Source: Holosporales bacterium
GTDB lineage: Bacteria; Pseudomonadota; Alphaproteobacteria; RUG11792
NCBI GenBank assembly: GCA_031269095.1
Contig: JAIRWI010000002.1
Coordinates: 1-64,000, forward strand
Direction: 5' to 3'
DNA length: 64,000 nt
In this document: piece after piece, positions 1 through 64,000 of the stretch
Layout of the letters: every line of letters begins with the position of its first letter
Position numbering within the stretch: position 1 is the first letter of the stretch
The notes under the pieces: generated by a model
Told to the model about the DNA's origin: nothing
What the model saw: the letters and a program-made list of their open reading frames with translations, nothing else
Databases searched by the model: none
Position numbers and translations under genes: made by a program

Positions 1-72
1 ACCTGCATTAGTACTGTTATTTATTCCAAGAAGACCTAATATGATAAACCCTTTATATATGTACTTGTTCAT
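1..72 (-). CDS. Secreted protein, 5' end only (cut by window edge)
   Basis: The first 24 codons of a minus-strand gene begin at 72 and run off the left edge. They encode a signal-peptide start, MNKYIYKGFIILGLLGINN followed by STNAG, which closely matches the start of the secreted repeat protein at 33676-34794 (MNKLTYKVLIILGFLGTNN). The ATG is preceded by a strong Shine-Dalgarno, AAGGAGGAAA, and farther upstream by a CtrA-like box and a TATAAT -10. The two genes are therefore likely paralogues at least in their export signal; what the mature protein does cannot be judged from this fragment. Confidence 0.75.
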   Translation of the reverse strand, partial: MNKYIYKGFIILGLLGINNSTNAG

Positions 73-101
73 AAAACTTGTTTCCTCCTTAATATGTTAT
101 A

Positions 102-138
102 ATTATATTCTATCATTAAAAGGTTAAAAAAGAGTTAA
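102..138 (-). promoter_or_regulatory. Promoter with CtrA-type box upstream of the left-edge secreted protein
   Basis: On the minus strand the sequence reads TTAA-N7-TTAACC (122-138), the consensus of the alphaproteobacterial cell-cycle regulator CtrA, then 14 bases and a TATAAT (102-107). The same architecture and spacing recur upstream of the secreted protein at 55647-56429, including the shared TTAACCTTT and TAGAATAT blocks. CtrA control is inferred from the motif; no ctrA gene is visible in this window. Confidence 0.5.
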
Positions 139-253
139 TGTTTGGGGGGAAGAACAAGATATATCTATACTTTTTATAAATACAAAAGAAAGTATGGTTT
201 AAATAGCACTTACAACTAATTAGAAAAAACATTAAGAGTACAAAAAATAAAAA

Positions 254-1333
254 TTATACATTAAACCTAAAATGCATAACATCCCCATCTTGGACAACAT
301 ATTCCCTGCCTTCTAACCTCAATTTTCCAGCGTTTTTTACCCCCACTTCTCCACCGAACTCTATATAGTTTTCCCAAAAAATTGTTTCAGCACAGATAAA
401 TCCACGTTCGAAATCTGTATGTATAACTCCCGCAGCTGCAGGGGATCTGGTGCCTTTTGTTATTGTCCATGCTTTAGATTCCTTAGGGCCTACGGTAAAA
501 TAGGTCAGAAGATCGAGTATGCTATATCCATTTTTAATAACTCTAGAAAGTCCGGTTTCATGAAGCCCAATGCTTTCTAGAAACTCGATTTTTTCCGGTT
601 CATTATCAAGCATAGCTATTTCAGATTCGATATTTGCTGAAATTATTACAATATTATTAGATTTTTTTTTCACAAGTTCTGTATATTTATTTCCATAGAC
701 AACATCGTTTTCACCAACGTTACATATATACAAAGAAGGTTTTGAAGTTATAAGTTGAAAAGATTTGAGTTGTTGCTTGTCAATATTCGCTTCTATCGCT
801 GCCTTTCCCTCTTTTAGTTTTTCGTACACAGGTTTTAAGCTTTCTAAAGTCTCTTTTGCTAATTTGTCTCCTCCTTTTGCTTTTTTTTCCAATCCTGGAA
901 TTCTGTTTTCAACACTTTGAAGATCGGAAAGAAGGAGCTCGGTTTCTATCACTTCTATATCAGACAGAGGATCAACCTTCCCAGAAACGTGGATTATATC
1001 ATTATCATCGAAGCATCTAACGACGTGAAGTATCGCATCGGTTTCTCTTATGTTTGAAAGAAATTTATTCCCGAGACCTTCACCATTGCTCGCTCCCTTG
1101 ACGATTCCTGCTATATCGACAAATTCGAGTTGTGTATGGACTATTTTTTGAGACTCAGCAACCCTCGCGAGCTGTTCCAATCTATCGTCAGGAACGGCTA
1201 CTCTCCCAATGTTTGGATCTATTGTACAAAAAGGATAATTAGCAGATTCTGCAGCAGCAGTTGAAGTCAGAGCATTAAACAAAGTAGACTTACCAACATT
1301 TGGTAAACCAACGATACCACAGTTGAACCCCAT
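254..1333 (-). CDS. ychF: Ribosome-binding ATPase YchF (OLA1/Obg-like family)
   Basis: The 359-residue product is full length for YchF. The P-loop GLPNVGKST lies near residues 9-17, a G3 motif [10 protein letters not shown] near 74, and the G4 position reads NVGEND instead of NKxD, the hallmark of this ATP-preferring branch of the P-loop GTPases. The C-terminal TGS domain, about residues 275-357, ends in a typical [10 protein letters not shown]. Known YchF proteins bind ribosomes and affect stress and redox responses. It lies 4 bases behind rpmG in the same direction, so the two, and perhaps tRNA-Gly upstream, probably share a transcript. Confidence 0.97.
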
Positions 1334-1337
1334 AAAA

Positions 1338-1505
1338 TTACTTTATTTTAGCTTCTTTAAAAATAACGTGTTTCCTAACAACTGGATCGTACTTTTTCAT
1401 TTCCATTTTATCTGGCTTCGTTCGAGGATTTTTTTTAGTTACATAAAAATATCCCGTATCTGCAGTACTTAGCATTTTTATCGCAATAACTGGACCTTTT
1501 GCCAT
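1338..1505 (-). CDS. rpmG: 50S ribosomal protein L33
   Basis: The 55-residue product begins [20 protein letters not shown], continues with [20 protein letters not shown] and ends in [13 protein letters not shown], the typical alphaproteobacterial L33 form that lacks the zinc-binding cysteines of the other L33 type. An AGAGAGG ribosome-binding site precedes the ATG. The gene is short and easily missed. It sits between tRNA-Gly (25 bases upstream) and ychF (4 bases downstream), all on the minus strand. L33 is a component of the large ribosomal subunit near the E site. Confidence 0.96.
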
Positions 1506-1530
1506 ATAAAACCTCTCTTTTTAAAAAACA

Positions 1531-1605
1531 TGGAGCGGGCGAAGGGATTCGGACCCTCGACCCCAACCTTGGCAAGGTTGTGCTCTACCCCTGAGCTACA
1601 CCCGC
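1531..1605 (-). tRNA. tRNA-Gly (anticodon GCC)
   Basis: The minus strand folds into a complete cloverleaf: acceptor GCGGGTG/CGCCCGC, D arm GCTC-AGGGGTA-GAGC, anticodon stem CAACC/GGTTG around TTGCCAA (anticodon GCC) and a T arm with TTCGAAT. The terminal CCA is encoded. It decodes GGC and GGU glycine codons. Confidence 0.97.
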
Positions 1606-1617
1606 TCAATGAACGTG

Positions 1618-1646
1618 ATCATAACATATGATATATATTCACGCAA
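1618..1646 (-). promoter_or_regulatory. Sigma70-type promoter of tRNA-Gly
   Basis: Minus strand TTGCGT (1641-1646), a 17-base spacer and TATGAT (1618-1623) lie 12 bases before the tRNA 5' end, the expected position for a tRNA promoter. It may also drive rpmG-ychF. Confidence 0.6.
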
Positions 1647-1653
1647 GATTTTC

Positions 1654-3309
1654 CTAAAATGGTCTCGGATCTGGAACAAATCTTTGTAATCTTGTATCTG
1701 CTGTCCTTCTTTCTCCGAAATCATCGCTAGAAATCCTGACTTTTATTAAAATTACAAGCTCAACGACTTGATCTTCTTCTTCAACTGCTCCAGTTAATCT
1801 GCCTAAAATTGGGAGGTCTTTCGCAAATGGAATTCCATTTTTATTCTTGGAAGAGCGGATTTCCATAAATCCTCCAAGAATCGCTACCTCTCCATTTTTC
1901 AGATTTAAAACGGAGGAAACTTCCCGAACTTCAATTACAGGAATTTTAGAAGGTTCATACTTTCCACTCTTACTATCTTCCATGGAACGGATAGCTATAT
2001 CCACAGCTGGGTCCGTTACTGTTCCAGATAACTTTGAAATCGTTGGCCTAAGAAAAAGTGTTATGGTTCCATTTTCCACATCAACTGACGGTTGGACAAA
2101 CATAACAAGACCTATAGGAACTGTATGAACTTCGCTTGAAACAGTTGTGCTATCGTGTCCATTTTCGCTTGTTGCATAAGACTTATCATAATTTAACCTG
2201 AAATACACATGATTCTCAGCAACTTTTAAAATTGCTGCTTGATTATTCATTGCTGTTATTCTTGGATTCGATACCGTTCTCATAGAGCCAAAATTTTCAA
2301 GCGCATTGAGGATGGTTCCCATATTTGTTGCTTTAAAATTCCCTGCAAAACTCGTCGTTGTAGAATCAATTGTCGTATTTTTTATATCAACAACTCCTGC
2401 CAAAAAGTTCCAATCTATTCCCCTTTTGTATTCATTTTTAAGAGTTACTTCTATAATTTTTGCTTCTATAAGAACCTGAGTTTCTGTAGATTTTTTTACC
2501 ATATCTATATACTGTTTTACATATTTTTGTACCTTAGAATTTGCGTTTACGGTTATAATCCCAGACTGCCGGTTTACCGAATACGACGACGCCGTTGTTT
2601 TATCGTTTCCTGTAATAACTTTGATACCATTATCAAGCTCTGCCCAAAAATCATTTTTAGTCTTAACAACAACACTACTATTTGCATTTCCCTCAGTCGA
2701 GGAAGATGATCCATTTGAAGATGTAACGCTATTCTTTTCCGATAAATCTCGACTAGTTGTTGAAGGTTGAGGAGACGCAGTCACCTGGGGAGCTGAAGAA
2801 ACTTCAGTTGAAATGGAAATCTTGTTTTCGCTATCTCTTGAAAAATTTAAAAACTGTAGGGTATATGTATTTGTATAAGGTATATCCTTAACAACTTTAA
2901 CAAAATTCCCAGTAATAGTATAGCGCAGATCGGCCAGATCACAAACTGCATCGAGTACTTCAATAAATGGCAAATCATGAGCAGAAAAAATAACGCTCGT
3001 ATTAATCGATGGATCTATTTGAAAATCTATTTTGAGTTTTTTGGCAGTTTCGTATAAAGCACTTTTTATTGGTAAAGTTTCATTCAGAGAAATAGAAACT
3101 TTCTGTTTAAGAAGTTCTGGTATTATAAATTCCGGTTCATTAGATTTTTTCCTCACAATAATTGGACTATTAAATTCATTCTCAATAGGACTAGTAAGTT
3201 CTTTAACTGAATTTGGGTCTATATCTTTTGATAGAAACTTTTTTTCTATATGTTTATCGCATGATGATAAAATCAATATTGTTATAATCGCGAGAGAAAC
3301 CTTTTTCAT
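1654..3309 (-). CDS. Secretin-like outer-membrane lipoprotein (MshL/PilQ/GspD superfamily)
   Basis: The 551-residue product begins with a lipoprotein signal (lipobox LILSSC, cysteine 17). An STN-like N0 domain follows at about 70-135 (LKIDFQIDPSINTSVIFSAH). A Ser/Thr-rich linker lies at about 165-215 and an N1/N2-like stretch at about 245-300 (VLIEAKIIEVTLKNEYKRGI). The C-terminal secretin domain, about 335-530, contains VSNPRITAMNNQAAI, the VPIG motif and LPILGRLTGAVEEED. Secretins form multimeric gated pores for type II secretion or type IV pili. The order of domains and short N-terminus most resemble MSHA-pilus MshL. No pilus ATPase or inner-membrane platform gene is adjacent; a prepilin-like gene lies 3 kb away at 6376. 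Which machine it serves is uncertain. Confidence 0.85.
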   Translation of the reverse strand: MKKVSLAIITILILSSCDKHIEKKFLSKDIDPNSVKELTSPIENEFNSPIIVRKKSNEPEFIIPELLKQKVSISLNETLPIKSALYETAKKLKIDFQIDPSINTSVIFSAHDLPFIEVLDAVCDLADLRYTITGNFVKVVKDIPYTNTYTLQFLNFSRDSENKISISTEVSSAPQVTASPQPSTTSRDLSEKNSVTSSNGSSSSTEGNANSSVVVKTKNDFWAELDNGIKVITGNDKTTASSYSVNRQSGIITVNANSKVQKYVKQYIDMVKKSTETQVLIEAKIIEVTLKNEYKRGIDWNFLAGVVDIKNTTIDSTTTSFAGNFKATNMGTILNALENFGSMRTVSNPRITAMNNQAAILKVAENHVYFRLNYDKSYATSENGHDSTTVSSEVHTVPIGLVMFVQPSVDVENGTITLFLRPTISKLSGTVTDPAVDIAIRSMEDSKSGKYEPSKIPVIEVREVSSVLNLKNGEVAILGGFMEIRSSKNKNGIPFAKDLPILGRLTGAVEEEDQVVELVILIKVRISSDDFGERRTADTRLQRFVPDPRPF

Positions 3310-3360
3310 GAAACTATGTTGTTTTTTGATATAGAATTACAAATAAAATTGTAAGTTATT

Positions 3361-4059
3361 ATGAAAAATATAAAAAGAATCATAAATTGGATTTTTTCTG
3401 ATAAATGTATTTCTTGTGGAAAGGAAGTTTCTTGTGAATCGTTTTTATGTGAAAAATGTTTTAAGGAAATTATTTTTATAGATTTCCCATATTGCAAATG
3501 TTGTGGAAAATTACTCCATAGCTCGTATAACAAAGAAATGTTATGTGATACATGTTCAAATTACGAAAGATATTTCAACAGCGGTCGTTCTCTATTTTTA
3601 TATAATAATATTTCAAAAAAAGTTGTTATGAGGATTAAAAAAGAAGCAGATGAACATGTTGCCAAAGTATGCGCCAATCTTTTGTATAAAAGATATGGAG
3701 ACCTTATAGCTGATGTGGATACAATAATCCCAGTTCCTTTGCATTTTTCTAGACTCCTTAGGAGAGGGTTTAATCAATCGAGTATAATAGCAAAACATAT
3801 ATCAAAACTATCAACTATCCCTTTGAGCTTTACGGAATTAAAAAGAATAAAAAAAACTGATTATCAAAAAAATAAAACAATAGAACAAAGAAAAAACAAT
3901 ACAAAAGGAGCATTTATAGCCCATTCTAGTTGTAAAAATAAAAGAATTCTTCTTGTAGATGATGTTATAACAACTGGAGCCACCATTTCTGAATGCTCGA
4001 AAACTCTCAAAGAGGAGGGAGCGAAAAGTGTAGTGTATCTGACAATAGCAACTACTTAA
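3361..4059 (+). CDS. comF: ComF family phosphoribosyltransferase-like protein
   Basis: The 232-residue product has the double zinc-finger N-terminus of ComF (CISCGK, CEKC, CKCCGK, CDTC within the first 65 residues) and a C-terminal type I phosphoribosyltransferase domain with the PRPP loop ILLVDDVITTGAT near 200. It also has the family segment PVPLHFSRLLRRGFNQS. ComF/GntX proteins support DNA uptake in competent bacteria, but many species keep them without known competence. It is divergent from the secretin gene (51-base gap) and its stop codon overlaps that of the convergent gene at 4056. Confidence 0.93.
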   Translation: MKNIKRIINWIFSDKCISCGKEVSCESFLCEKCFKEIIFIDFPYCKCCGKLLHSSYNKEMLCDTCSNYERYFNSGRSLFLYNNISKKVVMRIKKEADEHVAKVCANLLYKRYGDLIADVDTIIPVPLHFSRLLRRGFNQSSIIAKHISKLSTIPLSFTELKRIKKTDYQKNKTIEQRKNNTKGAFIAHSSCKNKRILLVDDVITTGATISECSKTLKEEGAKSVVYLTIATT

Positions 4060-4895
4060 CTCGCTTCTGCTTTTGACACAACCTCAATAATTTCTTCAGA
4101 AATCTTATTTAATAGAGAATTAAGTTCGCCTTCATCTTCGTCTGGAGAATGGGCTTCCATAGTTTTAAGAAAATCCTTTAATTGTTCTTTTTCTTTAAAA
4201 TATTTTACTATATCTGGCAAAATAAACTCCAGTGTCGGCATATATACGTGACCAATAGATAGTGAATAGGTTACTAAAAATTGGAGAGTACGTTCTAATT
4301 TTTCCTGCTCTTCTGAAAAAGACTCTTCAAGGAGAAAACTTTCTTTAGAATCGGATAAGATATCCGTTGCACTAGAATTTTCAGTTTCTTGTATTCCTTC
4401 CTTTTCAAGAACTTCATCTTGAGATCCTAATAGGCTAGTTTTGGATTGATCAGTTACGGGAGGTATTTCCTTAGAGGATTCTTCAGAAAAATAACATAAG
4501 GAGGATGGAGGTTTTGTTAAAAAAACCCAGATATTTTTTTTCTTAGTTTCTTCATTAGGAATATTACGAGTCTTAAGTTTCCCTGGAAGGGGGGCCAATC
4601 TTCCGAATCCCCTTTTTGCGGAATAATCTAGAATAGGACGAGTTTTTATGGGTATCCCCCAAGTAGCTTTTTTCTTAGTTTCTGCCCCATAAACATTAGA
4701 GATCTTAGTTTTATAAGCGAGTTGGGATAATCTTATTGAAGATTGTGTCACAGAATAAAATGGAGAAGAAAAAGGTCTTGTTAAAAAATAGGGATTTCTT
4801 TTTTCTAAACTTGGTTCAGGAGAGCTATAACCGTCTGATAATGTAAAAACTACAGGTAAAATCATAAACAAGATTTTGATCATAACGTATACCAT
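4056..4895 (-). CDS. Unrecognised secreted protein, acidic C-terminal half
   Basis: I do not recognise this 279-residue product. It has a signal peptide (MIKILFMILPVVFTLSDGYS if translation begins at the second methionine, 4880; the first is 4895). The next 110 residues are basic and contain three spaced segments of the form TKKK.W.., such as AETKKKATWGIPIKTRP and EETKKKNIWVFLTKPP, suggesting a degenerate short internal repeat. From about 140 on it becomes Glu/Ser-rich and then helical (YFKEKEQLKDFLKTMEAHS). No enzyme motif is visible. The gene is convergent with comF, with overlapping stop codons. Confidence 0.7.
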   Translation of the reverse strand: MVYVMIKILFMILPVVFTLSDGYSSPEPSLEKRNPYFLTRPFSSPFYSVTQSSIRLSQLAYKTKISNVYGAETKKKATWGIPIKTRPILDYSAKRGFGRLAPLPGKLKTRNIPNEETKKKNIWVFLTKPPSSLCYFSEESSKEIPPVTDQSKTSLLGSQDEVLEKEGIQETENSSATDILSDSKESFLLEESFSEEQEKLERTLQFLVTYSLSIGHVYMPTLEFILPDIVKYFKEKEQLKDFLKTMEAHSPDEDEGELNSLLNKISEEIIEVVSKAEAS

Positions 4896-4955
4896 GAAGT
4901 AGAATATAATTATATATTATATCAATACTTAATAAATTACAACAAAAATTGTTTT

Positions 4956-6212
4956 TTACAATATAAATACTTGTATTGGATTTTCTAATATTTGTTTAAT
5001 TCGCGATAAAAACAAAGCTGCATCCATTCCGTCAATGATTCTATGATCAATAGCGTAACCAATAGTTAAAGTATATCCCACCACTATATTATCATTATCA
5101 TCGACAATTGGTCTTTTCATAATCCTTGGAACGGATATTATACTCGCTTGAGGTGGATTAATTATTGAAAAAAAACTATCAATATCTATCATTCCAAGAT
5201 TGGATACAGTTATCCCCCCTCCAGTGTATTCTATTGATTTTATCGTATTATTTTTACATTTTTCTGCAAGTGATCTGATCTCCATACCTATTTCTTTTAA
5301 ACTTTTTTTATCTGCATTTCTTATAACTGGGCTGTATATTCCTCCTTTAACAGCAACAGCAATTGATATATCTACATCATCGTATCTTTTGATAATTCCA
5401 TCACTGTTCCAAGTTGAATTTATTTGTGGCATTTGGGACATTACCATTGCGATCGCTTTCACTACAAACTCATTAGCCGTTATTTTGACATCTAAATTTG
5501 GACTGTTTTTCAAAGAGGTTAATATTTTCGAAAGCATCGAAACATTTGCTGTTACGCTCATATAAAAATGCGGAACTTCTTGCTTACTTTTAGTTAACTT
5601 TTCGGCAATTACCATCCGTAAACTGCTTGCTCTTTCTTCAGTGAAGATAGTTTCTGAAGGGGGGGGCATATTGTTATTATTATGAGGCAGTGACTCACAA
5701 TATTCCAGAACATCGTTTTTAATGATTCTTCCTCCGGGGCCAGATCCACCGCCTAAGATAGTGTTTAGATCAATCCCATATTCAAGAGCAATCCTTTTTG
5801 CTAGAGGACTTGCTAAGATCTTATCTCCCTTTTTTGTAGTAACTAATGAATCGTCTCTGTCAGTTACTGCGGCATATGTTGCAGAGTTTTTCGTTATTTC
5901 TCCTTTTTCAGAGAGCTGAGATTGTCTAGCGTTTAAAAGAACAAAATCTTCAACATCCTTATCTGTGTCACCTTTTTGTTTAATAACTGCAATTGGTGTT
6001 TTAACTTGAATATTATGGGATCCTTCTTCAACAAGAATTCTGGATAACTCTCCTTTTTGTAGAGCTTCAACCTCCATTGTTGCCTTATCTGTGTCTATTT
6101 CTGCGACAACATCTCCGATCTCAATTTGATCTCCTATACTTTTACACCATTTAACAAGATTCCCCATCTCCATTGTGGGACTAAGCGATGGCATTGTTAT
6201 AAAAACCGGCAT
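4956..6212 (-). CDS. pdhC: Pyruvate dehydrogenase E2, dihydrolipoyl acetyltransferase
   Basis: The protein has one N-terminal lipoyl domain (MPSLSPTMEMGNLVKW; lipoylated lysine in DTDKATMEVE), a peripheral subunit-binding domain near 145-180 (ASPLAKRIALEYGIDLN, GPGGRIIKNDV) and a catalytic acyltransferase domain ending in the active-site motif DHRIIDGMDAA. It transfers the acetyl group to CoA in the pyruvate dehydrogenase complex. The reading frame is open to 6257 (433 residues), but I prefer the methionine at 6212 (418 residues) because the lipoyl domain normally starts there. No E1 or E3 gene is adjacent, unlike the common pdhABC order. Confidence 0.94.
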   Translation of the reverse strand: MPVFITMPSLSPTMEMGNLVKWCKSIGDQIEIGDVVAEIDTDKATMEVEALQKGELSRILVEEGSHNIQVKTPIAVIKQKGDTDKDVEDFVLLNARQSQLSEKGEITKNSATYAAVTDRDDSLVTTKKGDKILASPLAKRIALEYGIDLNTILGGGSGPGGRIIKNDVLEYCESLPHNNNNMPPPSETIFTEERASSLRMVIAEKLTKSKQEVPHFYMSVTANVSMLSKILTSLKNSPNLDVKITANEFVVKAIAMVMSQMPQINSTWNSDGIIKRYDDVDISIAVAVKGGIYSPVIRNADKKSLKEIGMEIRSLAEKCKNNTIKSIEYTGGGITVSNLGMIDIDSFFSIINPPQASIISVPRIMKRPIVDDNDNIVVGYTLTIGYAIDHRIIDGMDAALFLSRIKQILENPIQVFIL

Positions 6213-6375
6213 ACTATTTAAACACTTAAATTTATAAAGACTGCACGATTCTATCATATGTTATCCGCGTTGAGTAGATTGGAATTTGTATTGTTCTCAC
6301 AAAAGTTATTTATAACAAAATATTTTATATTGCTATAACATTTTATATAAATCGTTTTACAAAAACATAAACGTA

Positions 6376-6894
6376 ATGAAAAGGTATCTCGAAGGGTTTT
6401 CCTTAATAGAAGTTTCTATTAGTCTTTTGATCGTTGGTATAATCTCTACTATTTGCGTTTCACAATTATCTTCATATCTATCTATTGAAAGACTGAGAAA
6501 AACGGAATCTCACTGTGATATTGTAGTTAATTCAATAGGGGCTTATGCCAAAATTAAAGGAACCTTACCTTCGGCGACCAATATTGATAGCTCAAATGGT
6601 TTTGGGATTGTTCCTTTTGAAACGCTTGGAATTATGGAAAAATTTGTTAAAGATGGGTATGGAAATTGGTTTCTTTATAAAACTAATCCAGATTTTAATA
6701 AAACAACTTCAAGCAATAAAACCCTCGGGATATCTGGTTTTAAAGGGATTACAAATGATATGGTGGCTTTTATTATAAAATCAGTTAATCCCAAGACAGG
6801 AAGTGAAATATATAGCGTCTGGTATAGTAAAATAAACTTCCAGTCAATGTTTCCAGCCAGAAAAAACACCATTCCAAGTAGTGTAATTGATTAA
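6376..6894 (+). CDS. Type IV prepilin / pseudopilin-like protein
   Basis: The 172-residue product carries a class III signal: a short basic leader MKRYLEG, cleavage after Gly7 giving Phe1, then SLIEVSISLLIVGIISTIC with Glu at mature position 5. This signature directs cleavage and methylation by prepilin peptidase and assembly into a pilus or type II secretion pseudopilus. The globular part (SHCDIVVNSIGAYAKIKGTLP, KDGYGNWFLYKTNP) recalls minor pseudopilins but was not matched to a subfamily. A dispersed repeat begins directly after its TAA stop. It may work with the secretin at 1654. Confidence 0.8.
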   Translation: MKRYLEGFSLIEVSISLLIVGIISTICVSQLSSYLSIERLRKTESHCDIVVNSIGAYAKIKGTLPSATNIDSSNGFGIVPFETLGIMEKFVKDGYGNWFLYKTNPDFNKTTSSNKTLGISGFKGITNDMVAFIIKSVNPKTGSEIYSVWYSKINFQSMFPARKNTIPSSVID

Positions 6895-6999
6895 TATACT
6901 CATTTTAATCGGTAAGGGGTGTTTTTTTAAAGCTGTCCCCCCCTGGAATTATAGGGGGTGGTATTTTTGTTAATATTAATGTTAATTGGCTTAACTATA
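6895..6999 (+). repeat. Dispersed inverted-terminal repeat, subtype B, full copy
   Basis: This is one of about 15 related copies in the window. It starts TATACTCATTTTAATCGG, carries the subtype B core (run of T, AAAGCTGT..CCTGGAATTA, GGTATTTTTGTTAAT) and ends GGCTTAACTATA. The two ends are imperfect inverted repeats. It begins on the base after the prepilin stop codon. Confidence 0.75.
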
Positions 7000-7078
7000 C
7001 ATCATGAATGCAATTTTTCAAAAATAGAAACATACCAGAAATTCTGTCTGACAGTAAGTAGGTATCTATACACAACCT

Positions 7079-7157
7079 TATATTCATTTTAGTCGGTAGG
7101 GGGTGTTTTTTTAAAGCTATTCTCCCTTGGAATTACTGGGAGTTTCGGCATTTTTGT
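7079..7157 (+). repeat. Dispersed repeat, subtype B, truncated by a second insertion
   Basis: It starts TATATTCATTTTAGTCGG and matches the copy at 6895 through CATTTTTGT, then stops where a subtype A copy in the opposite orientation begins. The lost right end is not found beyond that copy. Confidence 0.65.
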
Positions 7158-7267
7158 TATAGCTGTTCCAGCTAATATTGATATCGACAAATGTACCTAA
7201 AACATCAGTAGTTCTTGGGATAGGTTTTAAAAAATTATCTCTTCGCTCTAACTGGAGAGAGAGTATA
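7158..7267 (-). repeat. Dispersed repeat, subtype A, reverse orientation
   Basis: It reads TATAGCTGTTCCAGCTAA at its left end and GAGAGAGAGTATA at its right. The core GTACCTAAAACATCAGTAG.TTCTTGGGATAGG is near-identical, as the reverse complement, to the copies at 20527, 32093 and 43275. It lies downstream of the cysteine desulfurase gene. Confidence 0.75.
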
Positions 7268-7299
7268 TTATTGAAGTTAAGTAAAACAATTATAAACCA

Positions 7300-8499
7300 T
7301 CACCTATGGCATATAGAATCTTTAAAAACACTATTAACATCAATGCCATTTTTAATCATCTCCCAAAGAGGACTCATTTTTCTAAGTTTTTTTGTCGCTG
7401 CTACTAAATCTTCTATTGCAATGTTAATATCGCTTTCCGATGTGTTTTTACCAATAGAGATACGAAGGGAAGATTGTGCAATATCTGGCAGAACATTCAT
7501 CGCTTCTAAAACGTGCGAAATAGTGAGCCTGTTAGAAGTGCAAGCTGAGCCAGAAGAGATACATATTCTAGAAGCCTCCATCATAAGAGCCTCTCCTTCG
7601 CACCCCCTAAAACTTATATTAACAATGCCAGGATAGTTTGAGGGGTTTTCTCCGTTTATATAGATTTCTTCAAGGTTTTTTCTAATTCCATTAACTAAAA
7701 TGGTCCTAAGATTTTCTATGTGCTTAAGATTATCTAAAATTTCTTGATTCGTAATATTACAGGCAGCACAAAATCCTATACAAAGAGGAACTGGGATTGT
7801 ACCACCCCTTATGCCAAATTCTGGGTCAGCATTAGTTTCGCCCTTTTGTTTAATAAGTTTATAGTGTTTTCTATTAAAATAAACAAGCCCAACCCCTTTA
7901 GGACCATAAATTTTATGTCCAGAAGCACTTATAAAATCGCATTCAAGATTTTTAACATCTATTGGAACCTTGCAAAGTGCCTGAGTTGCGTCAATGTGCA
8001 GAAGTGCTCCGTGTTCATGACATATTTTTGATATTTCTTTAACGTTTTGGACGACTCCTGTTTCGTTGTTAATAAAACAAATAGAAACAAGTTTTGCCTC
8101 GTGTTTAACAATGTTTTCACGTAATAGGTTATGGTCTAGCAAGCCATTTGGTAAAACATCTAAAAACACAGAGTTTTTAACTAAATTGCAGGATTCAAAT
8201 ACTGATTTATGTTCTGTTTTTAAGGTTATTATTACATTTTCTTTAGAACAAACTCTTTCTATTACTATTCTAGTGGACTCTGTGGCTCCGCTTGTAAAAA
8301 CAATTTCATCAAATTCAGCATTAATAATAGCTGCAATCTTTTCTCTAGCGAGGGACAAATCCTCAAAAGCGCTTAATCCATAATAGTGCGATGAGCTTGA
8401 ATTACCGAATTTTTCTCCAAAATATGGTAACATTTCCGCCAAAACCCTTTCGTCACACGGGGTCGTCGCTGCATAATCCAGATATATTGGCTTAAACAT
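7300..8499 (-). CDS. Cysteine desulfurase (IscS/NifS class)
   Basis: The 399-residue PLP enzyme (aminotransferase class V) begins IYLDYAATTPCDERVLAEM. The PLP-binding lysine lies in SASGHKIYGPKGVG near 205, the active-site loop cysteine in SSGSACTS near 332, and a PLP-contact His in LHIDATQ. It removes sulfur from cysteine for Fe-S cluster and tRNA thiolation. Its short SSGSACTS loop region and GIRGGTIPVP segment fit the NifS/IscS group, not SufS. No iscU, iscA or iscR neighbour is present, so I leave the symbol blank. An AGGTGAA ribosome-binding site supports the start; the gene is divergent from the peptidase gene at 8547 (47-base gap). Confidence 0.93.
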   Translation of the reverse strand: MFKPIYLDYAATTPCDERVLAEMLPYFGEKFGNSSSSHYYGLSAFEDLSLAREKIAAIINAEFDEIVFTSGATESTRIVIERVCSKENVIITLKTEHKSVFESCNLVKNSVFLDVLPNGLLDHNLLRENIVKHEAKLVSICFINNETGVVQNVKEISKICHEHGALLHIDATQALCKVPIDVKNLECDFISASGHKIYGPKGVGLVYFNRKHYKLIKQKGETNADPEFGIRGGTIPVPLCIGFCAACNITNQEILDNLKHIENLRTILVNGIRKNLEEIYINGENPSNYPGIVNISFRGCEGEALMMEASRICISSGSACTSNRLTISHVLEAMNVLPDIAQSSLRISIGKNTSESDINIAIEDLVAATKKLRKMSPLWEMIKNGIDVNSVFKDSICHR

Positions 8500-8546
8500 G
8501 TATTCACCTAATTACCATTGCTTTTGTTTATGATAATATATACCAA

Positions 8547-10217
8547 ATGTCGCTTAAAGTAATGAAGATGTTTGATATAAATCTTTATAGAAAAGAACTC
8601 AAAGAAGTTTATGGAGCTGATACCACCATTATTCCAATGAATTGTTCTTTGTTTGATAACTCTGGACATGAAATTTCCGATGTGGAAATAGTTTCCAGAT
8701 TTTCTGGGTCGAATGGAGTTGCAGTTATTTCTGGGGAAAAAGGTATATTATCTGTCGACGGAAGATATAAAACACAGGCTCTGTTAGAGGTTGATAAAAA
8801 TATCTGGGAAGTTAGAACGTACCCTGAATATACTGTAATTGGAATTCTTAAGGAACTAATGAAAAATGGGGAAATTCTCCTTTTCCCAACGAATTCTCAT
8901 ACATACAAAACTTACCTAAGTATGATTGCTGCAGGTATAAAACTCAAAACTACTGAGATACATCCGGTATTAAAATACCGATCAATAACTTCTTGTGATA
9001 ATGAGTTAGTTAATACGTTATTTGTTGCCGATTCTGAGGAAAATCTTGAAAAAAGACTAGAAATAGTTAGGAAAAACATAACCAAAGAGGAAGCAATCCT
9101 TATAACAGATAAAAACACAGTATCGTGGATTTTTGGGATTAGGAAACAAAAACTAGAAAAAGACTATAGTCCGCTTGCAGATATAGCAGCTATTATAACT
9201 TCAAACAAAGCAGAAGTATTATCTAATAATAATTTAAAAGAATATAAAAATTTAAAAATAAAAACAGATTTTTCTTCAGTATCATCTATTTTTATATTAA
9301 ATAATGACTGTAAATTTATTGATTATAAATACGTTTACGGTGGGATAAAAACTGAATCTGAGATCAACGCGCATAAGAGAGGAGCCTATGAAGCCTCAAC
9401 CTCTTTCATAAAAATGTTAGCATATATTGATCATTTCGTTAGAAATGGCTCAAAAATCACCGAAAGAGAAGCTATTTCTATGTTTTCTAATGAAAAAGCT
9501 ATCAATTTTTCATTTAACCCAATATGCGCTTCTGGAAGGAACACAGCAGTTGTTCACTATAATCCAAAGGGGGATATATATATAGAAAAGGATAAACTCT
9601 TTTTATTCGATGCCGGTTTTCATTTTATCGATAGCTCAACGGATATGACAAGAACGATGTATTTAGGGGAAAATCCACCAGAAATTTTCAAAAAAGTATA
9701 TACATCTGTCTTAAAATCTCTTATTTTTTACTCTTCTTGTAGATTTCCAACAAAAACGAAAGGGCATAATCTTGATGCAATTTGTCGATATTATATGTGG
9801 CAATATGGATTTGATTACGTGTTTGGAACCGGACATGGAGTTGGAAACTATCGAGCAGTTCACGAAAAACCAAATATTTCCAGAAATAGCGATGATGAGA
9901 TTGTGGCAAATATGGTGACAACGGTAGAACCTGGGTATTATACAGAGGAATATGGCATAAGATTAGAAAATATGCTGCTTTCTAGGGTTTCTAAAGAATT
10001 AGCAGACAGAGTAGAATTCCAAACGATAAACTATATTCCATTTTGCTTAAAACTCATTGATACAACGATGTTAAATAAAAATGAAGTTAATTGGTTAAAT
10101 ATATATAATATTGAAATAAAAAATAAAATATTAATATTATTTGAAAATGATAAAATAATTAAAGATTGGGTAATTACCAATACTAAGAATGTGGATTATT
10201 CCATAGAGGTTTTTTGA
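8547..10217 (+). CDS. Aminopeptidase P family (M24, Xaa-Pro) metallopeptidase
   Basis: The 556-residue product has two creatinase-like N-terminal domains (SRFSGSNGVAVISGEKGILSVDGRY) and a C-terminal M24 pita-bread domain. Metal ligands are visible in FLFDAGFHFIDSSTDMTRT, in GTGHGVGNYRAVHE and in the two glutamates of TTVEPGYYTEEYGIRLEN. The family removes N-terminal residues preceding proline. Its three-domain architecture matches the long bacterial/eukaryotic Xaa-Pro aminopeptidases. Methionines 6 and 8 are alternative starts. The last 35 bases overlap the convergent dnaQ gene. Confidence 0.93.
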   Translation: MSLKVMKMFDINLYRKELKEVYGADTTIIPMNCSLFDNSGHEISDVEIVSRFSGSNGVAVISGEKGILSVDGRYKTQALLEVDKNIWEVRTYPEYTVIGILKELMKNGEILLFPTNSHTYKTYLSMIAAGIKLKTTEIHPVLKYRSITSCDNELVNTLFVADSEENLEKRLEIVRKNITKEEAILITDKNTVSWIFGIRKQKLEKDYSPLADIAAIITSNKAEVLSNNNLKEYKNLKIKTDFSSVSSIFILNNDCKFIDYKYVYGGIKTESEINAHKRGAYEASTSFIKMLAYIDHFVRNGSKITEREAISMFSNEKAINFSFNPICASGRNTAVVHYNPKGDIYIEKDKLFLFDAGFHFIDSSTDMTRTMYLGENPPEIFKKVYTSVLKSLIFYSSCRFPTKTKGHNLDAICRYYMWQYGFDYVFGTGHGVGNYRAVHEKPNISRNSDDEIVANMVTTVEPGYYTEEYGIRLENMLLSRVSKELADRVEFQTINYIPFCLKLIDTTMLNKNEVNWLNIYNIEIKNKILILFENDKIIKDWVITNTKNVDYSIEVF

Positions 10218-10872
10218 TTTTTTTTAAAAAAATGTCGTGTAATTCACGTTCTTTTTGACAAAATTCGAAGTTTCTTGCAGGGATAATATTTTGGTAAACG
10301 TAGCTTTCAAAAGCGGTTTCAGCTTCGTTTTCATTTTCTGCTACACTAAAAATATTTCGTTGTGTAACCTCAACTGATATAAGAATATAAACATGAGCCA
10401 AAAGCTCGGCATCGATGAGAGCTCCATGTTTAGTTCTTGAACTTTTATCAATAGAAAATCTATTACAAAGCGCATCTAAAGTGACAGGAGACCCAGGAAA
10501 TTTTTGTTTTGTTACAGCTAGGGTATCAATAATATGGTTCCTGATTGTAGGTTTACCGGCACGATTTAGTTCGTAATTAAGAAATTCCATATCAAATGGG
10601 GCATTATGAATAACAAGTCTATCATTTCCTATAAAATCAAGAAATTCACCTGCAATTCCATCAAATGTTTTATACTTTTTTAAAAAATCATAAGTTAAAC
10701 CAGAAATTTCCATAGCAGCAATTGAAAGTTCTCTTTCTGGATTAACATAAGTATGAAATTTCAAACCAGTTAACTTTTTGTCAAAAATCTCAACACATCC
10801 TATCTCAGTTATCCTATCCCCATCTTTAGTACGAAGCCCAGTTGTTTCCGTATCTAGAACTATTTCTCTCAT
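10183..10872 (-). CDS. dnaQ: DNA polymerase III epsilon subunit (3'-5' proofreading exonuclease)
   Basis: The product is a DEDDh exonuclease: Exo I IVLDTETTGL at the N-terminus, Exo II VIHNAPFDMEFLNYEL near 100, and Exo III with H-G-A-L-x-D-A (TKHGALIDAELLAHVY) near 155. It proofreads for the replicative polymerase. I place the start at 10872 (229 residues) because AAAAGGAGGTT lies the right distance upstream and the protein then begins MREIVLDTETTG; the frame is open to 10917. The C-terminal 40 residues, beyond the exonuclease, would contain the polymerase-binding tail. Confidence 0.95.
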   Translation of the reverse strand: MREIVLDTETTGLRTKDGDRITEIGCVEIFDKKLTGLKFHTYVNPERELSIAAMEISGLTYDFLKKYKTFDGIAGEFLDFIGNDRLVIHNAPFDMEFLNYELNRAGKPTIRNHIIDTLAVTKQKFPGSPVTLDALCNRFSIDKSSRTKHGALIDAELLAHVYILISVEVTQRNIFSVAENENEAETAFESYVYQNIIPARNFEFCQKERELHDIFLKKIKKPLWNNPHS

Positions 10873-11135
10873 GATTTTTCGGAACCTCCTTTTCATACAA
10901 ACTATAGTGTATCTCATAAATTATAGAGCTTTTTGATAAAAGAGTGTTTTTTTTGATTTTGCTAAACTATACACATTGTCTCCTATTAAAGATTGTTCGT
11001 TAAAAATATTAAAATTAAGGAACTAGCATATAGCGTTCTCAGCTCTATTGGATATAATAGTTGGGAAAATACTGTGCTAGGAGTTACTCATCCGTCGCAT
11101 TGTAGATTACTTTTTTTTTTTGGATTCTAGACACA

Positions 11136-11780
11136 ATGTTTGATAAAACTTTTATAAAAAATAAAAAGATGAAGGAGTCCTCCAAAAGGTGGCTTATTAG
11201 GCAGATGAAGGACCCGTACGTTGCTTTGGCCAAGAAAAATGGATATAGATCGAGAGCAGCATTCAAACTCCTTGAAATAAATGACAAATTTAAAATACTT
11301 GAGAAAAATCGTATAGTAATAGATCTTGGCTCAACTCCGGGGGGATGGTCCCAAATTGCCTCATCAAAATGCAAAAAAGTTATAGCAGTAGATTTGCTTC
11401 CTATGGACATGATCTCTAATGTTGATTTTATTATGGGGAATTTCTTGGATGAATCGACAATTGAATACATCAAACATCAGCTAAACGCAACAAAATCAAA
11501 TGTAATCTTAAGTGATATGGCACCATCGACATGTGGAATAAAAAGTGTAGACCATGTACGAATAATGACCCTTATTGAGGAGGTTTTTGAGTTTTCTAAG
11601 GACTTTCTTGAGGAGGGAGGAGATATGGTTGTAAAGGTTTTTCAAGGAGGGACAGAGAATTCCCTCCTCAATGAACTTAAAAAATATTTTAAAAAAATTA
11701 ACCATTTTAAACCAAAATCTAGCAGAAAAGAATCTGTCGAAATGTATTTAGTCGCTAGGGGATTTACTCCTCAAACATAG
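11136..11780 (+). CDS. rlmE: 23S rRNA 2'-O-ribose methyltransferase RlmE (FtsJ/RrmJ)
   Basis: The 214-residue product has the FtsJ fold: YRSRAAFKLLEINDKF with the catalytic lysine, SAM motif VIDLGSTPGGWSQ, catalytic aspartate in LSDMAPSTCG, lysine in MVVKVFQGG and glutamate in SRKESVEMYLVARGF. It methylates U2552 of 23S rRNA in the peptidyl-transferase centre. The start is uncertain: no good Shine-Dalgarno precedes 11136, and methionines 12 and 24 are possible. It overlaps the convergent dusB gene by 17 bases. Confidence 0.95.
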   Translation: MFDKTFIKNKKMKESSKRWLIRQMKDPYVALAKKNGYRSRAAFKLLEINDKFKILEKNRIVIDLGSTPGGWSQIASSKCKKVIAVDLLPMDMISNVDFIMGNFLDESTIEYIKHQLNATKSNVILSDMAPSTCGIKSVDHVRIMTLIEEVFEFSKDFLEEGGDMVVKVFQGGTENSLLNELKKYFKKINHFKPKSSRKESVEMYLVARGFTPQT

Positions 11781-12729
11781 CTCTTAATATGTTATAAATT
11801 TCAGCTTCAGTTGATACTTCAGTGATTAGTTTCCTAAATAGTGAAGCATCAGGAACGCCTTTGCTATAATACATAAGAACCTTTCTGCATATAAAAATAG
11901 CTCTATTTTCTCCGTAAAAATCCATAATATATGATATATGCCTTTTGGCTATTTCAAGTTTATTTAAGGATATTATTTTTTGTGATTTTTCCTGAAAATT
12001 ATCGTGTATTTCTCTAAGAATCCAAGGAGATCCGAGAGATCCTCTACCAATCATAACCCCATCAGCTCCGCTTTCTCTAATACATATATTTGCAGTTTCT
12101 AGATCGATAATATTTCCATTCGCTATAATTGGGATGTTTTTTACGGCGTTTTTGACGTTTCTAATAGCCTTCCAATTGGGTTTTCCCGAATATAGTTCTG
12201 AACGCGTTCTGCCATGAACCGTTATCATGGAAATACCAGAATTTTCTGCTATTTTGGCAATTTCTGGAGCATTTTGGTGCTCTTTATCCCAACCTAATCG
12301 AATTTTTAAACTAACTGGAATTGTTACTGCTCTAACTACTTTCTCAAAAATTTCCTTCGCCAATAATTCATTTTTCATAAGGGCCGAACCGGCTTCACAT
12401 CTGATTATTTTTCTTACAGGACATCCCATATTTATATCTATGAAGTGTGCTCCCAAATTTTGACTAAGTTTAGCCGCTTCTGCCATTATATTTGGATCTG
12501 ATCCAACTATCTGTATGGAAGTATATTTATCTTCAGATCCCTCTATCATTTGGTATGTTCTTGCCACATGCCTTATAACAGCGTTACTAGCAATCATTTC
12601 GCTAAATACTAGAAAATCCCCAAATTCTCTGACAATTTTTCTAAACGGAAGATCGGTCACCCCTGCCATTGGAGCAAGCAAAACATTACTTGGAAGAACT
12701 GTTCCCCCAAAAGTTATTTGATTATTCAT
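11764..12729 (-). CDS. dusB: tRNA-dihydrouridine synthase (DusB type)
   Basis: The 321-residue FMN enzyme begins with the Dus signature VLLAPMAGVTDLPFR and has the catalytic cysteine in FIDINMGCPVRKI near 102, TVHGRTR near 170 and the FMN-phosphate region IANGNI...GADGVMIGRGSLGSPW. It reduces uridine in the tRNA D loop. DusB is the usual single Dus of alphaproteobacteria, often located before the ntrBC genes; none is seen here. Confidence 0.95.
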   Translation of the reverse strand: MNNQITFGGTVLPSNVLLAPMAGVTDLPFRKIVREFGDFLVFSEMIASNAVIRHVARTYQMIEGSEDKYTSIQIVGSDPNIMAEAAKLSQNLGAHFIDINMGCPVRKIIRCEAGSALMKNELLAKEIFEKVVRAVTIPVSLKIRLGWDKEHQNAPEIAKIAENSGISMITVHGRTRSELYSGKPNWKAIRNVKNAVKNIPIIANGNIIDLETANICIRESGADGVMIGRGSLGSPWILREIHDNFQEKSQKIISLNKLEIAKRHISYIMDFYGENRAIFICRKVLMYYSKGVPDASLFRKLITEVSTEAEIYNILRAMFEE

Positions 12730-12854
12730 TTAGCAAAATATTTTTTTATACAACACTACACAGAATGGCATAAACCACAAATCCCGTAACGCCCAAATGT
12801 TTGGTCATTTTTTTATACCCCCATCGAACAACTCTTATAAATTGCAAAACGCAA

Positions 12855-12929
<75 letters not shown>

Positions 12930-12951
12930 ATAACAACCTTTTTCGAATCTG

Positions 12952-12980
12952 AGTCTACTATGTTGCGACTGTAAAATCAA
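12952..12980 (-). promoter_or_regulatory. Sigma70-type promoter of tRNA-Thr
   Basis: Minus strand TTGATT (12975-12980), a 17-base spacer and TAGACT (12952-12957) lie 22 bases before the tRNA 5' end. Confidence 0.5.
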
Positions 12981-12996
12981 TCCCAAGAGGAGGTAT

Positions 12997-13062
12997 ATGT
13001 ATGTTCATATATTTTTGAAACGGATCTTTAGAGTATTATTAATATACTCCATTGGCTTCTAA
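12997..13062 (+). CDS. Possible 21-residue small membrane peptide
   Basis: A short frame, MYVHIFLKRIFRVLLIYSIG plus F, follows a very strong Shine-Dalgarno (AAGAGGAGGT, six bases of linker). It is hydrophobic with basic residues, like a leader or a truncated signal peptide. Nothing else supports it; the Shine-Dalgarno could be chance or a remnant of a lost gene. Confidence 0.22.
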   Translation: MYVHIFLKRIFRVLLIYSIGF

Positions 13063-13366
13063 ATTCTAATAAAATTATATGTATTATACTTATCTATGTT
13101 TTTTTAAATAACTATGTTTATAGCTTTTTTAGTAACTTGTAATAATTTAGTTTGTTTTATTGCTCTTTTTTCTTTATACCATTGTACTGTGTTTTAATAG
13201 AGTTTAGTACATAAAATACATATGCCTTATTAAACAAACAATTTTTTTATACTTATTCTAAAAATATTTTTCTTCAAATAGAAAAATATTGATAACTCTT
13301 ATGCTCCCTAAAAAAACATCTCACATTTGTCGTTTTGTTTGTCTTTGAACTTAGACAACTCTACTG
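13063..13366. other. AT-rich gene-free stretch with one hairpin
   Basis: I see no gene here. The one clear structure is AATATTTTTCT, a 6-base loop TCAAAT and AGAAAAATATT (13263-13290), a perfect 11-bp AT hairpin. It has no flanking gene to terminate on either strand except the doubtful peptide at 12997. Confidence 0.5.
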
Positions 13367-13396
13367 TTTACCTGATTGGGAGAAAATATGTATAAT
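13367..13396 (+). promoter_or_regulatory. Candidate promoter of the tail-specific protease
   Basis: TTTACC (13367-13372), an 18-base spacer and a perfect TATAAT (13391-13396) lie 29 bases before the protease ATG. The -35 is weak, so the call rests mainly on the -10. Confidence 0.4.
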
Positions 13397-13425
13397 ATAC
13401 TTAACACAAAGCGTTCGTTAGTGCA

Positions 13426-14592
13426 ATGAAGGAACGACTCTTTAAGATAATACTTTTGTTACCTACGCTTGTAATGGTTTCATGTAAAAGTGATCATAAG
13501 CATAAAAGCTATTTATCAATCGACTCCATAACAATAAATAATCTGATAAAAGAAGTAATTGAAGAGATTAATAATAATTACGCGGATGAAATAACCAGGG
13601 AAAAGCTCGAAGAAGGGGCGATAAATGGTATGCTAGCATTTTTAGATGAACACTCTTTATATATAAACCAAGAAGAGTTTAGTGCCTTTAATCAATATGC
13701 TCGTGGGACATACCTTGGAATGGGGATAGAAGTAAAGCAAACTAAAGATGGTATAGAAATAGTTTCTATTATCGATGAAAGCCCAGCATTTACCGCCGGA
13801 TTGCGAAATGGAGATATTATAACCCATATAGGCGAAAAGGAAGTGGGAAACATTCCAGTTAGAGATATGTATCTCAAACTCAATTCGGATGCTTCACCTG
13901 AGATGCTCTTATCCGTAACTAGAAATAAAAATGAAAAATTTAATGTTGTGGTTAAAAAACTCGTTATTCAACTTCAAACAGTCAAAGTAAATTATATTCA
14001 AAATATAGCAACTATTAAAGTTACGTATTTTAATGAAGAAAGCGTAAGTTCTTTAAAAAAAATCATAAAAAATATAAATCAAAAGAAAAATATAAATGGA
14101 GTTATTATTGATTTACGTAACAACCCTGGAGGGATTCTTGATCAAGCTATAGGGGTTGCAGATCTATTTTTAGGAGATTCTACGAAGATAGTCGATTTTA
14201 AATCCAGAAATGTTGACGAAACACGCTCTATATATGCTAAAGGAAAAGATATACTAAGTGGAGTGCCGATGGCTATTCTCATAGATAGAAATTCCGCTTC
14301 AGGAGCTGAGCTTGTAGCTGCAGCTCTTGGAGAAAATAAGAGGGCTATAATTTTGGGAGAAAAATCGTACGGCAAAGGATCTCTACAAACAATATTTCCA
14401 ATTCCCGGAAAAGGGGCTATAAAGCTTACTACCGCATTTTTCTACACTCCAAATGGAAACAAAATAAACAATAATGGAATAACCCCAGATATTGCCATAA
14501 ACGATGGTGAAGAAATAATGACGAGGGCAATAGACCTCTTACTTGGCCTTTCCGCTCTTGATGTTCCTTTGGTTCCGTCTTCTAACTCTTAA
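13426..14592 (+). CDS. C-terminal (tail-specific) processing protease, S41 family, lipoprotein
   Basis: The 388-residue product has a lipoprotein signal (LVMVSC, cysteine about 20), a helical N-terminus containing FLDEHSLYI, a PDZ domain at about 90-175 (GTYLGMGIEVKQ, SPAFTAGLRNGDIITHIGEK) and an S41 protease domain. Catalytic serine is in NSASGAELVAAALGENKR near 290 and lysine in GEKSYGKGSLQT near 315; VIDLRNNPGG is also typical. CtpA/Prc proteases trim or degrade envelope proteins at the C-terminus. At 388 residues it is slightly shorter than many CtpA proteins because the C-terminal tail is brief. Its stop overlaps the convergent gene at 14589. Confidence 0.94.
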   Translation: MKERLFKIILLLPTLVMVSCKSDHKHKSYLSIDSITINNLIKEVIEEINNNYADEITREKLEEGAINGMLAFLDEHSLYINQEEFSAFNQYARGTYLGMGIEVKQTKDGIEIVSIIDESPAFTAGLRNGDIITHIGEKEVGNIPVRDMYLKLNSDASPEMLLSVTRNKNEKFNVVVKKLVIQLQTVKVNYIQNIATIKVTYFNEESVSSLKKIIKNINQKKNINGVIIDLRNNPGGILDQAIGVADLFLGDSTKIVDFKSRNVDETRSIYAKGKDILSGVPMAILIDRNSASGAELVAAALGENKRAIILGEKSYGKGSLQTIFPIPGKGAIKLTTAFFYTPNGNKINNNGITPDIAINDGEEIMTRAIDLLLGLSALDVPLVPSSNS

Positions 14593-16025
14593 CTAGAAAC
14601 AACGAGAGCCCTCGTATGCCAAAGCGTGCACGACACTGGTATAATTGGAAATTGAACAGAGGCGAAACAACCTCCTCTATAGTATGAAAATATTTTTTTT
14701 TGTAATTCTTTTTCAGTAGATCTTATTGGAGAGTTGAAAAATATACAAAAATTTAATTGCATTCCCATGGAACTTGCTTCAGCTATAGAGATTTCTTGCA
14801 ATATATTCCCTGGGAAAATGGTGTCATGCCAAATTGTCCCTTCCATAGTATACATTGCTTCATCTCTACTACCTAACATTAACCTTTTTACATGCGGAGG
14901 CATTATTTCGCTTAACTGTTTTTTAATATCTTCTTCGTAAGAGGCTCCATCCTGATATAGGCTTTCTAAATACCCTAGATATTGGGATGCTTTTTCAAGA
15001 GACCCATTTTTCGTAGACCGTATGTTTTTCCCATCAACATCTAGGTAAAATATAGAATTAAACATACAGGTATTACAATTCCCCTCGCTTGTCTGTCCTT
15101 TATCAACAATTCTATATTTCGACATATCTATTGTTTGAAGCATATTGTATACAGTTTTTAAATATGTTTTATATCTATTTTTGGAAATTTCCAATAGAGT
15201 ACCCGTCAAAGAATCATGATCAGCATACTTACTACAAATTTTGGACAAAGTACCTTCAAATAATGAATAGCTAGTTTTTAATTTATCCTGGGAAAGCCTA
15301 ATTTCCGATCTCTGTTGCCTATCTTTCAAAACCTCTTCATCGTGAGAGTCTTCTTTAGAAATTTCACCTGCATCCATATCCTTTACCGTTTCATATGAAA
15401 TCATCTGAGAAAGCAATGGTGTGTTAGTAATAAATTTGGCCAAACTATATCCTACTTCACATTGTTTAAGATTTTTTAGGTATAGATCTTCAAAAGTTGA
15501 AACAGGAGCAAAAGTTGGTTCAATAAAATCCTTAGAAAATCTTTTATTAAGCTGGATTTGTTCAATACTTCTAAACCAAAGGTCATAGTATTTATTTGCT
15601 GTTACTTTTGGCAAAGATATTTCGGTTAATTTATATTTTCCAAGCAATGTATTTTCCATTTCTGATGAAATTAATTTTTCGTATCCCAGATTTCTTTTGT
15701 TTAGAGCAATCCAAAAATTCTCTGAAAGAAGACCTAGCCATTCTATAGCTGGTAAAGTTTTTTCTGTTTTATATTTTTCAAATTCCCCAGATTTTATAAC
15801 ATCTTCCGGCATAGAATATTTTAATTGCGGATCGTTGGCAAAAAGTCCAACTGGGAAAAATTTTTGAAATGGATTGTTATATTTTTTTAATTCTTTGTCT
15901 ACTTCTGCAAAATCTTTTTCAGTTTCGCCGTCTGATGGTACGATAACCAACTCAGTCGTTGCATAACTTTGGGTAAAAAATTGCATAGCAAGCAATATCA
16001 CAACAAGTGTATATTGTTTTTTCAT
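14589..16025 (-). CDS. Unrecognised secreted protein (478 residues)
   Basis: I do not recognise this product. It has a clear Sec signal peptide (MKKQYTLVVILLAMQFFTQS, cleavage after YA), then a mixed charged sequence without repeats. Possible landmarks are the pair of cysteines in EGNCNTCMF near 316-319, and a C-terminal region (EAMYTMEGTIWHDTIFPGN, SVQFPIIPVSCTLWHTRALV) that looks folded instead of low-complexity. It may act in the envelope or outside the cell. Its stop codon overlaps that of the S41 protease gene. Confidence 0.75.
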   Translation of the reverse strand: MKKQYTLVVILLAMQFFTQSYATTELVIVPSDGETEKDFAEVDKELKKYNNPFQKFFPVGLFANDPQLKYSMPEDVIKSGEFEKYKTEKTLPAIEWLGLLSENFWIALNKRNLGYEKLISSEMENTLLGKYKLTEISLPKVTANKYYDLWFRSIEQIQLNKRFSKDFIEPTFAPVSTFEDLYLKNLKQCEVGYSLAKFITNTPLLSQMISYETVKDMDAGEISKEDSHDEEVLKDRQQRSEIRLSQDKLKTSYSLFEGTLSKICSKYADHDSLTGTLLEISKNRYKTYLKTVYNMLQTIDMSKYRIVDKGQTSEGNCNTCMFNSIFYLDVDGKNIRSTKNGSLEKASQYLGYLESLYQDGASYEEDIKKQLSEIMPPHVKRLMLGSRDEAMYTMEGTIWHDTIFPGNILQEISIAEASSMGMQLNFCIFFNSPIRSTEKELQKKIFSYYRGGCFASVQFPIIPVSCTLWHTRALVVSS

Positions 16026-16264
16026 GTTATTCTCAAATACAAAAAAGCCACTATTGATTTAATATTAACATTTTTTTATACAATATTATGTTATATATAA
16101 TAAAAACAAGTATATTAAAAATATAACTTGGCACTTAATGAGATAAATAATAATGAAGTATTGAAAACAGAATAAAATTCAGTATAATTGAAATATATAA
16201 TTATATTAATATCGCAATATTCAATTAATTTTTGTTTTTTGTATATATATATTATAACTAATAA

Positions 16265-16478
16265 TTAGACAATTGGTATGGAGTAATTTCGCTCGATCAT
16301 CCAAATTTTGCCATCTGTTGTTTTTTCTCTATAGCTTATGTCGAACCTCATTGGGCAAATATTTGGATTTAGATTCTTGAGGTCTTCTAAAGTAATCTGG
16401 ACAATCGAACACTCCAGAAAGAAACAGAATAGAGAGAAGAACTGACACTCCAATTAGTATGTATGTCATATAATTCAT
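16265..16478 (-). pseudogene. Small lipoprotein gene broken by a one-base frameshift
   Basis: From the ATG at 16476-16478 the frame encodes MNYMTYILIGVSVLLSILFL then SG, and one base later reads VFDC and soon stops. Removing one G in the GGAGTG at about 16409-16415 restores LSGC, a textbook lipobox, and joins to the second open frame (SIVQITLEDLKNLNPNICP ... DGKIWMIERNYSIPIV), which ends at 16265. The intact product would be a roughly 70-residue lipoprotein. The break could be real decay or a sequencing error. Confidence 0.6.
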
Positions 16479-16551
16479 AGACTCTTAATCCATATTTAAG
16501 ATCATACATCTTATATATTACCTCAAACTGACAATAAGAATAATTTAATTA

Positions 16552-17307
16552 TCAAAAATTGAAAAATTTTATTATAGTTTTAAACAGCTCACCAGAAGAA
16601 GCGGCAATAACGTCAAACTTCCCACTGTCGTGTTTCCGGTATTTAACAAATCCACCTGATTCTTTTATCAAAAGAACACCAGTAGCTATATCCCATAACA
16701 TAACATCTCTAAATACACAAGCATCATATTTCCCCGCAGCAACGTAGGCCATATCCAAGGATACCGCTCCCATTTTTCTAATCATTCCTCCGTTTTTAAC
16801 AAGAATTTCCTCGTCGCTAAGAGTAGTATGCGTCGCTATAACGGCTTCGAAAATATTTTTCCTACCACTTACCCTCATTCTGTTTCTGTCATTAATAAAA
16901 GCTCCTCCTCCAAGTTCTGTCTTGAAACACTCGTTACGAAGTGGGTCGAGGGTTAAGCCCGTAGTTATTTTGAGATTTTCAGAAAGAGCTATACTAATTG
17001 CGAAATATGGTATCCCTCTCATAAAGTTACTGGTTCCATCTATCGGGTCGATTATCCAAGCCACATCCTCATTATCACGGAATTCGACTCCCTTCTCTTC
17101 ACATATAAAAGAAATCTCTGGATATGCCTTCGATAAAATATACATGATACGATCTTCAGCTTTTTGGTCAGCACTGGTCGCAAAATTTCTGGGACCTTTG
17201 CTGGATATTTGTAAATGCTCAAGCTCCCCAAAGTCTCTAATGATAGCTGTCGCTGCTTTTTCAGCTGCCTTTGTCATAACGCGTAAAAATGAAGCTCGCT
17301 CGCCCAT
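16552..17307 (-). CDS. suhB: Inositol-1-monophosphatase family protein (SuhB-like)
   Basis: The 251-residue product has the Li+-sensitive phosphatase motifs: GPRNFATSADQKAE, EEKG near 70, the metal site WIIDPIDGTSNFMRG near 85, and MLWDIATGVLLIKESGG near 205. The N-terminus (RASFLRVMTKAAEKAATAII) aligns with alphaproteobacterial SuhB, supporting the start at 17307. Family members hydrolyse inositol or related sugar phosphates, and SuhB also takes part in rRNA antitermination in enterobacteria. Substrate here is unproven. Confidence 0.93.
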   Translation of the reverse strand: MGERASFLRVMTKAAEKAATAIIRDFGELEHLQISSKGPRNFATSADQKAEDRIMYILSKAYPEISFICEEKGVEFRDNEDVAWIIDPIDGTSNFMRGIPYFAISIALSENLKITTGLTLDPLRNECFKTELGGGAFINDRNRMRVSGRKNIFEAVIATHTTLSDEEILVKNGGMIRKMGAVSLDMAYVAAGKYDACVFRDVMLWDIATGVLLIKESGGFVKYRKHDSGKFDVIAASSGELFKTIIKFFNF

Positions 17308-17437
17308 TATTTTGTATCGATCGTGTAATGTAATTGCTGTATTGTATCGTTTTTTATCTTAGGGTTGTTGTTTTTTTTGCAATACTATATATTTGTCACT
17401 TGTGAGCTAACAAAAAAATATTAGGGATAGTTAGATT

Positions 17438-18358
17438 ATGAGCTTAGAAAACAAACTATCAAAATTTGGAAAGTGGTTGGATAATATTTCAAAAAAATGC
17501 GGAGATTTATTATCTGTAATTTTCGTTATTAAAAATCCTAAAAAAAAAGAAATGCAGAGCCCAGTTATTTCGACGTATTCCATATTAATCTTTGATAGTT
17601 TTATTGCCTTTTTATCAATTTTTATATCAATTCACCTACGAGTTGGTATGGATTTTTTAGATTATTCCCCCGTATATATAATTAAAAATATGTTGGTATT
17701 TGGTTTAGTTAGTTCGAGTATTTTTCTTTTCCTTCAAACCTATCAATCTTTTTGGAAATATACTTCCGTAGAAGATATTATTCCCGTATTCTTCTCAGTT
17801 ATTCTGTCGAATATAATTTTTTTCCCTCTAATGATGCTAATGAATCAGGAAGATTTTCTTCCATACTCTGTTCTAGTTATTAATGTTTTTGTTCTAGCTA
17901 TTATTCTCATTATTCCTCGATTTATCACTAAAATTCTTTATAATAGTAGGGTTAATAAACAGAAAAGGATAGATGCTTTAACAAAAATCGAAGAAAGAGC
18001 TATTGAAATTCCGGAAATACTTCTTATTGGTTCTCCGAGTTCTATAGATATTTTTTTAAATGAAGTTATATCTAATGATGATATCCAGTTTAACTTTGAA
18101 CCCGTCGGAATACTTTCGCTTGACCAACTCGATACTGGAAGAGCGATAAAGGGAGTTCCAATTCTTGGGAGCGTACGACAAGTTGGATATGTTATGAAAA
18201 CGTTGGCTCAAGATGGTGTGTTTCCAAGACAAATCATGATCGCAGAAAAGTCTATTCACGAAGATATGAAAAAATTCCTAATTTCATATGCACAAGAGAA
18301 GGGGATATTACTTATGCATGTATTTCATAAATATACGTTCAATACTGTTATGGAGTGA
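17438..18358 (+). CDS. CapD/WbpM-like membrane protein lacking the epimerase domain
   Basis: The 306-residue product has four transmembrane segments at about 45-165 and a Rossmann-like nucleotide-binding domain (EILLIGSPSSIDIFLNEVI ... GVPILGSVRQVGYVMKTLAQ). This is the N-terminal half of CapD/WbpM-type nucleoside-sugar dehydratases. Full-length proteins are about 600-650 residues with a C-terminal SDR catalytic domain; here translation stops after HKYTFNTVME and no such domain follows in any frame. It may be a decayed glycan gene or a repurposed membrane protein. GTG/ATG choices do not change this view. Confidence 0.75.
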   Translation: MSLENKLSKFGKWLDNISKKCGDLLSVIFVIKNPKKKEMQSPVISTYSILIFDSFIAFLSIFISIHLRVGMDFLDYSPVYIIKNMLVFGLVSSSIFLFLQTYQSFWKYTSVEDIIPVFFSVILSNIIFFPLMMLMNQEDFLPYSVLVINVFVLAIILIIPRFITKILYNSRVNKQKRIDALTKIEERAIEIPEILLIGSPSSIDIFLNEVISNDDIQFNFEPVGILSLDQLDTGRAIKGVPILGSVRQVGYVMKTLAQDGVFPRQIMIAEKSIHEDMKKFLISYAQEKGILLMHVFHKYTFNTVME

Positions 18359-18381
18359 GTTAAATATTTCCAAAATCTTAG

Positions 18382-18411
18382 TTTTTTAATTAATTTATTT
18401 AAATTAAAAAA
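18382..18411. terminator. AT-only hairpin between convergent genes
   Basis: TTTTTTAATT and AATTAAAAAA form a perfect 10-bp stem with a 10-base loop, between the CapD-like gene and rnpA, which converge. It could act as a weak bidirectional terminator; the lack of G-C pairs keeps confidence low. Confidence 0.3.
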
Positions 18412-18486
18412 GGTGTTTTTTAATAATATATAGTTAAGTTTTAAAAGAAATATCATAACTTAGAAATACGCCCGTTAGGATTTTTT

Positions 18487-18825
18487 TTAGACCTCGATTT
18501 CTGTCATTGCCTTCACTTTTTTTATTGCATAAGAAAAATCAGAGTGAAAAACTGAAAAATCTATAATAGGCGTGTTTTTATTAGCTATACAAACAAATGC
18601 GAAATCATTAGGCAGTAAAATTTCAAATTCTTGAACAATATGTCTAAGCCTTCTCTTCGCTCTATTTCGCAAAATTGCATTTCCAACTTTTTTGCTTGCC
18701 GTATAACCAACTACCTTTTCGCCATTAGATCTCATATAAATGAGTATTAAACTTTTTGTTTTAATTGAAACGCCATTGGCATAAATTTTCAAAAAATCTG
18801 GTCTTTTCTTTATTGTTTTAATCAT
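18487..18825 (-). CDS. rnpA: Ribonuclease P protein component
   Basis: The 112-residue basic protein has the RnpA signature: RPDFLKIYANG at the N-terminus, GYTASKKVGNAILRNRAKRR near 38-58, then LRHIVQ. It binds the catalytic RNA of RNase P, which matures tRNA 5' ends. The usual upstream neighbour rpmH is absent: uppP is divergent 70 bases away. Confidence 0.94.
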   Translation of the reverse strand: MIKTIKKRPDFLKIYANGVSIKTKSLILIYMRSNGEKVVGYTASKKVGNAILRNRAKRRLRHIVQEFEILLPNDFAFVCIANKNTPIIDFSVFHSDFSYAIKKVKAMTEIEV

Positions 18826-18895
18826 TATAATCTCTTTATATTAGGAAGGTAATTTTTTAACATAATAACTTTTATCGAAAAACGGAGCCACAAGA

Positions 18896-19672
18896 ATGCA
18901 GGGTTTAAATTTACTCATTATGAGTTTTGTTCAGGGAATCGGCGAAATTTTGCCAATAAGCTCCTCTATTAATTTGTTTTTTGCTAAAAAGTTATTTGAT
19001 GTAGATTTTTTTAATTTCTCACTAAAAATTGCATTACACGCAGGAAGTTTAATAGCTATCCTGCTATATTTTGGGAAGGAAGTTCTCAATATATTTAAGG
19101 CATTTTTTGTAAAAGAAAGAAGACTGAAAGAATCATATTTTTGGCATCTCGTGGTGGGAACAATACCTGTTACAATTTTGGGATATATAGGAAGGGATTA
19201 TGTGGTCCAATTTAACGACAAACAAACAATGGGGGTATTATGTATATTTTTTGGAATATTTTTATATATAATAGACAAGTTATCTCCTCTTAAATCAAAA
19301 AAAAGCATAACAATTCCTAAAGCTTTTATCGTAGGTTTATTTCAAGCAATAGCGATATTTCCTGGGGTAAGTAGACTTGGAATTACTATAACGGCATGCC
19401 GTATGGTTGGGCTGGATCGAAAAAAATCCATATTTTTTGCACTTCTTTTAGCAATTCCGAGCATTTTAGGCTCACTTTGTTTGGAATTATTTAAAACTTC
19501 CAAAATTATCTTTTTTTCAAATATAGCTATGATCGGAATGGGAATAACCGCACTTATAAGCATAGTAGCAATAATTCCATGTATTAGTTTTATGGAGAAA
19601 AAAGGATTCTTTGCTATTATGTTGTATAGGTGTACCATCGGCATGTTAATCTTCCTTGTTGTAAGTAAATAA
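18896..19672 (+). CDS. uppP: Undecaprenyl-diphosphate phosphatase UppP (BacA)
   Basis: The 258-residue integral membrane protein has the two BacA motifs, EILPISSSINLFF near 17-29 and FPGVSRLGITITACRMVG near 155-172, with eight or so hydrophobic segments. It recycles the lipid carrier for peptidoglycan and other glycans. The second motif reads RLGIT where most members have RSGxT, a small deviation. A 2-base gap separates it from ftsY, so they are likely co-transcribed. Confidence 0.95.
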   Translation: MQGLNLLIMSFVQGIGEILPISSSINLFFAKKLFDVDFFNFSLKIALHAGSLIAILLYFGKEVLNIFKAFFVKERRLKESYFWHLVVGTIPVTILGYIGRDYVVQFNDKQTMGVLCIFFGIFLYIIDKLSPLKSKKSITIPKAFIVGLFQAIAIFPGVSRLGITITACRMVGLDRKKSIFFALLLAIPSILGSLCLELFKTSKIIFFSNIAMIGMGITALISIVAIIPCISFMEKKGFFAIMLYRCTIGMLIFLVVSK

Positions 19673-19674
19673 TA

Positions 19675-20475
19675 ATGTGGTTTTTTAAAAAATCTATTAA
19701 AGATACAAAAATTTTTGATATTGAAGAATCCTTAATTGAAGCGGATTTTGGACCAAAACTTGCAGAGATTATTTCCCAAAAAATCCAAAAAGATCCGCAA
19801 ATTTCTCTAGAAACGATTATAGAAACAATGATTACCCCGTTTATAGAGATAATTCCTACAAATTTTTATAAAAAGCCAACAACCATTATGCTTATTGGGG
19901 TTAATGGATCGGGAAAAACAACTACCATTGCCAAGCTTGCAAACCTATTCATTAATAAGGGGTTAAGCGTCGACATAGCAGCATGCGATACTTTTAGAGT
20001 TGCAGCAACTGAGCAACTCACCGTTTTAGCCGATAAACTTGGTGCTTTTACATTTAAAGCAAAAGATTCTAAACAAGATCCGGCAAGTGTTGCCTATGAT
20101 GCTGTATCAAAAACGAACAAGGACATATTGCTTATAGATACCGCTGGGAGACTACAAAACAATACAAACTTAATGAACGAACTCAATAAAATTGCTAGTG
20201 TTTTAAAAAAAATAGATAAAAATGCCCCGGATTATACCTACATCACAATAGATGCTACAACCGGTCAAAATGCTCTCGATCAGGTTATACAATTTAATAA
20301 ATTTTGCAAAATATCTGGAATTATTTTGAATAAAATCGATGGTGGAGCGAAGGGAGGGGCAATTGTAAGAATCATAAACGAACTTCAAATTCCGATTATT
20401 GCAGTTGGAATTGGCGAAAACATGGGGGATATTGAGAATTTTGATATAAATAGATTTCTAAGTAAGCTTGCTTAA
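19675..20475 (+). CDS. ftsY: Signal recognition particle receptor FtsY
   Basis: The 266-residue product is a nearly minimal NG-domain FtsY. G1 is GVNGSGKTTTIAKLA near 75, followed by DTFRVAATEQL, DTAGRLQNN and NKIDGGAKGGA, and it ends GVGENMGDIENFDINRFLSK. FtsY docks the SRP-ribosome complex at the membrane. The acidic, membrane-targeting A domain of enterobacterial FtsY is missing, as in other small alphaproteobacterial homologues. It is directly downstream of uppP. Confidence 0.96.
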   Translation: MWFFKKSIKDTKIFDIEESLIEADFGPKLAEIISQKIQKDPQISLETIIETMITPFIEIIPTNFYKKPTTIMLIGVNGSGKTTTIAKLANLFINKGLSVDIAACDTFRVAATEQLTVLADKLGAFTFKAKDSKQDPASVAYDAVSKTNKDILLIDTAGRLQNNTNLMNELNKIASVLKKIDKNAPDYTYITIDATTGQNALDQVIQFNKFCKISGIILNKIDGGAKGGAIVRIINELQIPIIAVGIGENMGDIENFDINRFLSKLA

Positions 20476-20526
20476 GTAGATCCAGAATTGACCTTGTTCA
20501 TACCTAATGGTAACAAGTTGGTTTAA

Positions 20527-20634
20527 TACACTCGTTCTAGTTGGCAATAGGTTAATTTTTTAAAACCTATTCCCCAAGAATTACTGATATTTTCGGTACA
20601 TTTGTCGATATCAATATTAACTGGAACAACTATA
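20527..20634 (+). repeat. Dispersed repeat, subtype A, full copy
   Basis: Left end TACACTCGTTCTAGTTGGC and right end ATTAACTGGAACAACTATA are imperfect inverted repeats. The core is AAAACCTATTCCCCAAGAAT then TACTGATATTTTCGG. It lies downstream of ftsY. Confidence 0.75.
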
Positions 20635-21188
20635 TAACCCCCCAAAACCTCAATGATTCTGGAGAAAATTATTTCAAAAATTACTTATCGTCGAATTAAC
20701 CAACTATAGGTCGCAAAATTTGTTTGATTGTAAATTGTTTTTAAAGTAAAAATTTTAAAATGCCTAAAAAATTAGGAATTAAATGGAGAAATAATTATTT
20801 TTTGTAAACCTAAATGAGTATATTTAGATAAGTAAATAAAAATAACAAACAAAGTATTTAACCAAGTTTTTGGGGGGATATACTATGTTTTTTGGAGAAT
20901 TAAAATATTTCTAAAAAAGATAAAAACATACAAGAATAAACAAAAAGGGGGAATTATAAAAAATTAATAAAAAAAACATATTATAAACTAATATACCTAT
21001 TCTCATATTCTACAGATCTTAATCCTATGAGAAAATTTTAAGGATAAGTTGGTCAAAAATTCAAAAGTATTGCATACAAATATATTTCTAATAATAAAGT
21101 ATTAGATTCTAACTTAGAAAATGAGAATACTTATATATTTAGCATTTATTATAAATTTTCAACTTGATGCTATAAAGCAACGCTACTA
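20635..21188. other. Gene-free AT-rich region before the large surface-protein gene
   Basis: No coding frame is convincing here. A weak promoter candidate, TTGCAT (21070-21075), 16 bases, TAATAA (21092-21097), lies about 90 bases before the 21189 start. G-rich patches TTTTTGGGGGGAT and AAAAAGGGGGAAT at about 20870 and 20945 are unexplained. Confidence 0.4.
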
Positions 21189-24100
21189 ATGTCGAAAGAC
21201 GTGTTTTCCCGTAATTGTTATGGGGGTGTAACGCGTATGTTTTCCGAATTAGTGAAACGTGAAGTGAGTAAGTTGATGCTTACTGCGTTTGTTCATGCGA
21301 GTATTTCTCCGGTATTTGCTGGTGGGTATAGTGTCGCCGGTGGGTATAGTGTCGAAATCAGTAGTACTTCTTTTTCAAGCAATATGGGCCACGATCTTCC
21401 TCTTCAGCCAGTACTTATGCCTATGCAGATGATATCTGTTTACCGCCCCCTCGTTTATCATCAACAATTTTCCCAAGAACCCCTAACAGGAGACACTACT
21501 TCTCTTCTTTTTCGGGCAGCTATACCAACTGCGGTGATGAGATCCAATAGTGAACAAAGACTAGCTAAACATCTAAGAGGAAAATTTGGGGGAACTCGCA
21601 GAACTCTTAGAAAGAGTAGTTTACTATTATCATCTCCCAGTTTTCCAAGCTATACAGGGGGAATTGATTCACAGGATGATGACCTTGCTGATATAATAAC
21701 GAAAAAAGAGACAGTTTATACCAAAGACTCAGCTGATCATATACCTAATGATGAAGAGGAGGAGGCGGAGGATAGGGAAATTGCTTCTTCAAGTTCCGGG
21801 AGTTTTTCAGATAGCAGAGAAGAGAGTTCTCCAATTGTTTATGCCTCACCAGAAGATGGCTCTATAATTCTGAAAAAGGTTGTTGACAAGGTTTCCGTTA
21901 CATATTCAACAGAAGAAACTGATAGCGTTAAAAAAACAGATGCAGAGGTTTTGCATGGCTTTTCTTTAGATATTAAAGATTTAGGAACATTTCTGCTAAA
22001 TGGAAAACAGCTTGTATTCAAAGCGAAAGAAAAATTAACTGAATCATTAAAAATCAAATTCGAGGGAACAGTTCTACTTTCGGATACTATTCACCAGGAT
22101 AGTTTGCATGTGCAATCTGAATCCGTCGTTGTTATGCCAGGCAACCATCTAAACCTAAAAGAGTTACATTTTACTTCTATTACTTCCAGTAAAACTCCTT
22201 CAGATACTGTTACTAACTGTCTTCTTTTGGGAAAAGATTCATCTTTAAAAGTGGAGTCTTTGATCGCAGATGATTCTTTGCTTGTAAACAATGGGAACCT
22301 TTGTATAAGTAAGAAAATGTCTTTTAATAGAGGAAAATTATTTAATTATGGAACAATAGAAACAGCGGCAAACCCCACAACTATTCGTGGATTATCGAGT
22401 TTTGTAAATGCGGAGAAAGCGGAAATTAGGGCTTCTGGTAAACTTATTTTAGAATCAGACGGGCTTGTAAATACTGGATTAATACAAGGTTCGCAGATAG
22501 ATATCATAACAACAAGCTTTTTTGAAAATAATGGAGAATTTGAAACAGATATCGGGCTCAGCATACAAACATTTGGGAACGCAATTAATAGAGGCAAATT
22601 GCTTGGGAAATCTGGAAAAATCGATATTGGAGGTGGAAAATTTCTTCAGGATCAGGAACAAGCTGAAATAAAATCAGCAATAATTGAGTTTTCCCCTACT
22701 CAAAAAGCACTGATAAAAGAAGGATCAGTAATTGCTGAGACAGGAACGGTAGTTGGAAATTTTTCTAGTGGAATAGGTGCGAAATTAATATTCAGCAAAA
22801 TGCTAAAGCTTTCAGGCACTTCAACTAGTTTTTCAAGTCTATCACCGGTAGTTACATCAAAAATTGTCGGAGAAGGTAGATTTAAAGCTCTATATACAGA
22901 GGTTGCTGAAATAGAAAGTAATGGAAACTTGGTTATTGTATCGGATAGTCTTCCAAAATTAAAAAAACTAGTAGGAAAAGCGGATTCGAAACTACATATA
23001 GAAGCTGATTCCCTGCCACTTGAAGATTTCGACAGTTTTAGTGGTAATCTGATGATAAGAGCGAACCTGAGCGGATTACGAGCAATAAGACTTATAAATG
23101 AAATAAAACTTAGATTTTTAAAAGGCACCGTTTCTCACCTGCCAAATATTACAGTTTTAAATCATTCTGCAAAGTTTGTTGTCGACGAAGGGGTGAGTCT
23201 CATAGGTTTAAAAACGGTTTTTAATTTAGGGACAACAGTGTTTAAAACGGCTCTAGCAGGGCTTGAAACCATATACAACGGCAGAGATGCAGAGATGCAA
23301 TTACTGGATAAAGTCGAAGTTCAAGGTCGAGGCAAAAGTTTATCCACTGATGTGATAATAGATATAATTGGACCGCAAATCAGAGAATTAGATAAAGCTT
23401 CTCTAAATTTAACTATAAAAGCACTTTTATCAAAAGATAAAAAATTTTCTATTGAAGAAGCTTTGAAAAGTGCTCTTGGAGGGAAAGCGGAGGGGGTTAT
23501 TGAAAGTGTTGTACATAAATTAGAAGAATTGAATATCAGGAAGTATTTGGAGATAGCAGACGTATTTAACGAGGGCAAGATGTTAATATCTCCAAAAAAA
23601 GTTGCTGCTGTCAAAGACAAAAATACAATATATCAGGATATGGTAATATATGGAGTTTACAGAGGTCTTCAAGATTCTGTATTGAAATATGAAAAAGGAG
23701 CTAGCACAATTGCCTACGACTACAAAAACGAAGGGATAATAGAGTCTTCATCTAGTAAGCATATTTTAGAAGACAATGTTAAAGTTAAGAACTTTGGGAG
23801 AATTCTTGCTAAGAATGTGGATTACAAGGCTTCCACCTTTCATGGTGATATAGCTCTCGATGAATTACCTTTTACTTTGATTCCGTCTCAAGAAGGAGTA
23901 AAAACCTTACAAGATCAGGTTTTAGAAATAAGAACTAGCGATAATCCAGTCGTGGTTAGTAAGGATGTATATTTTCCATATCATGTTAAAATATATGCTC
24001 CGTCTTTTACAAATAGCGCCAAGTTCGAGACAGGGAAATTAACAGTAGAGACTACTGGTAACTTTACAAACACTAAATACAAAAAGATTTTCGCTGAAGA

Positions 24101-26702
24101 CGATATTATGATATCTGCAGCTACTTTGGATAATACATACGCTCATCTGCGATCTTTTAAAAATATAGTAATAAACCTAACTGGGAGCTTGATTAATAAG
24201 GGAAAGGACCTCCCTTGCGTTGAGAATATTCCTTACACTTATTATGATATTAGTTACGGGCCGGTGTGTTATGATGCTGATAATATATCATATAGGCAAG
24301 CCAGTATCGTATCTTCAGAAAAGTCTAAAACATTCCCTATTAAACATACACAATGGGGAAGCACAGGGTTTATAGGTTCTGGGCACACGCTAATAATAAA
24401 CACGGCTAGTGGTATACATAACGAATCTGGGTTGTTAAGAGCCATCAACTTAATTGATATAACAAGTAAAGATAATGTGCATAACCAGGCTGGGATAATA
24501 TATTCAGAGGGAGCCGTCCAAATAAAAGGAAGCACTCTAGATAATGGATATCCTCCGGAAAGTGTAAGTATTGGATATGATCCTTCAAAACCCATTGGCT
24601 CAAATAAATATGTGTTAAGTACAGAAAAATATGAAAAAAAGGTTCCAATAAAGGAATGGTGTCAGCGTGTAATAAAAATTATTGATAAATCACATGCCTT
24701 GGTGAGATCGGAAATTGAAGTGGTAGGTCATAAAACTGAATGGCGTACCAAGCAAGTACGAAAACCAGTGTATATAATCACAGGTTACCAAACAAGTCCT
24801 GATCCTCTAATGCTCAGCGCTTCTCCGGGATATATATTGGCAGATTCTGACATAAGGTTGGACATTCCAAGAAGCAGTAATATAGGGAAAGTAGTCGCAG
24901 GAAATGATTTATATCTCGATGGTTCCCTCCAGACAAGAGGGGTAAATTTGGCAGGAGGAAATTCAAAATGGACTATGATCGCTGGCAGTGATAACGTTAG
25001 AAGTCACTTTGAAGAAGGTAATTTTGAGTACCTTTTTGTATCTGCAATGAATATAGGATTTGAAGTAAAAAATCGCTTTAAATCAGATGAAAAACATTAC
25101 ACATTCACCGAAGAAGAGAATACTGTCCCTAGTAGTAGTGAGGAGTTTACATCAAGTAAAGTTCAGGCCCCAATTCCAGATACTTTTCAGGTAGAAATGG
25201 ATTCTTTATTAACTTCTGGTAGTATTGTGATAAACCCCGAAGGTGTCAGTGTATTTAACGGAAAAAAAGTACAGAAACATAACAAGAAAAGCATACTTCT
25301 CCAAAACCATTTAATGAGTGAACCCGGTATGGGGTATCTAGAATCGCTAAGGGGTGAAATCATGGGAATAGCCAGTACGAAAACCCTACAGGAAGAATCA
25401 ATGGCGGGAAGGGAAGAGAACTTGGTAACGGACGGAAAATCAGAACGGTTTGATCCTCAAATCAGGATGGATCCAGAATTCGCCGCTGGTAATGGGGGAG
25501 TAAAATCCATTTCGATTAGAGAGACATTTTTGGATATGCCAGGCTTGGAGAGTTCTGATCCACAAATACTTGTACACCTTACAACCTTAAAAAATCTAAG
25601 AAAAATAGGCAATCCACTAGCGGTTCTTGGGGGAATTTTTACAGACAGATATATCGGCGAAATTTCATTCAGCAAAAGGACTCCAAGTATTTGGAAAAAG
25701 GTGGGAAAACCGCTACAACCTGGGCGTAATTTGGGGATTTTACTGTTAAAAACCGACGGGGATATACGCAGCATTGAAACAGAAAAAATAGCTGCACCCG
25801 CTACCATATCTGGGGATGAAGATGCTAGCAGTAGCAGCGGTTCGCGTGTCGTAGCCTTTGGAGATGGCAGTATTCCTCTTACCACGGCTCTGTCCCCATT
25901 TCCAATAACGGATGAAGAGCATAGTAGTAGCAGTAGCAGTAGTAGCAGTAGTAGCAGTAGTAGTAGTAGTAGCAGTAGCAGTAGTAGCAGCAGTAGTAGT
26001 AGCAGCAAGTTAGAAAAACAAACAATACCATTAACTGGAGATAACCTTTTTGTTAATATCGGAAATACAGTTTATAGCGGGACTCAAATCAAAGCAAAAA
26101 CGATCGAATTCATTGTTCGCGGAAATATTACAACAGAAACCATGATGGACCTATTCCATACTGAGGGAACCCCTATAATAGACATAAATACAAGCCTGAA
26201 CGGACTTTTTAATGCCTTTACTACTACTACTACTTTTTCAATGTTTCCGACAATACGAATTGCAAACGAAAAGGTTGTTAATGAACTGTTTGATAAAGCT
26301 GCAAAAACCATAGGAGAGCGAGAGTTTTATACCAAGGTTGGTGAGTTACTCCATAAAAAATCAACCAGAACAGGCCTTATCCCAGACGGGTATATAACAT
26401 TTTCTGGCACAGAACACATATCCGAAGCAAAAAAGAAACTGAATGAAAGGGGTGATACACAACAACAATCTCAACATACCAGAAAATATAGTGCTTTTAA
26501 CCTATGTTTGGCAGAACTCCTCACCTCCAGTACCTCGGTAGATGAATTTAAAAGACTACAATCCGACTTTATTATCCAAAGGCTGGAAGGAGGTACTAGC
26601 TTGAAACAAGCAAGGGAGGAAATAAAGATAATTTCCTATGGAGGAGTTGCCAATATCGCTGTTTTTAAACAGAGAATGGTCGCTCTCTTTTTAGGAAAAT
26701 AA
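21189..26702 (+). CDS. Giant surface/secreted protein, haemagglutinin-like, with poly-serine tract
   Basis: The 1837-residue product has an N-terminal export signal; methionine 17 (21237) starts a cleaner one (SKLMLTAFVHASISPVFA) and is preceded by a G-rich stretch, so the true start is open. An acidic Ser-rich segment lies at about 165-225. Residues 280-1000 show many short beta-strand units with recurring asparagine-glycine turns (LVNNGNLCISKK, LFNYGTIE, LVNTGLIQGSQIDI, FENNGEFE), as expected for a right-handed beta-helix of the filamentous-haemagglutinin type. Serines 1579-1606 form an unbroken run of 28, all AGT/AGC. The C-terminus is helical and charged. No TpsB transporter gene is nearby, so the export route is unknown. 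An adhesin role is inference. Confidence 0.8.
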   Translation: MSKDVFSRNCYGGVTRMFSELVKREVSKLMLTAFVHASISPVFAGGYSVAGGYSVEISSTSFSSNMGHDLPLQPVLMPMQMISVYRPLVYHQQFSQEPLTGDTTSLLFRAAIPTAVMRSNSEQRLAKHLRGKFGGTRRTLRKSSLLLSSPSFPSYTGGIDSQDDDLADIITKKETVYTKDSADHIPNDEEEEAEDREIASSSSGSFSDSREESSPIVYASPEDGSIILKKVVDKVSVTYSTEETDSVKKTDAEVLHGFSLDIKDLGTFLLNGKQLVFKAKEKLTESLKIKFEGTVLLSDTIHQDSLHVQSESVVVMPGNHLNLKELHFTSITSSKTPSDTVTNCLLLGKDSSLKVESLIADDSLLVNNGNLCISKKMSFNRGKLFNYGTIETAANPTTIRGLSSFVNAEKAEIRASGKLILESDGLVNTGLIQGSQIDIITTSFFENNGEFETDIGLSIQTFGNAINRGKLLGKSGKIDIGGGKFLQDQEQAEIKSAIIEFSPTQKALIKEGSVIAETGTVVGNFSSGIGAKLIFSKMLKLSGTSTSFSSLSPVVTSKIVGEGRFKALYTEVAEIESNGNLVIVSDSLPKLKKLVGKADSKLHIEADSLPLEDFDSFSGNLMIRANLSGLRAIRLINEIKLRFLKGTVSHLPNITVLNHSAKFVVDEGVSLIGLKTVFNLGTTVFKTALAGLETIYNGRDAEMQLLDKVEVQGRGKSLSTDVIIDIIGPQIRELDKASLNLTIKALLSKDKKFSIEEALKSALGGKAEGVIESVVHKLEELNIRKYLEIADVFNEGKMLISPKKVAAVKDKNTIYQDMVIYGVYRGLQDSVLKYEKGASTIAYDYKNEGIIESSSSKHILEDNVKVKNFGRILAKNVDYKASTFHGDIALDELPFTLIPSQEGVKTLQDQVLEIRTSDNPVVVSKDVYFPYHVKIYAPSFTNSAKFETGKLTVETTGNFTNTKYKKIFAEDDIMISAATLDNTYAHLRSFKNIVINLTGSLINKGKDLPCVENIPYTYYDISYGPVCYDADNISYRQASIVSSEKSKTFPIKHTQWGSTGFIGSGHTLIINTASGIHNESGLLRAINLIDITSKDNVHNQAGIIYSEGAVQIKGSTLDNGYPPESVSIGYDPSKPIGSNKYVLSTEKYEKKVPIKEWCQRVIKIIDKSHALVRSEIEVVGHKTEWRTKQVRKPVYIITGYQTSPDPLMLSASPGYILADSDIRLDIPRSSNIGKVVAGNDLYLDGSLQTRGVNLAGGNSKWTMIAGSDNVRSHFEEGNFEYLFVSAMNIGFEVKNRFKSDEKHYTFTEEENTVPSSSEEFTSSKVQAPIPDTFQVEMDSLLTSGSIVINPEGVSVFNGKKVQKHNKKSILLQNHLMSEPGMGYLESLRGEIMGIASTKTLQEESMAGREENLVTDGKSERFDPQIRMDPEFAAGNGGVKSISIRETFLDMPGLESSDPQILVHLTTLKNLRKIGNPLAVLGGIFTDRYIGEISFSKRTPSIWKKVGKPLQPGRNLGILLLKTDGDIRSIETEKIAAPATISGDEDASSSSGSRVVAFGDGSIPLTTALSPFPITDEEHSSSSSSSSSSSSSSSSSSSSSSSSSSSSKLEKQTIPLTGDNLFVNIGNTVYSGTQIKAKTIEFIVRGNITTETMMDLFHTEGTPIIDINTSLNGLFNAFTTTTTFSMFPTIRIANEKVVNELFDKAAKTIGEREFYTKVGELLHKKSTRTGLIPDGYITFSGTEHISEAKKKLNERGDTQQQSQHTRKYSAFNLCLAELLTSSTSVDEFKRLQSDFIIQRLEGGTSLKQAREEIKIISYGGVANIAVFKQRMVALFLGK
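25923..26006 (+). repeat. AGY trinucleotide microsatellite encoding 28 serines
   Basis: Twenty-eight codons in a row are AGT or AGC and none is TCN. That codon bias marks replication-slippage expansion, not protein-level selection for serine alone. Length changes would stay in frame and alter the tract length. Confidence 0.95.
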
Positions 26703-26769
26703 TAAAAAAAGGCTAAGAAAATCGATTTGTATATAAGTATAAAGCTTTTTAACAAGAATATTTTCTAAG

Positions 26770-27258
26770 TTACTTATTTAGAAACTGCCTGAAATTTTTA
26801 AAAACTTCAATATAAAGGTTTCTTTTGAAATGCACTGATAAACGTATGATATTCCCATATGTCATCCATTTCCACATGTCAAATTCGCTGTGATCAGATG
26901 TTTTAATGTTTATATCAGAATCATTTCCCGCAAACTGCAAAAGAAACCACTTTTGACGTTGGCCAACAAAGGATGAATCGTGTCTTCTAAGCCCATGAGG
27001 TATTGTATATTCGATCCACTGCTCAGTTTCTGCTAAAACTTGAAATTTATCCGTACCAACCTCTTCGAGCATCTCGCGTTTCATAGCCTCGGCTGGGGTT
27101 TCGTTTCCTTCTATCCCCCCCTGTGGCATCTGCCAAGATTTTTTCAGAAACCATGAAACCATTTTTGTGTTTATATTTGATCTTTTGCCGGCAAAAATCT
27201 TTTTTTCATCGTTAACCAAAACCATTCCGACACCATTTCTAAATTTATTCATTTTCAT
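26770..27258 (-). CDS. rppH: RNA pyrophosphohydrolase (Nudix family)
   Basis: The 162-residue protein begins FRNGVGMVLVNDEKKIFAGK and contains a complete Nudix box, GGIEGNETPAEAMKREMLEEVG near 46-67, preceded by SWQMPQ, the RppH/NudH signature. RppH converts 5'-triphosphate mRNA ends to monophosphate and triggers decay; the family also cleaves dinucleoside polyphosphates. The C-terminal FDMWKWMTYGNIIRLSVHFK fits the family. Confidence 0.94.
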   Translation of the reverse strand: MKMNKFRNGVGMVLVNDEKKIFAGKRSNINTKMVSWFLKKSWQMPQGGIEGNETPAEAMKREMLEEVGTDKFQVLAETEQWIEYTIPHGLRRHDSSFVGQRQKWFLLQFAGNDSDINIKTSDHSEFDMWKWMTYGNIIRLSVHFKRNLYIEVFKNFRQFLNK

Positions 27259-27417
27259 AATACTTTTTTTTTATTTTTCATACCCCTGCATAGTACCATA
27301 AAAAACGGTATTATGACCATCACGTAGTTACCTTTGAGATATTATAGGGCTCTGACAGCGGGGTATGGTTTTTTTGGTGTTCCACTCACGTATATTATTA
27401 TGCCAGCTAGCAATGGG
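27259..27417. other. Intergenic stretch without a recognisable gene
   Basis: Between the rppH start and the dispersed repeat I see no frame or RNA. A fragment TATGCCAGCTAGCAATGGGTAT just before 27418 echoes repeat ends and may be a degenerate piece of another copy. Confidence 0.4.
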
Positions 27418-27517
27418 TATGCCAGTTGACTTTAGTTAAGAAAGATACAAAAACCCCCTGTAACTCTTGGAATAACTATAGTTTAAAAAATTAACATCAT
27501 CAACTAACTTGAGTATA
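27418..27517 (-). repeat. Dispersed repeat, subtype B, reverse orientation
   Basis: It reads TATGCCAGTTGACTTTAGTT at the left and CATCAACTAACTTGAGTATA at the right, the inverted ends of the family, with CAAAAACCCCCTGTAACTC and AACTATAGTTTAAAAAATTA between. It is more diverged than the other copies. Confidence 0.65.
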
Positions 27518-27545
27518 ACTGCTGTCATTTTTGTAAAAGTTGCAA

Positions 27546-27610
27546 AGAAAAAAACACTCCTCCCCGCCATACAACAATGAAGAGAGGCGGGGAAGCGGTA
27601 GTGGAGTGTT
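27546..27610 (-). terminator. Rho-independent terminator of the 27625 gene
   Basis: On the minus strand AACACTCC...GGAGTGTT (8 bp) encloses a second stem of CCCCGCC/GGCGGGG (7 bp), followed by a run of seven T. It lies 15 bases past the stop codon of the secreted protein gene at 27625. Confidence 0.75.
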
Positions 27611-27624
27611 GCTTTGAGAATTAT

Positions 27625-28353
27625 CTATTTCCATTCAGAAATATGCTCTGGTGATTTATAACCTACTTTCTCCCAAGATGGTTGCGAAAAATATCCCCAT
27701 AAAGTTTCCCGGATTTCATTGACGAGGTTACGGATCATCTTATCGTTTAATTCGGCGTTATAATAAGTAATTAAATTTCCGTACTCAGTGATGACACCAC
27801 TAGGAATGCTATCTATTGCTTGTTTTGTTAATACTATATCCCCTTTTAGCTCTTTACTGTACTTGAGGACTTTTCCTTCAATTATTTCGTCTATTTTTTG
27901 ATTTGCTTCTCGCTGGAGCTCTTTGTCAGATAGACTCTCAGGGACCACTTCATTCATTATTTCCCCTAAAACATAAGGCCTAAGTGTCTCAGTCTCCGGG
28001 ATTGTTCGCCCCTGTGCTTTTGCCAAACCTTTGATTAGTGGGGACACGGAAGCCCTTGCACTGAGAAGCGGACCGTAGTTTACCAATTTGGTAAGGGATA
28101 ATAAGCCTTCTACAGAAAGGTCTTTTGGCGCTTCACTGATTCGCATATATTGGGTTCCTGTTTCGATCACCTTATTTCCGCCTATGAAATCAGGATGGAT
28201 TACTGCATTTGTAGTACGATCAATGATTTGTATATTATCGATCCTAACACTTTCCTCCCCCATAGCGGCCTTGCCTGTACCTGTCAAGTTTAGTACCAAC
28301 ATAACTGCGCTGGCCATTGAGAGATATTTAAATACTTTATAAGAGTTTTTCAT
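27625..28353 (-). CDS. Unrecognised secreted protein (242 residues)
   Basis: I do not recognise this product. It has a Sec signal peptide (MKNSYKVFKYLSMASAVMLV then LNLTGTGKAA, cleavage near AMG). The mature part is mostly helical and acidic, without cysteines or repeats; the middle resembles a folded domain (GLLSLTKLVNYGPLLSARAS). Strong evidence that it is real comes from an AAAGGAGGAG ribosome-binding site before the ATG and its own G-C-rich terminator. It stands alone between rppH and nuoD on the same strand. Confidence 0.8.
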   Translation of the reverse strand: MKNSYKVFKYLSMASAVMLVLNLTGTGKAAMGEESVRIDNIQIIDRTTNAVIHPDFIGGNKVIETGTQYMRISEAPKDLSVEGLLSLTKLVNYGPLLSARASVSPLIKGLAKAQGRTIPETETLRPYVLGEIMNEVVPESLSDKELQREANQKIDEIIEGKVLKYSKELKGDIVLTKQAIDSIPSGVITEYGNLITYYNAELNDKMIRNLVNEIRETLWGYFSQPSWEKVGYKSPEHISEWK

Positions 28354-28592
28354 AACTCCTCCTTTAATTTATTAAAACAACATCGATCTTTATTATCGCA
28401 GACTTTTTGTTTATTGTCTACATATTATTAAATAATATACCATAAAATATACTTGATTACAAAAAACTCAATAATTCTAGGAGAAACAGCTTGGAAAATT
28501 ACTCGTTTAATCAACTGGCACGAGTATATAAGAGAATATCGTAAACCTTCGAATTCTCTTTATGGGAAGAAGTCTTTTTTTATAAATTCTTT

Positions 28593-29765
28593 TTATCTAT
28601 CGCAATCCCCCATTATAAAATCTAATGAGCCCAAAATTGCTGTTAAATCAGAAATATTACTCCCTTTCAGCAATGTTCCCTGAAGTAATTGAACGTTAGC
28701 AAAACTAGGAGATCTAATATGCAACCTGTAAGGTTTTTTCTGCTCTTCCTCTGTCGCTATAAATATTCCAATTTCCCCTCTAGGATTTTCTACTGATCTA
28801 TAAATTTTAGTCCTACGAGGCAGTTCTATGCCATTTTTATAGAAATATAAATATATCGCTTCTTTCACTGGATGGTCTAAAACCTTTTTACCTAAAATAT
28901 CACTATAATGAAACTTACCCCCAGGTAATTTTTCTATACATTGTTTTATGATAGAAATGCTTTGGTCTATTTCAAGAAATCTAATCAAAATTCTGGAATA
29001 GCAATCCCCCTCTTCCAAAGTCAAGACATCTAAATTTACATACTGGTATGCAGCATATGGGCAATCTTTGCGTAAATCCCGACAAACTCCAGATGCCCTT
29101 GCGTTTGGACCAGTTAAACAATATTGCTTTGCCATATTTTTTGATATAACTCCGATCCCCTTTGTTCTTTCTTGAAATATTCTGCTATCCAAAACCATAA
29201 TCTTAATCGCTTCCGTATACCATCCGATTCCCTCTATGAATTTCGCTATCCGATCTATTATTTTACTGGTAATATCGGAAATCACCCCACCTGGGATATA
29301 ATACGAAAGATGCATCCTTCTTCCTGTCAAAGTATCGAAAATGTTCAAAATTTTTTCACGTTCTTCAAAACTATATAAGAATGGGGTTAACATTCCAACG
29401 TCATGGGTAGCACTTCCTATGGCAACCATATGACTAGCAATACGAGTTAATTCATCAAAAATCGTTCGTATATACAAAGCACGTTGTGGAACCTGTAAAT
29501 CTAAAGCAGCTTCAAGGCTGAGAACATATGCATGCTCACTATGGAGAGGAGCAAGGTAATCTAATCTATCTAAAAAAGGAATAATAGACAACCACTTTTT
29601 GCTCTCAAGTATTTTTTCAACTCCTCTATGGAGATAACCAATATCTGGAACACACGATATAATTGTTTCTCCGGACATTTTCAAAATCAATCTCAAGACT
29701 CCGTGTGTCGATGGGTGATGTGGTCCGAAATTGAGAATATACTCTTGAGTTGTGTCTATTCCCAT
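28593..29765 (-). CDS. nuoD: NADH-quinone oxidoreductase subunit D (complex I 49-kDa)
   Basis: The 390-residue product begins with the subunit signature LNFGPHHPSTHGVLRLILKM and continues with DIGYLHRGVEKI, SEHAYVLSLE and a C-terminus ending DLTAILGSLDFIMGDCDR, matching full-length NuoD. It lies in the peripheral arm of complex I and lines the quinone pocket; the His and Asp of the GPHHPSTHG loop and of the C-terminal region are retained. It is isolated: neither nuoC nor nuoE flanks it, unlike the standard nuo operon. Confidence 0.96.
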   Translation of the reverse strand: MGIDTTQEYILNFGPHHPSTHGVLRLILKMSGETIISCVPDIGYLHRGVEKILESKKWLSIIPFLDRLDYLAPLHSEHAYVLSLEAALDLQVPQRALYIRTIFDELTRIASHMVAIGSATHDVGMLTPFLYSFEEREKILNIFDTLTGRRMHLSYYIPGGVISDITSKIIDRIAKFIEGIGWYTEAIKIMVLDSRIFQERTKGIGVISKNMAKQYCLTGPNARASGVCRDLRKDCPYAAYQYVNLDVLTLEEGDCYSRILIRFLEIDQSISIIKQCIEKLPGGKFHYSDILGKKVLDHPVKEAIYLYFYKNGIELPRRTKIYRSVENPRGEIGIFIATEEEQKKPYRLHIRSPSFANVQLLQGTLLKGSNISDLTAILGSLDFIMGDCDR

Positions 29766-29944
29766 TAGTTCTCAATAATTCATGTGAATCAATGAATGGA
29801 TTTTAGCATCCAACCCACTTTTAGTCCAAGGCTAAGAAATTTATTTCAGCAAATAATTCCAAATCCGATATTTCTCGCTAAAAAATACTAATTAAAATAT
29901 ATTTCCCCTTCTAAAAAAAATAAGGAATATAAATCAAAAAAATC

Positions 29945-29973
29945 TTGCCTGTATTAAAGATAAATGTTAATCT
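29945..29973 (+). promoter_or_regulatory. Candidate promoter of dnaK
   Basis: TTGCCT (29945-29950), exactly 17 bases, then TAATCT (29968-29973), about 54 bases before the ATG. It resembles a vegetative promoter; I do not see a convincing heat-shock sigma32 -10. Confidence 0.5.
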
Positions 29974-30026
29974 GTTAGCAGAGTAATGTTAAGAGTGCTA
30001 GAACTTTTAAAATAAGGAGAAGAGTT

Positions 30027-31955
30027 ATGTCAAAAGTTATAGGAATAGATCTTGGAACTACAAATTCATGCGTTGCAATTATGGATGGTGCCTCTGGTAA
30101 GGTTATAGAAAACTTGGAAGGAGCGCGTACAACCCCATCAATCGTTGCATTTCTAGAAAACGGAGAAAGATTAGTTGGGCAGCCTGCAAAACGCCAAGCT
30201 GTGACCAATTACAAAAATACATTATTTGCAATAAAAAGGCTCATAGGAAGAAAATTCGATGATCCAATGACCAAAAGGGATGTAGAACTCGTTCCATATA
30301 AAATAGTGAATTCAGGAAGTGGCGGAGATGCATGGGTTAACGCCTGTGGGAAGGATTATAGCCCAAGCCAGATAAGCGCTTTTATTCTTATAAAGATGAA
30401 AGAAATTGCCGAAACACACCTTGGAGAAAAAGTAACTCAAGCTGTAATTACCGTCCCCGCATATTTTAACGATTCTCAAAGACAAGCTACAAAAGATGCA
30501 GGCAAAATTGCCGGTCTTGAAGTCCTTCGTATTATAAACGAACCAACTGCGGCAGCTCTTGCTTATGGTATGGATAAAAAAAATACTGGATCCATAGTCG
30601 TATATGATCTTGGAGGTGGAACATTCGACGTGTCCATACTCGAAATAGGAGATGGTGTTTTTGAAGTAAAATCAACAAACGGAGATACATTCCTTGGAGG
30701 AGAAGACTTTGATGCCCGAATTATCGACTATATTGCTTCAGAATTCCAAAAAGAATCTGGAATAGATATAAAAAAAGATAATATGGCATTGCAGCGCCTC
30801 AAAGAGGCTGCAGAAAAAGCAAAAATAGAGCTTTCTTCATTACAACAAACCGATATAAATCTACCGTTTATAACGGCTGATTCAAGTGGTCCAAAACACC
30901 TTAATGTAAAATTAACTAGATCAAAATTTGAATCTTTGGTTAATGACTTAATTGAAAGAACAATATTACCATGTAAAACTGCCCTCAAAGATGCAGGCCT
31001 TTCCGCAAATGACATAAGTGAGGTAATACTTGTTGGCGGCATGACCCGTATGCCAAAAGTTATCGAAAAGGTTAAAGAATTTTTTGGAAAGGAACCAAAT
31101 AGAGGAGTTAACCCAGATGAGGTAGTCGCTCTTGGAGCAGCTATTCAAGGAGGGGTTCTTCGAGGAGATGTTAAAGATGTTCTCTTGTTAGATGTTACCC
31201 CACTTTCCCTTGGAATTGAAACCCTTGGAGGTATTTTTACAAGACTTATCGAAAAAAACACCACAATTCCCACCAAAAAAAGCCAGGTTTTTTCAACCGC
31301 TGAGAATAACCAAACAGCAGTTACAATCAGAGTCTTCCAAGGGGAACGTGAAATAGCTGTGCAAAATAAATTGCTCGGTCAATTTGACCTGCTGGGGATC
31401 CCCCCAGCTCCTCGTGGTATGCCGCAAATAGAGGTTACATTTGATATAGATGCAAATGGTATCGTAAATGTCTCTGCAAAAGATAAAGCCACAAATAAAG
31501 AACAACAAATTAGAATCCAGTCTTCCGGAGGTTTATCAGACGAAGAAATAAAGAAAATGCTGAAAGATGCAGAAGAACATGCTGCTGAGGACATAAAACG
31601 CAAAGAATTGATTGAGATAAAAAATCAGGCTGAATCCCTTATAAATTCAACAGAGAAGGCTCTTAAAGACTATGGCGATAAAATCCCAGTTGAAGATAAA
31701 ACCAAAATAGAAACTGATATGGAAACCTTAAAAACGGCTATGTCTGGAGATGACACTAATAAAGAAGATATACAGGCAAAAATAAACAATCTTCTGGAAT
31801 CATCTCAAAAAATTGGTGAAATGATGTATAAAGATATGCAATCTAACAACTCACAAAATGATACTAGTAGCGCTGGAGAAACACCAGAAACTCCTACATC
31901 TTCGAACGAAGAAGGGGAAACAGTTGAGGGGGAATATAAAGACTTGAATAAATAA
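30027..31955 (+). CDS. dnaK: Molecular chaperone DnaK (Hsp70)
   Basis: The 642-residue product is full length. The ATPase domain has [16 protein letters not shown], the signature [15 protein letters not shown] near 195, and [19 protein letters not shown] near 335. The substrate-binding domain ([14 protein letters not shown] onward) is followed by a helical lid and an acidic, Glu/Ser-rich tail ending [22 protein letters not shown] ribosome-binding site supports the start. dnaJ, its usual partner, does not follow; a terminator and a dispersed repeat do. Confidence 0.98.
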
Positions 31956-31969
31956 CTGATCGTAATGTA

Positions 31970-32000
31970 AGTGGGGTTAAAACCCCACTACTTGTTTTTT
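31970..32000 (+). terminator. Rho-independent terminator of dnaK
   Basis: AGTGGGGT and ACCCCACT (8 bp, TTAAAA between and partly paired) are followed within a few bases by TTGTTTTTTTTC. It begins 15 bases after the dnaK stop. Confidence 0.85.
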
Positions 32001-32092
32001 TTCTACTTACACCAACTTATAATAGGTTGGTTTTTTTATTATATTCCTTTAGAAAATTGTAAGAATTTCTACGTTTTTGTTTGCCTGCGAGT

Positions 32093-32198
32093 TATACTCA
32101 TTCTAGTTAGCGAAAAGATAATTTTTCAAAACCTACCCCAAGAATTGCTGATGTTTTAGGTATATTTGTCAATATCAATTTTAAATAGAATAACTATA
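32093..32198 (+). repeat. Dispersed repeat, subtype A, full copy
   Basis: It starts TATACTCATTCTAGTTAGC, has the core AAAACCTACCCCAAGAATTG then CTGATGTTTTAGGTATA, and ends ATAGAATAACTATA. It lies between convergent dnaK and brnQ. Confidence 0.75.
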
Positions 32199-32234
32199 AT
32201 CCATCTCTAATTTTATCGGTTAACAAAAATAATT

Positions 32235-33344
32235 TTAGTTATACATCTTTTTTACAAAAAAATACACTATACGCAAAATAACAAACAGTATAAGGGCAGG
32301 ATAAACTGCTTCAAGAATAACCCCAAGGATTTTGCATATCTGGTCGAATCCCAAAAGAGACATCACAAATGTTATTCCCCCCGTGGCCAGTAAGACAGCG
32401 TTTCTGCTTAGGTATTTTTTATTTAATATATCTACGTGGACGAAATCTGTAAAAACCGAGGTTAATCCAATATTGGTAGCAAGACAACATACAGCTATAA
32501 TAATTGCTACAAAAAGCGATGCTCCGGCTCCCATCGAAATAAAAGCAATTTTGGTAAAAAGTGATTCGTTAGGAATTCCAATAAGTTCCCCTGAATATTG
32601 AGCTCCTATTACTATAAGTCCAGCGTATGCTATGCTGAGTGCGATTGCACCAATCAAACAGGAAACAGCTGACAATTTTAAAAACGAAATTCTATTTGTA
32701 TCTTGTGGCAAAGATTTTTTCAAATAAGCGTAAACAGCAGAACCCATTATGAAGGAAGCCAAAAGATCCATGGTTTGAAAACCCGATTTTAAACTTCCAT
32801 AAAAAGCCCCAAATAACGCCGTTCCAGTGGTTGGAATTTTAGAAAATGACATCCCAAAGTACATTGCCCCCACTGTAACTGTCGCAATTCCGCCAAATTT
32901 GAGTGGAGTAAATATAGCTCCGATAATTTGCACAACTTTCCCAGGGTTCCAAGCAATTACCGTCATAAGAACACAATATGTCAGATTAAATAACGTTTCA
33001 CTGAGTTCAGGGTAAACAACATGAAGCCCTCCAAAAGACACATTAACTCCTCTTCCCATAACTCCAAAAGGTCCAGCCATAGCCATGAGTAAAATCATTA
33101 ACAAAAAACCAATATTCTTTCCAAGAGGAGAAAGATATTTTTTATGATCTCCTTCAAATAAAAATGCTCCAAAGTATCCAAAAATCGGGATAATAACTGC
33201 TGTTAATAGCCATCCAACGATGCTAATCAAATAATGATCCGAAAAAGTCTTCCCCACAATTAGAGGGAAAACGACGTTCCCAGAACCGAAAAGCATAGAG
33301 AAGATAGCGAACCCAGCAATTATTACTTTCGACTTATTGGCCAT
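32235..33344 (-). CDS. brnQ: Branched-chain amino acid transporter, BrnQ/LIVCS family
   Basis: The 369-residue membrane protein begins SKVIIAGFAIFSMLFGSGNV then VFPLIVG, the BrnQ signature, and has about ten to twelve hydrophobic segments. MAGPFGVMGRGVNVSFGG and NPGKVVQIIGAIFTPLK are also typical. Members import Leu, Ile and Val with Na+ or H+. It is shorter than the usual 430 or so residues, mainly in the loops. Import of branched-chain amino acids suits a cell living on host nutrients. Exact substrate is inferred. Confidence 0.92.
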   Translation of the reverse strand: MANKSKVIIAGFAIFSMLFGSGNVVFPLIVGKTFSDHYLISIVGWLLTAVIIPIFGYFGAFLFEGDHKKYLSPLGKNIGFLLMILLMAMAGPFGVMGRGVNVSFGGLHVVYPELSETLFNLTYCVLMTVIAWNPGKVVQIIGAIFTPLKFGGIATVTVGAMYFGMSFSKIPTTGTALFGAFYGSLKSGFQTMDLLASFIMGSAVYAYLKKSLPQDTNRISFLKLSAVSCLIGAIALSIAYAGLIVIGAQYSGELIGIPNESLFTKIAFISMGAGASLFVAIIIAVCCLATNIGLTSVFTDFVHVDILNKKYLSRNAVLLATGGITFVMSLLGFDQICKILGVILEAVYPALILFVILRIVYFFVKKMYN

Positions 33345-33570
33345 AACAATATAAAATAAAAACCATGCAGCCCAGATTCTATCAGGTATTTAAGGATATG
33401 ACAATACGTTAGATATGGTGTGTAGATACGCCGATTGACATTGGTCTAAAAAAAAAACCAAAATTCTAACAACTTTACAAGAAATAGCTCCTAAAAATCA
33501 CCAATTTGCTAATTAGAATAAGTATAAATAACGTATTTATATTCGCTTTATAAGATTTTTATTTAAAAAA
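33345..33570. other. Gene-free stretch between brnQ and the tandem-repeat protein
   Basis: AT-rich; no gene, tRNA or repeat copy recognised. It would hold the brnQ promoter region, but no clean -35/-10 pair was found. Confidence 0.4.
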
Positions 33571-33607
33571 AATATATTGATAACTGTTATAAAGTTATCA
33601 ATATATT
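33571..33607 (-). terminator. Terminator hairpin of the tandem-repeat secreted protein
   Basis: AATATATTGATAACT, a 7-base loop and AGTTATCAATATATT form a perfect 15-bp stem, followed on the minus strand by eight T. It lies 69 bases beyond the stop of the 33676 gene, and also 227 bases before brnQ. Confidence 0.7.
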
Positions 33608-33675
33608 CTTAACCTTTACTACCTCTTTTTTGTCTTACTTTTTCTTTAATTTAGTATATAACCAAACGTTGCCCC

Positions 33676-34794
33676 TTAAGATAATAGGTTTGGAAGTGGA
33701 AGAAAAGGAATATTTTTTTTATTTTCATAGTAGTACATAGATCTCATTTTTACATTTTGAGGCAAAACAAGAAATGCATTTTTTTTCTCTTCTCCTTCAG
33801 GTAAAGAGTTAATTTCTTGAATTTTTTTGTTTACTTTTTCACACCACTTATAATAATTTGTTTTAGAAGAATCAAATCCTTTTAAAGTAGATAGATCTAA
33901 CGGTTCTGTAACCACTTGAGAAAAAGTATTACGATTATATATAGAACTAGAATATAGAAGACTTGGTATAGTCGATGTTTCTATATCTGCATCAAAAGTA
34001 TCACTAAAACATAAAATAGGAGGAATTGTTTCTGCCTCTATACAGTAGAATATAGCATGTTTTTTCTCTTCTTCTGTTGGTAAATTAAGAATTGCAGATA
34101 TTTTTTCTTCTTCTGTTGGTAAATCATTGATTTTTCGAAATCTCTCGTTTGTTTGTTTACACCGTTCACGAACATCTACTGAAGGAGAGGCTAATAGTTC
34201 TGTATCAGGACAAAAGAGAGAAGTATCGTCTATATTACTAAAAAGTAGGAAAGGAGGAATCATTCCTATATTTCTATAATAGAATTCAGCATGTTTTTTT
34301 TCTTCCGGTGGTAAATCAAGAATTGCAAATATTTTTTCGTCTTTTGTTGGTAAATCATTGATTTTTCGAAATCTCTCGTTTGCTTGTTTACACCGTTCAC
34401 GAACATCTACTGAAGGAGGGGCTAATAGTTTTGTATCAGGACGAAAGAGAGAATTATCGTCTGTATCACTAAAAGGTAGGAAAGGAGGAATCATTCCTGT
34501 CTTTATATAATGGAATTCAGCATGTTTTTTTTCTTCCGGTGGTAAATCAAGAATTGCAGATATTTTTTCTTCTTCTGTTGGTAAATCATTGATTTTTTGA
34601 ATTCTTTTTTCTGCTTCCAATATACTATAAATAATACTATCCTCCCTAATACTCTCTGAGTTTCTGGAAAGCTCTGCACTGGATGTTGGTATCTCCTCTC
34701 TCTCACCTCTTGGGTCAAGAATTTCTGCACTAATAGAATTATTTGTACCAAGAAAACCTAGTATAATTAAGACTTTATACGTGAGTTTGTTCAT
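33676..34794 (-). CDS. Secreted protein with four tandem internal repeats
   Basis: The 372-residue product has a Sec signal peptide (MNKLTYKVLIILGFLGTNN, cleavage after ISA). Three units of about 80 residues each contain [R/Q]KINDLPTEEEKISAIL, then LPPEEKKHAEFYY and IPPFLPFSD; a fourth, diverged unit follows (IQEINSLPEGEEKKNAFLVL). Between units 1 and 2 lies SVDVRERCKQANERFRK, repeated with a few changes between 2 and 3. The repeat is near-identical in DNA with a 240-bp period. I know no family with this unit. Its signal peptide is paralogous to that of the gene at 1-72. Extracellular or host-directed function is a guess. Confidence 0.8.
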   Translation of the reverse strand: MNKLTYKVLIILGFLGTNNSISAEILDPRGEREEIPTSSAELSRNSESIREDSIIYSILEAEKRIQKINDLPTEEEKISAILDLPPEEKKHAEFHYIKTGMIPPFLPFSDTDDNSLFRPDTKLLAPPSVDVRERCKQANERFRKINDLPTKDEKIFAILDLPPEEKKHAEFYYRNIGMIPPFLLFSNIDDTSLFCPDTELLASPSVDVRERCKQTNERFRKINDLPTEEEKISAILNLPTEEEKKHAIFYCIEAETIPPILCFSDTFDADIETSTIPSLLYSSSIYNRNTFSQVVTEPLDLSTLKGFDSSKTNYYKWCEKVNKKIQEINSLPEGEEKKNAFLVLPQNVKMRSMYYYENKKNIPFLPLPNLLS

Positions 34795-34891
34795 AAGAGT
34801 TACGCCTCAATAAAATACTTACATTAATATAATACATATTTCAAAAGTAAAATACAATCTAAAAATTAAAAAAATAATATTTATGAGTATA

Positions 34892-37888
34892 TTACTTAGG
34901 TAATGTTAAAAACTTAGTTATTTTCAATATATCTTCCACCCTTTTATTATGAGTTTTCCACTGTTTGGTAATAGCTATTTTATGATCATCGAGTCGCAAT
35001 TTTACGGTATCTTTGTTATTATCCAAAAGTGATATTAGTTTTTTTGGATCTTCATATTGATTATTAGCAAAGGAAATGCTAAATCCATTTTTCCCAACAT
35101 CAATTCTGTCTATATTAGCTCTAATACAATTAAGCTTTATTCTAATAACATTAAACAAATTAGATAATTCTTCGGGAATATTTCCAAATCTATCTATAAA
35201 TTCAAATTCTAGATTTTCTACGTCTGCATACGATTTTAAATCTCCTATTTTTCTATACATGCTTATTCGAAGATTGTTTTCAGATATATAACTTTCCGGT
35301 ATTAAAATTGGGACGCCGATACTAATTTGTGGGGATATCTGGTCGCTATCTTTCATAGAAATTGCTCGTTCAAGCATATTTTGATATAGTTCAATTCCTA
35401 CTTCTCGAATATACCCGGATTGCTCATCTCCAGCTATATTTCCCGCCCCTCTGATTTCAAGGTCATGGGCGGATAAACTGAATCCAGAGCCGAGTTCTTC
35501 CAATTTTTCTATAAGTTCCAATCTTTTTTGGGCTAATGGGGTGATTTTTTCAGGAATACACATATACGCATATCCTTGGGTTTCGGAATTCCGGCCCACT
35601 CTACCTCGCAACTGATATAACTGGGCTAGACCAAACATATCAGCCCTTTCAATTATTATTAAATTTGCATTTTGAATATCTATTCCAGAATCTATTATGT
35701 TAGTTGAGACAAGAATATCGATTTTGCCATCACAAAATTTCGCTATAGTTTGTTCTATATCTATACTCTTTCCATGGGCTATCTTTATGTTAGTTCCAGT
35801 TGGCGCTAGTTTCGTTATGTTTTTATAAATTTTTTCTAAAAACTCGATACGAGGAGAAACAACAAAAACCTGCCCATTTCTATCAAGCTCATTTGTAATA
35901 GCTTTTTTAATAATATCATCACCTAAATTTGTAATATATGTTTTAACACTCAGCCTATCCGGCGGAGGAGAGGCAATAATGCTAAGATCTCTAATTCCGG
36001 AAATTGCCATCTGAAGAGTACGAGGGATTGGGGTCGCTGTTATAGTAAATACGTGGATGTCATCTTTTATAGATTTTATAAATTCCTTTTGTCTAACTCC
36101 GAAGTGCTGCTCTTCATCTATAATAAGCATCCCTAGGTTTTTAAAATGAATTTTTTTTGAAAAAATCGCATGGGTAGCTATAATAATCCCAACTTCACCA
36201 TTTTTTATTTTTTCTATATTATTTTTTAACTCTCTAGCGTCTAAAAATCTAGATATTTTGCATATTTCTATGCCAAATCCCTCAAATCTTTTTATAAAAT
36301 TTTTGTAGTGTTGTTCGACTAAAATTGTTGTTGGAGCTATAATAACAACCTGTTTTTTGTTAGAAGCAACCAAATATGCAGCCCTGATTGCAATTTCTGT
36401 TTTTCCAAATCCCACATCTCCACAAATTAACCTATCTGCTGGGACTGTATCGGTTAGGTCATTTATAACATCGGTTATTGCAGAAATTTGATCATCTGTT
36501 TCCATATATGGAAATTTTTTACAGAATTCTTCATATTCTTCTTCAAAAATTACAATAGGTTCAATTTTTTGAAGTTTCCTTCTTGCTGCTATTTTCAACA
36601 GATCTTCCGCGATTATTAGTAGTTTTTTATAAATTTTCTCCTTACTTTTCGCCCAAGCAGTTCCTCCCAGCCTATCGCATTCGATATCGATGTTCTCATT
36701 TTCTATTCCATATTTTGATACTAAATCTATATTTTCAACGGGGACGAATAATTTATCATTATTTTTGTAGGTTAAACTTAGAAAATCATGGGGAAATCCA
36801 TCAATATCGATGTTGGTAATCCCATTAAAAATAGCAATCCCATGATTTTTATGGACTACATAACTTCCAACTTCCATTCCGGAATAATTTTTAAAAATGT
36901 TCTTTTTAATAGATTTTTTATACGAATTTCGAAGAATATATCCAAAAAGTTCTTTTTCAGTGTAAATTGCAGTGTTTTCTCTAATAAAACCATAAGAGAG
37001 AGGAGTGCTTAGGATTGGAAACTCTTGTCGTCCTCGTTGTTGTCTAATTATTTCGGAAATAATACGTTTTGCTCCACAAGAAGAAACTGAAATTATATTT
37101 TTTTCGTGTTTTTTAGTATCGGATATAAATTCTTCTAATCCCGTGTCAATTCTAATATTTCCACTAAAGTTATTTTGAATGGCATAGTTTTCCTGATTAC
37201 TGCGAAATGGCTGGGTTTTTACAATTTCAAACTCTTTTGTAATATCATTTTCCATAACTCCGAAATCATAAATAAAAACAGTATTTTGAGGATCTAAATA
37301 GTCCATAAAAGTAAAATTACTAAGGATTTCTTTAGCTTTCGTTATTGTTATCTTATCTATGTTTTCTTTTACAGAAATCTGAGTTTTAACATCAAAAGGT
37401 TTGATAAACTCTATTGTATCCCCCAAAAATTCAATACGATACGGCACTTTGCTGAGCATTGGAAATATATCAAATATCCCCCCTCTAACAGAAAATTGGC
37501 CTCTAGTTTCACTGATTTCTGTTCGTACATAGCCGAATTCAAACAATTTTCTCTGCAAGAGGGCCATAGATATTGTTTTATGTAAGATAATCTGGAATGT
37601 TTCTAAGAAATATTCAATAGGAGATGTCTTTTGTTCAATAGCTGGAAACGTTGTGAAAATTATATGTTTTCCAATAGTTAGAGATTGGTATAAAGCAGCA
37701 ACACGAGATAGTCGTTTCCCCTCTTGGAGAATTATAAAATTCTCTTGAAATTTACTGAAATATAAAAGATTTTTTGCCGAAGATGTGACAAAAACAATGT
37801 TTTTATCGCTGCTTTTATGAAATTCTCGTAAATAAAAAGGGATCCATTCAAATTGGAGCCCTCCCACTACTTTAGTACAATTTTTCAT
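34892..37888 (-). CDS. mfd: Transcription-repair coupling factor Mfd
   Basis: The 998-residue product has the Mfd order: N-terminal UvrB-like part ([20 protein letters not shown]), RNA-polymerase interaction domain ([16 protein letters not shown] ... [14 protein letters not shown] near 340-400), and superfamily 2 helicase motifs [15 protein letters not shown] near 490, [14 protein letters not shown] near 590, [12 protein letters not shown] and [18 protein letters not shown]. The TRG-like C-terminal domain is present. Mfd displaces stalled RNA polymerase and recruits excision repair. E. coli Mfd is 1148 residues; the shortfall is in the N-terminal UvrB-homology and following linker domains, so UvrA recruitment may be altered. 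Confidence 0.96.
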
Positions 37889-38004
37889 CAGTTATTTTAA
37901 ACCAAAACTATAAATAACAGACATTCGATATGTGTACGTTGCTGAAAAATGTGAAGCAATACACAGCAAATACATCTAGACGGGAAGAAATTAATTCCAC
38001 AAAA

Positions 38005-39882
38005 TTATTCTTTTTTATGACTATTCGGTATTTCCGTAACTTTAGGGGGTGAAACGGATTCTGTGGAACTTCCATTGCTATTGTTATCAAAATTTATACT
38101 AGTTGCCAATATAACCATCGATTTCCCCCGGACAACTAAAAATGGAATTGGTCTAGTCCTTATAGTTTTATCATTTTTAATGTTTTTTATTATTTTTTGG
38201 AATTCTTCCACAGTTGTGACTTTTATATTGTTAACACTAATTATTATATCTCCCGGAATGAACAGAGTTTCAAAGAAGGTAGATAATTTTGTTTCATCAA
38301 CCTTGGTAACCAGAATATTGTCGAAAAACTCTTCGGCGATAGCCCCTTTCATTTTTTCAGGAATCTTGGATATGGTTATACCAATTTCGGGAATCTCTTC
38401 TTCTTCTTTTTTAGTACCAAGAGAATCTGTTTTAGAAGAGTCTATCATCCCTTCTTTCATCGCTTCCTCAAAATCACCAACTTTGATACTCACAGTAGTT
38501 TCTTTCCATCCTTTGTCCCCCTCATTTTGATGCCATAATTTGGCTTTAACAGTAGAATCAATTTTCGAAGCTCCAACAATTTTCTGTAAACTGTTCCTTT
38601 CAGTAATTTTTGTCCCATTAAATTCTAGGATTATATCACCTCTTTTAATCCCCGCTCGTTCTGCTGGGCCATTGGGGACAACATTAGCGACAAAAGCTCC
38701 AAAAATCCGTGATCCATCTAATGTTTGGCCAGTGTCTATTCCAACGCTCTCTGCTTGTTTTGGCGTTAAGAGTTGAACTTCTGCTCCAAGCCAGCCACGA
38801 AATGTTCTTCTATTCTCTATTAACTGTTCAACAGTATAGCTAACAATATTAGAAGGGATCGCAAATCCTATACCTATATTTCCTCCGCTCATGGAAAAAA
38901 TCGCATTATTAATTCCAACGACATTTCCTTTCATATTGAGCAAGCATCCGCCTGAATTCCCCATATTAATTTGAGCACTATGTTGTATAAATTCATCTAT
39001 AAGGCTAAGAGAAGACTTTCCCGCGATATTAATATTTCTTCCTTTCCCGGAAACGATGCCATGGGTTACAGTATTTCCAAGGCCAAAAGGATTTCCAATT
39101 GCGACGACCCAATTGCCTACTTCGAGGGAATCGGAATCCCCCCAAGTGATTGGGACCAATTTATTAACATTATTTCCTAAAATTTTTGTATCTATGCAGA
39201 GGACAGCAACATCTATCCGTTGATCATATGCGTAAGTCTCTGCTGGAATTTCAGTTTTATCATAAAGGGATAATACAATTTTTTTTGCTTTTTCAACAAC
39301 ATGATAATTTGTTACGATGTAGGCTTTTTCAGCAGCTTTATCCACTCTTACTATAAAACCGGATCCTAAAGAGTTACTCCGCCTTGGTTTACTTTTTTCT
39401 GGAGCTAAACCAAAAAAGTCTTTAAAAAGATCTTCAAATGGAAAGTCTTTAAACATTCCTTCCATACCTTCAGGAACTGACTCATCTTTGATAATTTGCA
39501 TTGTAGAAACATTAACAACGGAATGCATAGCCCCCCTAACTATGTCAGAGAATCCTTTTTCAAGAGATGGGGGGGTTATTTCATCATCCTTGTTTATGTC
39601 GCTACTCTCTGTGACCACAGGGATAGCAGTCTGTTGTTGGAAAGATGAGGAAAATTCCGAGGAGGACGATAGGGATGAAATGGCAGAAGAGGGTAGTGGT
39701 ATGTTCTCTTCTAAAGAAGTGACTTGTTTTTTATCATTTTTTTGGGCAGAAGGCCTGATAATTTTCTCTGCAATTTGCGGGGAATAATTAACTACATTCC
39801 ATATCCCGTTGCGACATACCTCCCAAACGCTTATTGTGGTAAGAACCAGTAACACATTCAAGATGACTCTTAAAAATCTCAT
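38005..39882 (-). CDS. HtrA/DegP-type periplasmic serine protease with PDZ domains
   Basis: The 625-residue product has an N-terminal hydrophobic signal (LRVILNVLLVLTTISV), then a Ser-rich segment at about 60-90. The trypsin-like domain has His in YIVTNYHVVEKA near 194, Asp in DQRIDVAVLCID near 225 and Ser in INMGNSGGCLLNMKGN near 308. One PDZ follows (VVPNGPAERAGIKRGDIILE) and a second, diverged one at the end (LFIPGDIIISVNNIKV). It degrades or refolds damaged envelope proteins. It is longer than typical DegP (about 450-500) because of the Ser-rich linker and an acidic segment between the PDZs. It follows the RNase D-like gene and precedes mfd. Confidence 0.94.
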   Translation of the reverse strand: MRFLRVILNVLLVLTTISVWEVCRNGIWNVVNYSPQIAEKIIRPSAQKNDKKQVTSLEENIPLPSSAISSLSSSSEFSSSFQQQTAIPVVTESSDINKDDEITPPSLEKGFSDIVRGAMHSVVNVSTMQIIKDESVPEGMEGMFKDFPFEDLFKDFFGLAPEKSKPRRSNSLGSGFIVRVDKAAEKAYIVTNYHVVEKAKKIVLSLYDKTEIPAETYAYDQRIDVAVLCIDTKILGNNVNKLVPITWGDSDSLEVGNWVVAIGNPFGLGNTVTHGIVSGKGRNINIAGKSSLSLIDEFIQHSAQINMGNSGGCLLNMKGNVVGINNAIFSMSGGNIGIGFAIPSNIVSYTVEQLIENRRTFRGWLGAEVQLLTPKQAESVGIDTGQTLDGSRIFGAFVANVVPNGPAERAGIKRGDIILEFNGTKITERNSLQKIVGASKIDSTVKAKLWHQNEGDKGWKETTVSIKVGDFEEAMKEGMIDSSKTDSLGTKKEEEEIPEIGITISKIPEKMKGAIAEEFFDNILVTKVDETKLSTFFETLFIPGDIIISVNNIKVTTVEEFQKIIKNIKNDKTIRTRPIPFLVVRGKSMVILATSINFDNNSNGSSTESVSPPKVTEIPNSHKKE

Positions 39883-39932
39883 AATAAAAACAAAAACTTT
39901 GACTTAACGATTAAAGTTTATCATTTATGCGG

Positions 39933-40628
39933 CTAAAATTCTACAGCACTTTTACAACTGCTATGACTGAAAATATCATATGATTCGTATGTCATAAGAT
40001 CTAACAAAACTCTGGTTTCTAAGAAGTTAAAACATTTTTCTGCCATATGTGTTCTTCCTTCTCTTTTTAACATAGTATCAAGCTTATTTTTAATCTCATG
40101 GAGGTATAATACATCTGTTGCGGCATACTGTTTTTGAAGTTCTGTTAAATTACTATTTCCCCAGTCCGTACAGGTTTCTTCTTTCGAAATAAGAATCCCG
40201 AGGAGATCTTGGCAAAGTGTCAAAAGACTATGACTATTTGTATAAGTGCGAGAAAGTTTTGAGGCAATTTTTGTGCAATATACGTTTTTCGGCATTACGC
40301 CAATATGTTGGTATATCGTTGTCATATCGAACCTAGCATAATGAAATATCTTTAAAATACGTTCATCAGCAAGAATAGATTTTAAATTTTCAGAATTTTT
40401 GAAATTTTCGAATTGAATAAGGTGACAAACATCACTATTACTACATTTTAACTGCAATAAACATAATCTATCCCTGTGGGGCATGAGTCCCATCGTTTCT
40501 GTATCTATTGCAACAGAACAACCACCACTGTTATCGATTTCGATGTTATCTGGCAGATCATTTTTGTGAAGCAAAATGTTCATACATTTCTGGTGGCTAT
40601 ACTGGATTATTTTACTAGATTCTATCAT
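39933..40628 (-). CDS. RNase D-like 3'-5' exonuclease (DEDDy)
   Basis: The 231-residue product is the short, HRDC-lacking form of RNase D common in alphaproteobacteria. Catalytic acids lie in VAIDTETMGLMPHRDRLCLL near 40-50 and in FHYARFDMTTIYQHIG near 100. The Exo III motif is YAATDVLYLHEIKNKL near 185, with the DEDDy tyrosine. It would trim tRNA or other small RNA 3' ends. The 50-base gap to the HtrA gene suggests co-transcription. Confidence 0.92.
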   Translation of the reverse strand: MIESSKIIQYSHQKCMNILLHKNDLPDNIEIDNSGGCSVAIDTETMGLMPHRDRLCLLQLKCSNSDVCHLIQFENFKNSENLKSILADERILKIFHYARFDMTTIYQHIGVMPKNVYCTKIASKLSRTYTNSHSLLTLCQDLLGILISKEETCTDWGNSNLTELQKQYAATDVLYLHEIKNKLDTMLKREGRTHMAEKCFNFLETRVLLDLMTYESYDIFSHSSCKSAVEF

Positions 40629-40703
40629 ATAACATAGATACTAAAAAAGGAAACAGTGTATAATGCATATTAGTTTAAAAAAAAACATTTAGCCACACGC
40701 AAA

Positions 40704-41168
40704 ATGATTCGTATTAACGATGAGCTTATCTTTATTATAACTGCGGTTTGTATATTATTATCTGCATTAAACTGTTTGTTGTCTAAAAATATACTTAATG
40801 CAGTTCTTTGGTTTTTATCTATATGTGGTTTTACGACTCTATTCCTGATTCAAACGAATGCACAAATTATAGGGATTGTTTTGCTCCTTACTTCTATTTC
40901 ATTAGCTTCTGTATTTTTGATTATTGCTGCTAGTAATGGGAAACATTTAAAAAATGAAACCTTTTCAAGGACAAAGTTTATTTTGCTTTTATTGTTTTGG
41001 TCTTTGCTTTTACACTACACGTTTTCAAAACAAAATTCTAATTTTTTAAGTATTGAGACTGGTGATCAAGATTATTCTCAAATAATGTCTATTTTGAGTG
41101 TAATATTTTATGTTATTTTCAGTGTTACATTTTTTAAATTAGATGTAATTAGTAGTAAACGAAGATGA
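40704..41168 (+). CDS. Divergent NuoJ-like membrane protein (complex I subunit J?)
   Basis: The 154-residue protein has three hydrophobic helices in the first 80 residues, and two more after. The N-terminal part (LLSALNCLLSKNILNAVLWF) matches the LSKN...SVLW pattern of NuoJ. The expected third helix YVGAVAVLFLFVVMM is replaced by LLTSISLASVFLIIA, losing the conserved tyrosine and glycine that form the NuoJ pi-bulge. So either NuoJ has diverged sharply here or this is a paralogous membrane protein. It overlaps the antiporter gene by 4 bases (ATGA), implying translational coupling. Confidence 0.55.
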   Translation: MIRINDELIFIITAVCILLSALNCLLSKNILNAVLWFLSICGFTTLFLIQTNAQIIGIVLLLTSISLASVFLIIAASNGKHLKNETFSRTKFILLLLFWSLLLHYTFSKQNSNFLSIETGDQDYSQIMSILSVIFYVIFSVTFFKLDVISSKRR

Positions 41169-42388
41169 ATACTATTCAAATAGTCGCTTTAATGTCTCCG
41201 TTAGTGGTAGTTTTGCTGCTACTGACATTTGCTCCTTTATTGTTTGAAAATTTTTGGCGTAAATATGAAAAAAAGTTTTTGTTTACAACAACAGCCATTG
41301 CTGTAGTAACTACTGTTTTAATAGTTAAAGGTGAATCAAAAAATTTGTTTTATCACACTATGATTGAGGATTATGTTCCTTTTATAATAACTTTATTCAC
41401 TTTGTATATACTAAGTACTGGCATTAGCTTGAAACTAAATGCTAAATCGACAACTTTAAACAATATTATATTTTTGTTTGTTTGCAGTATATTTGCTTCT
41501 CTTATTGGTACAACAGGGGCTTCTATGGTTTTTATTAAACCATTTTTAGATATGAATAAGAACCGAAAATACAAAGCACATTTAGTTGTCTTTTTTATAT
41601 TTCTTGTCTCTAATATAGGAGGTCTTTTAACCCCACTTGGGGATCCACCTCTTCTTCTTGGATACCTGCATGGAGTAAATTTTTTCTGGTGTCTAAAAAA
41701 TTTATTTAGCAGTTGGGTTTTTTACGTATTTTCATGTTTGCTAGTTCTTGGTGTTATAGATTCTTTTATCCTTAAAAAAGAAAAAGTTGTTCAAAAAGCG
41801 AGAATAACGAATAAGATTTGTTTAGGAGAAAGCAGCGTATTTAATTTTTTATGTATATTATTTTCTGCCTTTGTTCTTTTTTATGACATTAAATATACAA
41901 CCTTAATATTACTGATTATGTCTTTTATTTCTATCTTAAAGCGCAAAGAAAAAATAGATTTTGCTCCTTTCAAAGAGGTAGCGTTAACATTTTTTACAAT
42001 ATTTATGGTTATAGCACCCGTTATATTTCTCCTTAAAGAATATAATGAATCTATATCAAAAATTTGTAATGGTCCAGTATCGTATTTTTGGTTATGTGGG
42101 AGTGCTTCCTCTTTATTAGACAACGCTCTGTCATATCTATTATTTTTCAATATATCTGGAGGAGATGTTCAGGAATTAATGAAAAATTTCCCAGATGTTT
42201 TAAAGGCTATTTCAATTGGATCGGTTGTTATGGGGGCAATGACATACATAGGAAATGCTCCAAACATGATGGTTCGTTCTATAGCTATTAAAAATAAAAC
42301 AAAAATGCCATCTTTTTTGGGGTACGTTGGTTGGTCTATTGTCATTATCCTTCCCCTCAGTGTGCTTATGTGTTTTGTTTTGTTATAA
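41165..42388 (+). CDS. Sodium:proton antiporter-like protein (ArsB/NhaD, CitMHS_2 group)
   Basis: The 407-residue membrane protein has about eleven hydrophobic segments and the family motifs GTTGASMVFIKPFLDMN, NIGGLLTPLGDPPLLLGYLH near 155-175, SLLDNALSYLLFF near 310 and YIGNAPNMMVRSIA near 360. This is the ion-transporter branch that includes NhaD and putative citrate carriers; Na+/H+ exchange is inferred. It begins inside the stop of the NuoJ-like gene and is 80 bases before tatA, consistent with one operon. Confidence 0.85.
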   Translation: MNTIQIVALMSPLVVVLLLLTFAPLLFENFWRKYEKKFLFTTTAIAVVTTVLIVKGESKNLFYHTMIEDYVPFIITLFTLYILSTGISLKLNAKSTTLNNIIFLFVCSIFASLIGTTGASMVFIKPFLDMNKNRKYKAHLVVFFIFLVSNIGGLLTPLGDPPLLLGYLHGVNFFWCLKNLFSSWVFYVFSCLLVLGVIDSFILKKEKVVQKARITNKICLGESSVFNFLCILFSAFVLFYDIKYTTLILLIMSFISILKRKEKIDFAPFKEVALTFFTIFMVIAPVIFLLKEYNESISKICNGPVSYFWLCGSASSLLDNALSYLLFFNISGGDVQELMKNFPDVLKAISIGSVVMGAMTYIGNAPNMMVRSIAIKNKTKMPSFLGYVGWSIVIILPLSVLMCFVLL

Positions 42389-42467
42389 TGTGTTTCCAGC
42401 TTTACTATTTCGAAGGGGGAATGTACAATCTGGTTTGTGACTGCAGTGGTAAATTTAGTGTAAAAAT

Positions 42468-42644
42468 ATGGGAATAAGTTTGTCGCACCTTCTGATCGTT
42501 ATGTTGATAGTTTTGGTGCTTTTTGGAGCGGGAAAGCTGCCAAGTGTTATGAAGGATCTCGCAAAGGGAATTAAATCTTTTAAGGAAGGATTAAAAAGTA
42601 GTAACAACAAAGACGATGACGAAGATGAGGATAAAATAATATGA
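42468..42644 (+). CDS. tatA: Twin-arginine translocase subunit TatA
   Basis: The 58-residue product starts [20 protein letters not shown], then [20 protein letters not shown], the canonical TatA transmembrane helix, FG hinge and amphipathic helix, and ends in an acidic tail [12 protein letters not shown]. TatA forms the folded-protein pore. The gene is short enough to be skipped by length filters. Its TGA overlaps the ATG of gapR. TatB and TatC are not in the window. Confidence 0.92.
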
Positions 42645-42889
42645 GTGAGTTAAATATTACAGTTTCAGCAGGTTTAATAAAGCAAACCGTATCCCAAGTT
42701 GAGAAACTTGAGGCGGATAAATTAGAATTATCTTCCCAAATTAAAGAAGTTTTCGACAATGCTCGTGCTCAGGGGCTAGAGGTTTCCGTGCTTAAACAGC
42801 TCATTAAAATACGAAAAAAAAAGCAGGAAGATATTGAAATGGCAGAAGAATTGCTAGAAATCTATAAAAGAGCTCTAGAACAAAGTTGA
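42641..42889 (+). CDS. gapR: GapR-family DNA-binding domain protein (DUF2312)
   Basis: The 82-residue product consists of [20 protein letters not shown] and [20 protein letters not shown] then [20 protein letters not shown], the DUF2312/UPF0335 signature. GapR of Caulobacter is a nucleoid protein that clamps overtwisted DNA ahead of replication and transcription and is almost limited to alphaproteobacteria. It starts inside tatA (ATGA overlap) and is the last gene before a repeat-rich gap. Confidence 0.94.
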
Positions 42890-42968
42890 TTTTGAAATCA
42901 CGGTGATGTGTTTAGTTGCATCGTTTTTAGAAGTGAGAGGTTATGATTGATTCACTTGACTTTAATAT

Positions 42969-43073
42969 TATAGCTGTTCCAGCTAACATTGATGTCGATA
43001 AATATACCTAAAAATCAGTAATTCTTGGGATATGTTTTAAAAAATTATCTCTTCGTTAACTGGAGAGGGTATA
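42969..43073 (-). repeat. Dispersed repeat, subtype A, reverse orientation
   Basis: It reads TATAGCTGTTCCAGCTAAC at the left, ACCTAAAAATCAGTAATTC in the core and ends ACTGGAGAGGGTATA. It is the first of five copies between gapR and rpoC. Confidence 0.75.
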
Positions 43074-43080
43074 GTGTAAG

Positions 43081-43185
43081 TATACTGATTTTAGTTGGCA
43101 ATAGATTGATTTTTTAAAATATATTTTAAGGAATTGCATTGGGTTTGGTATTTTTGTTGATACCAAAGTCAACTAGCATAGCTTA
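43081..43185 (+). repeat. Dispersed repeat, subtype B
   Basis: It starts TATACTGATTTTAGTTGGC, has TTTTAAAATATATTTTAAGG and GGTTTGGTATTTTTGTTGAT and ends GTCAACTAGCATAGCTTA. It follows the first copy at a distance of 7 bases. Confidence 0.7.
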
Positions 43186-43274
43186 AAAAGCTAATCTATT
43201 GTTACTCTGGTATGCGCTCGATACTCGCACCAGCTCGCAAGCGTAAATTTTAACAAAATACGCACTCTCTCTTA

Positions 43275-43380
43275 TATACTTTTTCCAGCTAACAAAGAGA
43301 TAATTTTTCAAAACATATCCCAAGAATTACTGATGTTTTAGGTATATTTGTTGATGTCAATGTTAAGTGGGACAACTATA
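43275..43380 (+). repeat. Dispersed repeat, subtype A
   Basis: It starts TATACTTTTTCCAGCTAAC, has AAAACATATCCCAAGAATTA and CTGATGTTTTAGGTATATT and ends GTGGGACAACTATA. Confidence 0.75.
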
Positions 43381-43389
43381 TCTGAGCCA

Positions 43390-43430
43390 ATTAACAATAT
43401 GGTAGTTTTTTAAACTATAATTCCTAGAAT
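43390..43430 (+). repeat. Dispersed repeat, subtype B fragment
   Basis: TTAACAATATGGTAGTTTTT then TAAACTATAATTCCTAGAAT match the middle of subtype B. Its right half is missing, cut by the next copy at 43431. Confidence 0.5.
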
Positions 43431-43527
43431 TATACTTACTCCAGTTAGCAACTGGTAATTTTTTTAATATAGTTCCTGGGATCATGGTTTTAGGCGTTTT
43501 TGTTTCTTTGAAAGCTAAAATGACTAT
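43431..43527 (+). repeat. Dispersed repeat, subtype B, diverged
   Basis: It starts TATACTTACTCCAGTTAGC, has TTTTTTTAATATAGTTCCTG and GGCGTTTTTGTTTCTTTG and fades at ATGACTATG. The exact right end is uncertain. Confidence 0.55.
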
Positions 43528-43532
43528 GAGTT

Positions 43533-43748
43533 TTTACTTAACCTCAGTTTCATATAAGAGAAGGATTTTCTATAATATTGATACAAATAATCCTGTTACT
43601 TTTATTCTAAATATCTAACAAACTCTTATATATAGTAAATCATCCTAAGTATAGCAGTTACAGAGCACTTATATGATGAGTCTCTATGCTCTTTGCGTGA
43701 TTAAATAATGGTTTTTCATTTCCTTACACGAAACTGAGGTTTACTTAA
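43533..43748. mobile_element. 200-bp miniature element with 18-bp terminal inverted repeats at the rpoC stop
   Basis: The ends are ACCTCAGTTTCATATAAG (43541-43558) and the inverted copy of ACCTCAGTTTCGTGTAAG (43723-43740), 16 of 18 matching. Outside them TTTACTTAA occurs on both sides (43533-43541 and 43740-43748), a 9-bp direct repeat; since its outer bases overlap the termini, the true duplication is 7 to 9 bp. The right direct repeat contains the rpoC stop codon. The inside has no frame of note. It has the form of a non-autonomous transposon; no related full element is in this window. Confidence 0.7.
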
Positions 43749-46700
43749 CAGATTTTTCCATTTCTGCCTTCCATTCTCTATAAAGGCCACCTGTCCCAGC
43801 AGGCATAAGTCTCCCAACGATGACATTTTCCTTCAAACCAACTAAGTAATCAGTTTTCCCATATATTGCAGCTTCTGTTAATACACGTGTTGTTTCCTGG
43901 AAAGACGCAGCAGAAATAAATGATTTAGTATGGAGAGATGCTCTGGTTATTCCCTGCAAAACAGGAATTGTTATAACTGGCCTTTTTCCTGTCTTTAGCA
44001 ATTGTCTATTTGTCTCCATAAGATCTTCTTTATCAACTTCGTCACCGATAATAAATGTGGAGTCACCTGGATCTTTAACCTCTGATTTTTGGAGCATCTG
44101 TCTTATTATAATTTCTATATGTTTGTCGTTAATAGGAACTCCTTGTAACCTATAAACGTGTTGCACTTCATTAACAAGGTATTTCGTCATGCTTTCGATC
44201 CCCATAATTCTCAAGACATCTTGTAGGACTACATTACCATCAACGATGGTATCCCCCTTCTTTACGTAATCTCCTTCATGTGCAACAACATATCGTCCTT
44301 TTGAGATAAAATATTCATAAGGCTTTATCCCTTCATCTTCTGGTTTTATAATAATTTTTCTTTTTGTTTTATTATCCTTACCATATTCAATCCTTCCATC
44401 TATTTCAGCAATAATTGCTGGATCTTTCGGAAGTCTTGCTTCAAATAGTTCAGATATACGAGGTAAACCACCAGTAATATCCCTGGCTTTTATTGTATCC
44501 TTAGGTATGCGGGCGATAATATCTCCAGCCAAAACTTTTGCTCCATCAGCCACATTTATTACCGAACCAATTGATAAGAAGTATCGAGTTTCTACCTTAT
44601 TCGAAAGCATAACAGGATTTCCATCTTTATCACGAATGCTCAGCATTGGTCTGAGATCGGATGTTACCGAGCTTTGTTTCCAGTCCGTTACAACGCGACT
44701 ATACGTTCCCGTTGTCTCATCCATAACCTCTCTCATAGATTGGCCATCAACAATATCAATATACATAACGAATCCTTCGTTTTCACAAACAATAGGAATT
44801 GTGTATGGATCCCACTCGACAATTATCTGCCCTGCTTTAACCAAATCTCCTGCATTAATTTTTAGCTTCGCTCCGTATGGCACTTTGTATGAAACTCTTT
44901 CGCGACCGTTATAATCCAAAACGGCAATTTCAGCCTTACGTGAAATAACAATATGCTCTTTTTGGCTATTTATAGAAGACACCATATTTTTAAAGAGTAC
45001 TTGGCCTTCAAATGAAACCTCAATATTAGATTGTTCAGCGCTTTTTTGTGCTGCCCCTCCAATATGGAATGTTCTCATAGTGAGCTGAGTTCCCGGTTCT
45101 CCAATAGACTGGGCCGCTATAACACCAACAGCTTCTCCGACTCCAACAACAATTCCACGAGCTAAATCTCTTCCGTAGCATTTCGCACATACTCCCTTTT
45201 TGCTATCACAAGTTGTTGTTGATCTAACATAGACTTCATCTACTCCGGCATTCACTATGGCATCGGCCTTTCTTTCATCTATATATCCGTTAGCAGGGAC
45301 AATAATATCTCCACTATTTGGGTCAATCACTGTTTTCGATGTAAATCTACCGAGAATCCTTTCTTTGAGTGATACAACAATATTAGCTCCGTCCATTATT
45401 GGTAAAATAGGGATTCCTCGAACAGTTCCACAATTCTCTTCACTAACAATACAATCATTTGCAACATCCACTAAACGTCTGGTTAAATAACCAGAGTTAG
45501 CTGTTTTAAGAGCTGTATCAGTCATACCCTTACGACTTCCGTGTGTTGAAAGGAAGTATTCTAAAACGGTTAGTCCTTCCTTAAATGAAGAAACAATTGG
45601 AGTTTCTATAATTTCTCCATTTGGTTTAGTCATTAAACCCTTCATACCTGCGGATTGCTTGAGCTGTGCCATAGAGCCTCTTGCTTTTGAGTGAACCATC
45701 ATATACGCAGAACTTGACTGTTTACCTCTTTCAGAGTAAGACATAACTTTCATAAGAGCATCGGCGACTTTATCTCCGCATCTGTCCCAAGCATCAACAA
45801 CCTTATTATATTTTTCTCCATCCGTTATAAGACCGTCCAGGTATTGCTGCTCGTATTCAGAAACAATTTTTTCAGTATCTTCAATAAGCTTTTTCTTTTC
45901 GCCTGGGATGATAAGGTCATCTTTACCATATGAAATACCGGCCTTCGTCATATGCGTAAAACCAACCCCCATTATTCTATCAACAAACATGGCAGTTGTT
46001 TTTTGCCCAGCATAAAAATACACAAGATCTACAAGATTACTGATATCACTTGATGTTAGAGTTTTGTTAATCACATCAAAAGGAATTTCATGATGTTGAG
46101 GCATGTATTGGTAGAAAATAACCCTTCCAGCAGTTGTATCAACAAACTTATATTCAGATTCTCCTTTTTTATTATAATAGGGGACTCTCATTTTTATCTT
46201 AGTATGATAGTGAAGATCTTTGTTTTCCAGGAGATACATCAATTCGCTAAGACCTGAAACTAATTTTCCTTCATTTGGCATATCATCAATTTGGAGAGTT
46301 AAGTAATATATTCCAAGAACAATATCTTTTGAAGGTACAACTATAGGTTTTCCATTTGATGGACTCAAAACATTATTCGTTGAAAGCATAAGAATTCGTG
46401 CTTCTAGTTGTGCTTCTATAGAAAGAGGAATATGAACCGCCATTTGGTCTCCGTCAAAGTCGGCATTAAATGCAGTACAAACAAGAGGATGAAGCTGGAT
46501 AGCCTTCCCTTCAATAAGAACTGGTTCAAAAGCCTGTATACTTAAACGATGCAGTGTCGGAGCACGGTTTAGGAGAACTGGATGTTCCCTTATAACTTCT
46601 TCCAGGACGTCCCAAACTTCTGGTCTGTCTTTTTCCACTAATCTTTTTGCTGCTTTCAAAGTACTTGCAAGGCCATATTTTTCGAGTTTTGAATAGACAA

Positions 46701-47847
46701 AGGGACGAAACAATTCAAGAGCCATTCTTTTTGGAAGGCCACATTGATGTAATTTGAGCTCAGGTCCAACGACAATAACTGATCTTCCAGAGTAATCTAC
46801 TCTTTTCCCAAGCAAATTCTGACGAAAACGCCCCTGTTTCCCTTTGAGCATATCAGCTAGCGATTTAAGAGGACGCTTGTTTGCCCCCACAATTGCTTTA
46901 GCCCCTCTTCTTTTATTATCAAAAAGAGAATCAACAGATTCCTGGAGCATTCTTTTTTCATTTCTAATGATAATATCAGGAGCTCTAAGCTCGAGAAGTC
47001 TCTTTAATCTGTTATTACGATTAATCACTCTTCTGTATAAATCGTTAAGATCGCTTGCTGCAAATCTTCCTCCTTCTAAAGGAACAAGTGGCCTAAGTTC
47101 CGGAGGTATAACGGGAAGAACTGTTAAAACCAAATTTTGGGGATTTATTTCAGTTTCCATAAATGATTCGAGCATTTTTAGGCGTTTTACAATTTTTTTC
47201 TTTCTAACATCGATTATATCTTTCTGAAGTTCTTCACGAAGTTTTTCACATTCTTTTGCCATATCGATATTACCAAGCATTTCTCTGATAGCCTCAGCCC
47301 CGATACTGACTGTAAAAGCATCTTCGCTATACTTATCAATTGCTTCTTGATATTCTTCTTCGCTTATAACTTGAAATTTTTCAAAATGACTAAATCCTGG
47401 ATCAAGTACTACGTATTTTTCAAAATAGAGAACCTTTTCAAGTTCTTTGACTCCTCTATCTAACACCATAGAAATTCTACTTGGAATAGATTTCATAAAC
47501 CAGACATGAACAACCGGAGCAGCAAGTTCTATATGTCCCATTCTTTCTCTACGAACCCTACTTAGAGTTACCTCGACTCCACATTTCTCACAAACTACCC
47601 CTTTAAATTTTGTCCTTTTATAACGACCGCAAACGCATTCGTAGTCCTTAATTGGACCAAAAATTCTAGCACAAAACAAACCATCTCTTTCCGGTTTAAA
47701 AGTCCTATAATTTATAGTCTCAGGTTTTTTAACCTCGCCATATGACCAGGACCGAATTTCTTCAGGACTAGCGATAGAGATCTTAATAATATCGAAATCC
47801 TTCTCAAGCATCCCTTTCTCAACAGTAGAATTATTTTTCTTACTCAT
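43741..47847 (-). CDS. rpoC: DNA-directed RNA polymerase subunit beta'
   Basis: The 1368-residue product is full length. The first zinc finger ([20 protein letters not shown]) is near 70-89, the catalytic Mg site [12 protein letters not shown] near 458-469, the trigger loop/bridge regions with [15 protein letters not shown] and [13 protein letters not shown] follow, and the second zinc site is [16 protein letters not shown] near 885. The C-terminal [20 protein letters not shown] then RLMPAGTG is typical. The start overlaps the rpoB stop by 8 bases. The 200-bp element is inserted exactly at its stop codon without altering the reading frame. Confidence 0.98.
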
Positions 47848-50800
47848 CGTCTGTTATCTCCTTATTTCCATTTTTATGCCCGAAAGTCATACTCAATCCT
47901 AATGAACGAAGTTCTTTAACAAGTACGTTAAATGATTCTGGTCTTTCCGGTTCGATCTCGTTTTCTCCCCGAACAATCGATTCATAGACCTTTGATCTAC
48001 CACTAACATCATCTGACTTAACTGTTAACATTTCTCGAAGAATGTGGGAGGCTCCGTAAGCTTCCAGTGCCCAAACCTCCATTTCTCCGAATCTTTGACC
48101 ACCAAACTGTGCTTTACCTCCTAGAGGTTGTTGCGTAATAAGGCTATAAGGACCAACGGATCTTGCATGTATTTTGTCATCAACAAGGTGATGAAGTTTA
48201 AGCATATATTTAACTCCTACAGTAACTTTTCTATCAAAAGGAATGCCCGTCCTGCCATCATACAATATCACTTGCCCGGATCTGTCAATTCCTGCTTTTT
48301 CGAGTTCATTTTCTATTTCCTCAAGCTTGGCTCCTTCAAAAACCGGAGAAGAGACAGGGATTCCATGACTTAAGTTTTGAGCTAGTTCTATAAAATCCTC
48401 GTTATTAAGATCCTTGATATCTTGTTTATCCTCTTCGCTGGAATATATACTAATAACTGTATCCTTGAGATTTGCTAAACCTTTACTGTTTTTTCTATAA
48501 TCCTCCAAAGCCTTTTGAACAACTTTTCCGAGGTCTTTTGCAGCCGCACCTAGATGGGTTTCTAGAATTTGACCAACATTCATACGCGAAGGCAATCCCA
48601 AAGGGTTTAGAATAATATCGACGGGGGTGCCATCGTTTAGGTATGGCATATCCTCAATAGGGAGAATTCTTGAAACGACCCCTTTATTTCCATGTCGTCC
48701 TGCCATTTTATCACCTGGCTGAATTTTTCTTTTATTAGCCACAAAAACTTTAACCATTTTTAGAACTCCTGCCGGGAGATCGTCACCTTTATGGAGTCGG
48801 GCTACATTGTCCTCAAAATTTTTCTCAATTTTAGTCACCTTGTCATTGAATTGCATCTCAAGATCTTTAATAGCTGTACATGATTTTTTCTTTTTTGCAT
48901 TCAGTTGTCTGATCTGATAATAGGATAATTTTTCTAACATATCGCTAGTTAAAGTAACTTCTTCTTTAACTCCGTACAATTCTTTGGTAACCATTTCCCC
49001 AACGAGTATTTCTTTTATATGTGTGAGGTAGGTTGATTCCAGGATACGAATTTCATCATCACGATCTTTTGCTAGATTATCTATTTCTTGGTGTTCTATA
49101 GCTATTGTTCTTTCATCTTTTTCCACTCCTCTTCTAATAAGAACTCTAACCTCAACAACCGTTCCAGAAATTCCAGGGGGGACCCTGAAGCTACTGTCTT
49201 TAACATCAGAAGATTTTTCTCCAAAAATTGCTTTAAGGAGTTTTTCCTCAGGGGTCATCGCTGTCTCTCCCTTAGGGGTTACTTTCCCAACGAGGATATC
49301 TCCAGGATTAACCTCAGAACCAACATAAATTATGCCAGATTCATCTAAATTTCTTAGCGATTCATCAGCAATATTCGGAATATCGCGGGTTATTTCTTCA
49401 TTTCCCAGTTTAGTATCACGAGCAAGAACTTCAAAGCTTTCTATATGGATAGAGGTTAACTCATCATTTTTAACAACTTTTTCAGACATAACTATAGAGT
49501 CTTCAAAACTGTACCCTTGCCAAGACATAAAAGCTACGAGCATATTGCGCCCCAGTCCAAGCTCTCCCTTATCCGTTGATGGTCCATCTGCTATAATATC
49601 TCCAGCCTCAATTTTATCTCCAGTTTTCACCAATGGTTTCTGGTTAATACACGTTCCCATATTAGAGCATTGGAATTTCAGAAGATTGTAAAGATCTACT
49701 CCGGTTTCCCCATCTTCTGTTACCCTTATAACTATCCTTCTAGCATCAACGTGATTTACAATACCTCCTCTTTTAGCGACGACCGAGGAGCCAGAATCTT
49801 TTGCAATAACTGCTTCCATCCCCGTCCCAACAAGCGGTGCTTCTGGAATCAATAATGGAACAGCCTGTCTTTGCATATTCGATCCCATAAGCGCACGGCT
49901 TGCATCATCGTTTTCCAGAAAAGGTATGAGAGATGCTGCTACAGATACAACCTGCTTTGGTGAGACCTCAACATATCCTATTTCGTTTTTTGATTTACGA
50001 ACAACTTCACCTTGACACCTACAAATCACCATATCTTCTAAAATATTTCCTTTTTCATCTGTTACTATATTGGCTTGTCCTATTGAATATTTATATTCCT
50101 CCGTTGCAGTCATATAAACAACTTCGTCAGTTACTCTGCAATCTACAACTTTTTTATAAGGGGCTTCAATAAAGCCATATTTATTTATTTTTGCATATGA
50201 AGCCAATGAGTTTATAAGTCCAATGTTTTGGCCTTCTGGGGTTTCAATCGGACATAGTCTTGAATAATGCGTTGGATGAACATCCCGAACTTCGAAACCA
50301 GCACGGTCGCGGGATATTCCTCCTGGACCAAGTGCTGACAATCTCCTTTTGTGAGTTACTTCAGAAAGAGGATTGGTCTGATCCATGAATTGTGAAAGCT
50401 GAGAAGTTATGAAAAAATCTTTTACAACAGTCATAAGCGGCTTGGAATTTATAAAATCGCTAGGGACATAGTTATCGATATCCACAGTTGCGATTTTCTC
50501 TTTTATTGTGCGTTCCATACGAAACATTCCTAAGCGACATTGGTTCTCAACTAGTTCCCCAACGGAGCGAATACGCCTGTTACCGAGGTTATCTATATCA
50601 TCAGTTTCTCCATTTCCGTCTTTGAGGGCAATAAGCAATTTTAATACTTCTACCAAATCTTTTTTTTCTAAAACTCTGATGGAATCTGGGGTGTCGAGCC
50701 CCAATCTGTCATTTAATTTTGCTCTTCCTACGACAGAAAGATCATAACGATCGGAATCAAACATCATACTGTTAAACAAATATTCTCCACCAGCAATACT

Positions 50801-52024
50801 TGGTGGTTCCCCTGGTATTAATGATTTATATAACTCCAAAAAAGCTTGTTCTCTGTTTAAACATTTTGAATAAGCAAAAGTATTAACGATATACGGACCA
50901 ACATTAACACCATCCGAAAATACAACAGATATTTTTTTTAGTTTTAGATTTTTAATTGTTTCTAATGTTTTTTCATTTATTTCTTCTCCTGCTTCAATAT
51001 AAATTTCTCCTGTTTTTTCATCAATATGTTCCTCAGCGATATATCTGCCCAATAGCTCATCATCAGTCACAAAAATATTTTTAACACCTTTTTTTTCAAT
51101 TTGGAGCAAAACACGTGGAGTAATTTTTGTTCCGCTTTCTATTACAACTTTTTTTGTATCAGCATCGATCATATCTCTGTCGAGTCTAACCCCTTTAAAA
51201 TGGGCTTTATTAAACTCAATTGTCCATCCATCTTTTTGTTTTTTTAAAACGTCTATATCGCAGAAAGTATGAAGTATTTCTTCCTTAGACATGCCAGTAA
51301 CAAATTTTGGATCAATTTCTTCTCCTTTTTTTAATTTCTTTCTATATTCTTCAGTTTCCTTGCTTTCAAGACACATTAAAAATGTTGTAGCCAAAACTTT
51401 CTTTTTTCTGTCTAGTCTGACATATAAAACATCCCTATGGTCGAACTCAAAATCTATCCAAGAACCACGATAAGGAATAATCCGTGCTGCATACAAGAAC
51501 TTACCCGAAGAGTGGGTCTTTCCATGGTCGTGATCAAAAAATACACCAGGGCTTCTGTGCATTTGAGATACGACGACCCTCTCTATTCCATTAAATATAA
51601 ATGTCCCACGATCAGTCATTAAAGGGAAATCTCCAAGATAAACATCCTGTTCTTTAATATCACGAATGGTTCTCGAATCCGTGTCAGTATCAACATCCCA
51701 AACGACAAGTCTAAAACGACCTCGAAGTGCTGCTGCATATGTTCTTCCTTTCTGATGACATTCCTTTTCTGAATATTTCGGTTCATCGAAAGAGTAACCA
51801 CAAAATTCCAGCTGAGCTTTTCCCGCAGGGTCTTTAACTGGAAAAAATGTATTAAAAACCTCCATTAATCCAGTATTTTCACGTTCATTCGCTGGAATAC
51901 TTTTTTGTAGGAACAACTCGTATGAGCTTTTTTGTAAAGCAATTAAGTCTGTCAGGACACCGCTCTCTTTTATATGACCGAAAGATTTTCGAAAACTTTT
52001 GCGTCCAGTATATGATCTAATCAT
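47840..52024 (-). CDS. rpoB: DNA-directed RNA polymerase subunit beta
   Basis: The 1394-residue product begins [20 protein letters not shown] and has the rifampicin-region block [20 protein letters not shown] then LSALGPGGI near 510-545, and [20 protein letters not shown] near 1100. The C-terminus has [20 protein letters not shown], the switch/clamp region shared with beta'. Gln, Asp and His of the rifampicin-binding cluster appear wild type. It is downstream of rplL and upstream of rpoC in the usual order. Confidence 0.98.
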
Positions 52025-52102
52025 AAATAACCTTTAAAAAACAAAGAAGGAAGGTGGATTTAAGTCCACCCTTTATTAGCTTAAGAATTCAACACTACCA
52101 AT

Positions 52103-52483
52103 CTATTTGATAGAAACCTTAGCCCCAACTGCTTCTAGCTGTTTTTTGATTTTTTCAGCTTCATCCTTTGATACCCCAGATTTAAGAACCTTTGGTGCTC
52201 CATCAACTAGATCTTTTGCTTCCTTTAAACCAAGGTCAGGCATAATAGCGCGAACCTCTTTGATTACATTGATTTTTTTGTCTCCGCCATCATCCAATGA
52301 AACATCAAATTCCGTTTGTTCTTCAACAGGTGCTGCGGAGGCAGCTGCAGGGCCTGCAGCAACTGCAACAGTAGCTGCCGCTGCGGTAACCCCCCATTTT
52401 TCTTCAAGTAGTTTTGAAAGCTCTGCTGCTTCTAGTACCGTTAAACTTGATAAATCTTCTATGATTTTTTCTAAATTTGCCAT
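52103..52483 (-). CDS. rplL: 50S ribosomal protein L7/L12
   Basis: The 126-residue product has the N-terminal dimer/L10-binding part ([20 protein letters not shown]), a mobile Ala-rich hinge ([20 protein letters not shown]) and the C-terminal factor-binding domain ending [11 protein letters not shown]. It forms the ribosomal stalk that recruits GTPase factors. It follows rplJ by 53 bases. Confidence 0.97.
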
Positions 52484-52536
52484 TTGTTAACTCCTTCTTT
52501 ATAAAAATAAATACATAATTATTAAACAAAAATACA

Positions 52537-53043
52537 TTAAGTCCTTGCTGCAATAACTCTCGTAACCCTAGCCGATGGTTCTTTAATAGTACGGACAACT
52601 TTCGTCGCCGCAGCTGTTAGAATTCCGACAAGTTTACTTCTAAGTTCATCCATTGAAGGAAGGCTAGCGAGAGATGTTATTGTATCGGATTTTATAAATT
52701 TCCCATCCATAACTCCGCCTAATATAGTTAATTTCTCATTAGATTTTGCAAAATCCACTAGAGTTTTCGCCATACCGATGGGATCACTCGATGAATAAGC
52801 AAGGGCTGTAGGTCCTTCTAATAGAAACCCAAGCGGCTCAAGGTGAGAGTCCTTTATTGCTATTTTAGCCAATGTATTTTTGATAACCTTCAGGTTTGCG
52901 TTCGTTTTTCGCATATTTGAACGAAGTTCATTAATCTGATCAACAGTTATTCCAAACGATCTATTAACGGCAATAACAGTTGATGCAGATTTAATTTCGT
53001 CTTTTACTCGTAATACAAACGATTCTTTTTCTAGTCTCTTCAT
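52537..53043 (-). CDS. rplJ: 50S ribosomal protein L10
   Basis: The 168-residue product has VNRSFGITVDQINELRSNM and KTNANLKVIKNTLAKIAIKD near 30-65, and the helix that binds L7/L12 at the C-terminus (LTAAATKVVRTIKE). L10 anchors the L7/L12 stalk and represses the rplJL genes. It is preceded by a 156-base leader that can form two stem-loops. Confidence 0.96.
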   Translation of the reverse strand: MKRLEKESFVLRVKDEIKSASTVIAVNRSFGITVDQINELRSNMRKTNANLKVIKNTLAKIAIKDSHLEPLGFLLEGPTALAYSSSDPIGMAKTLVDFAKSNEKLTILGGVMDGKFIKSDTITSLASLPSMDELRSKLVGILTAAATKVVRTIKEPSARVTRVIAART

Positions 53044-53079
53044 AGTTTATTTAACCTCTTTATCATATAACACTAACTC

Positions 53080-53160
53080 TACACAACTTCTACAGAAGGA
53101 GGTCTTTAAAAATTCCCTTCTGTCTACTGCGGGATTTAAAAACCTGCAGTTTTCGACATT
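53080..53160 (-). promoter_or_regulatory. L10 leader, probable autoregulatory structure
   Basis: Between rplA and rplJ the minus strand forms ACTGC...GCAGT (53126-53150, with AGG/CCC-type inner pairs) and ACAGAAGG...CCTTCTGT (53092-53123, 8 bp). The bulged stem-loop pair at this place is the site where L10-L12 represses its own translation in other bacteria. Function here is inferred from position and form. Confidence 0.55.
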
Positions 53161-53199
53161 ACAAAAAAAATGAATCAATATAATTCACTATTTCGTAAA

Positions 53200-53886
53200 T
53201 TACTCTAAACTAAAAACCAGTCCAATCCCCATCGTTGAGGAAACGACCATTTTTTTAATATAAACTCCTTTAGTCCCTACAGGTTTTGACTTAACTACAG
53301 CGTCGTAGAGAGCCAATATATTCTCCTCGAGATTTCTTTCTGTAAAACTAGCCTTACCAACCCCTGCATGGATAATACCATTCTTTTCTGTCCTGTACTC
53401 AACTTGTCCGCCCTTAACGTTTTTTATAGCATTCGTTAGATCATTTGTTACTGTTCCAAGTTTCGGATTCGGCATAAGTCCTTTCGGTCCTAGAATTTTA
53501 CCAACTTTCCCAACGAGCCCCATCATATCCGGCGTTGCGATACATTTATCGAAAGACATATTCCCTTTTTGAATCATTTCAACAAGATCTTCAGATCCAA
53601 CGATATCAGCCCCTGCCTTTTTAGCTTCTTCTGCTTTACTATCGTCTTTTACAAACACGGCGACCCTATATGTTTTTCCAGTTCCATGAGGAAGATTAAT
53701 AACACTGCGAACTGCTTGCTCCTGTTTTTTAATATCAATTCCAAGCATTATACATACATCAATTGTTTCATCAAACTTCGCTGTGGAATTTTTTTTGACT
53801 AGAGAAATGGCTTCACTCAAACTGTATACTTTAGTTGTATTAATTTCTTTTCTGATGCTTTTTAAACGTTTTCCAATAAATGTCAT
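53200..53886 (-). CDS. rplA: 50S ribosomal protein L1
   Basis: The 228-residue product has [20 protein letters not shown] then [14 protein letters not shown], and [19 protein letters not shown] near 128-146, the L1 signature. L1 binds the mobile L1 stalk near the E site and can repress the rplKA transcript. It starts 4 bases after rplK. Confidence 0.97.
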
Positions 53887-53890
53887 GATT

Positions 53891-54325
53891 CTACTCCTCT
53901 ACGATTTCAACGCCAATTGAACGGGCTGATCCAACAATCATCTGGCACGCAGCTTCAATATTATTCGTATTCATATCCTGAATTTTGTCTCTAGCGATAT
54001 CTCTAACTTGTTCCATCGTTATTTTTGCAACTGGGTTACTTATTCCTGTTTTGCCGGATCCGCTTTGAATCCCAGCTGCTTTTTTTATGAAATATGAAAC
54101 AGGAGGGGACTTCATGATATAAGAAAAACTTTTATCCGCATAAGCGGTTATAACAACAGGAACCGGCATTCCAGGTTCCATCTGTTGGGTTTTTGCATTA
54201 AATGCCTTACAAAATTCCATTATATTTAGGCCTTTTTGGGCAAGAGCTGGACCAATTGGAGGAGATGGATTCGCCTTCCCAGCTGGAATTTGTAATTTTA
54301 TGTAGCCTATAATTTTCTTTGCCAT
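53891..54325 (-). CDS. rplK: 50S ribosomal protein L11
   Basis: The 144-residue product begins [20 protein letters not shown] then [20 protein letters not shown], the L11 signature; the C-terminal RNA-binding domain has [20 protein letters not shown] and [13 protein letters not shown]. It lies in the GTPase-associated centre of the ribosome. It precedes rplA in the standard order. Confidence 0.97.
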
Positions 54326-54435
54326 TTTTACATATAACTCCTTATTTTATAATTAATATTCATATTTCGTGGTATAACGACCATTAAATGGCTCAAAAAT
54401 ATATCTTCCACAAAATTTATCAAACGTACATAGTT

Positions 54436-54987
54436 TCATATTCTTTCAACCTGCGAATAATCTAAAGTTATTGGAGTTGGTCGTCCAAAAACCATAACAG
54501 AAACCTTGAGTTTTTGTTTATCTTCTTCAATTTCCTCAATAGTCCCTGAAAACGAAGCAAAAGGGCCATCTGTAATTTTTACCAGATCCCCAATATCAAA
54601 CACAACTTCATGTCTTGGGTTTTGGACAGTTTCATTAATCTGAGCTACTATCCTTTCAACTTCCGAATCACTAACAGGGATAGGTTTTCCTTTTACCCCC
54701 AAAAAACCAGAAACTCTAGGAATATTCTTAATAATATGCCACGAATCATCATTCAAATACATTTTAACCAAAACGTATCCAGGTAAATATTTCTTAGTTA
54801 CATTAACCCTTTCACCGTTTTTAATCTCAGAAACTTCCTCAGTCGGGACGATGATATCCTCGAACATATGATCTAGTCCCTTTTTTGCTGCCACTTCTAG
54901 TATAAGGCTTGCTATTCTATCTTCAGACCCAGAATACGTATGGATTATGTACCATTTTGTTGAGTTTTTTGCCACAATATTATCCAC
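54436..54987 (-). CDS. nusG: Transcription termination/antitermination factor NusG
   Basis: The 183-residue product has the N-terminal NGN domain (WYIIHTYSGSEDRIASLILE; KKYLPGYVLVKMYL; VSGFLGVKGKPIPVSDSEV) and a C-terminal KOW domain (DIGDLVKITDGPFASFSGTI). NusG links RNA polymerase to Rho, ribosome and antitermination complexes. It starts 6 bases after secE. Confidence 0.97.
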   Translation of the reverse strand: MDNIVAKNSTKWYIIHTYSGSEDRIASLILEVAAKKGLDHMFEDIIVPTEEVSEIKNGERVNVTKKYLPGYVLVKMYLNDDSWHIIKNIPRVSGFLGVKGKPIPVSDSEVERIVAQINETVQNPRHEVVFDIGDLVKITDGPFASFSGTIEEIEEDKQKLKVSVMVFGRPTPITLDYSQVERI

Positions 54988-54993
54988 CCTATA

Positions 54994-55200
54994 TTATCTA
55001 CCTACCACCGAATGAACAATTCTATATATGACGGTATCAACAACACTAAAAAACACAGATGCTAGGAGTGCGAGAATAAAAACAACAACCGTCGTTATAA
55101 TGATTTCCTGTTTTCCAGGCCACGAAATCTTTTCGACTTCATTTTTTACTTCTCCGATAAACCCAAAAAACCTTTTTATACCAGATACCGCACCCATCAC
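54994..55200 (-). CDS. secE: Preprotein translocase subunit SecE
   Basis: The 68-residue product has KRFFGFIGEVKNEVEKISWP then GKQEIIITTVVVFILALLAS, the short single-helix SecE form. It stabilises SecY. The frame has a second methionine directly after the first, so the start is 55200 or 55197. It is the first gene of the cluster; tRNA-Trp, common just upstream, is absent. Confidence 0.95.
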   Translation of the reverse strand: MMGAVSGIKRFFGFIGEVKNEVEKISWPGKQEIIITTVVVFILALLASVFFSVVDTVIYRIVHSVVGR

Positions 55201-55229
55201 AACAAAATTCCGCCAAAACGCACGCCTTG

Positions 55230-55258
55230 GATGTTATCATAATTCAAAAGTACGATCA
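55230..55258 (-). promoter_or_regulatory. Candidate promoter of the secE-nusG-rpl-rpo cluster
   Basis: Minus strand TTGATC (55253-55258), 17 bases, TAACAT (55230-55235), 30 bases before the secE ATG. An overlapping TATGAT gives a shorter alternative. Confidence 0.45.
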
Positions 55259-55549
55259 ATATCTTTGTTAGACATGTCTGTTGTTATATATTACAGATCA
55301 CCGGAATATATTTCAAAAATCTAAATTAATTTGATATTTTCCACATTATTTTGGTTATTTTTTTATATTACTTTGTAATTTTGTATTATAAATACAATTA
55401 TATTTATGTTTTTATCACAAAAATTAACTTAAATGTGTGGGGGAGAAAAGTGCCGTACAACATATCATTCAAACCAGCGTTTTTTTTTATTGATCTGTAT
55501 TGGTATTCTAATTTTAAAACTCAGCTTTACATAAGATTGTAGGATTTAC
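55259..55549. other. Gene-free stretch upstream of secE
   Basis: No coding frame, RNA or repeat is convincing. A plus-strand frame at 55351-55542 is composed largely of Tyr, Ile, Phe and Lys as expected of random AT-rich sequence. Confidence 0.4.
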
Positions 55550-55655
55550 TATAATCGTTCTAGTTAGTAACAGATTAGTTTTTTAAACTATATCCATTGA
55601 AATTACATGGGGCTCGGTATTTTTATTAATACTAAAATCAAGTAAATCAACTATA
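55550..55655 (+). repeat. Dispersed repeat, subtype B, overlapping a gene end
   Basis: It starts TATAATCGTTCTAGTTAGT, has TTTTAAACTATATCCATTG and GCTCGGTATTTTTATTAATA and ends AAATCAACTATAA. The right end lies within the gene at 55647, providing its final codons and TGA stop. Confidence 0.7.
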
Positions 55656-56429
55656 ATATCTACGGGGTAATTGTACAGTTTTTGTGCCCGCATATCTCTG
55701 TGACGAAGAAGGAGTGTAGGATGTTTGCCGTATATTTGTAGCACTGCGTCCACTGCTGCCATTATAAATCATTGTTTTTGGGGGTTGTTTGTTAGAGCTA
55801 TTTGGCAATGAAACCACTTTTATTGGCCCATAGTTTTTATTTTCGTACGTTTTCCCTGGAATCATGGTGCCTTTTTTTTGAGGATAGGGTGATGAAAAAG
55901 GTTGTTTGTATGATGGGGTATTTTCCCTATATGACTGATTAGGGGGGTAATAACCTATAGGAGGCTGTTTGTTTGTTGTCGGCATAAAACTTCTAGGTAG
56001 CTGTATTGTTGGGGAAAATCCGTTTAGAAAGTTTTTTGCCCCAGGAGCGCTTTGGGATCCAGAAGAATCTATAATGTTGTTAAGTACGTCACTTAAAACT
56101 TTAACAGCTCCTTTTTCTGCACTTTTTATAACACCTTCTAAACCAGACTTTCCTTTTTTTAGAATTTCGTTTTCACCTTTGCCCATTGATTTTGCCAGTT
56201 GTTCTTTTTGAATTCTAATTTGTTCGGACTGGTATTGGGCCATAGCGAACTTTTGTTGTTCTGTCTGGCTTCTGTTTTGTCCGGACTGGTATTGAGTAGC
56301 GAACTTTTGTTGTGCTGTCTGACTTCTGTTTTGTCCGGACTGGTATTGAGGCAAAAACGAACTTCGAGCTACAGATAAATTGATTGTCAAAATACAAAAT
56401 AATAATGAAAAAAAACGATGATTGAACAT
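55647..56429 (-). CDS. Secreted protein with Gln/Ser-rich short repeats
   Basis: I do not recognise this product. From the methionine at 56429 it has a Sec signal peptide (MFNHRFFSLLFCILTINLSV, then ARS), three successive units of about 18 residues with QYQSGQNRSQTEQQKFA and close variants, a helical segment, and a Pro/Tyr/Gln/Ser-rich C-terminal half (PPIGYYPPNQSYRENTPSYK) ending YYS. The frame is open to 56456, but the -10 at 56461 leaves no room for that start, so 56429 is preferred. A CtrA-like box stands upstream. The last codons and stop lie in a dispersed repeat. Confidence 0.75.
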   Translation of the reverse strand: MFNHRFFSLLFCILTINLSVARSSFLPQYQSGQNRSQTAQQKFATQYQSGQNRSQTEQQKFAMAQYQSEQIRIQKEQLAKSMGKGENEILKKGKSGLEGVIKSAEKGAVKVLSDVLNNIIDSSGSQSAPGAKNFLNGFSPTIQLPRSFMPTTNKQPPIGYYPPNQSYRENTPSYKQPFSSPYPQKKGTMIPGKTYENKNYGPIKVVSLPNSSNKQPPKTMIYNGSSGRSATNIRQTSYTPSSSQRYAGTKTVQLPRRYYS

Positions 56430-56460
56430 AATCACATCATGAACTATTATCCCCATGTAT

Positions 56461-56497
56461 ATAATATTCTAACCCATAAAGGTTAAAAACAAGTTAA
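56461..56497 (-). promoter_or_regulatory. Promoter with CtrA-type box upstream of the Gln/Ser-rich secreted protein
   Basis: Minus strand TTAA-N7-TTAACC (56481-56497), 14 bases and TATTAT (56461-56466), the same arrangement as at 102-138. TTAACT, TTTTTAACCTTT and TAGAATAT are shared between the two sites. recG begins 8 bases beyond on the opposite strand. Confidence 0.5.
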
Positions 56498-56504
56498 TAA
56501 AATA

Positions 56505-58580
56505 ATGAATTGGTTATTTAATGATATAGAAGACATAATAGATATGAGGTATAAAAAGCGCTTTGACCTCATTAAAAAGCTTGTTGGATCTCGTATTATT
56601 GACATTCTTCTTTTTCTTCCTTCTTATACAGTACGTAAAAAATATATCTCTTCTCCATCTACTAAAAATGTAAATGAGATTATAGCTACAAAAGTAAAGC
56701 CTCTTTATATTGAAACTGGGCGTAGCAAAGCCTATCCAACTAAGGTTACTTGTCTGGCTGGGGAGATTTATGTTCAGCTTATATTTTTTAATAAATTTAG
56801 ATTGGGTTATATAAATTCATTTATAAGAAATGTACAGGAGATTATAGTTTGCGGAAAATTAACCAAACCTCCTGATAAAGAACTTCAATTTGTTCATCCG
56901 GAAATTATAACGAATTTAAATATGTGGAAAGATGATGAAAAGGCAGACAACGTGTATCCTCTAATTACCGGGGTTGATATATATTTTCTTAAAAGTGTCA
57001 TAAAGAATGCGCTACTCCGCATGGAGAATGCAAAAATTTTGGAATGGATACCTCAAGACATTCTTGAAAAAAATAATTGGGTCTCTTTTAAAAAGTCCGT
57101 AGAAATGGTTCATAATCCTAAAAATGTGGATGATACAACATTAGAAGGTGTATATGTACAAAGATTATGTTTCGACGAATGCTTAGCAGAACAAATTGCG
57201 AAAAAAATTAGCAATATGGGAGAAACACATGATGGGTATCCCATTAAAAATGAAAAAGTTTTATATAAAAAGCTTATAGAAAAATTGACTTTTAATTTAA
57301 CCGAAGATCAAATTAGCGTACTAAATAGTATAGAAGAGGATATGGCTTCTGGTAAACGACGTATGTCACGGCTACTTCAAGGGGATGTTGGGTCTGGTAA
57401 AACTATCGTAGCTCTTCTCGCTGCAACTATCGTTATTGAATCTGGGTATCAGGTTGCTCTTCTTGCCCCTACAGAAATTTTAGCTAGGCAACATTATGAA
57501 TTATTTTTAAAACTGCTTGATGGAATTGGGATTAATATCAGTATATTAACTTCATTTGAAAAAGGAAAAAAGCGCACTGCCATTCTGGAAAATCTCGTAA
57601 ATGGTACGACTAATATAATAGTTGGGACACATGCAATAATAAGTGAGTCTGTCACATTCTGTAATCTTGGTTTTGTTATTGTTGATGAACAACATAGATT
57701 TGGAGTAAATCAGAGATTGATGCTTATTAATAAGGGAAAGACGAATCCACATATACTAAGCATGACTGCCACCCCGATCCCCCGTACTCTTATTCTTTCT
57801 GTACACGGAGATATAGACGTTTCAACAATTAAAATGAAACCCGCTGGGCGAACAGAGATAATAACAACGACTGTTCCTATGGACAAAATATTTAATGTAA
57901 TTACTTCTATTAGGAGAATTATAGAAAAGGGGGAGAAAGTTTATTGGGTCTGTCCTCTAATAGAAGAGAGTGAAAAACTAGATTACACGTGCGTTATTAA
58001 TAGATATAACTTCTTATATGAAATTTTTCAAGACGATGTAATTATGATGCACGGAAGGATGAAAGAAGCGGAACGTAGAGAAATTTTCGATAGTTTTAGA
58101 GAAGGAACAAAGCATATCCTAGTTTCAACAACAATTATAGAAATTGGGGTCGATATACCAAACGCAACTGTTATTGTCATAGAAAATGCCGAAAAATTTG
58201 GGCTTTCGCAATTACACCAGTTACGGGGAAGGGTAGGGAGAAGTAATCTAAAATCGTTTTGTGTTCTTTTATATGATAAGAAAATTAGCAATATTCAAAG
58301 AGAACGACTTGATATTATAAGACGTAGCACGGATGGTTTTTATATAGCAGATCAGGATCTTTTAATCAGAGGAGCAGGAGAGGTTCTTGGAACAAAACAA
58401 AGCGGATTTAAAAAATACAAAACCTTTGATATTGATGATATAGAGCATAAAGAGACTATATATAGGATTATGAGTGAATCTGCTCAAATGGTCTCTAAAA
58501 TTGTAGATTTTTCAAAATATGATTATCTTCTAAAAATCTTTATCCTAGAAAATTTTGAAGATATGAAACAGTCTTTTTAG
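56505..58580 (+). CDS. recG: ATP-dependent DNA helicase RecG
   Basis: The 691-residue product has the N-terminal wedge domain and helicase motifs: RLLQGDVGSGKTIVALLAA near 290 (Walker A), FVIVDEQHRFGVNQRLMLI near 387, [14 protein letters not shown] near 420, and [20 protein letters not shown] near 570 with TRG-like RGAGEVLGTKQSGF. RecG reverses stalled forks and branch-migrates Holliday junctions. It lies divergently from the secreted protein at 55647 with only 48 bases between ORFs. Confidence 0.96.
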   Translation: MNWLFNDIEDIIDMRYKKRFDLIKKLVGSRIIDILLFLPSYTVRKKYISSPSTKNVNEIIATKVKPLYIETGRSKAYPTKVTCLAGEIYVQLIFFNKFRLGYINSFIRNVQEIIVCGKLTKPPDKELQFVHPEIITNLNMWKDDEKADNVYPLITGVDIYFLKSVIKNALLRMENAKILEWIPQDILEKNNWVSFKKSVEMVHNPKNVDDTTLEGVYVQRLCFDECLAEQIAKKISNMGETHDGYPIKNEKVLYKKLIEKLTFNLTEDQISVLNSIEEDMASGKRRMSRLLQGDVGSGKTIVALLAATIVIESGYQVALLAPTEILARQHYELFLKLLDGIGINISILTSFEKGKKRTAILENLVNGTTNIIVGTHAIISESVTFCNLGFVIVDEQHRFGVNQRLMLINKGKTNPHILSMTATPIPRTLILSVHGDIDVSTIKMKPAGRTEIITTTVPMDKIFNVITSIRRIIEKGEKVYWVCPLIEESEKLDYTCVINRYNFLYEIFQDDVIMMHGRMKEAERREIFDSFREGTKHILVSTTIIEIGVDIPNATVIVIENAEKFGLSQLHQLRGRVGRSNLKSFCVLLYDKKISNIQRERLDIIRRSTDGFYIADQDLLIRGAGEVLGTKQSGFKKYKTFDIDDIEHKETIYRIMSESAQMVSKIVDFSKYDYLLKIFILENFEDMKQSF

Positions 58581-58619
58581 AAATGAGCACTTACAGCTAA
58601 GGACTGTAATTTGGATTTA

Positions 58620-58725
58620 TATACTCGTTCTAATTGGCAATAGGTTAATTTTTTCAAATATATTTCAAAAAATTGTATGGAGTTTAGCATTTTTGTTGAT
58701 CCCCAAGTCAAGTAGCATAACTATA
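58620..58725 (+). repeat. Dispersed repeat, subtype B
   Basis: It starts TATACTCGTTCTAATTGGC, has TTTTTGTTGATCCCCAAGTC and ends AGTAGCATAACTATA. Its final TATA is shared with the reverse subtype A copy that follows. Confidence 0.75.
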
Positions 58726-58828
58726 GTTATTCTAGTTAACATTGATATCGATAAATGTACCTAAAACATCAGTAATTCTTGGGATAGGTTTAAAAAAAAT
58801 TAACCTATTGCTAATTAGAATGAGTATA
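58722..58828 (-). repeat. Dispersed repeat, subtype A, reverse orientation
   Basis: It starts TATAGTTATTCTAGTTAAC, has the core GTACCTAAAACATCAGTAAT TCTTGGGATAGG and ends AATTAGAATGAGTATA. It lies back to back with the B copy, giving a pair in head-to-head orientation. Confidence 0.75.
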
Positions 58829-58836
58829 ACAGCTCC

Positions 58837-58971
58837 TAACTTTTGCGTAAAGAAATAAAGAAACCATTGTCCAATTACGTAAAGAGTGTGATGGCTCGAA
58901 TCATGAGAGTCTTTCATGATCTCAACTCTTAATGATTTACATAAAAAGTTAGATATTTAGCGCAAAAGTTA
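58837..58971. mobile_element. Candidate 135-bp miniature element with 11-bp inverted termini
   Basis: TAACTTTTGCG at 58837 and its inverse CGCAAAAGTTA at 58961-58971 bound a segment with an internal nested stem (AAGAGT/ACTCTT around ATCATGA/TCATGAT). No flanking duplication is apparent. It lies after the dispersed repeat pair, between recG and an MFS gene. Alternatively it could be a structured RNA. Confidence 0.4.
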
Positions 58972-59081
58972 CAGGATTATTTGTATCGATCTACAGCTTC
59001 CCTACATTTTTATACAAAACTCAAGTTAGATAGGTCTATCCCAATATTTTTTTTTGTAACATCATACATGTTTATACTGCA

Positions 59082-60335
59082 TTACAGAGATCTTCGTCTT
59101 GCAGGAGAAATATCATTCATAAAAAGAGCCAAAACGATTAAGGCACCAAGACCTATCATTCCGCTGGAAATAAATACATTACGTACAGAAACATTGTTAC
59201 CAACATATCCAGCTATACTATCTGCGATAAAGGCAAAAATTGCATTAAAAAGCCAATACACCCCAAAACCAGTCCCTCTCAGGTCTTCTGGAACCTTTTC
59301 TGCTATAAGAGAAACAAACACATTCTGAGTTGCTCCAAGCTGGGCTCCCCATAGAAAAATACCAATTCCTAGAGATACTATTGTTGAGGCAGAAAACATA
59401 ACGATATCAGCGAAAACAAGAAAAGCAATTCCAAGAAATAATATTTTAACCCTATTAAATTTATCGCCCAAAAAACCTATTGGATATGAAATAAATGAGG
59501 TACCAATATTAAGAATAATCATAACAACTGGAGCAAATTTTTCAATTATCCCGAAATTATCATGTGCGTATAATATAAGAAATGTTTCACTCATACGAGA
59601 CATCATAAATACTGCATTTACACACATTAAAAGCCAGAAACTAGTTCCCAAATACTTAAAGTTACTTATGGAAAATTTTTGTTCAACTTTAGGTTTTGGC
59701 ATCGGAGCCTCAGAGGCCATTGCTTGATGATTATATTTTTTTGGTTCTTTAATACAAAAGATTAAAATAGCGAAGGCAACAATCGAAGGAACGGAAGCTA
59801 CCGCAAAAACCATCTGATAGTTATTGTTTGAGAGATGCATTGTTACTATTCCACAAAATCCTCCTAACAAAGATCCTGTATATGCCAAAGTCCTTTTTAA
59901 TCCATAGGAAGCTCCTATTTTTTTACGCGGTGCGACATCGGCCACTATTGCATCTCTTGGACTTGCTTGTATGCCATTCCCTAAGCGTTCTGTTAAGCGG
60001 TTGGTAAAAACCATAGCAAATGAGGAGGAAATTGCCAAAAGTAGTTTGCTTAGAACGGAGAACACATATCCAATAACTATTATATTTTTTCGCTTATGGA
60101 AAAAATCAGATAATATTCCAGATACTAATTTCATGATGTGGGACATGGTTTCACTCAGTCCTTCAACGATTCCTACTCCCAGAACCGAAGCTCCAAGAAT
60201 TTTTTTAAGATACAAGCCGGCGAAGCTATATATCATAACAAACGAAATGTTCATGAGTAACATCATGAACCCTATTTGCCACACAGTTATTGGTATTTTC
60301 TTTTGTTCGCAATCTTCTTCTTTTAAATTAGACAT
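59082..60335 (-). CDS. Major facilitator superfamily transporter (417 residues)
   Basis: The product has 12 hydrophobic segments in two six-helix halves with a short loop around 205-220. The MFS A-type loop occurs between helices 2 and 3 (GILSDFFHKRKNIIVIGYV), and ERLGNGIQASPRDAIVADVA near 115 is reminiscent of MFS carriers found in intracellular alphaproteobacteria. Substrate cannot be read from the sequence. It is convergent with recG and isolated from its neighbours by repeat-rich DNA. Confidence 0.9.
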   Translation of the reverse strand: MSNLKEEDCEQKKIPITVWQIGFMMLLMNISFVMIYSFAGLYLKKILGASVLGVGIVEGLSETMSHIMKLVSGILSDFFHKRKNIIVIGYVFSVLSKLLLAISSSFAMVFTNRLTERLGNGIQASPRDAIVADVAPRKKIGASYGLKRTLAYTGSLLGGFCGIVTMHLSNNNYQMVFAVASVPSIVAFAILIFCIKEPKKYNHQAMASEAPMPKPKVEQKFSISNFKYLGTSFWLLMCVNAVFMMSRMSETFLILYAHDNFGIIEKFAPVVMIILNIGTSFISYPIGFLGDKFNRVKILFLGIAFLVFADIVMFSASTIVSLGIGIFLWGAQLGATQNVFVSLIAEKVPEDLRGTGFGVYWLFNAIFAFIADSIAGYVGNNVSVRNVFISSGMIGLGALIVLALFMNDISPARRRSL

Positions 60336-60594
60336 ATCTATCAGGCTATTGGAAAAGAATCGCTAACACCTATATTTATCTAACATGTAGCTCATTCAGT
60401 CAAGAGGTTTTTTGCTTTTGTTACTTGTTATTCGTCGCAATTTATAAAAAAGTATCTCCATCTGGTTTTTTTATTCTTTCGTCTTTTTTTTATAATAAGT
60501 TTTTTATATCTAGAAAGTAGTTACTACTACCTGGCTAGCGGAAACTTTTCATAATTCCGTGGAAATGGGGATGCTTGAAAAATTATCCAATTAA
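60336..60594. other. Gene-free stretch upstream of the MFS gene
   Basis: T-rich; no gene or RNA recognised. CTGGCTAGCGGAAACTTTTC at about 60532 faintly recalls repeat ends and could be a decayed fragment. Confidence 0.35.
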
Positions 60595-60952
60595 TATAAT
60601 TGTTTTACTTAACATTGACATCGACAAATATACCTAAAACATCATTAGACCTTTTTCGAAATTGCAATAACAATTAGTAAGTGGTATAAAAAAGGAACCC
60701 TTTAAGTAAGGAAGATAGATTGTATAACAGAGATTTATCAAGTAGGAGGGGCCTTAATGAGAATGTTATTAGATATATCAAAAGGTTTAAGATAATAGTA
60801 GATAGATATAGAAACAGAAGAAAGAGATTTGGACTAAGATTCAATCTTCTGGCTGCCTGCTGCAATTTCCTCTTGTTAATTTAATTTCGAAAGAGATCTA
60901 TTCTTGGGATAGATTTTGAAAAATTATCTTTTAGGTAACTGGAGAGAGTATA
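60595..60952 (-). repeat. Dispersed repeat, subtype A, reverse, interrupted by an IS5-like remnant
   Basis: Left part (TATAATTGTTTTACTTAAC to AAAACATCATTA) and right part (TTCTTGGGATAGATTTTGAA to GAGAGTATA) join into a normal subtype A copy once the element at 60648-60898 is removed. This is a datable nested insertion: the repeat came first. Confidence 0.75.
60648..60898 (+). mobile_element. Internally deleted IS5-family element with transposase remnant
   Basis: Termini GACCTTTTTCGAAATT and the inverse of GATCTCTTTCGAAATT match 14 of 16, and TA stands on each side. The inside encodes, in the plus direction, the C-terminal end of an IS5-family DDE transposase: NENVIRYIKRFKIIVDRY then RNRRKRFGLRFNLLAACCN, stop at about 60883. 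Upstream, KKGT and PLSKEDRLYNRDL are in different frames, so there is a frameshift. Most of the transposase is gone (251 bp left of an expected 800-900), but both ends survive. Confidence 0.75.
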
Positions 60953-61034
60953 CATTGGTCAAAATACCATTTTCTTTTTCAGTACGTACATAGTGGGGGG
61001 GTGTTAACTTTGGCAAGATTTTATTCTTCGTTGC
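60953..61034. other. Short region downstream of mtaB
   Basis: Nothing recognised except a G-run (GGGGGGGTG) near 61000. No terminator stem was found for mtaB. Confidence 0.35.
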
Positions 61035-62231
61035 CTATACGATTAAAAAATTTGAATTAGAGGAAATAACTTCTGTTTCTGTTACAATTTCTCCAATTTT
61101 ATAGGATTTTTCTGTTTTAATTTGCAAAAAATGGTCAGTTTTACCAAAAAGTACACCATTTTCTTCTCTTTCAACCATAAAATTAACCGTTTTTCCAACG
61201 AAGCTTTTTAAGAGGATAGCTAATTGTTCTTCCGAGTTTTGGCGCAAAATCTTGGCTCTTTCGTGTATCACGTTGTACGGTAGCTGTACAAGAGTGCTAG
61301 CAAGAGTTCCTTTTCTTGGGGAATATGGAAAAATGTGAAGGAGTGATATATTTGCTTCTTTAACTAAGTTCATTGTGTTTTTAAACATGAGGTTGTCTTC
61401 TCCAGGAAAGCCCGTTATAAAATCCGCACCGAAAACAATATTTTCTCTTTTTTTTCTAATATCGTTACAAAGTTTAATAACATCTTCTCTGGAATGCCGG
61501 CGTCTCATAAGCTTCAGTATATGGTTATCTCCAGATTGAACACTTAAATGAATATGCGGTAAAATTCGGATTTCAGAGGTAATGATATTGAACAGCTTAT
61601 CTGTTACTCCGTTTGGATCTAACGACGAAATTCTTATACGCAAAAGTTCTGGAAATTTATCAAGAACATCCCTCAAAACATCGGAAAATTCAATTTTTTC
61701 TTCGAAATCCTTCCCATAAGAAGTTATATCTATTCCAGAAAAAACTACTTCCTTGAAACCAGAATTTACAAAAAATTGTATTTTTTCCAAGATATTTTGT
61801 ATTGGCATACTCTGGGATTTTCCTCTCGTGTATGGGACTATACAAAAACTGCATAAATTATCGCAGCCATTTTGGATTTGTAAGAAAGCTCGTGATTTTC
61901 CTTCAAAAATGGGAATTTCAGGAAAATCCTCATAGTCACATTTTTCCTCATTTTTAATAATCTCAAATATGCCATCCAATTTAGCAAAATATTCAGAGGA
62001 AGTTTGGGCAGCACATCCTGTTACTATTATTTTTGCCCTATTATTTTCTCTGATACTCTTTCTAACCGCTTGTTTTGATTGGCGTTCTGCTTCATGTGTT
62101 ACGGCACACGTATTAACAACCACGATATTTTCATCAGGATATTTTTTTGTGAGGGCAGATTTAAGCATTTCAGATTCATAAAAATTTAATCTACATCCGA
62201 GGGTGATCGTTTTTACGTTATTATCACTCAT
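61035..62231 (-). CDS. mtaB: tRNA N6-threonylcarbamoyladenosine methylthiotransferase (MtaB type)
   Basis: The product is a methylthiotransferase of the MiaB/RimO/MtaB family. Three N-terminal cysteines lie in LGCRLNFYESE, VVNTCAVTHEAE and VTGCAAQ; the radical-SAM CxxxCxxC is NGCDNLCSFCIVPYTRGKS near 130; the C-terminal TRAM region is short. LGCRLNFYE and PYTRGKS favour MtaB (ms2t6A37) over MiaB. I start at the ATG at 62231 (398 residues) because the longer frame begins at a TTG codon (62258). Confidence 0.92.
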   Translation of the reverse strand: MSDNNVKTITLGCRLNFYESEMLKSALTKKYPDENIVVVNTCAVTHEAERQSKQAVRKSIRENNRAKIIVTGCAAQTSSEYFAKLDGIFEIIKNEEKCDYEDFPEIPIFEGKSRAFLQIQNGCDNLCSFCIVPYTRGKSQSMPIQNILEKIQFFVNSGFKEVVFSGIDITSYGKDFEEKIEFSDVLRDVLDKFPELLRIRISSLDPNGVTDKLFNIITSEIRILPHIHLSVQSGDNHILKLMRRRHSREDVIKLCNDIRKKRENIVFGADFITGFPGEDNLMFKNTMNLVKEANISLLHIFPYSPRKGTLASTLVQLPYNVIHERAKILRQNSEEQLAILLKSFVGKTVNFMVEREENGVLFGKTDHFLQIKTEKSYKIGEIVTETEVISSNSNFLIV

Positions 62232-62293
62232 TTTATCTACAAAACGCACTATGGACAATATGCAGCAAAAACATCATCAAATTACTTTCTCTA

Positions 62294-63649
62294 TCAGAGT
62301 ATTTGCTGCTGTTTGCCATTTTCTTCCCGTTCTTTATCAGTTAAAATTTTCGATTTTGCATTCCACGTAAACATAAATAACACTGCGCTAAAAACCCCAG
62401 CAATTATTGTTCCAATAAAAACACTGTTCCACCCATAGTTATCCGCTACATATCCGATTCCAAGTCCAGAAAGGGCAGTCCCTGCATAACCGAGGGTTCC
62501 TGTAAAACCTGAAGCTGTTGCCGCTGCTTTTTTAGAAGCAAAATCGGATGCGGCAACCCCGACTAAAATCTGAGGTCCAGTTACCAAGAATCCTATGGTA
62601 ACCATACAAACTGAACTCAGGATATACGAATTACTAGGTACTAACCAGAGCTCACATACCGTAATGGATAGTGCTAACATAAATACGGTTGATACAGGGC
62701 CACGTCTTCCTTTAAAAACTTTGTCAGACATATATCCAGCACATATTCCTCCAAAAATTCCTGCTATATCGAAAAAAGCCATCTGAAATCCTGCGCCTGT
62801 GATGGAGCTTCCTTTAGATTCTAACAAAAATGTAGGTCCCCAAAAGAACACTGTCATCCTACATATATAGACAAAAAAATTAGCTAAGCCAACAAGCCAA
62901 ACCATTTTGTTGCTAAGAGCCATTTTAAGCGTATCTAAGTAAGATAATTTTTCATTATTTTTACTACTATTTGAATTATTCCCCTTTATAGCTGCGGATG
63001 CAAATCCAGTAACTTCCTCGACACTTGGCAATTTAAGAGATTCTGGTGTGTCGCGTAATCTATTAAATAGGAAAAATGCTAATCCAATAGCCACAATGCC
63101 GGGTATGAAAAACATATATCTCCAGCCAAAATAATTCAAAATAATTGGAGCCATGAGAGCAACGGTGGCGCTTCCTATTTGTTGTGATGTATTCCAAAAA
63201 GCCCACCTTGTTCCTATTTCAGTCGGACTAAACCAGTGAGTTAGCATCCTAGCAGAAGGGGGCCATCCCATGGATTGAAAACATTGATTCAATGTCCAAA
63301 ATATCATAAACGATGGGATAATGGAGCTAAATCCAAGAAATATGTTCATTATTGCTGATAAAAAAAGCCCGGTTACCATTATGTACCGAGCACTATACCT
63401 GTCTCCTATCATTCCAAAAAAACCCTTACCAATTCCGTATACAATTGCTCCGACGGTAAGTACTGTGCCTATATCAGATTTCGTATACCCAAGATCGTTG
63501 CAAATTGACGGGATAGCTAGTGAAAAATTTTGTCTAATCAAATAGAAAGAGGCATATCCTATTGTTATAGAATATAGCGTCCTAGTTCTCCAATATGTAA
63601 AAAGCTTAGTGCAACTATCAGAACAATTTAATCGTTTTTTGTTTGCCAT
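62294..63649 (-). CDS. Hexose-phosphate/glycerol-phosphate antiporter-like transporter (UhpC/GlpT family)
   Basis: The 451-residue MFS protein belongs to the organophosphate:Pi antiporter family: YASFYLIRQNFSLAIPSICN near 35, GDRYSARYIMVTGLFLSA near 85 and QCFQSMGWPPSARMLTHWF near 125 are diagnostic. A loop near 220-240 (NNSNSSKNNEKLSYL) separates the halves. The family takes up sugar phosphates or glycerol phosphate in exchange for phosphate, and in intracellular bacteria often draws on host metabolites; UhpC members instead sense glucose-6-phosphate. uhpAB is not nearby. It is 12 bases after dnaA and has a TGAGGAAC ribosome-binding site. Confidence 0.9.
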   Translation of the reverse strand: MANKKRLNCSDSCTKLFTYWRTRTLYSITIGYASFYLIRQNFSLAIPSICNDLGYTKSDIGTVLTVGAIVYGIGKGFFGMIGDRYSARYIMVTGLFLSAIMNIFLGFSSIIPSFMIFWTLNQCFQSMGWPPSARMLTHWFSPTEIGTRWAFWNTSQQIGSATVALMAPIILNYFGWRYMFFIPGIVAIGLAFFLFNRLRDTPESLKLPSVEEVTGFASAAIKGNNSNSSKNNEKLSYLDTLKMALSNKMVWLVGLANFFVYICRMTVFFWGPTFLLESKGSSITGAGFQMAFFDIAGIFGGICAGYMSDKVFKGRRGPVSTVFMLALSITVCELWLVPSNSYILSSVCMVTIGFLVTGPQILVGVAASDFASKKAAATASGFTGTLGYAGTALSGLGIGYVADNYGWNSVFIGTIIAGVFSAVLFMFTWNAKSKILTDKEREENGKQQQIL

Positions 63650-63661
63650 ATATTTTGTTCC

Positions 63662-64000
63662 TCAGCTTTCTAAAGCTTTCGTTAAAATTTCTAGATCAGT
63701 GGCAAAAACTCTATCCTCATTCATCATTTCCTTAACTCTTTTCACAGCGTGAATGACGGTCGCATGATCTTTGCCCCCAAAGCTTTTGCCAATGTCTGGA
63801 AGGGATTTTGTGGTTAATTCCTTAGATAAATACATCGCAACGTGCCTAGTCTTAGTTATATTTTTGTGCCGCTTTGTCGATAAAATATCTGACAATTTTA
63901 CTCCGAAATATTCACAAACCTTTTTTTGAATTATCTCGATTGTAATAAATTTCTCATTCGAACGCAAAAGGTCTTTCAAGACCTCTTGTGCAACTTCAAT
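63662..64000 (-). CDS. dnaA: Chromosomal replication initiator DnaA, C-terminal part (cut by window edge)
   Basis: The frame runs through the right edge with no start. It holds domain IV: EIIQKKVCEYFGVKLSDILS, TRHVAMYLSKELTTKSLPDI and GKSFGGKDHATVIHAVKRVK, the helix-turn-helix and DnaA-box-binding signature. DnaA opens the replication origin. An origin may lie near but was not found in this window. The UhpC-like gene follows by 12 bases. Confidence 0.96.
   Translation of the reverse strand: MEVAQEVLKDLLRSNEKFITIEIIQKKVCEYFGVKLSDILSTKRHKNITKTRHVAMYLSKELTTKSLPDIGKSFGGKDHATVIHAVKRVKEMMNEDRVFATDLEILTKALES

Follow-up and report, generated by a model that had tools for sequence, protein, structure and literature searches.

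The site at positions 102–138 of the window, i.e., the whole 64,000-nucleotide stretch of DNA analysed here, is one of at least 17 nearly identical units, each made up of a promoter, a ribosome-binding site and a signal peptide, that head a family of secreted proteins in this genome. The other site, at 56461–56497, has the same layout but is present in a single copy, as an independent promoter. The motif shared by the two very probably represents a CtrA-type promoter, judging from its sequence, and we put the probability at roughly 0.78 that both sites are CtrA-activated sigma-70 promoters, with the first heading an amplified, poly(G)-switched family and the second standing on its own. The larger finding is that an amplified and apparently phase-variable family lies behind one CtrA-type promoter. 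From these sequence features we infer that CtrA binds, that transcription is timed by the cell cycle and that switching actually takes place, and expression of the secreted proteins would thereby be tied to the cell cycle or to a developmental stage. The window is part of contig C50 of an 845 kb assembly (G000; 52 contigs, 34% GC), which probably belongs to a Holosporales-like alphaproteobacterium with a reduced genome, and whose RpoB has as its nearest named relative that of a Holosporales MAG (71% identity).

The full motif, TTAA-N7-TTAACC-N14-TATNAT, has exactly two matches in the window, both on the minus strand and both where the earlier note had placed them, and none in 100 dinucleotide shuffles of the window. 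By contrast, the bare TTAA-N7-TTAACC box is not significant at this scale, being found twice vs. 0.71 times expected, with two or more matches in 18 of 100 shuffles. The claim that both sites precede genes for proteins with signal peptides also holds, in that the open reading frames running 72→1 and 56456→55647 begin signal-peptide-like. The latter, encoding 269 residues, probably starts at a later ATG (MFNHRFFSLLFCILTINLSVA, MFNHRFF...), and Pfam and NCBIfam searches with this protein gave no match. The features of both sites are collected in Table 1.

Table 1. Features of the two promoter sites in the window
Feature	Positions	Strand	Basis or remark
CtrA-type box TTAACTCTTTTTTAACC (TTAA-N7-TTAACC), family copy	122–138	−	Invariant in 17/17 leader-bearing copies
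Likely −10 TAGAAT, 9 bases past TTAACC, preceded by TG (extended −10)	107–112	−	Invariant in 17 copies; genome-wide offset 9–10 peak; box-to-start distance
TATAAT at N14, probably secondary	102–107	−	Last base changed in 3/17 copies
Ribosome-binding site AAGGAGG	84–90	−	Read directly
Start of family gene, signal peptide MNKYIYKGFIILGLLGINNSTNAG, remainder off contig	1–72	−	ORF 72→1 leaves window and contig
CtrA-type box TTAACTTGTTTTTAACC, single-copy, between divergent recG-like and 269-aa genes	56481–56497	−	
Likely −10 TAGAAT at N9	56466–56471	−	
Gln-rich, secreted-looking 269-aa protein, family unassigned	55647–56456	−	Signal-peptide-like N-terminus
RecG-like helicase, divergent from box, start 8 bases away	56505–58580	+	Pfam DEAD, Helicase_C, RecG_dom3_C

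Across the 845 kb genome, there are 18 occurrences of the 17-mer TTAACTCTTTTTTAACC, most of them no more than 260 bases from a contig end, and 17 lie ahead of the same leader. These copies were collected using the leader, rather than the box, as the anchor, and their number is a lower bound. The copies hardly differ in box, ribosome site or signal peptide, and the repeat breaks the assembly, with contig ends cutting through most of them; the window copy itself stops at the contig edge, with its own tract and body not assembled. Variable columns number 0 of 17 in the box, 0 of 6 in TAGAAT and 26 of 95 in the remainder of the unit (Fisher p = 0.011, a guide only as the copies are related). Column agreement in the DNA far upstream falls to 45–51%, which places the box close to the left edge of the conserved unit. 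As duplicates of one another, the 17 copies count as a single observation about the box, not 17. The flanks that the earlier note read as agreeing at 102–138 and 56461–56497 are thus not two independent cases of one conserved flank, since the former is a member of a repeat family and the latter an independent promoter with its own surroundings. No relative of the leader-plus-body protein was found in 39 other genomes. Elsewhere in the window, a 372-aa open reading frame (33676–34794) carries a signal peptide, MNKLTYKVLIILGFLGTNNSISA, similar to the family leader, with no such box in the 260 bases read upstream. A second repeated box, TTAACTAAATCTTAA, lies ahead of short open reading frames on contigs C13 (at 203 and 1410) and C14 (at 9628), and both of those on C13 start signal-peptide-like.

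Three copies (contigs C42, C36 and C21) are readable beyond the leader, where they continue as MNKYIYKGFIILGLFGINNYTNAS..., some 40 residues, ...ATCCCTTCGGGGG... and a long open reading frame. These three show both halves of the gene, with a homopolymer inside the open reading frame that decides the frame. The body side of the poly(G) tract is visible at five loci, with runs of 13–22 G, a spread that is among paralogs. Leader and body are joined only when the G count is 2 mod 3, counting the G of TCG (the leader frame reads TC+G), and the copy on C4, in which an A directly follows the G run, obeys an equivalent rule. Since the body is in frame only at 2 mod 3, slipped-strand replication within the tract would switch members on and off. 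The body frame of all five has no ATG ahead of residues 74 to 416, so that its translation would rely on the leader. A match to BspA-type leucine-rich repeats (LRR_5, PF13306, 2.7e-10) was obtained for the C42 body, and the C21, C36, C5 and C4 bodies are relatives of that body, although the C21 body searched alone gave no Pfam match. This arrangement suggests on/off phase variation of the family proteins. Many poly(G) runs of at least 12 were also seen in four other genomes of the bacterial family (G007, G044, G013 and G017), some of them at contig ends where they may be artefacts, and poly(G) switching may accordingly be common in the clade.

The spacing between the box and the −10 element was analysed more broadly. 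At distinct intergenic TTAA-N7-TTAA sites genome-wide, −10-like hexamers peak at offsets 9 and 10 after TTAANN. Intergenic TTAA-Nk-TTAA with a −10 at offset 8–11 gives 25 distinct sites at N7, compared with an average of 5.35 and at most 12 at twenty other spacings; when a same-strand gene start within 150 bp is added, 12 sites remain at N7 vs. an average of 1.25 and at most 4 at the other spacings. Plain counts of TTAA-N7-TTAA or TTAA-N7-TTAAC, with no −10 required, show no clear N7 peak because repeats and AT-richness dominate. The bias to promoters on which the earlier interpretation depends is therefore present. The earlier note further took TATNAT at N14 as a fixed −10. A fixed spacing is indeed real, but the invariant hexamer is TAGAAT, N9 after TTAACC, whereas the last base of TATNAT is altered in the copies on C5, C10 and C23 (TATAAC, TATAAA and TATAAC, respectively). 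TATNAT was set aside because TAGAAT is invariant in the 17 copies and fits the CtrA box-to-start distance. This distance was measured as 23–24 nt at CtrA promoters in Rhodobacter, in agreement with Caulobacter (PMC6180460), and the TAGAAT of both window sites is consistent with it, since an offset of 9 would put the start ~23–24 nt from the box.

Genes with an N7-box-plus-−10 promoter include dprA. Among single-copy targets, 7 of 12 are signal-peptide-like, as called by a home-made hydrophobicity rule rather than SignalP, vs. 23% of all genes (p = 0.009). However, 10 of the 25 control-spacing targets look secreted too, and a general secretion regulon is therefore not claimed. The tie to secreted proteins is thus strong where the 17-copy family and the second site are concerned but weak for the other single-copy targets.

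A CtrA-like regulator is present. Neither of the two outcomes that the earlier note named as refuting it, a genome lacking ctrA or a motif without promoter bias, was thus observed, and its interpretation is supported at sequence level, with the −10 reassigned. The sole PF00486 (OmpR-type DNA-binding) protein of the genome, C13:5842-6597, has the CtrA model NF045991 as its best NCBIfam match at 309 bits, below the curated cut-off of 350, with the next match at 178. The genome also encodes a CckA-like kinase (545 bits) and holds four response-regulator domains. Two N7 boxes lie upstream of ctrA itself, at −108 and −64, and one or two such boxes also precede ctrA in each of G042, G020, G013 and G005. 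Just past the window, at C50:65336-65689, an HTH-like N-terminal stretch is joined to a response-regulator receiver.

Dimers of OmpR-type regulators bind an 11-bp direct repeat. In 29 same-family genomes, the 11-bp form of the box, TTAAC-N6-TTAACC, has 150 matches, compared with 36 for the reversed control and 17 for the one-base-longer 12-bp form. ctrA was found in 26 of these 29 genomes, the search giving none in G004, G019 and G017, in the last of which the box is repeated. Several relatives carry many copies of the box with one N6, which differs between genomes. In G043, the repeated box fronts a secreted-protein family (MNKLVLLSSMVMVGAG...) whose ATG lies 66 bases from the start of the box, the same distance as in the genome studied here, and in G011 it fronts a family with a signal-peptide-like start and the ATG at 71; these two secreted families are unrelated. 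The proposal that every repeated box in the relatives fronts a secreted protein fails, as the boxes of G001, G010 and G017 head intergenic repeats. Those repeats are dispersed, start with TTAAC-N6-TTAACC and often have another TTAA-N7-TTAA close by; they may represent small RNAs driven by CtrA, or else mobile repeats. At a contig end in G010 (C86, ~8229–8311), a tandem 11-base unit (TTAACCATCTT) creates at least seven overlapping CtrA-type boxes.

A duplicated family with an ordinary sigma-70 promoter would require no CtrA, with the likeness to a CtrA box an AT-rich by-product and the second site due to chance. The 34% GC content, the expectation of 0.71 bare boxes in the window and the fact that 17 of the genome's 25 TTAAN7TTAACC matches are family copies would all fit such an account. 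It does not readily explain the N7-specific excess of independent promoters at a fixed −10 distance, the zero variation within the box or the same excess in relatives, and we regard it as quite unlikely. We consider it highly improbable that the repeat represents a mobile element whose left end lies close to the box and which carried promoter and leader by chance. The differing upstream flanks of the copies and the box-led intergenic repeats of related genomes would suit an element of this kind, but the unit combines a conserved reading frame with a ribosome-binding site and a signal peptide, and in C42, C36 and C21 it leads on into a complete protein gene.

A further alternative accepts the CtrA-type promoter and instead questions the poly(G) lengths, which would be artefacts of assembly or sequencing in genes that are constitutively in frame. 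Homopolymer lengths are poorly read and unreliable in assemblies, a caution that applies directly to the assembled runs of 15, 16 and 21 in the three copies with both halves, all of which read as off; in addition, the C5 tract continues from a different upstream sequence and is probably misjoined. Against this, five loci have long tracts in the same position, flanked by similar sequence, and two contigs, C4 and C10, terminate at the tract or just past it, making a pure artefact unlikely.

Under the favored reading of CtrA-activated promoters, TTAAC-N6-TTAACC would span the −35 region and be occupied by phosphorylated CtrA, which would bring RNA polymerase to the TAGAAT located 9 bases downstream. 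Control of the family would then have two layers, in which CtrA would set the time of transcription for the whole family, and the poly(G) length of each gene, changing by slippage, would set its translation in a given cell lineage.

Each of these layers, i.e., CtrA-driven promoters and poly(G) phase variation, is well known separately. CtrA promoters of Caulobacter crescentus and Rhodobacter sphaeroides (PMC4287350, PMC6180460, PMC11264516) likewise have TTAA-N7-TTAA over the −35 and ~23–24 nt from box end to start, and boxes upstream of ctrA itself, as here. In contrast to those species, where flagella, pili or division genes are the targets, the commonest target of the promoters predicted here is an amplified family of surface proteins. 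In Ehrlichia chaffeensis, another case of CtrA at work in an obligate intracellular alphaproteobacterium, the CtrA targets named in the abstracts (PMC9005958, PMC9791040) are glutathione synthesis and stress genes, rather than a surface family. Candidatus Mycoplasma girerdii, found with Trichomonas (PMC5476646), also has numerous surface proteins of the BspA-like leucine-rich-repeat type, some of which are switched by the length of a simple repeat, but these simple repeats are dinucleotides instead of poly(G), the species belongs to the Mollicutes instead of the Alphaproteobacteria, and it is without the CtrA layer. A poly(G) tract within the reading frame decides translation in hmbR and hpuAB of Neisseria meningitidis (PMC3786947), as in the family here, whereas the proteins are unrelated and many paralogs here share one promoter and leader. 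The open-access literature yielded no report combining a CtrA promoter with poly(G) phase variation, nor one describing a Holosporales-like symbiont with a surface-protein family under CtrA.

We note that the genome studied here, G043 and G011 have different secreted families behind the same box type with different N6. It is possible, if somewhat doubtful, that in this group of reduced-genome bacteria amplified secreted families have been repeatedly recruited to CtrA promoters, with a poly(G) switch stacked on top in at least one genome, so that a surface coat varying at random would be expressed at set times. If the main reading is right, the CtrA promoter rule would be applicable across this uncultured family, and the arrangement would offer a testable route by which a bacterium with few regulators could both coordinate and diversify its surface.
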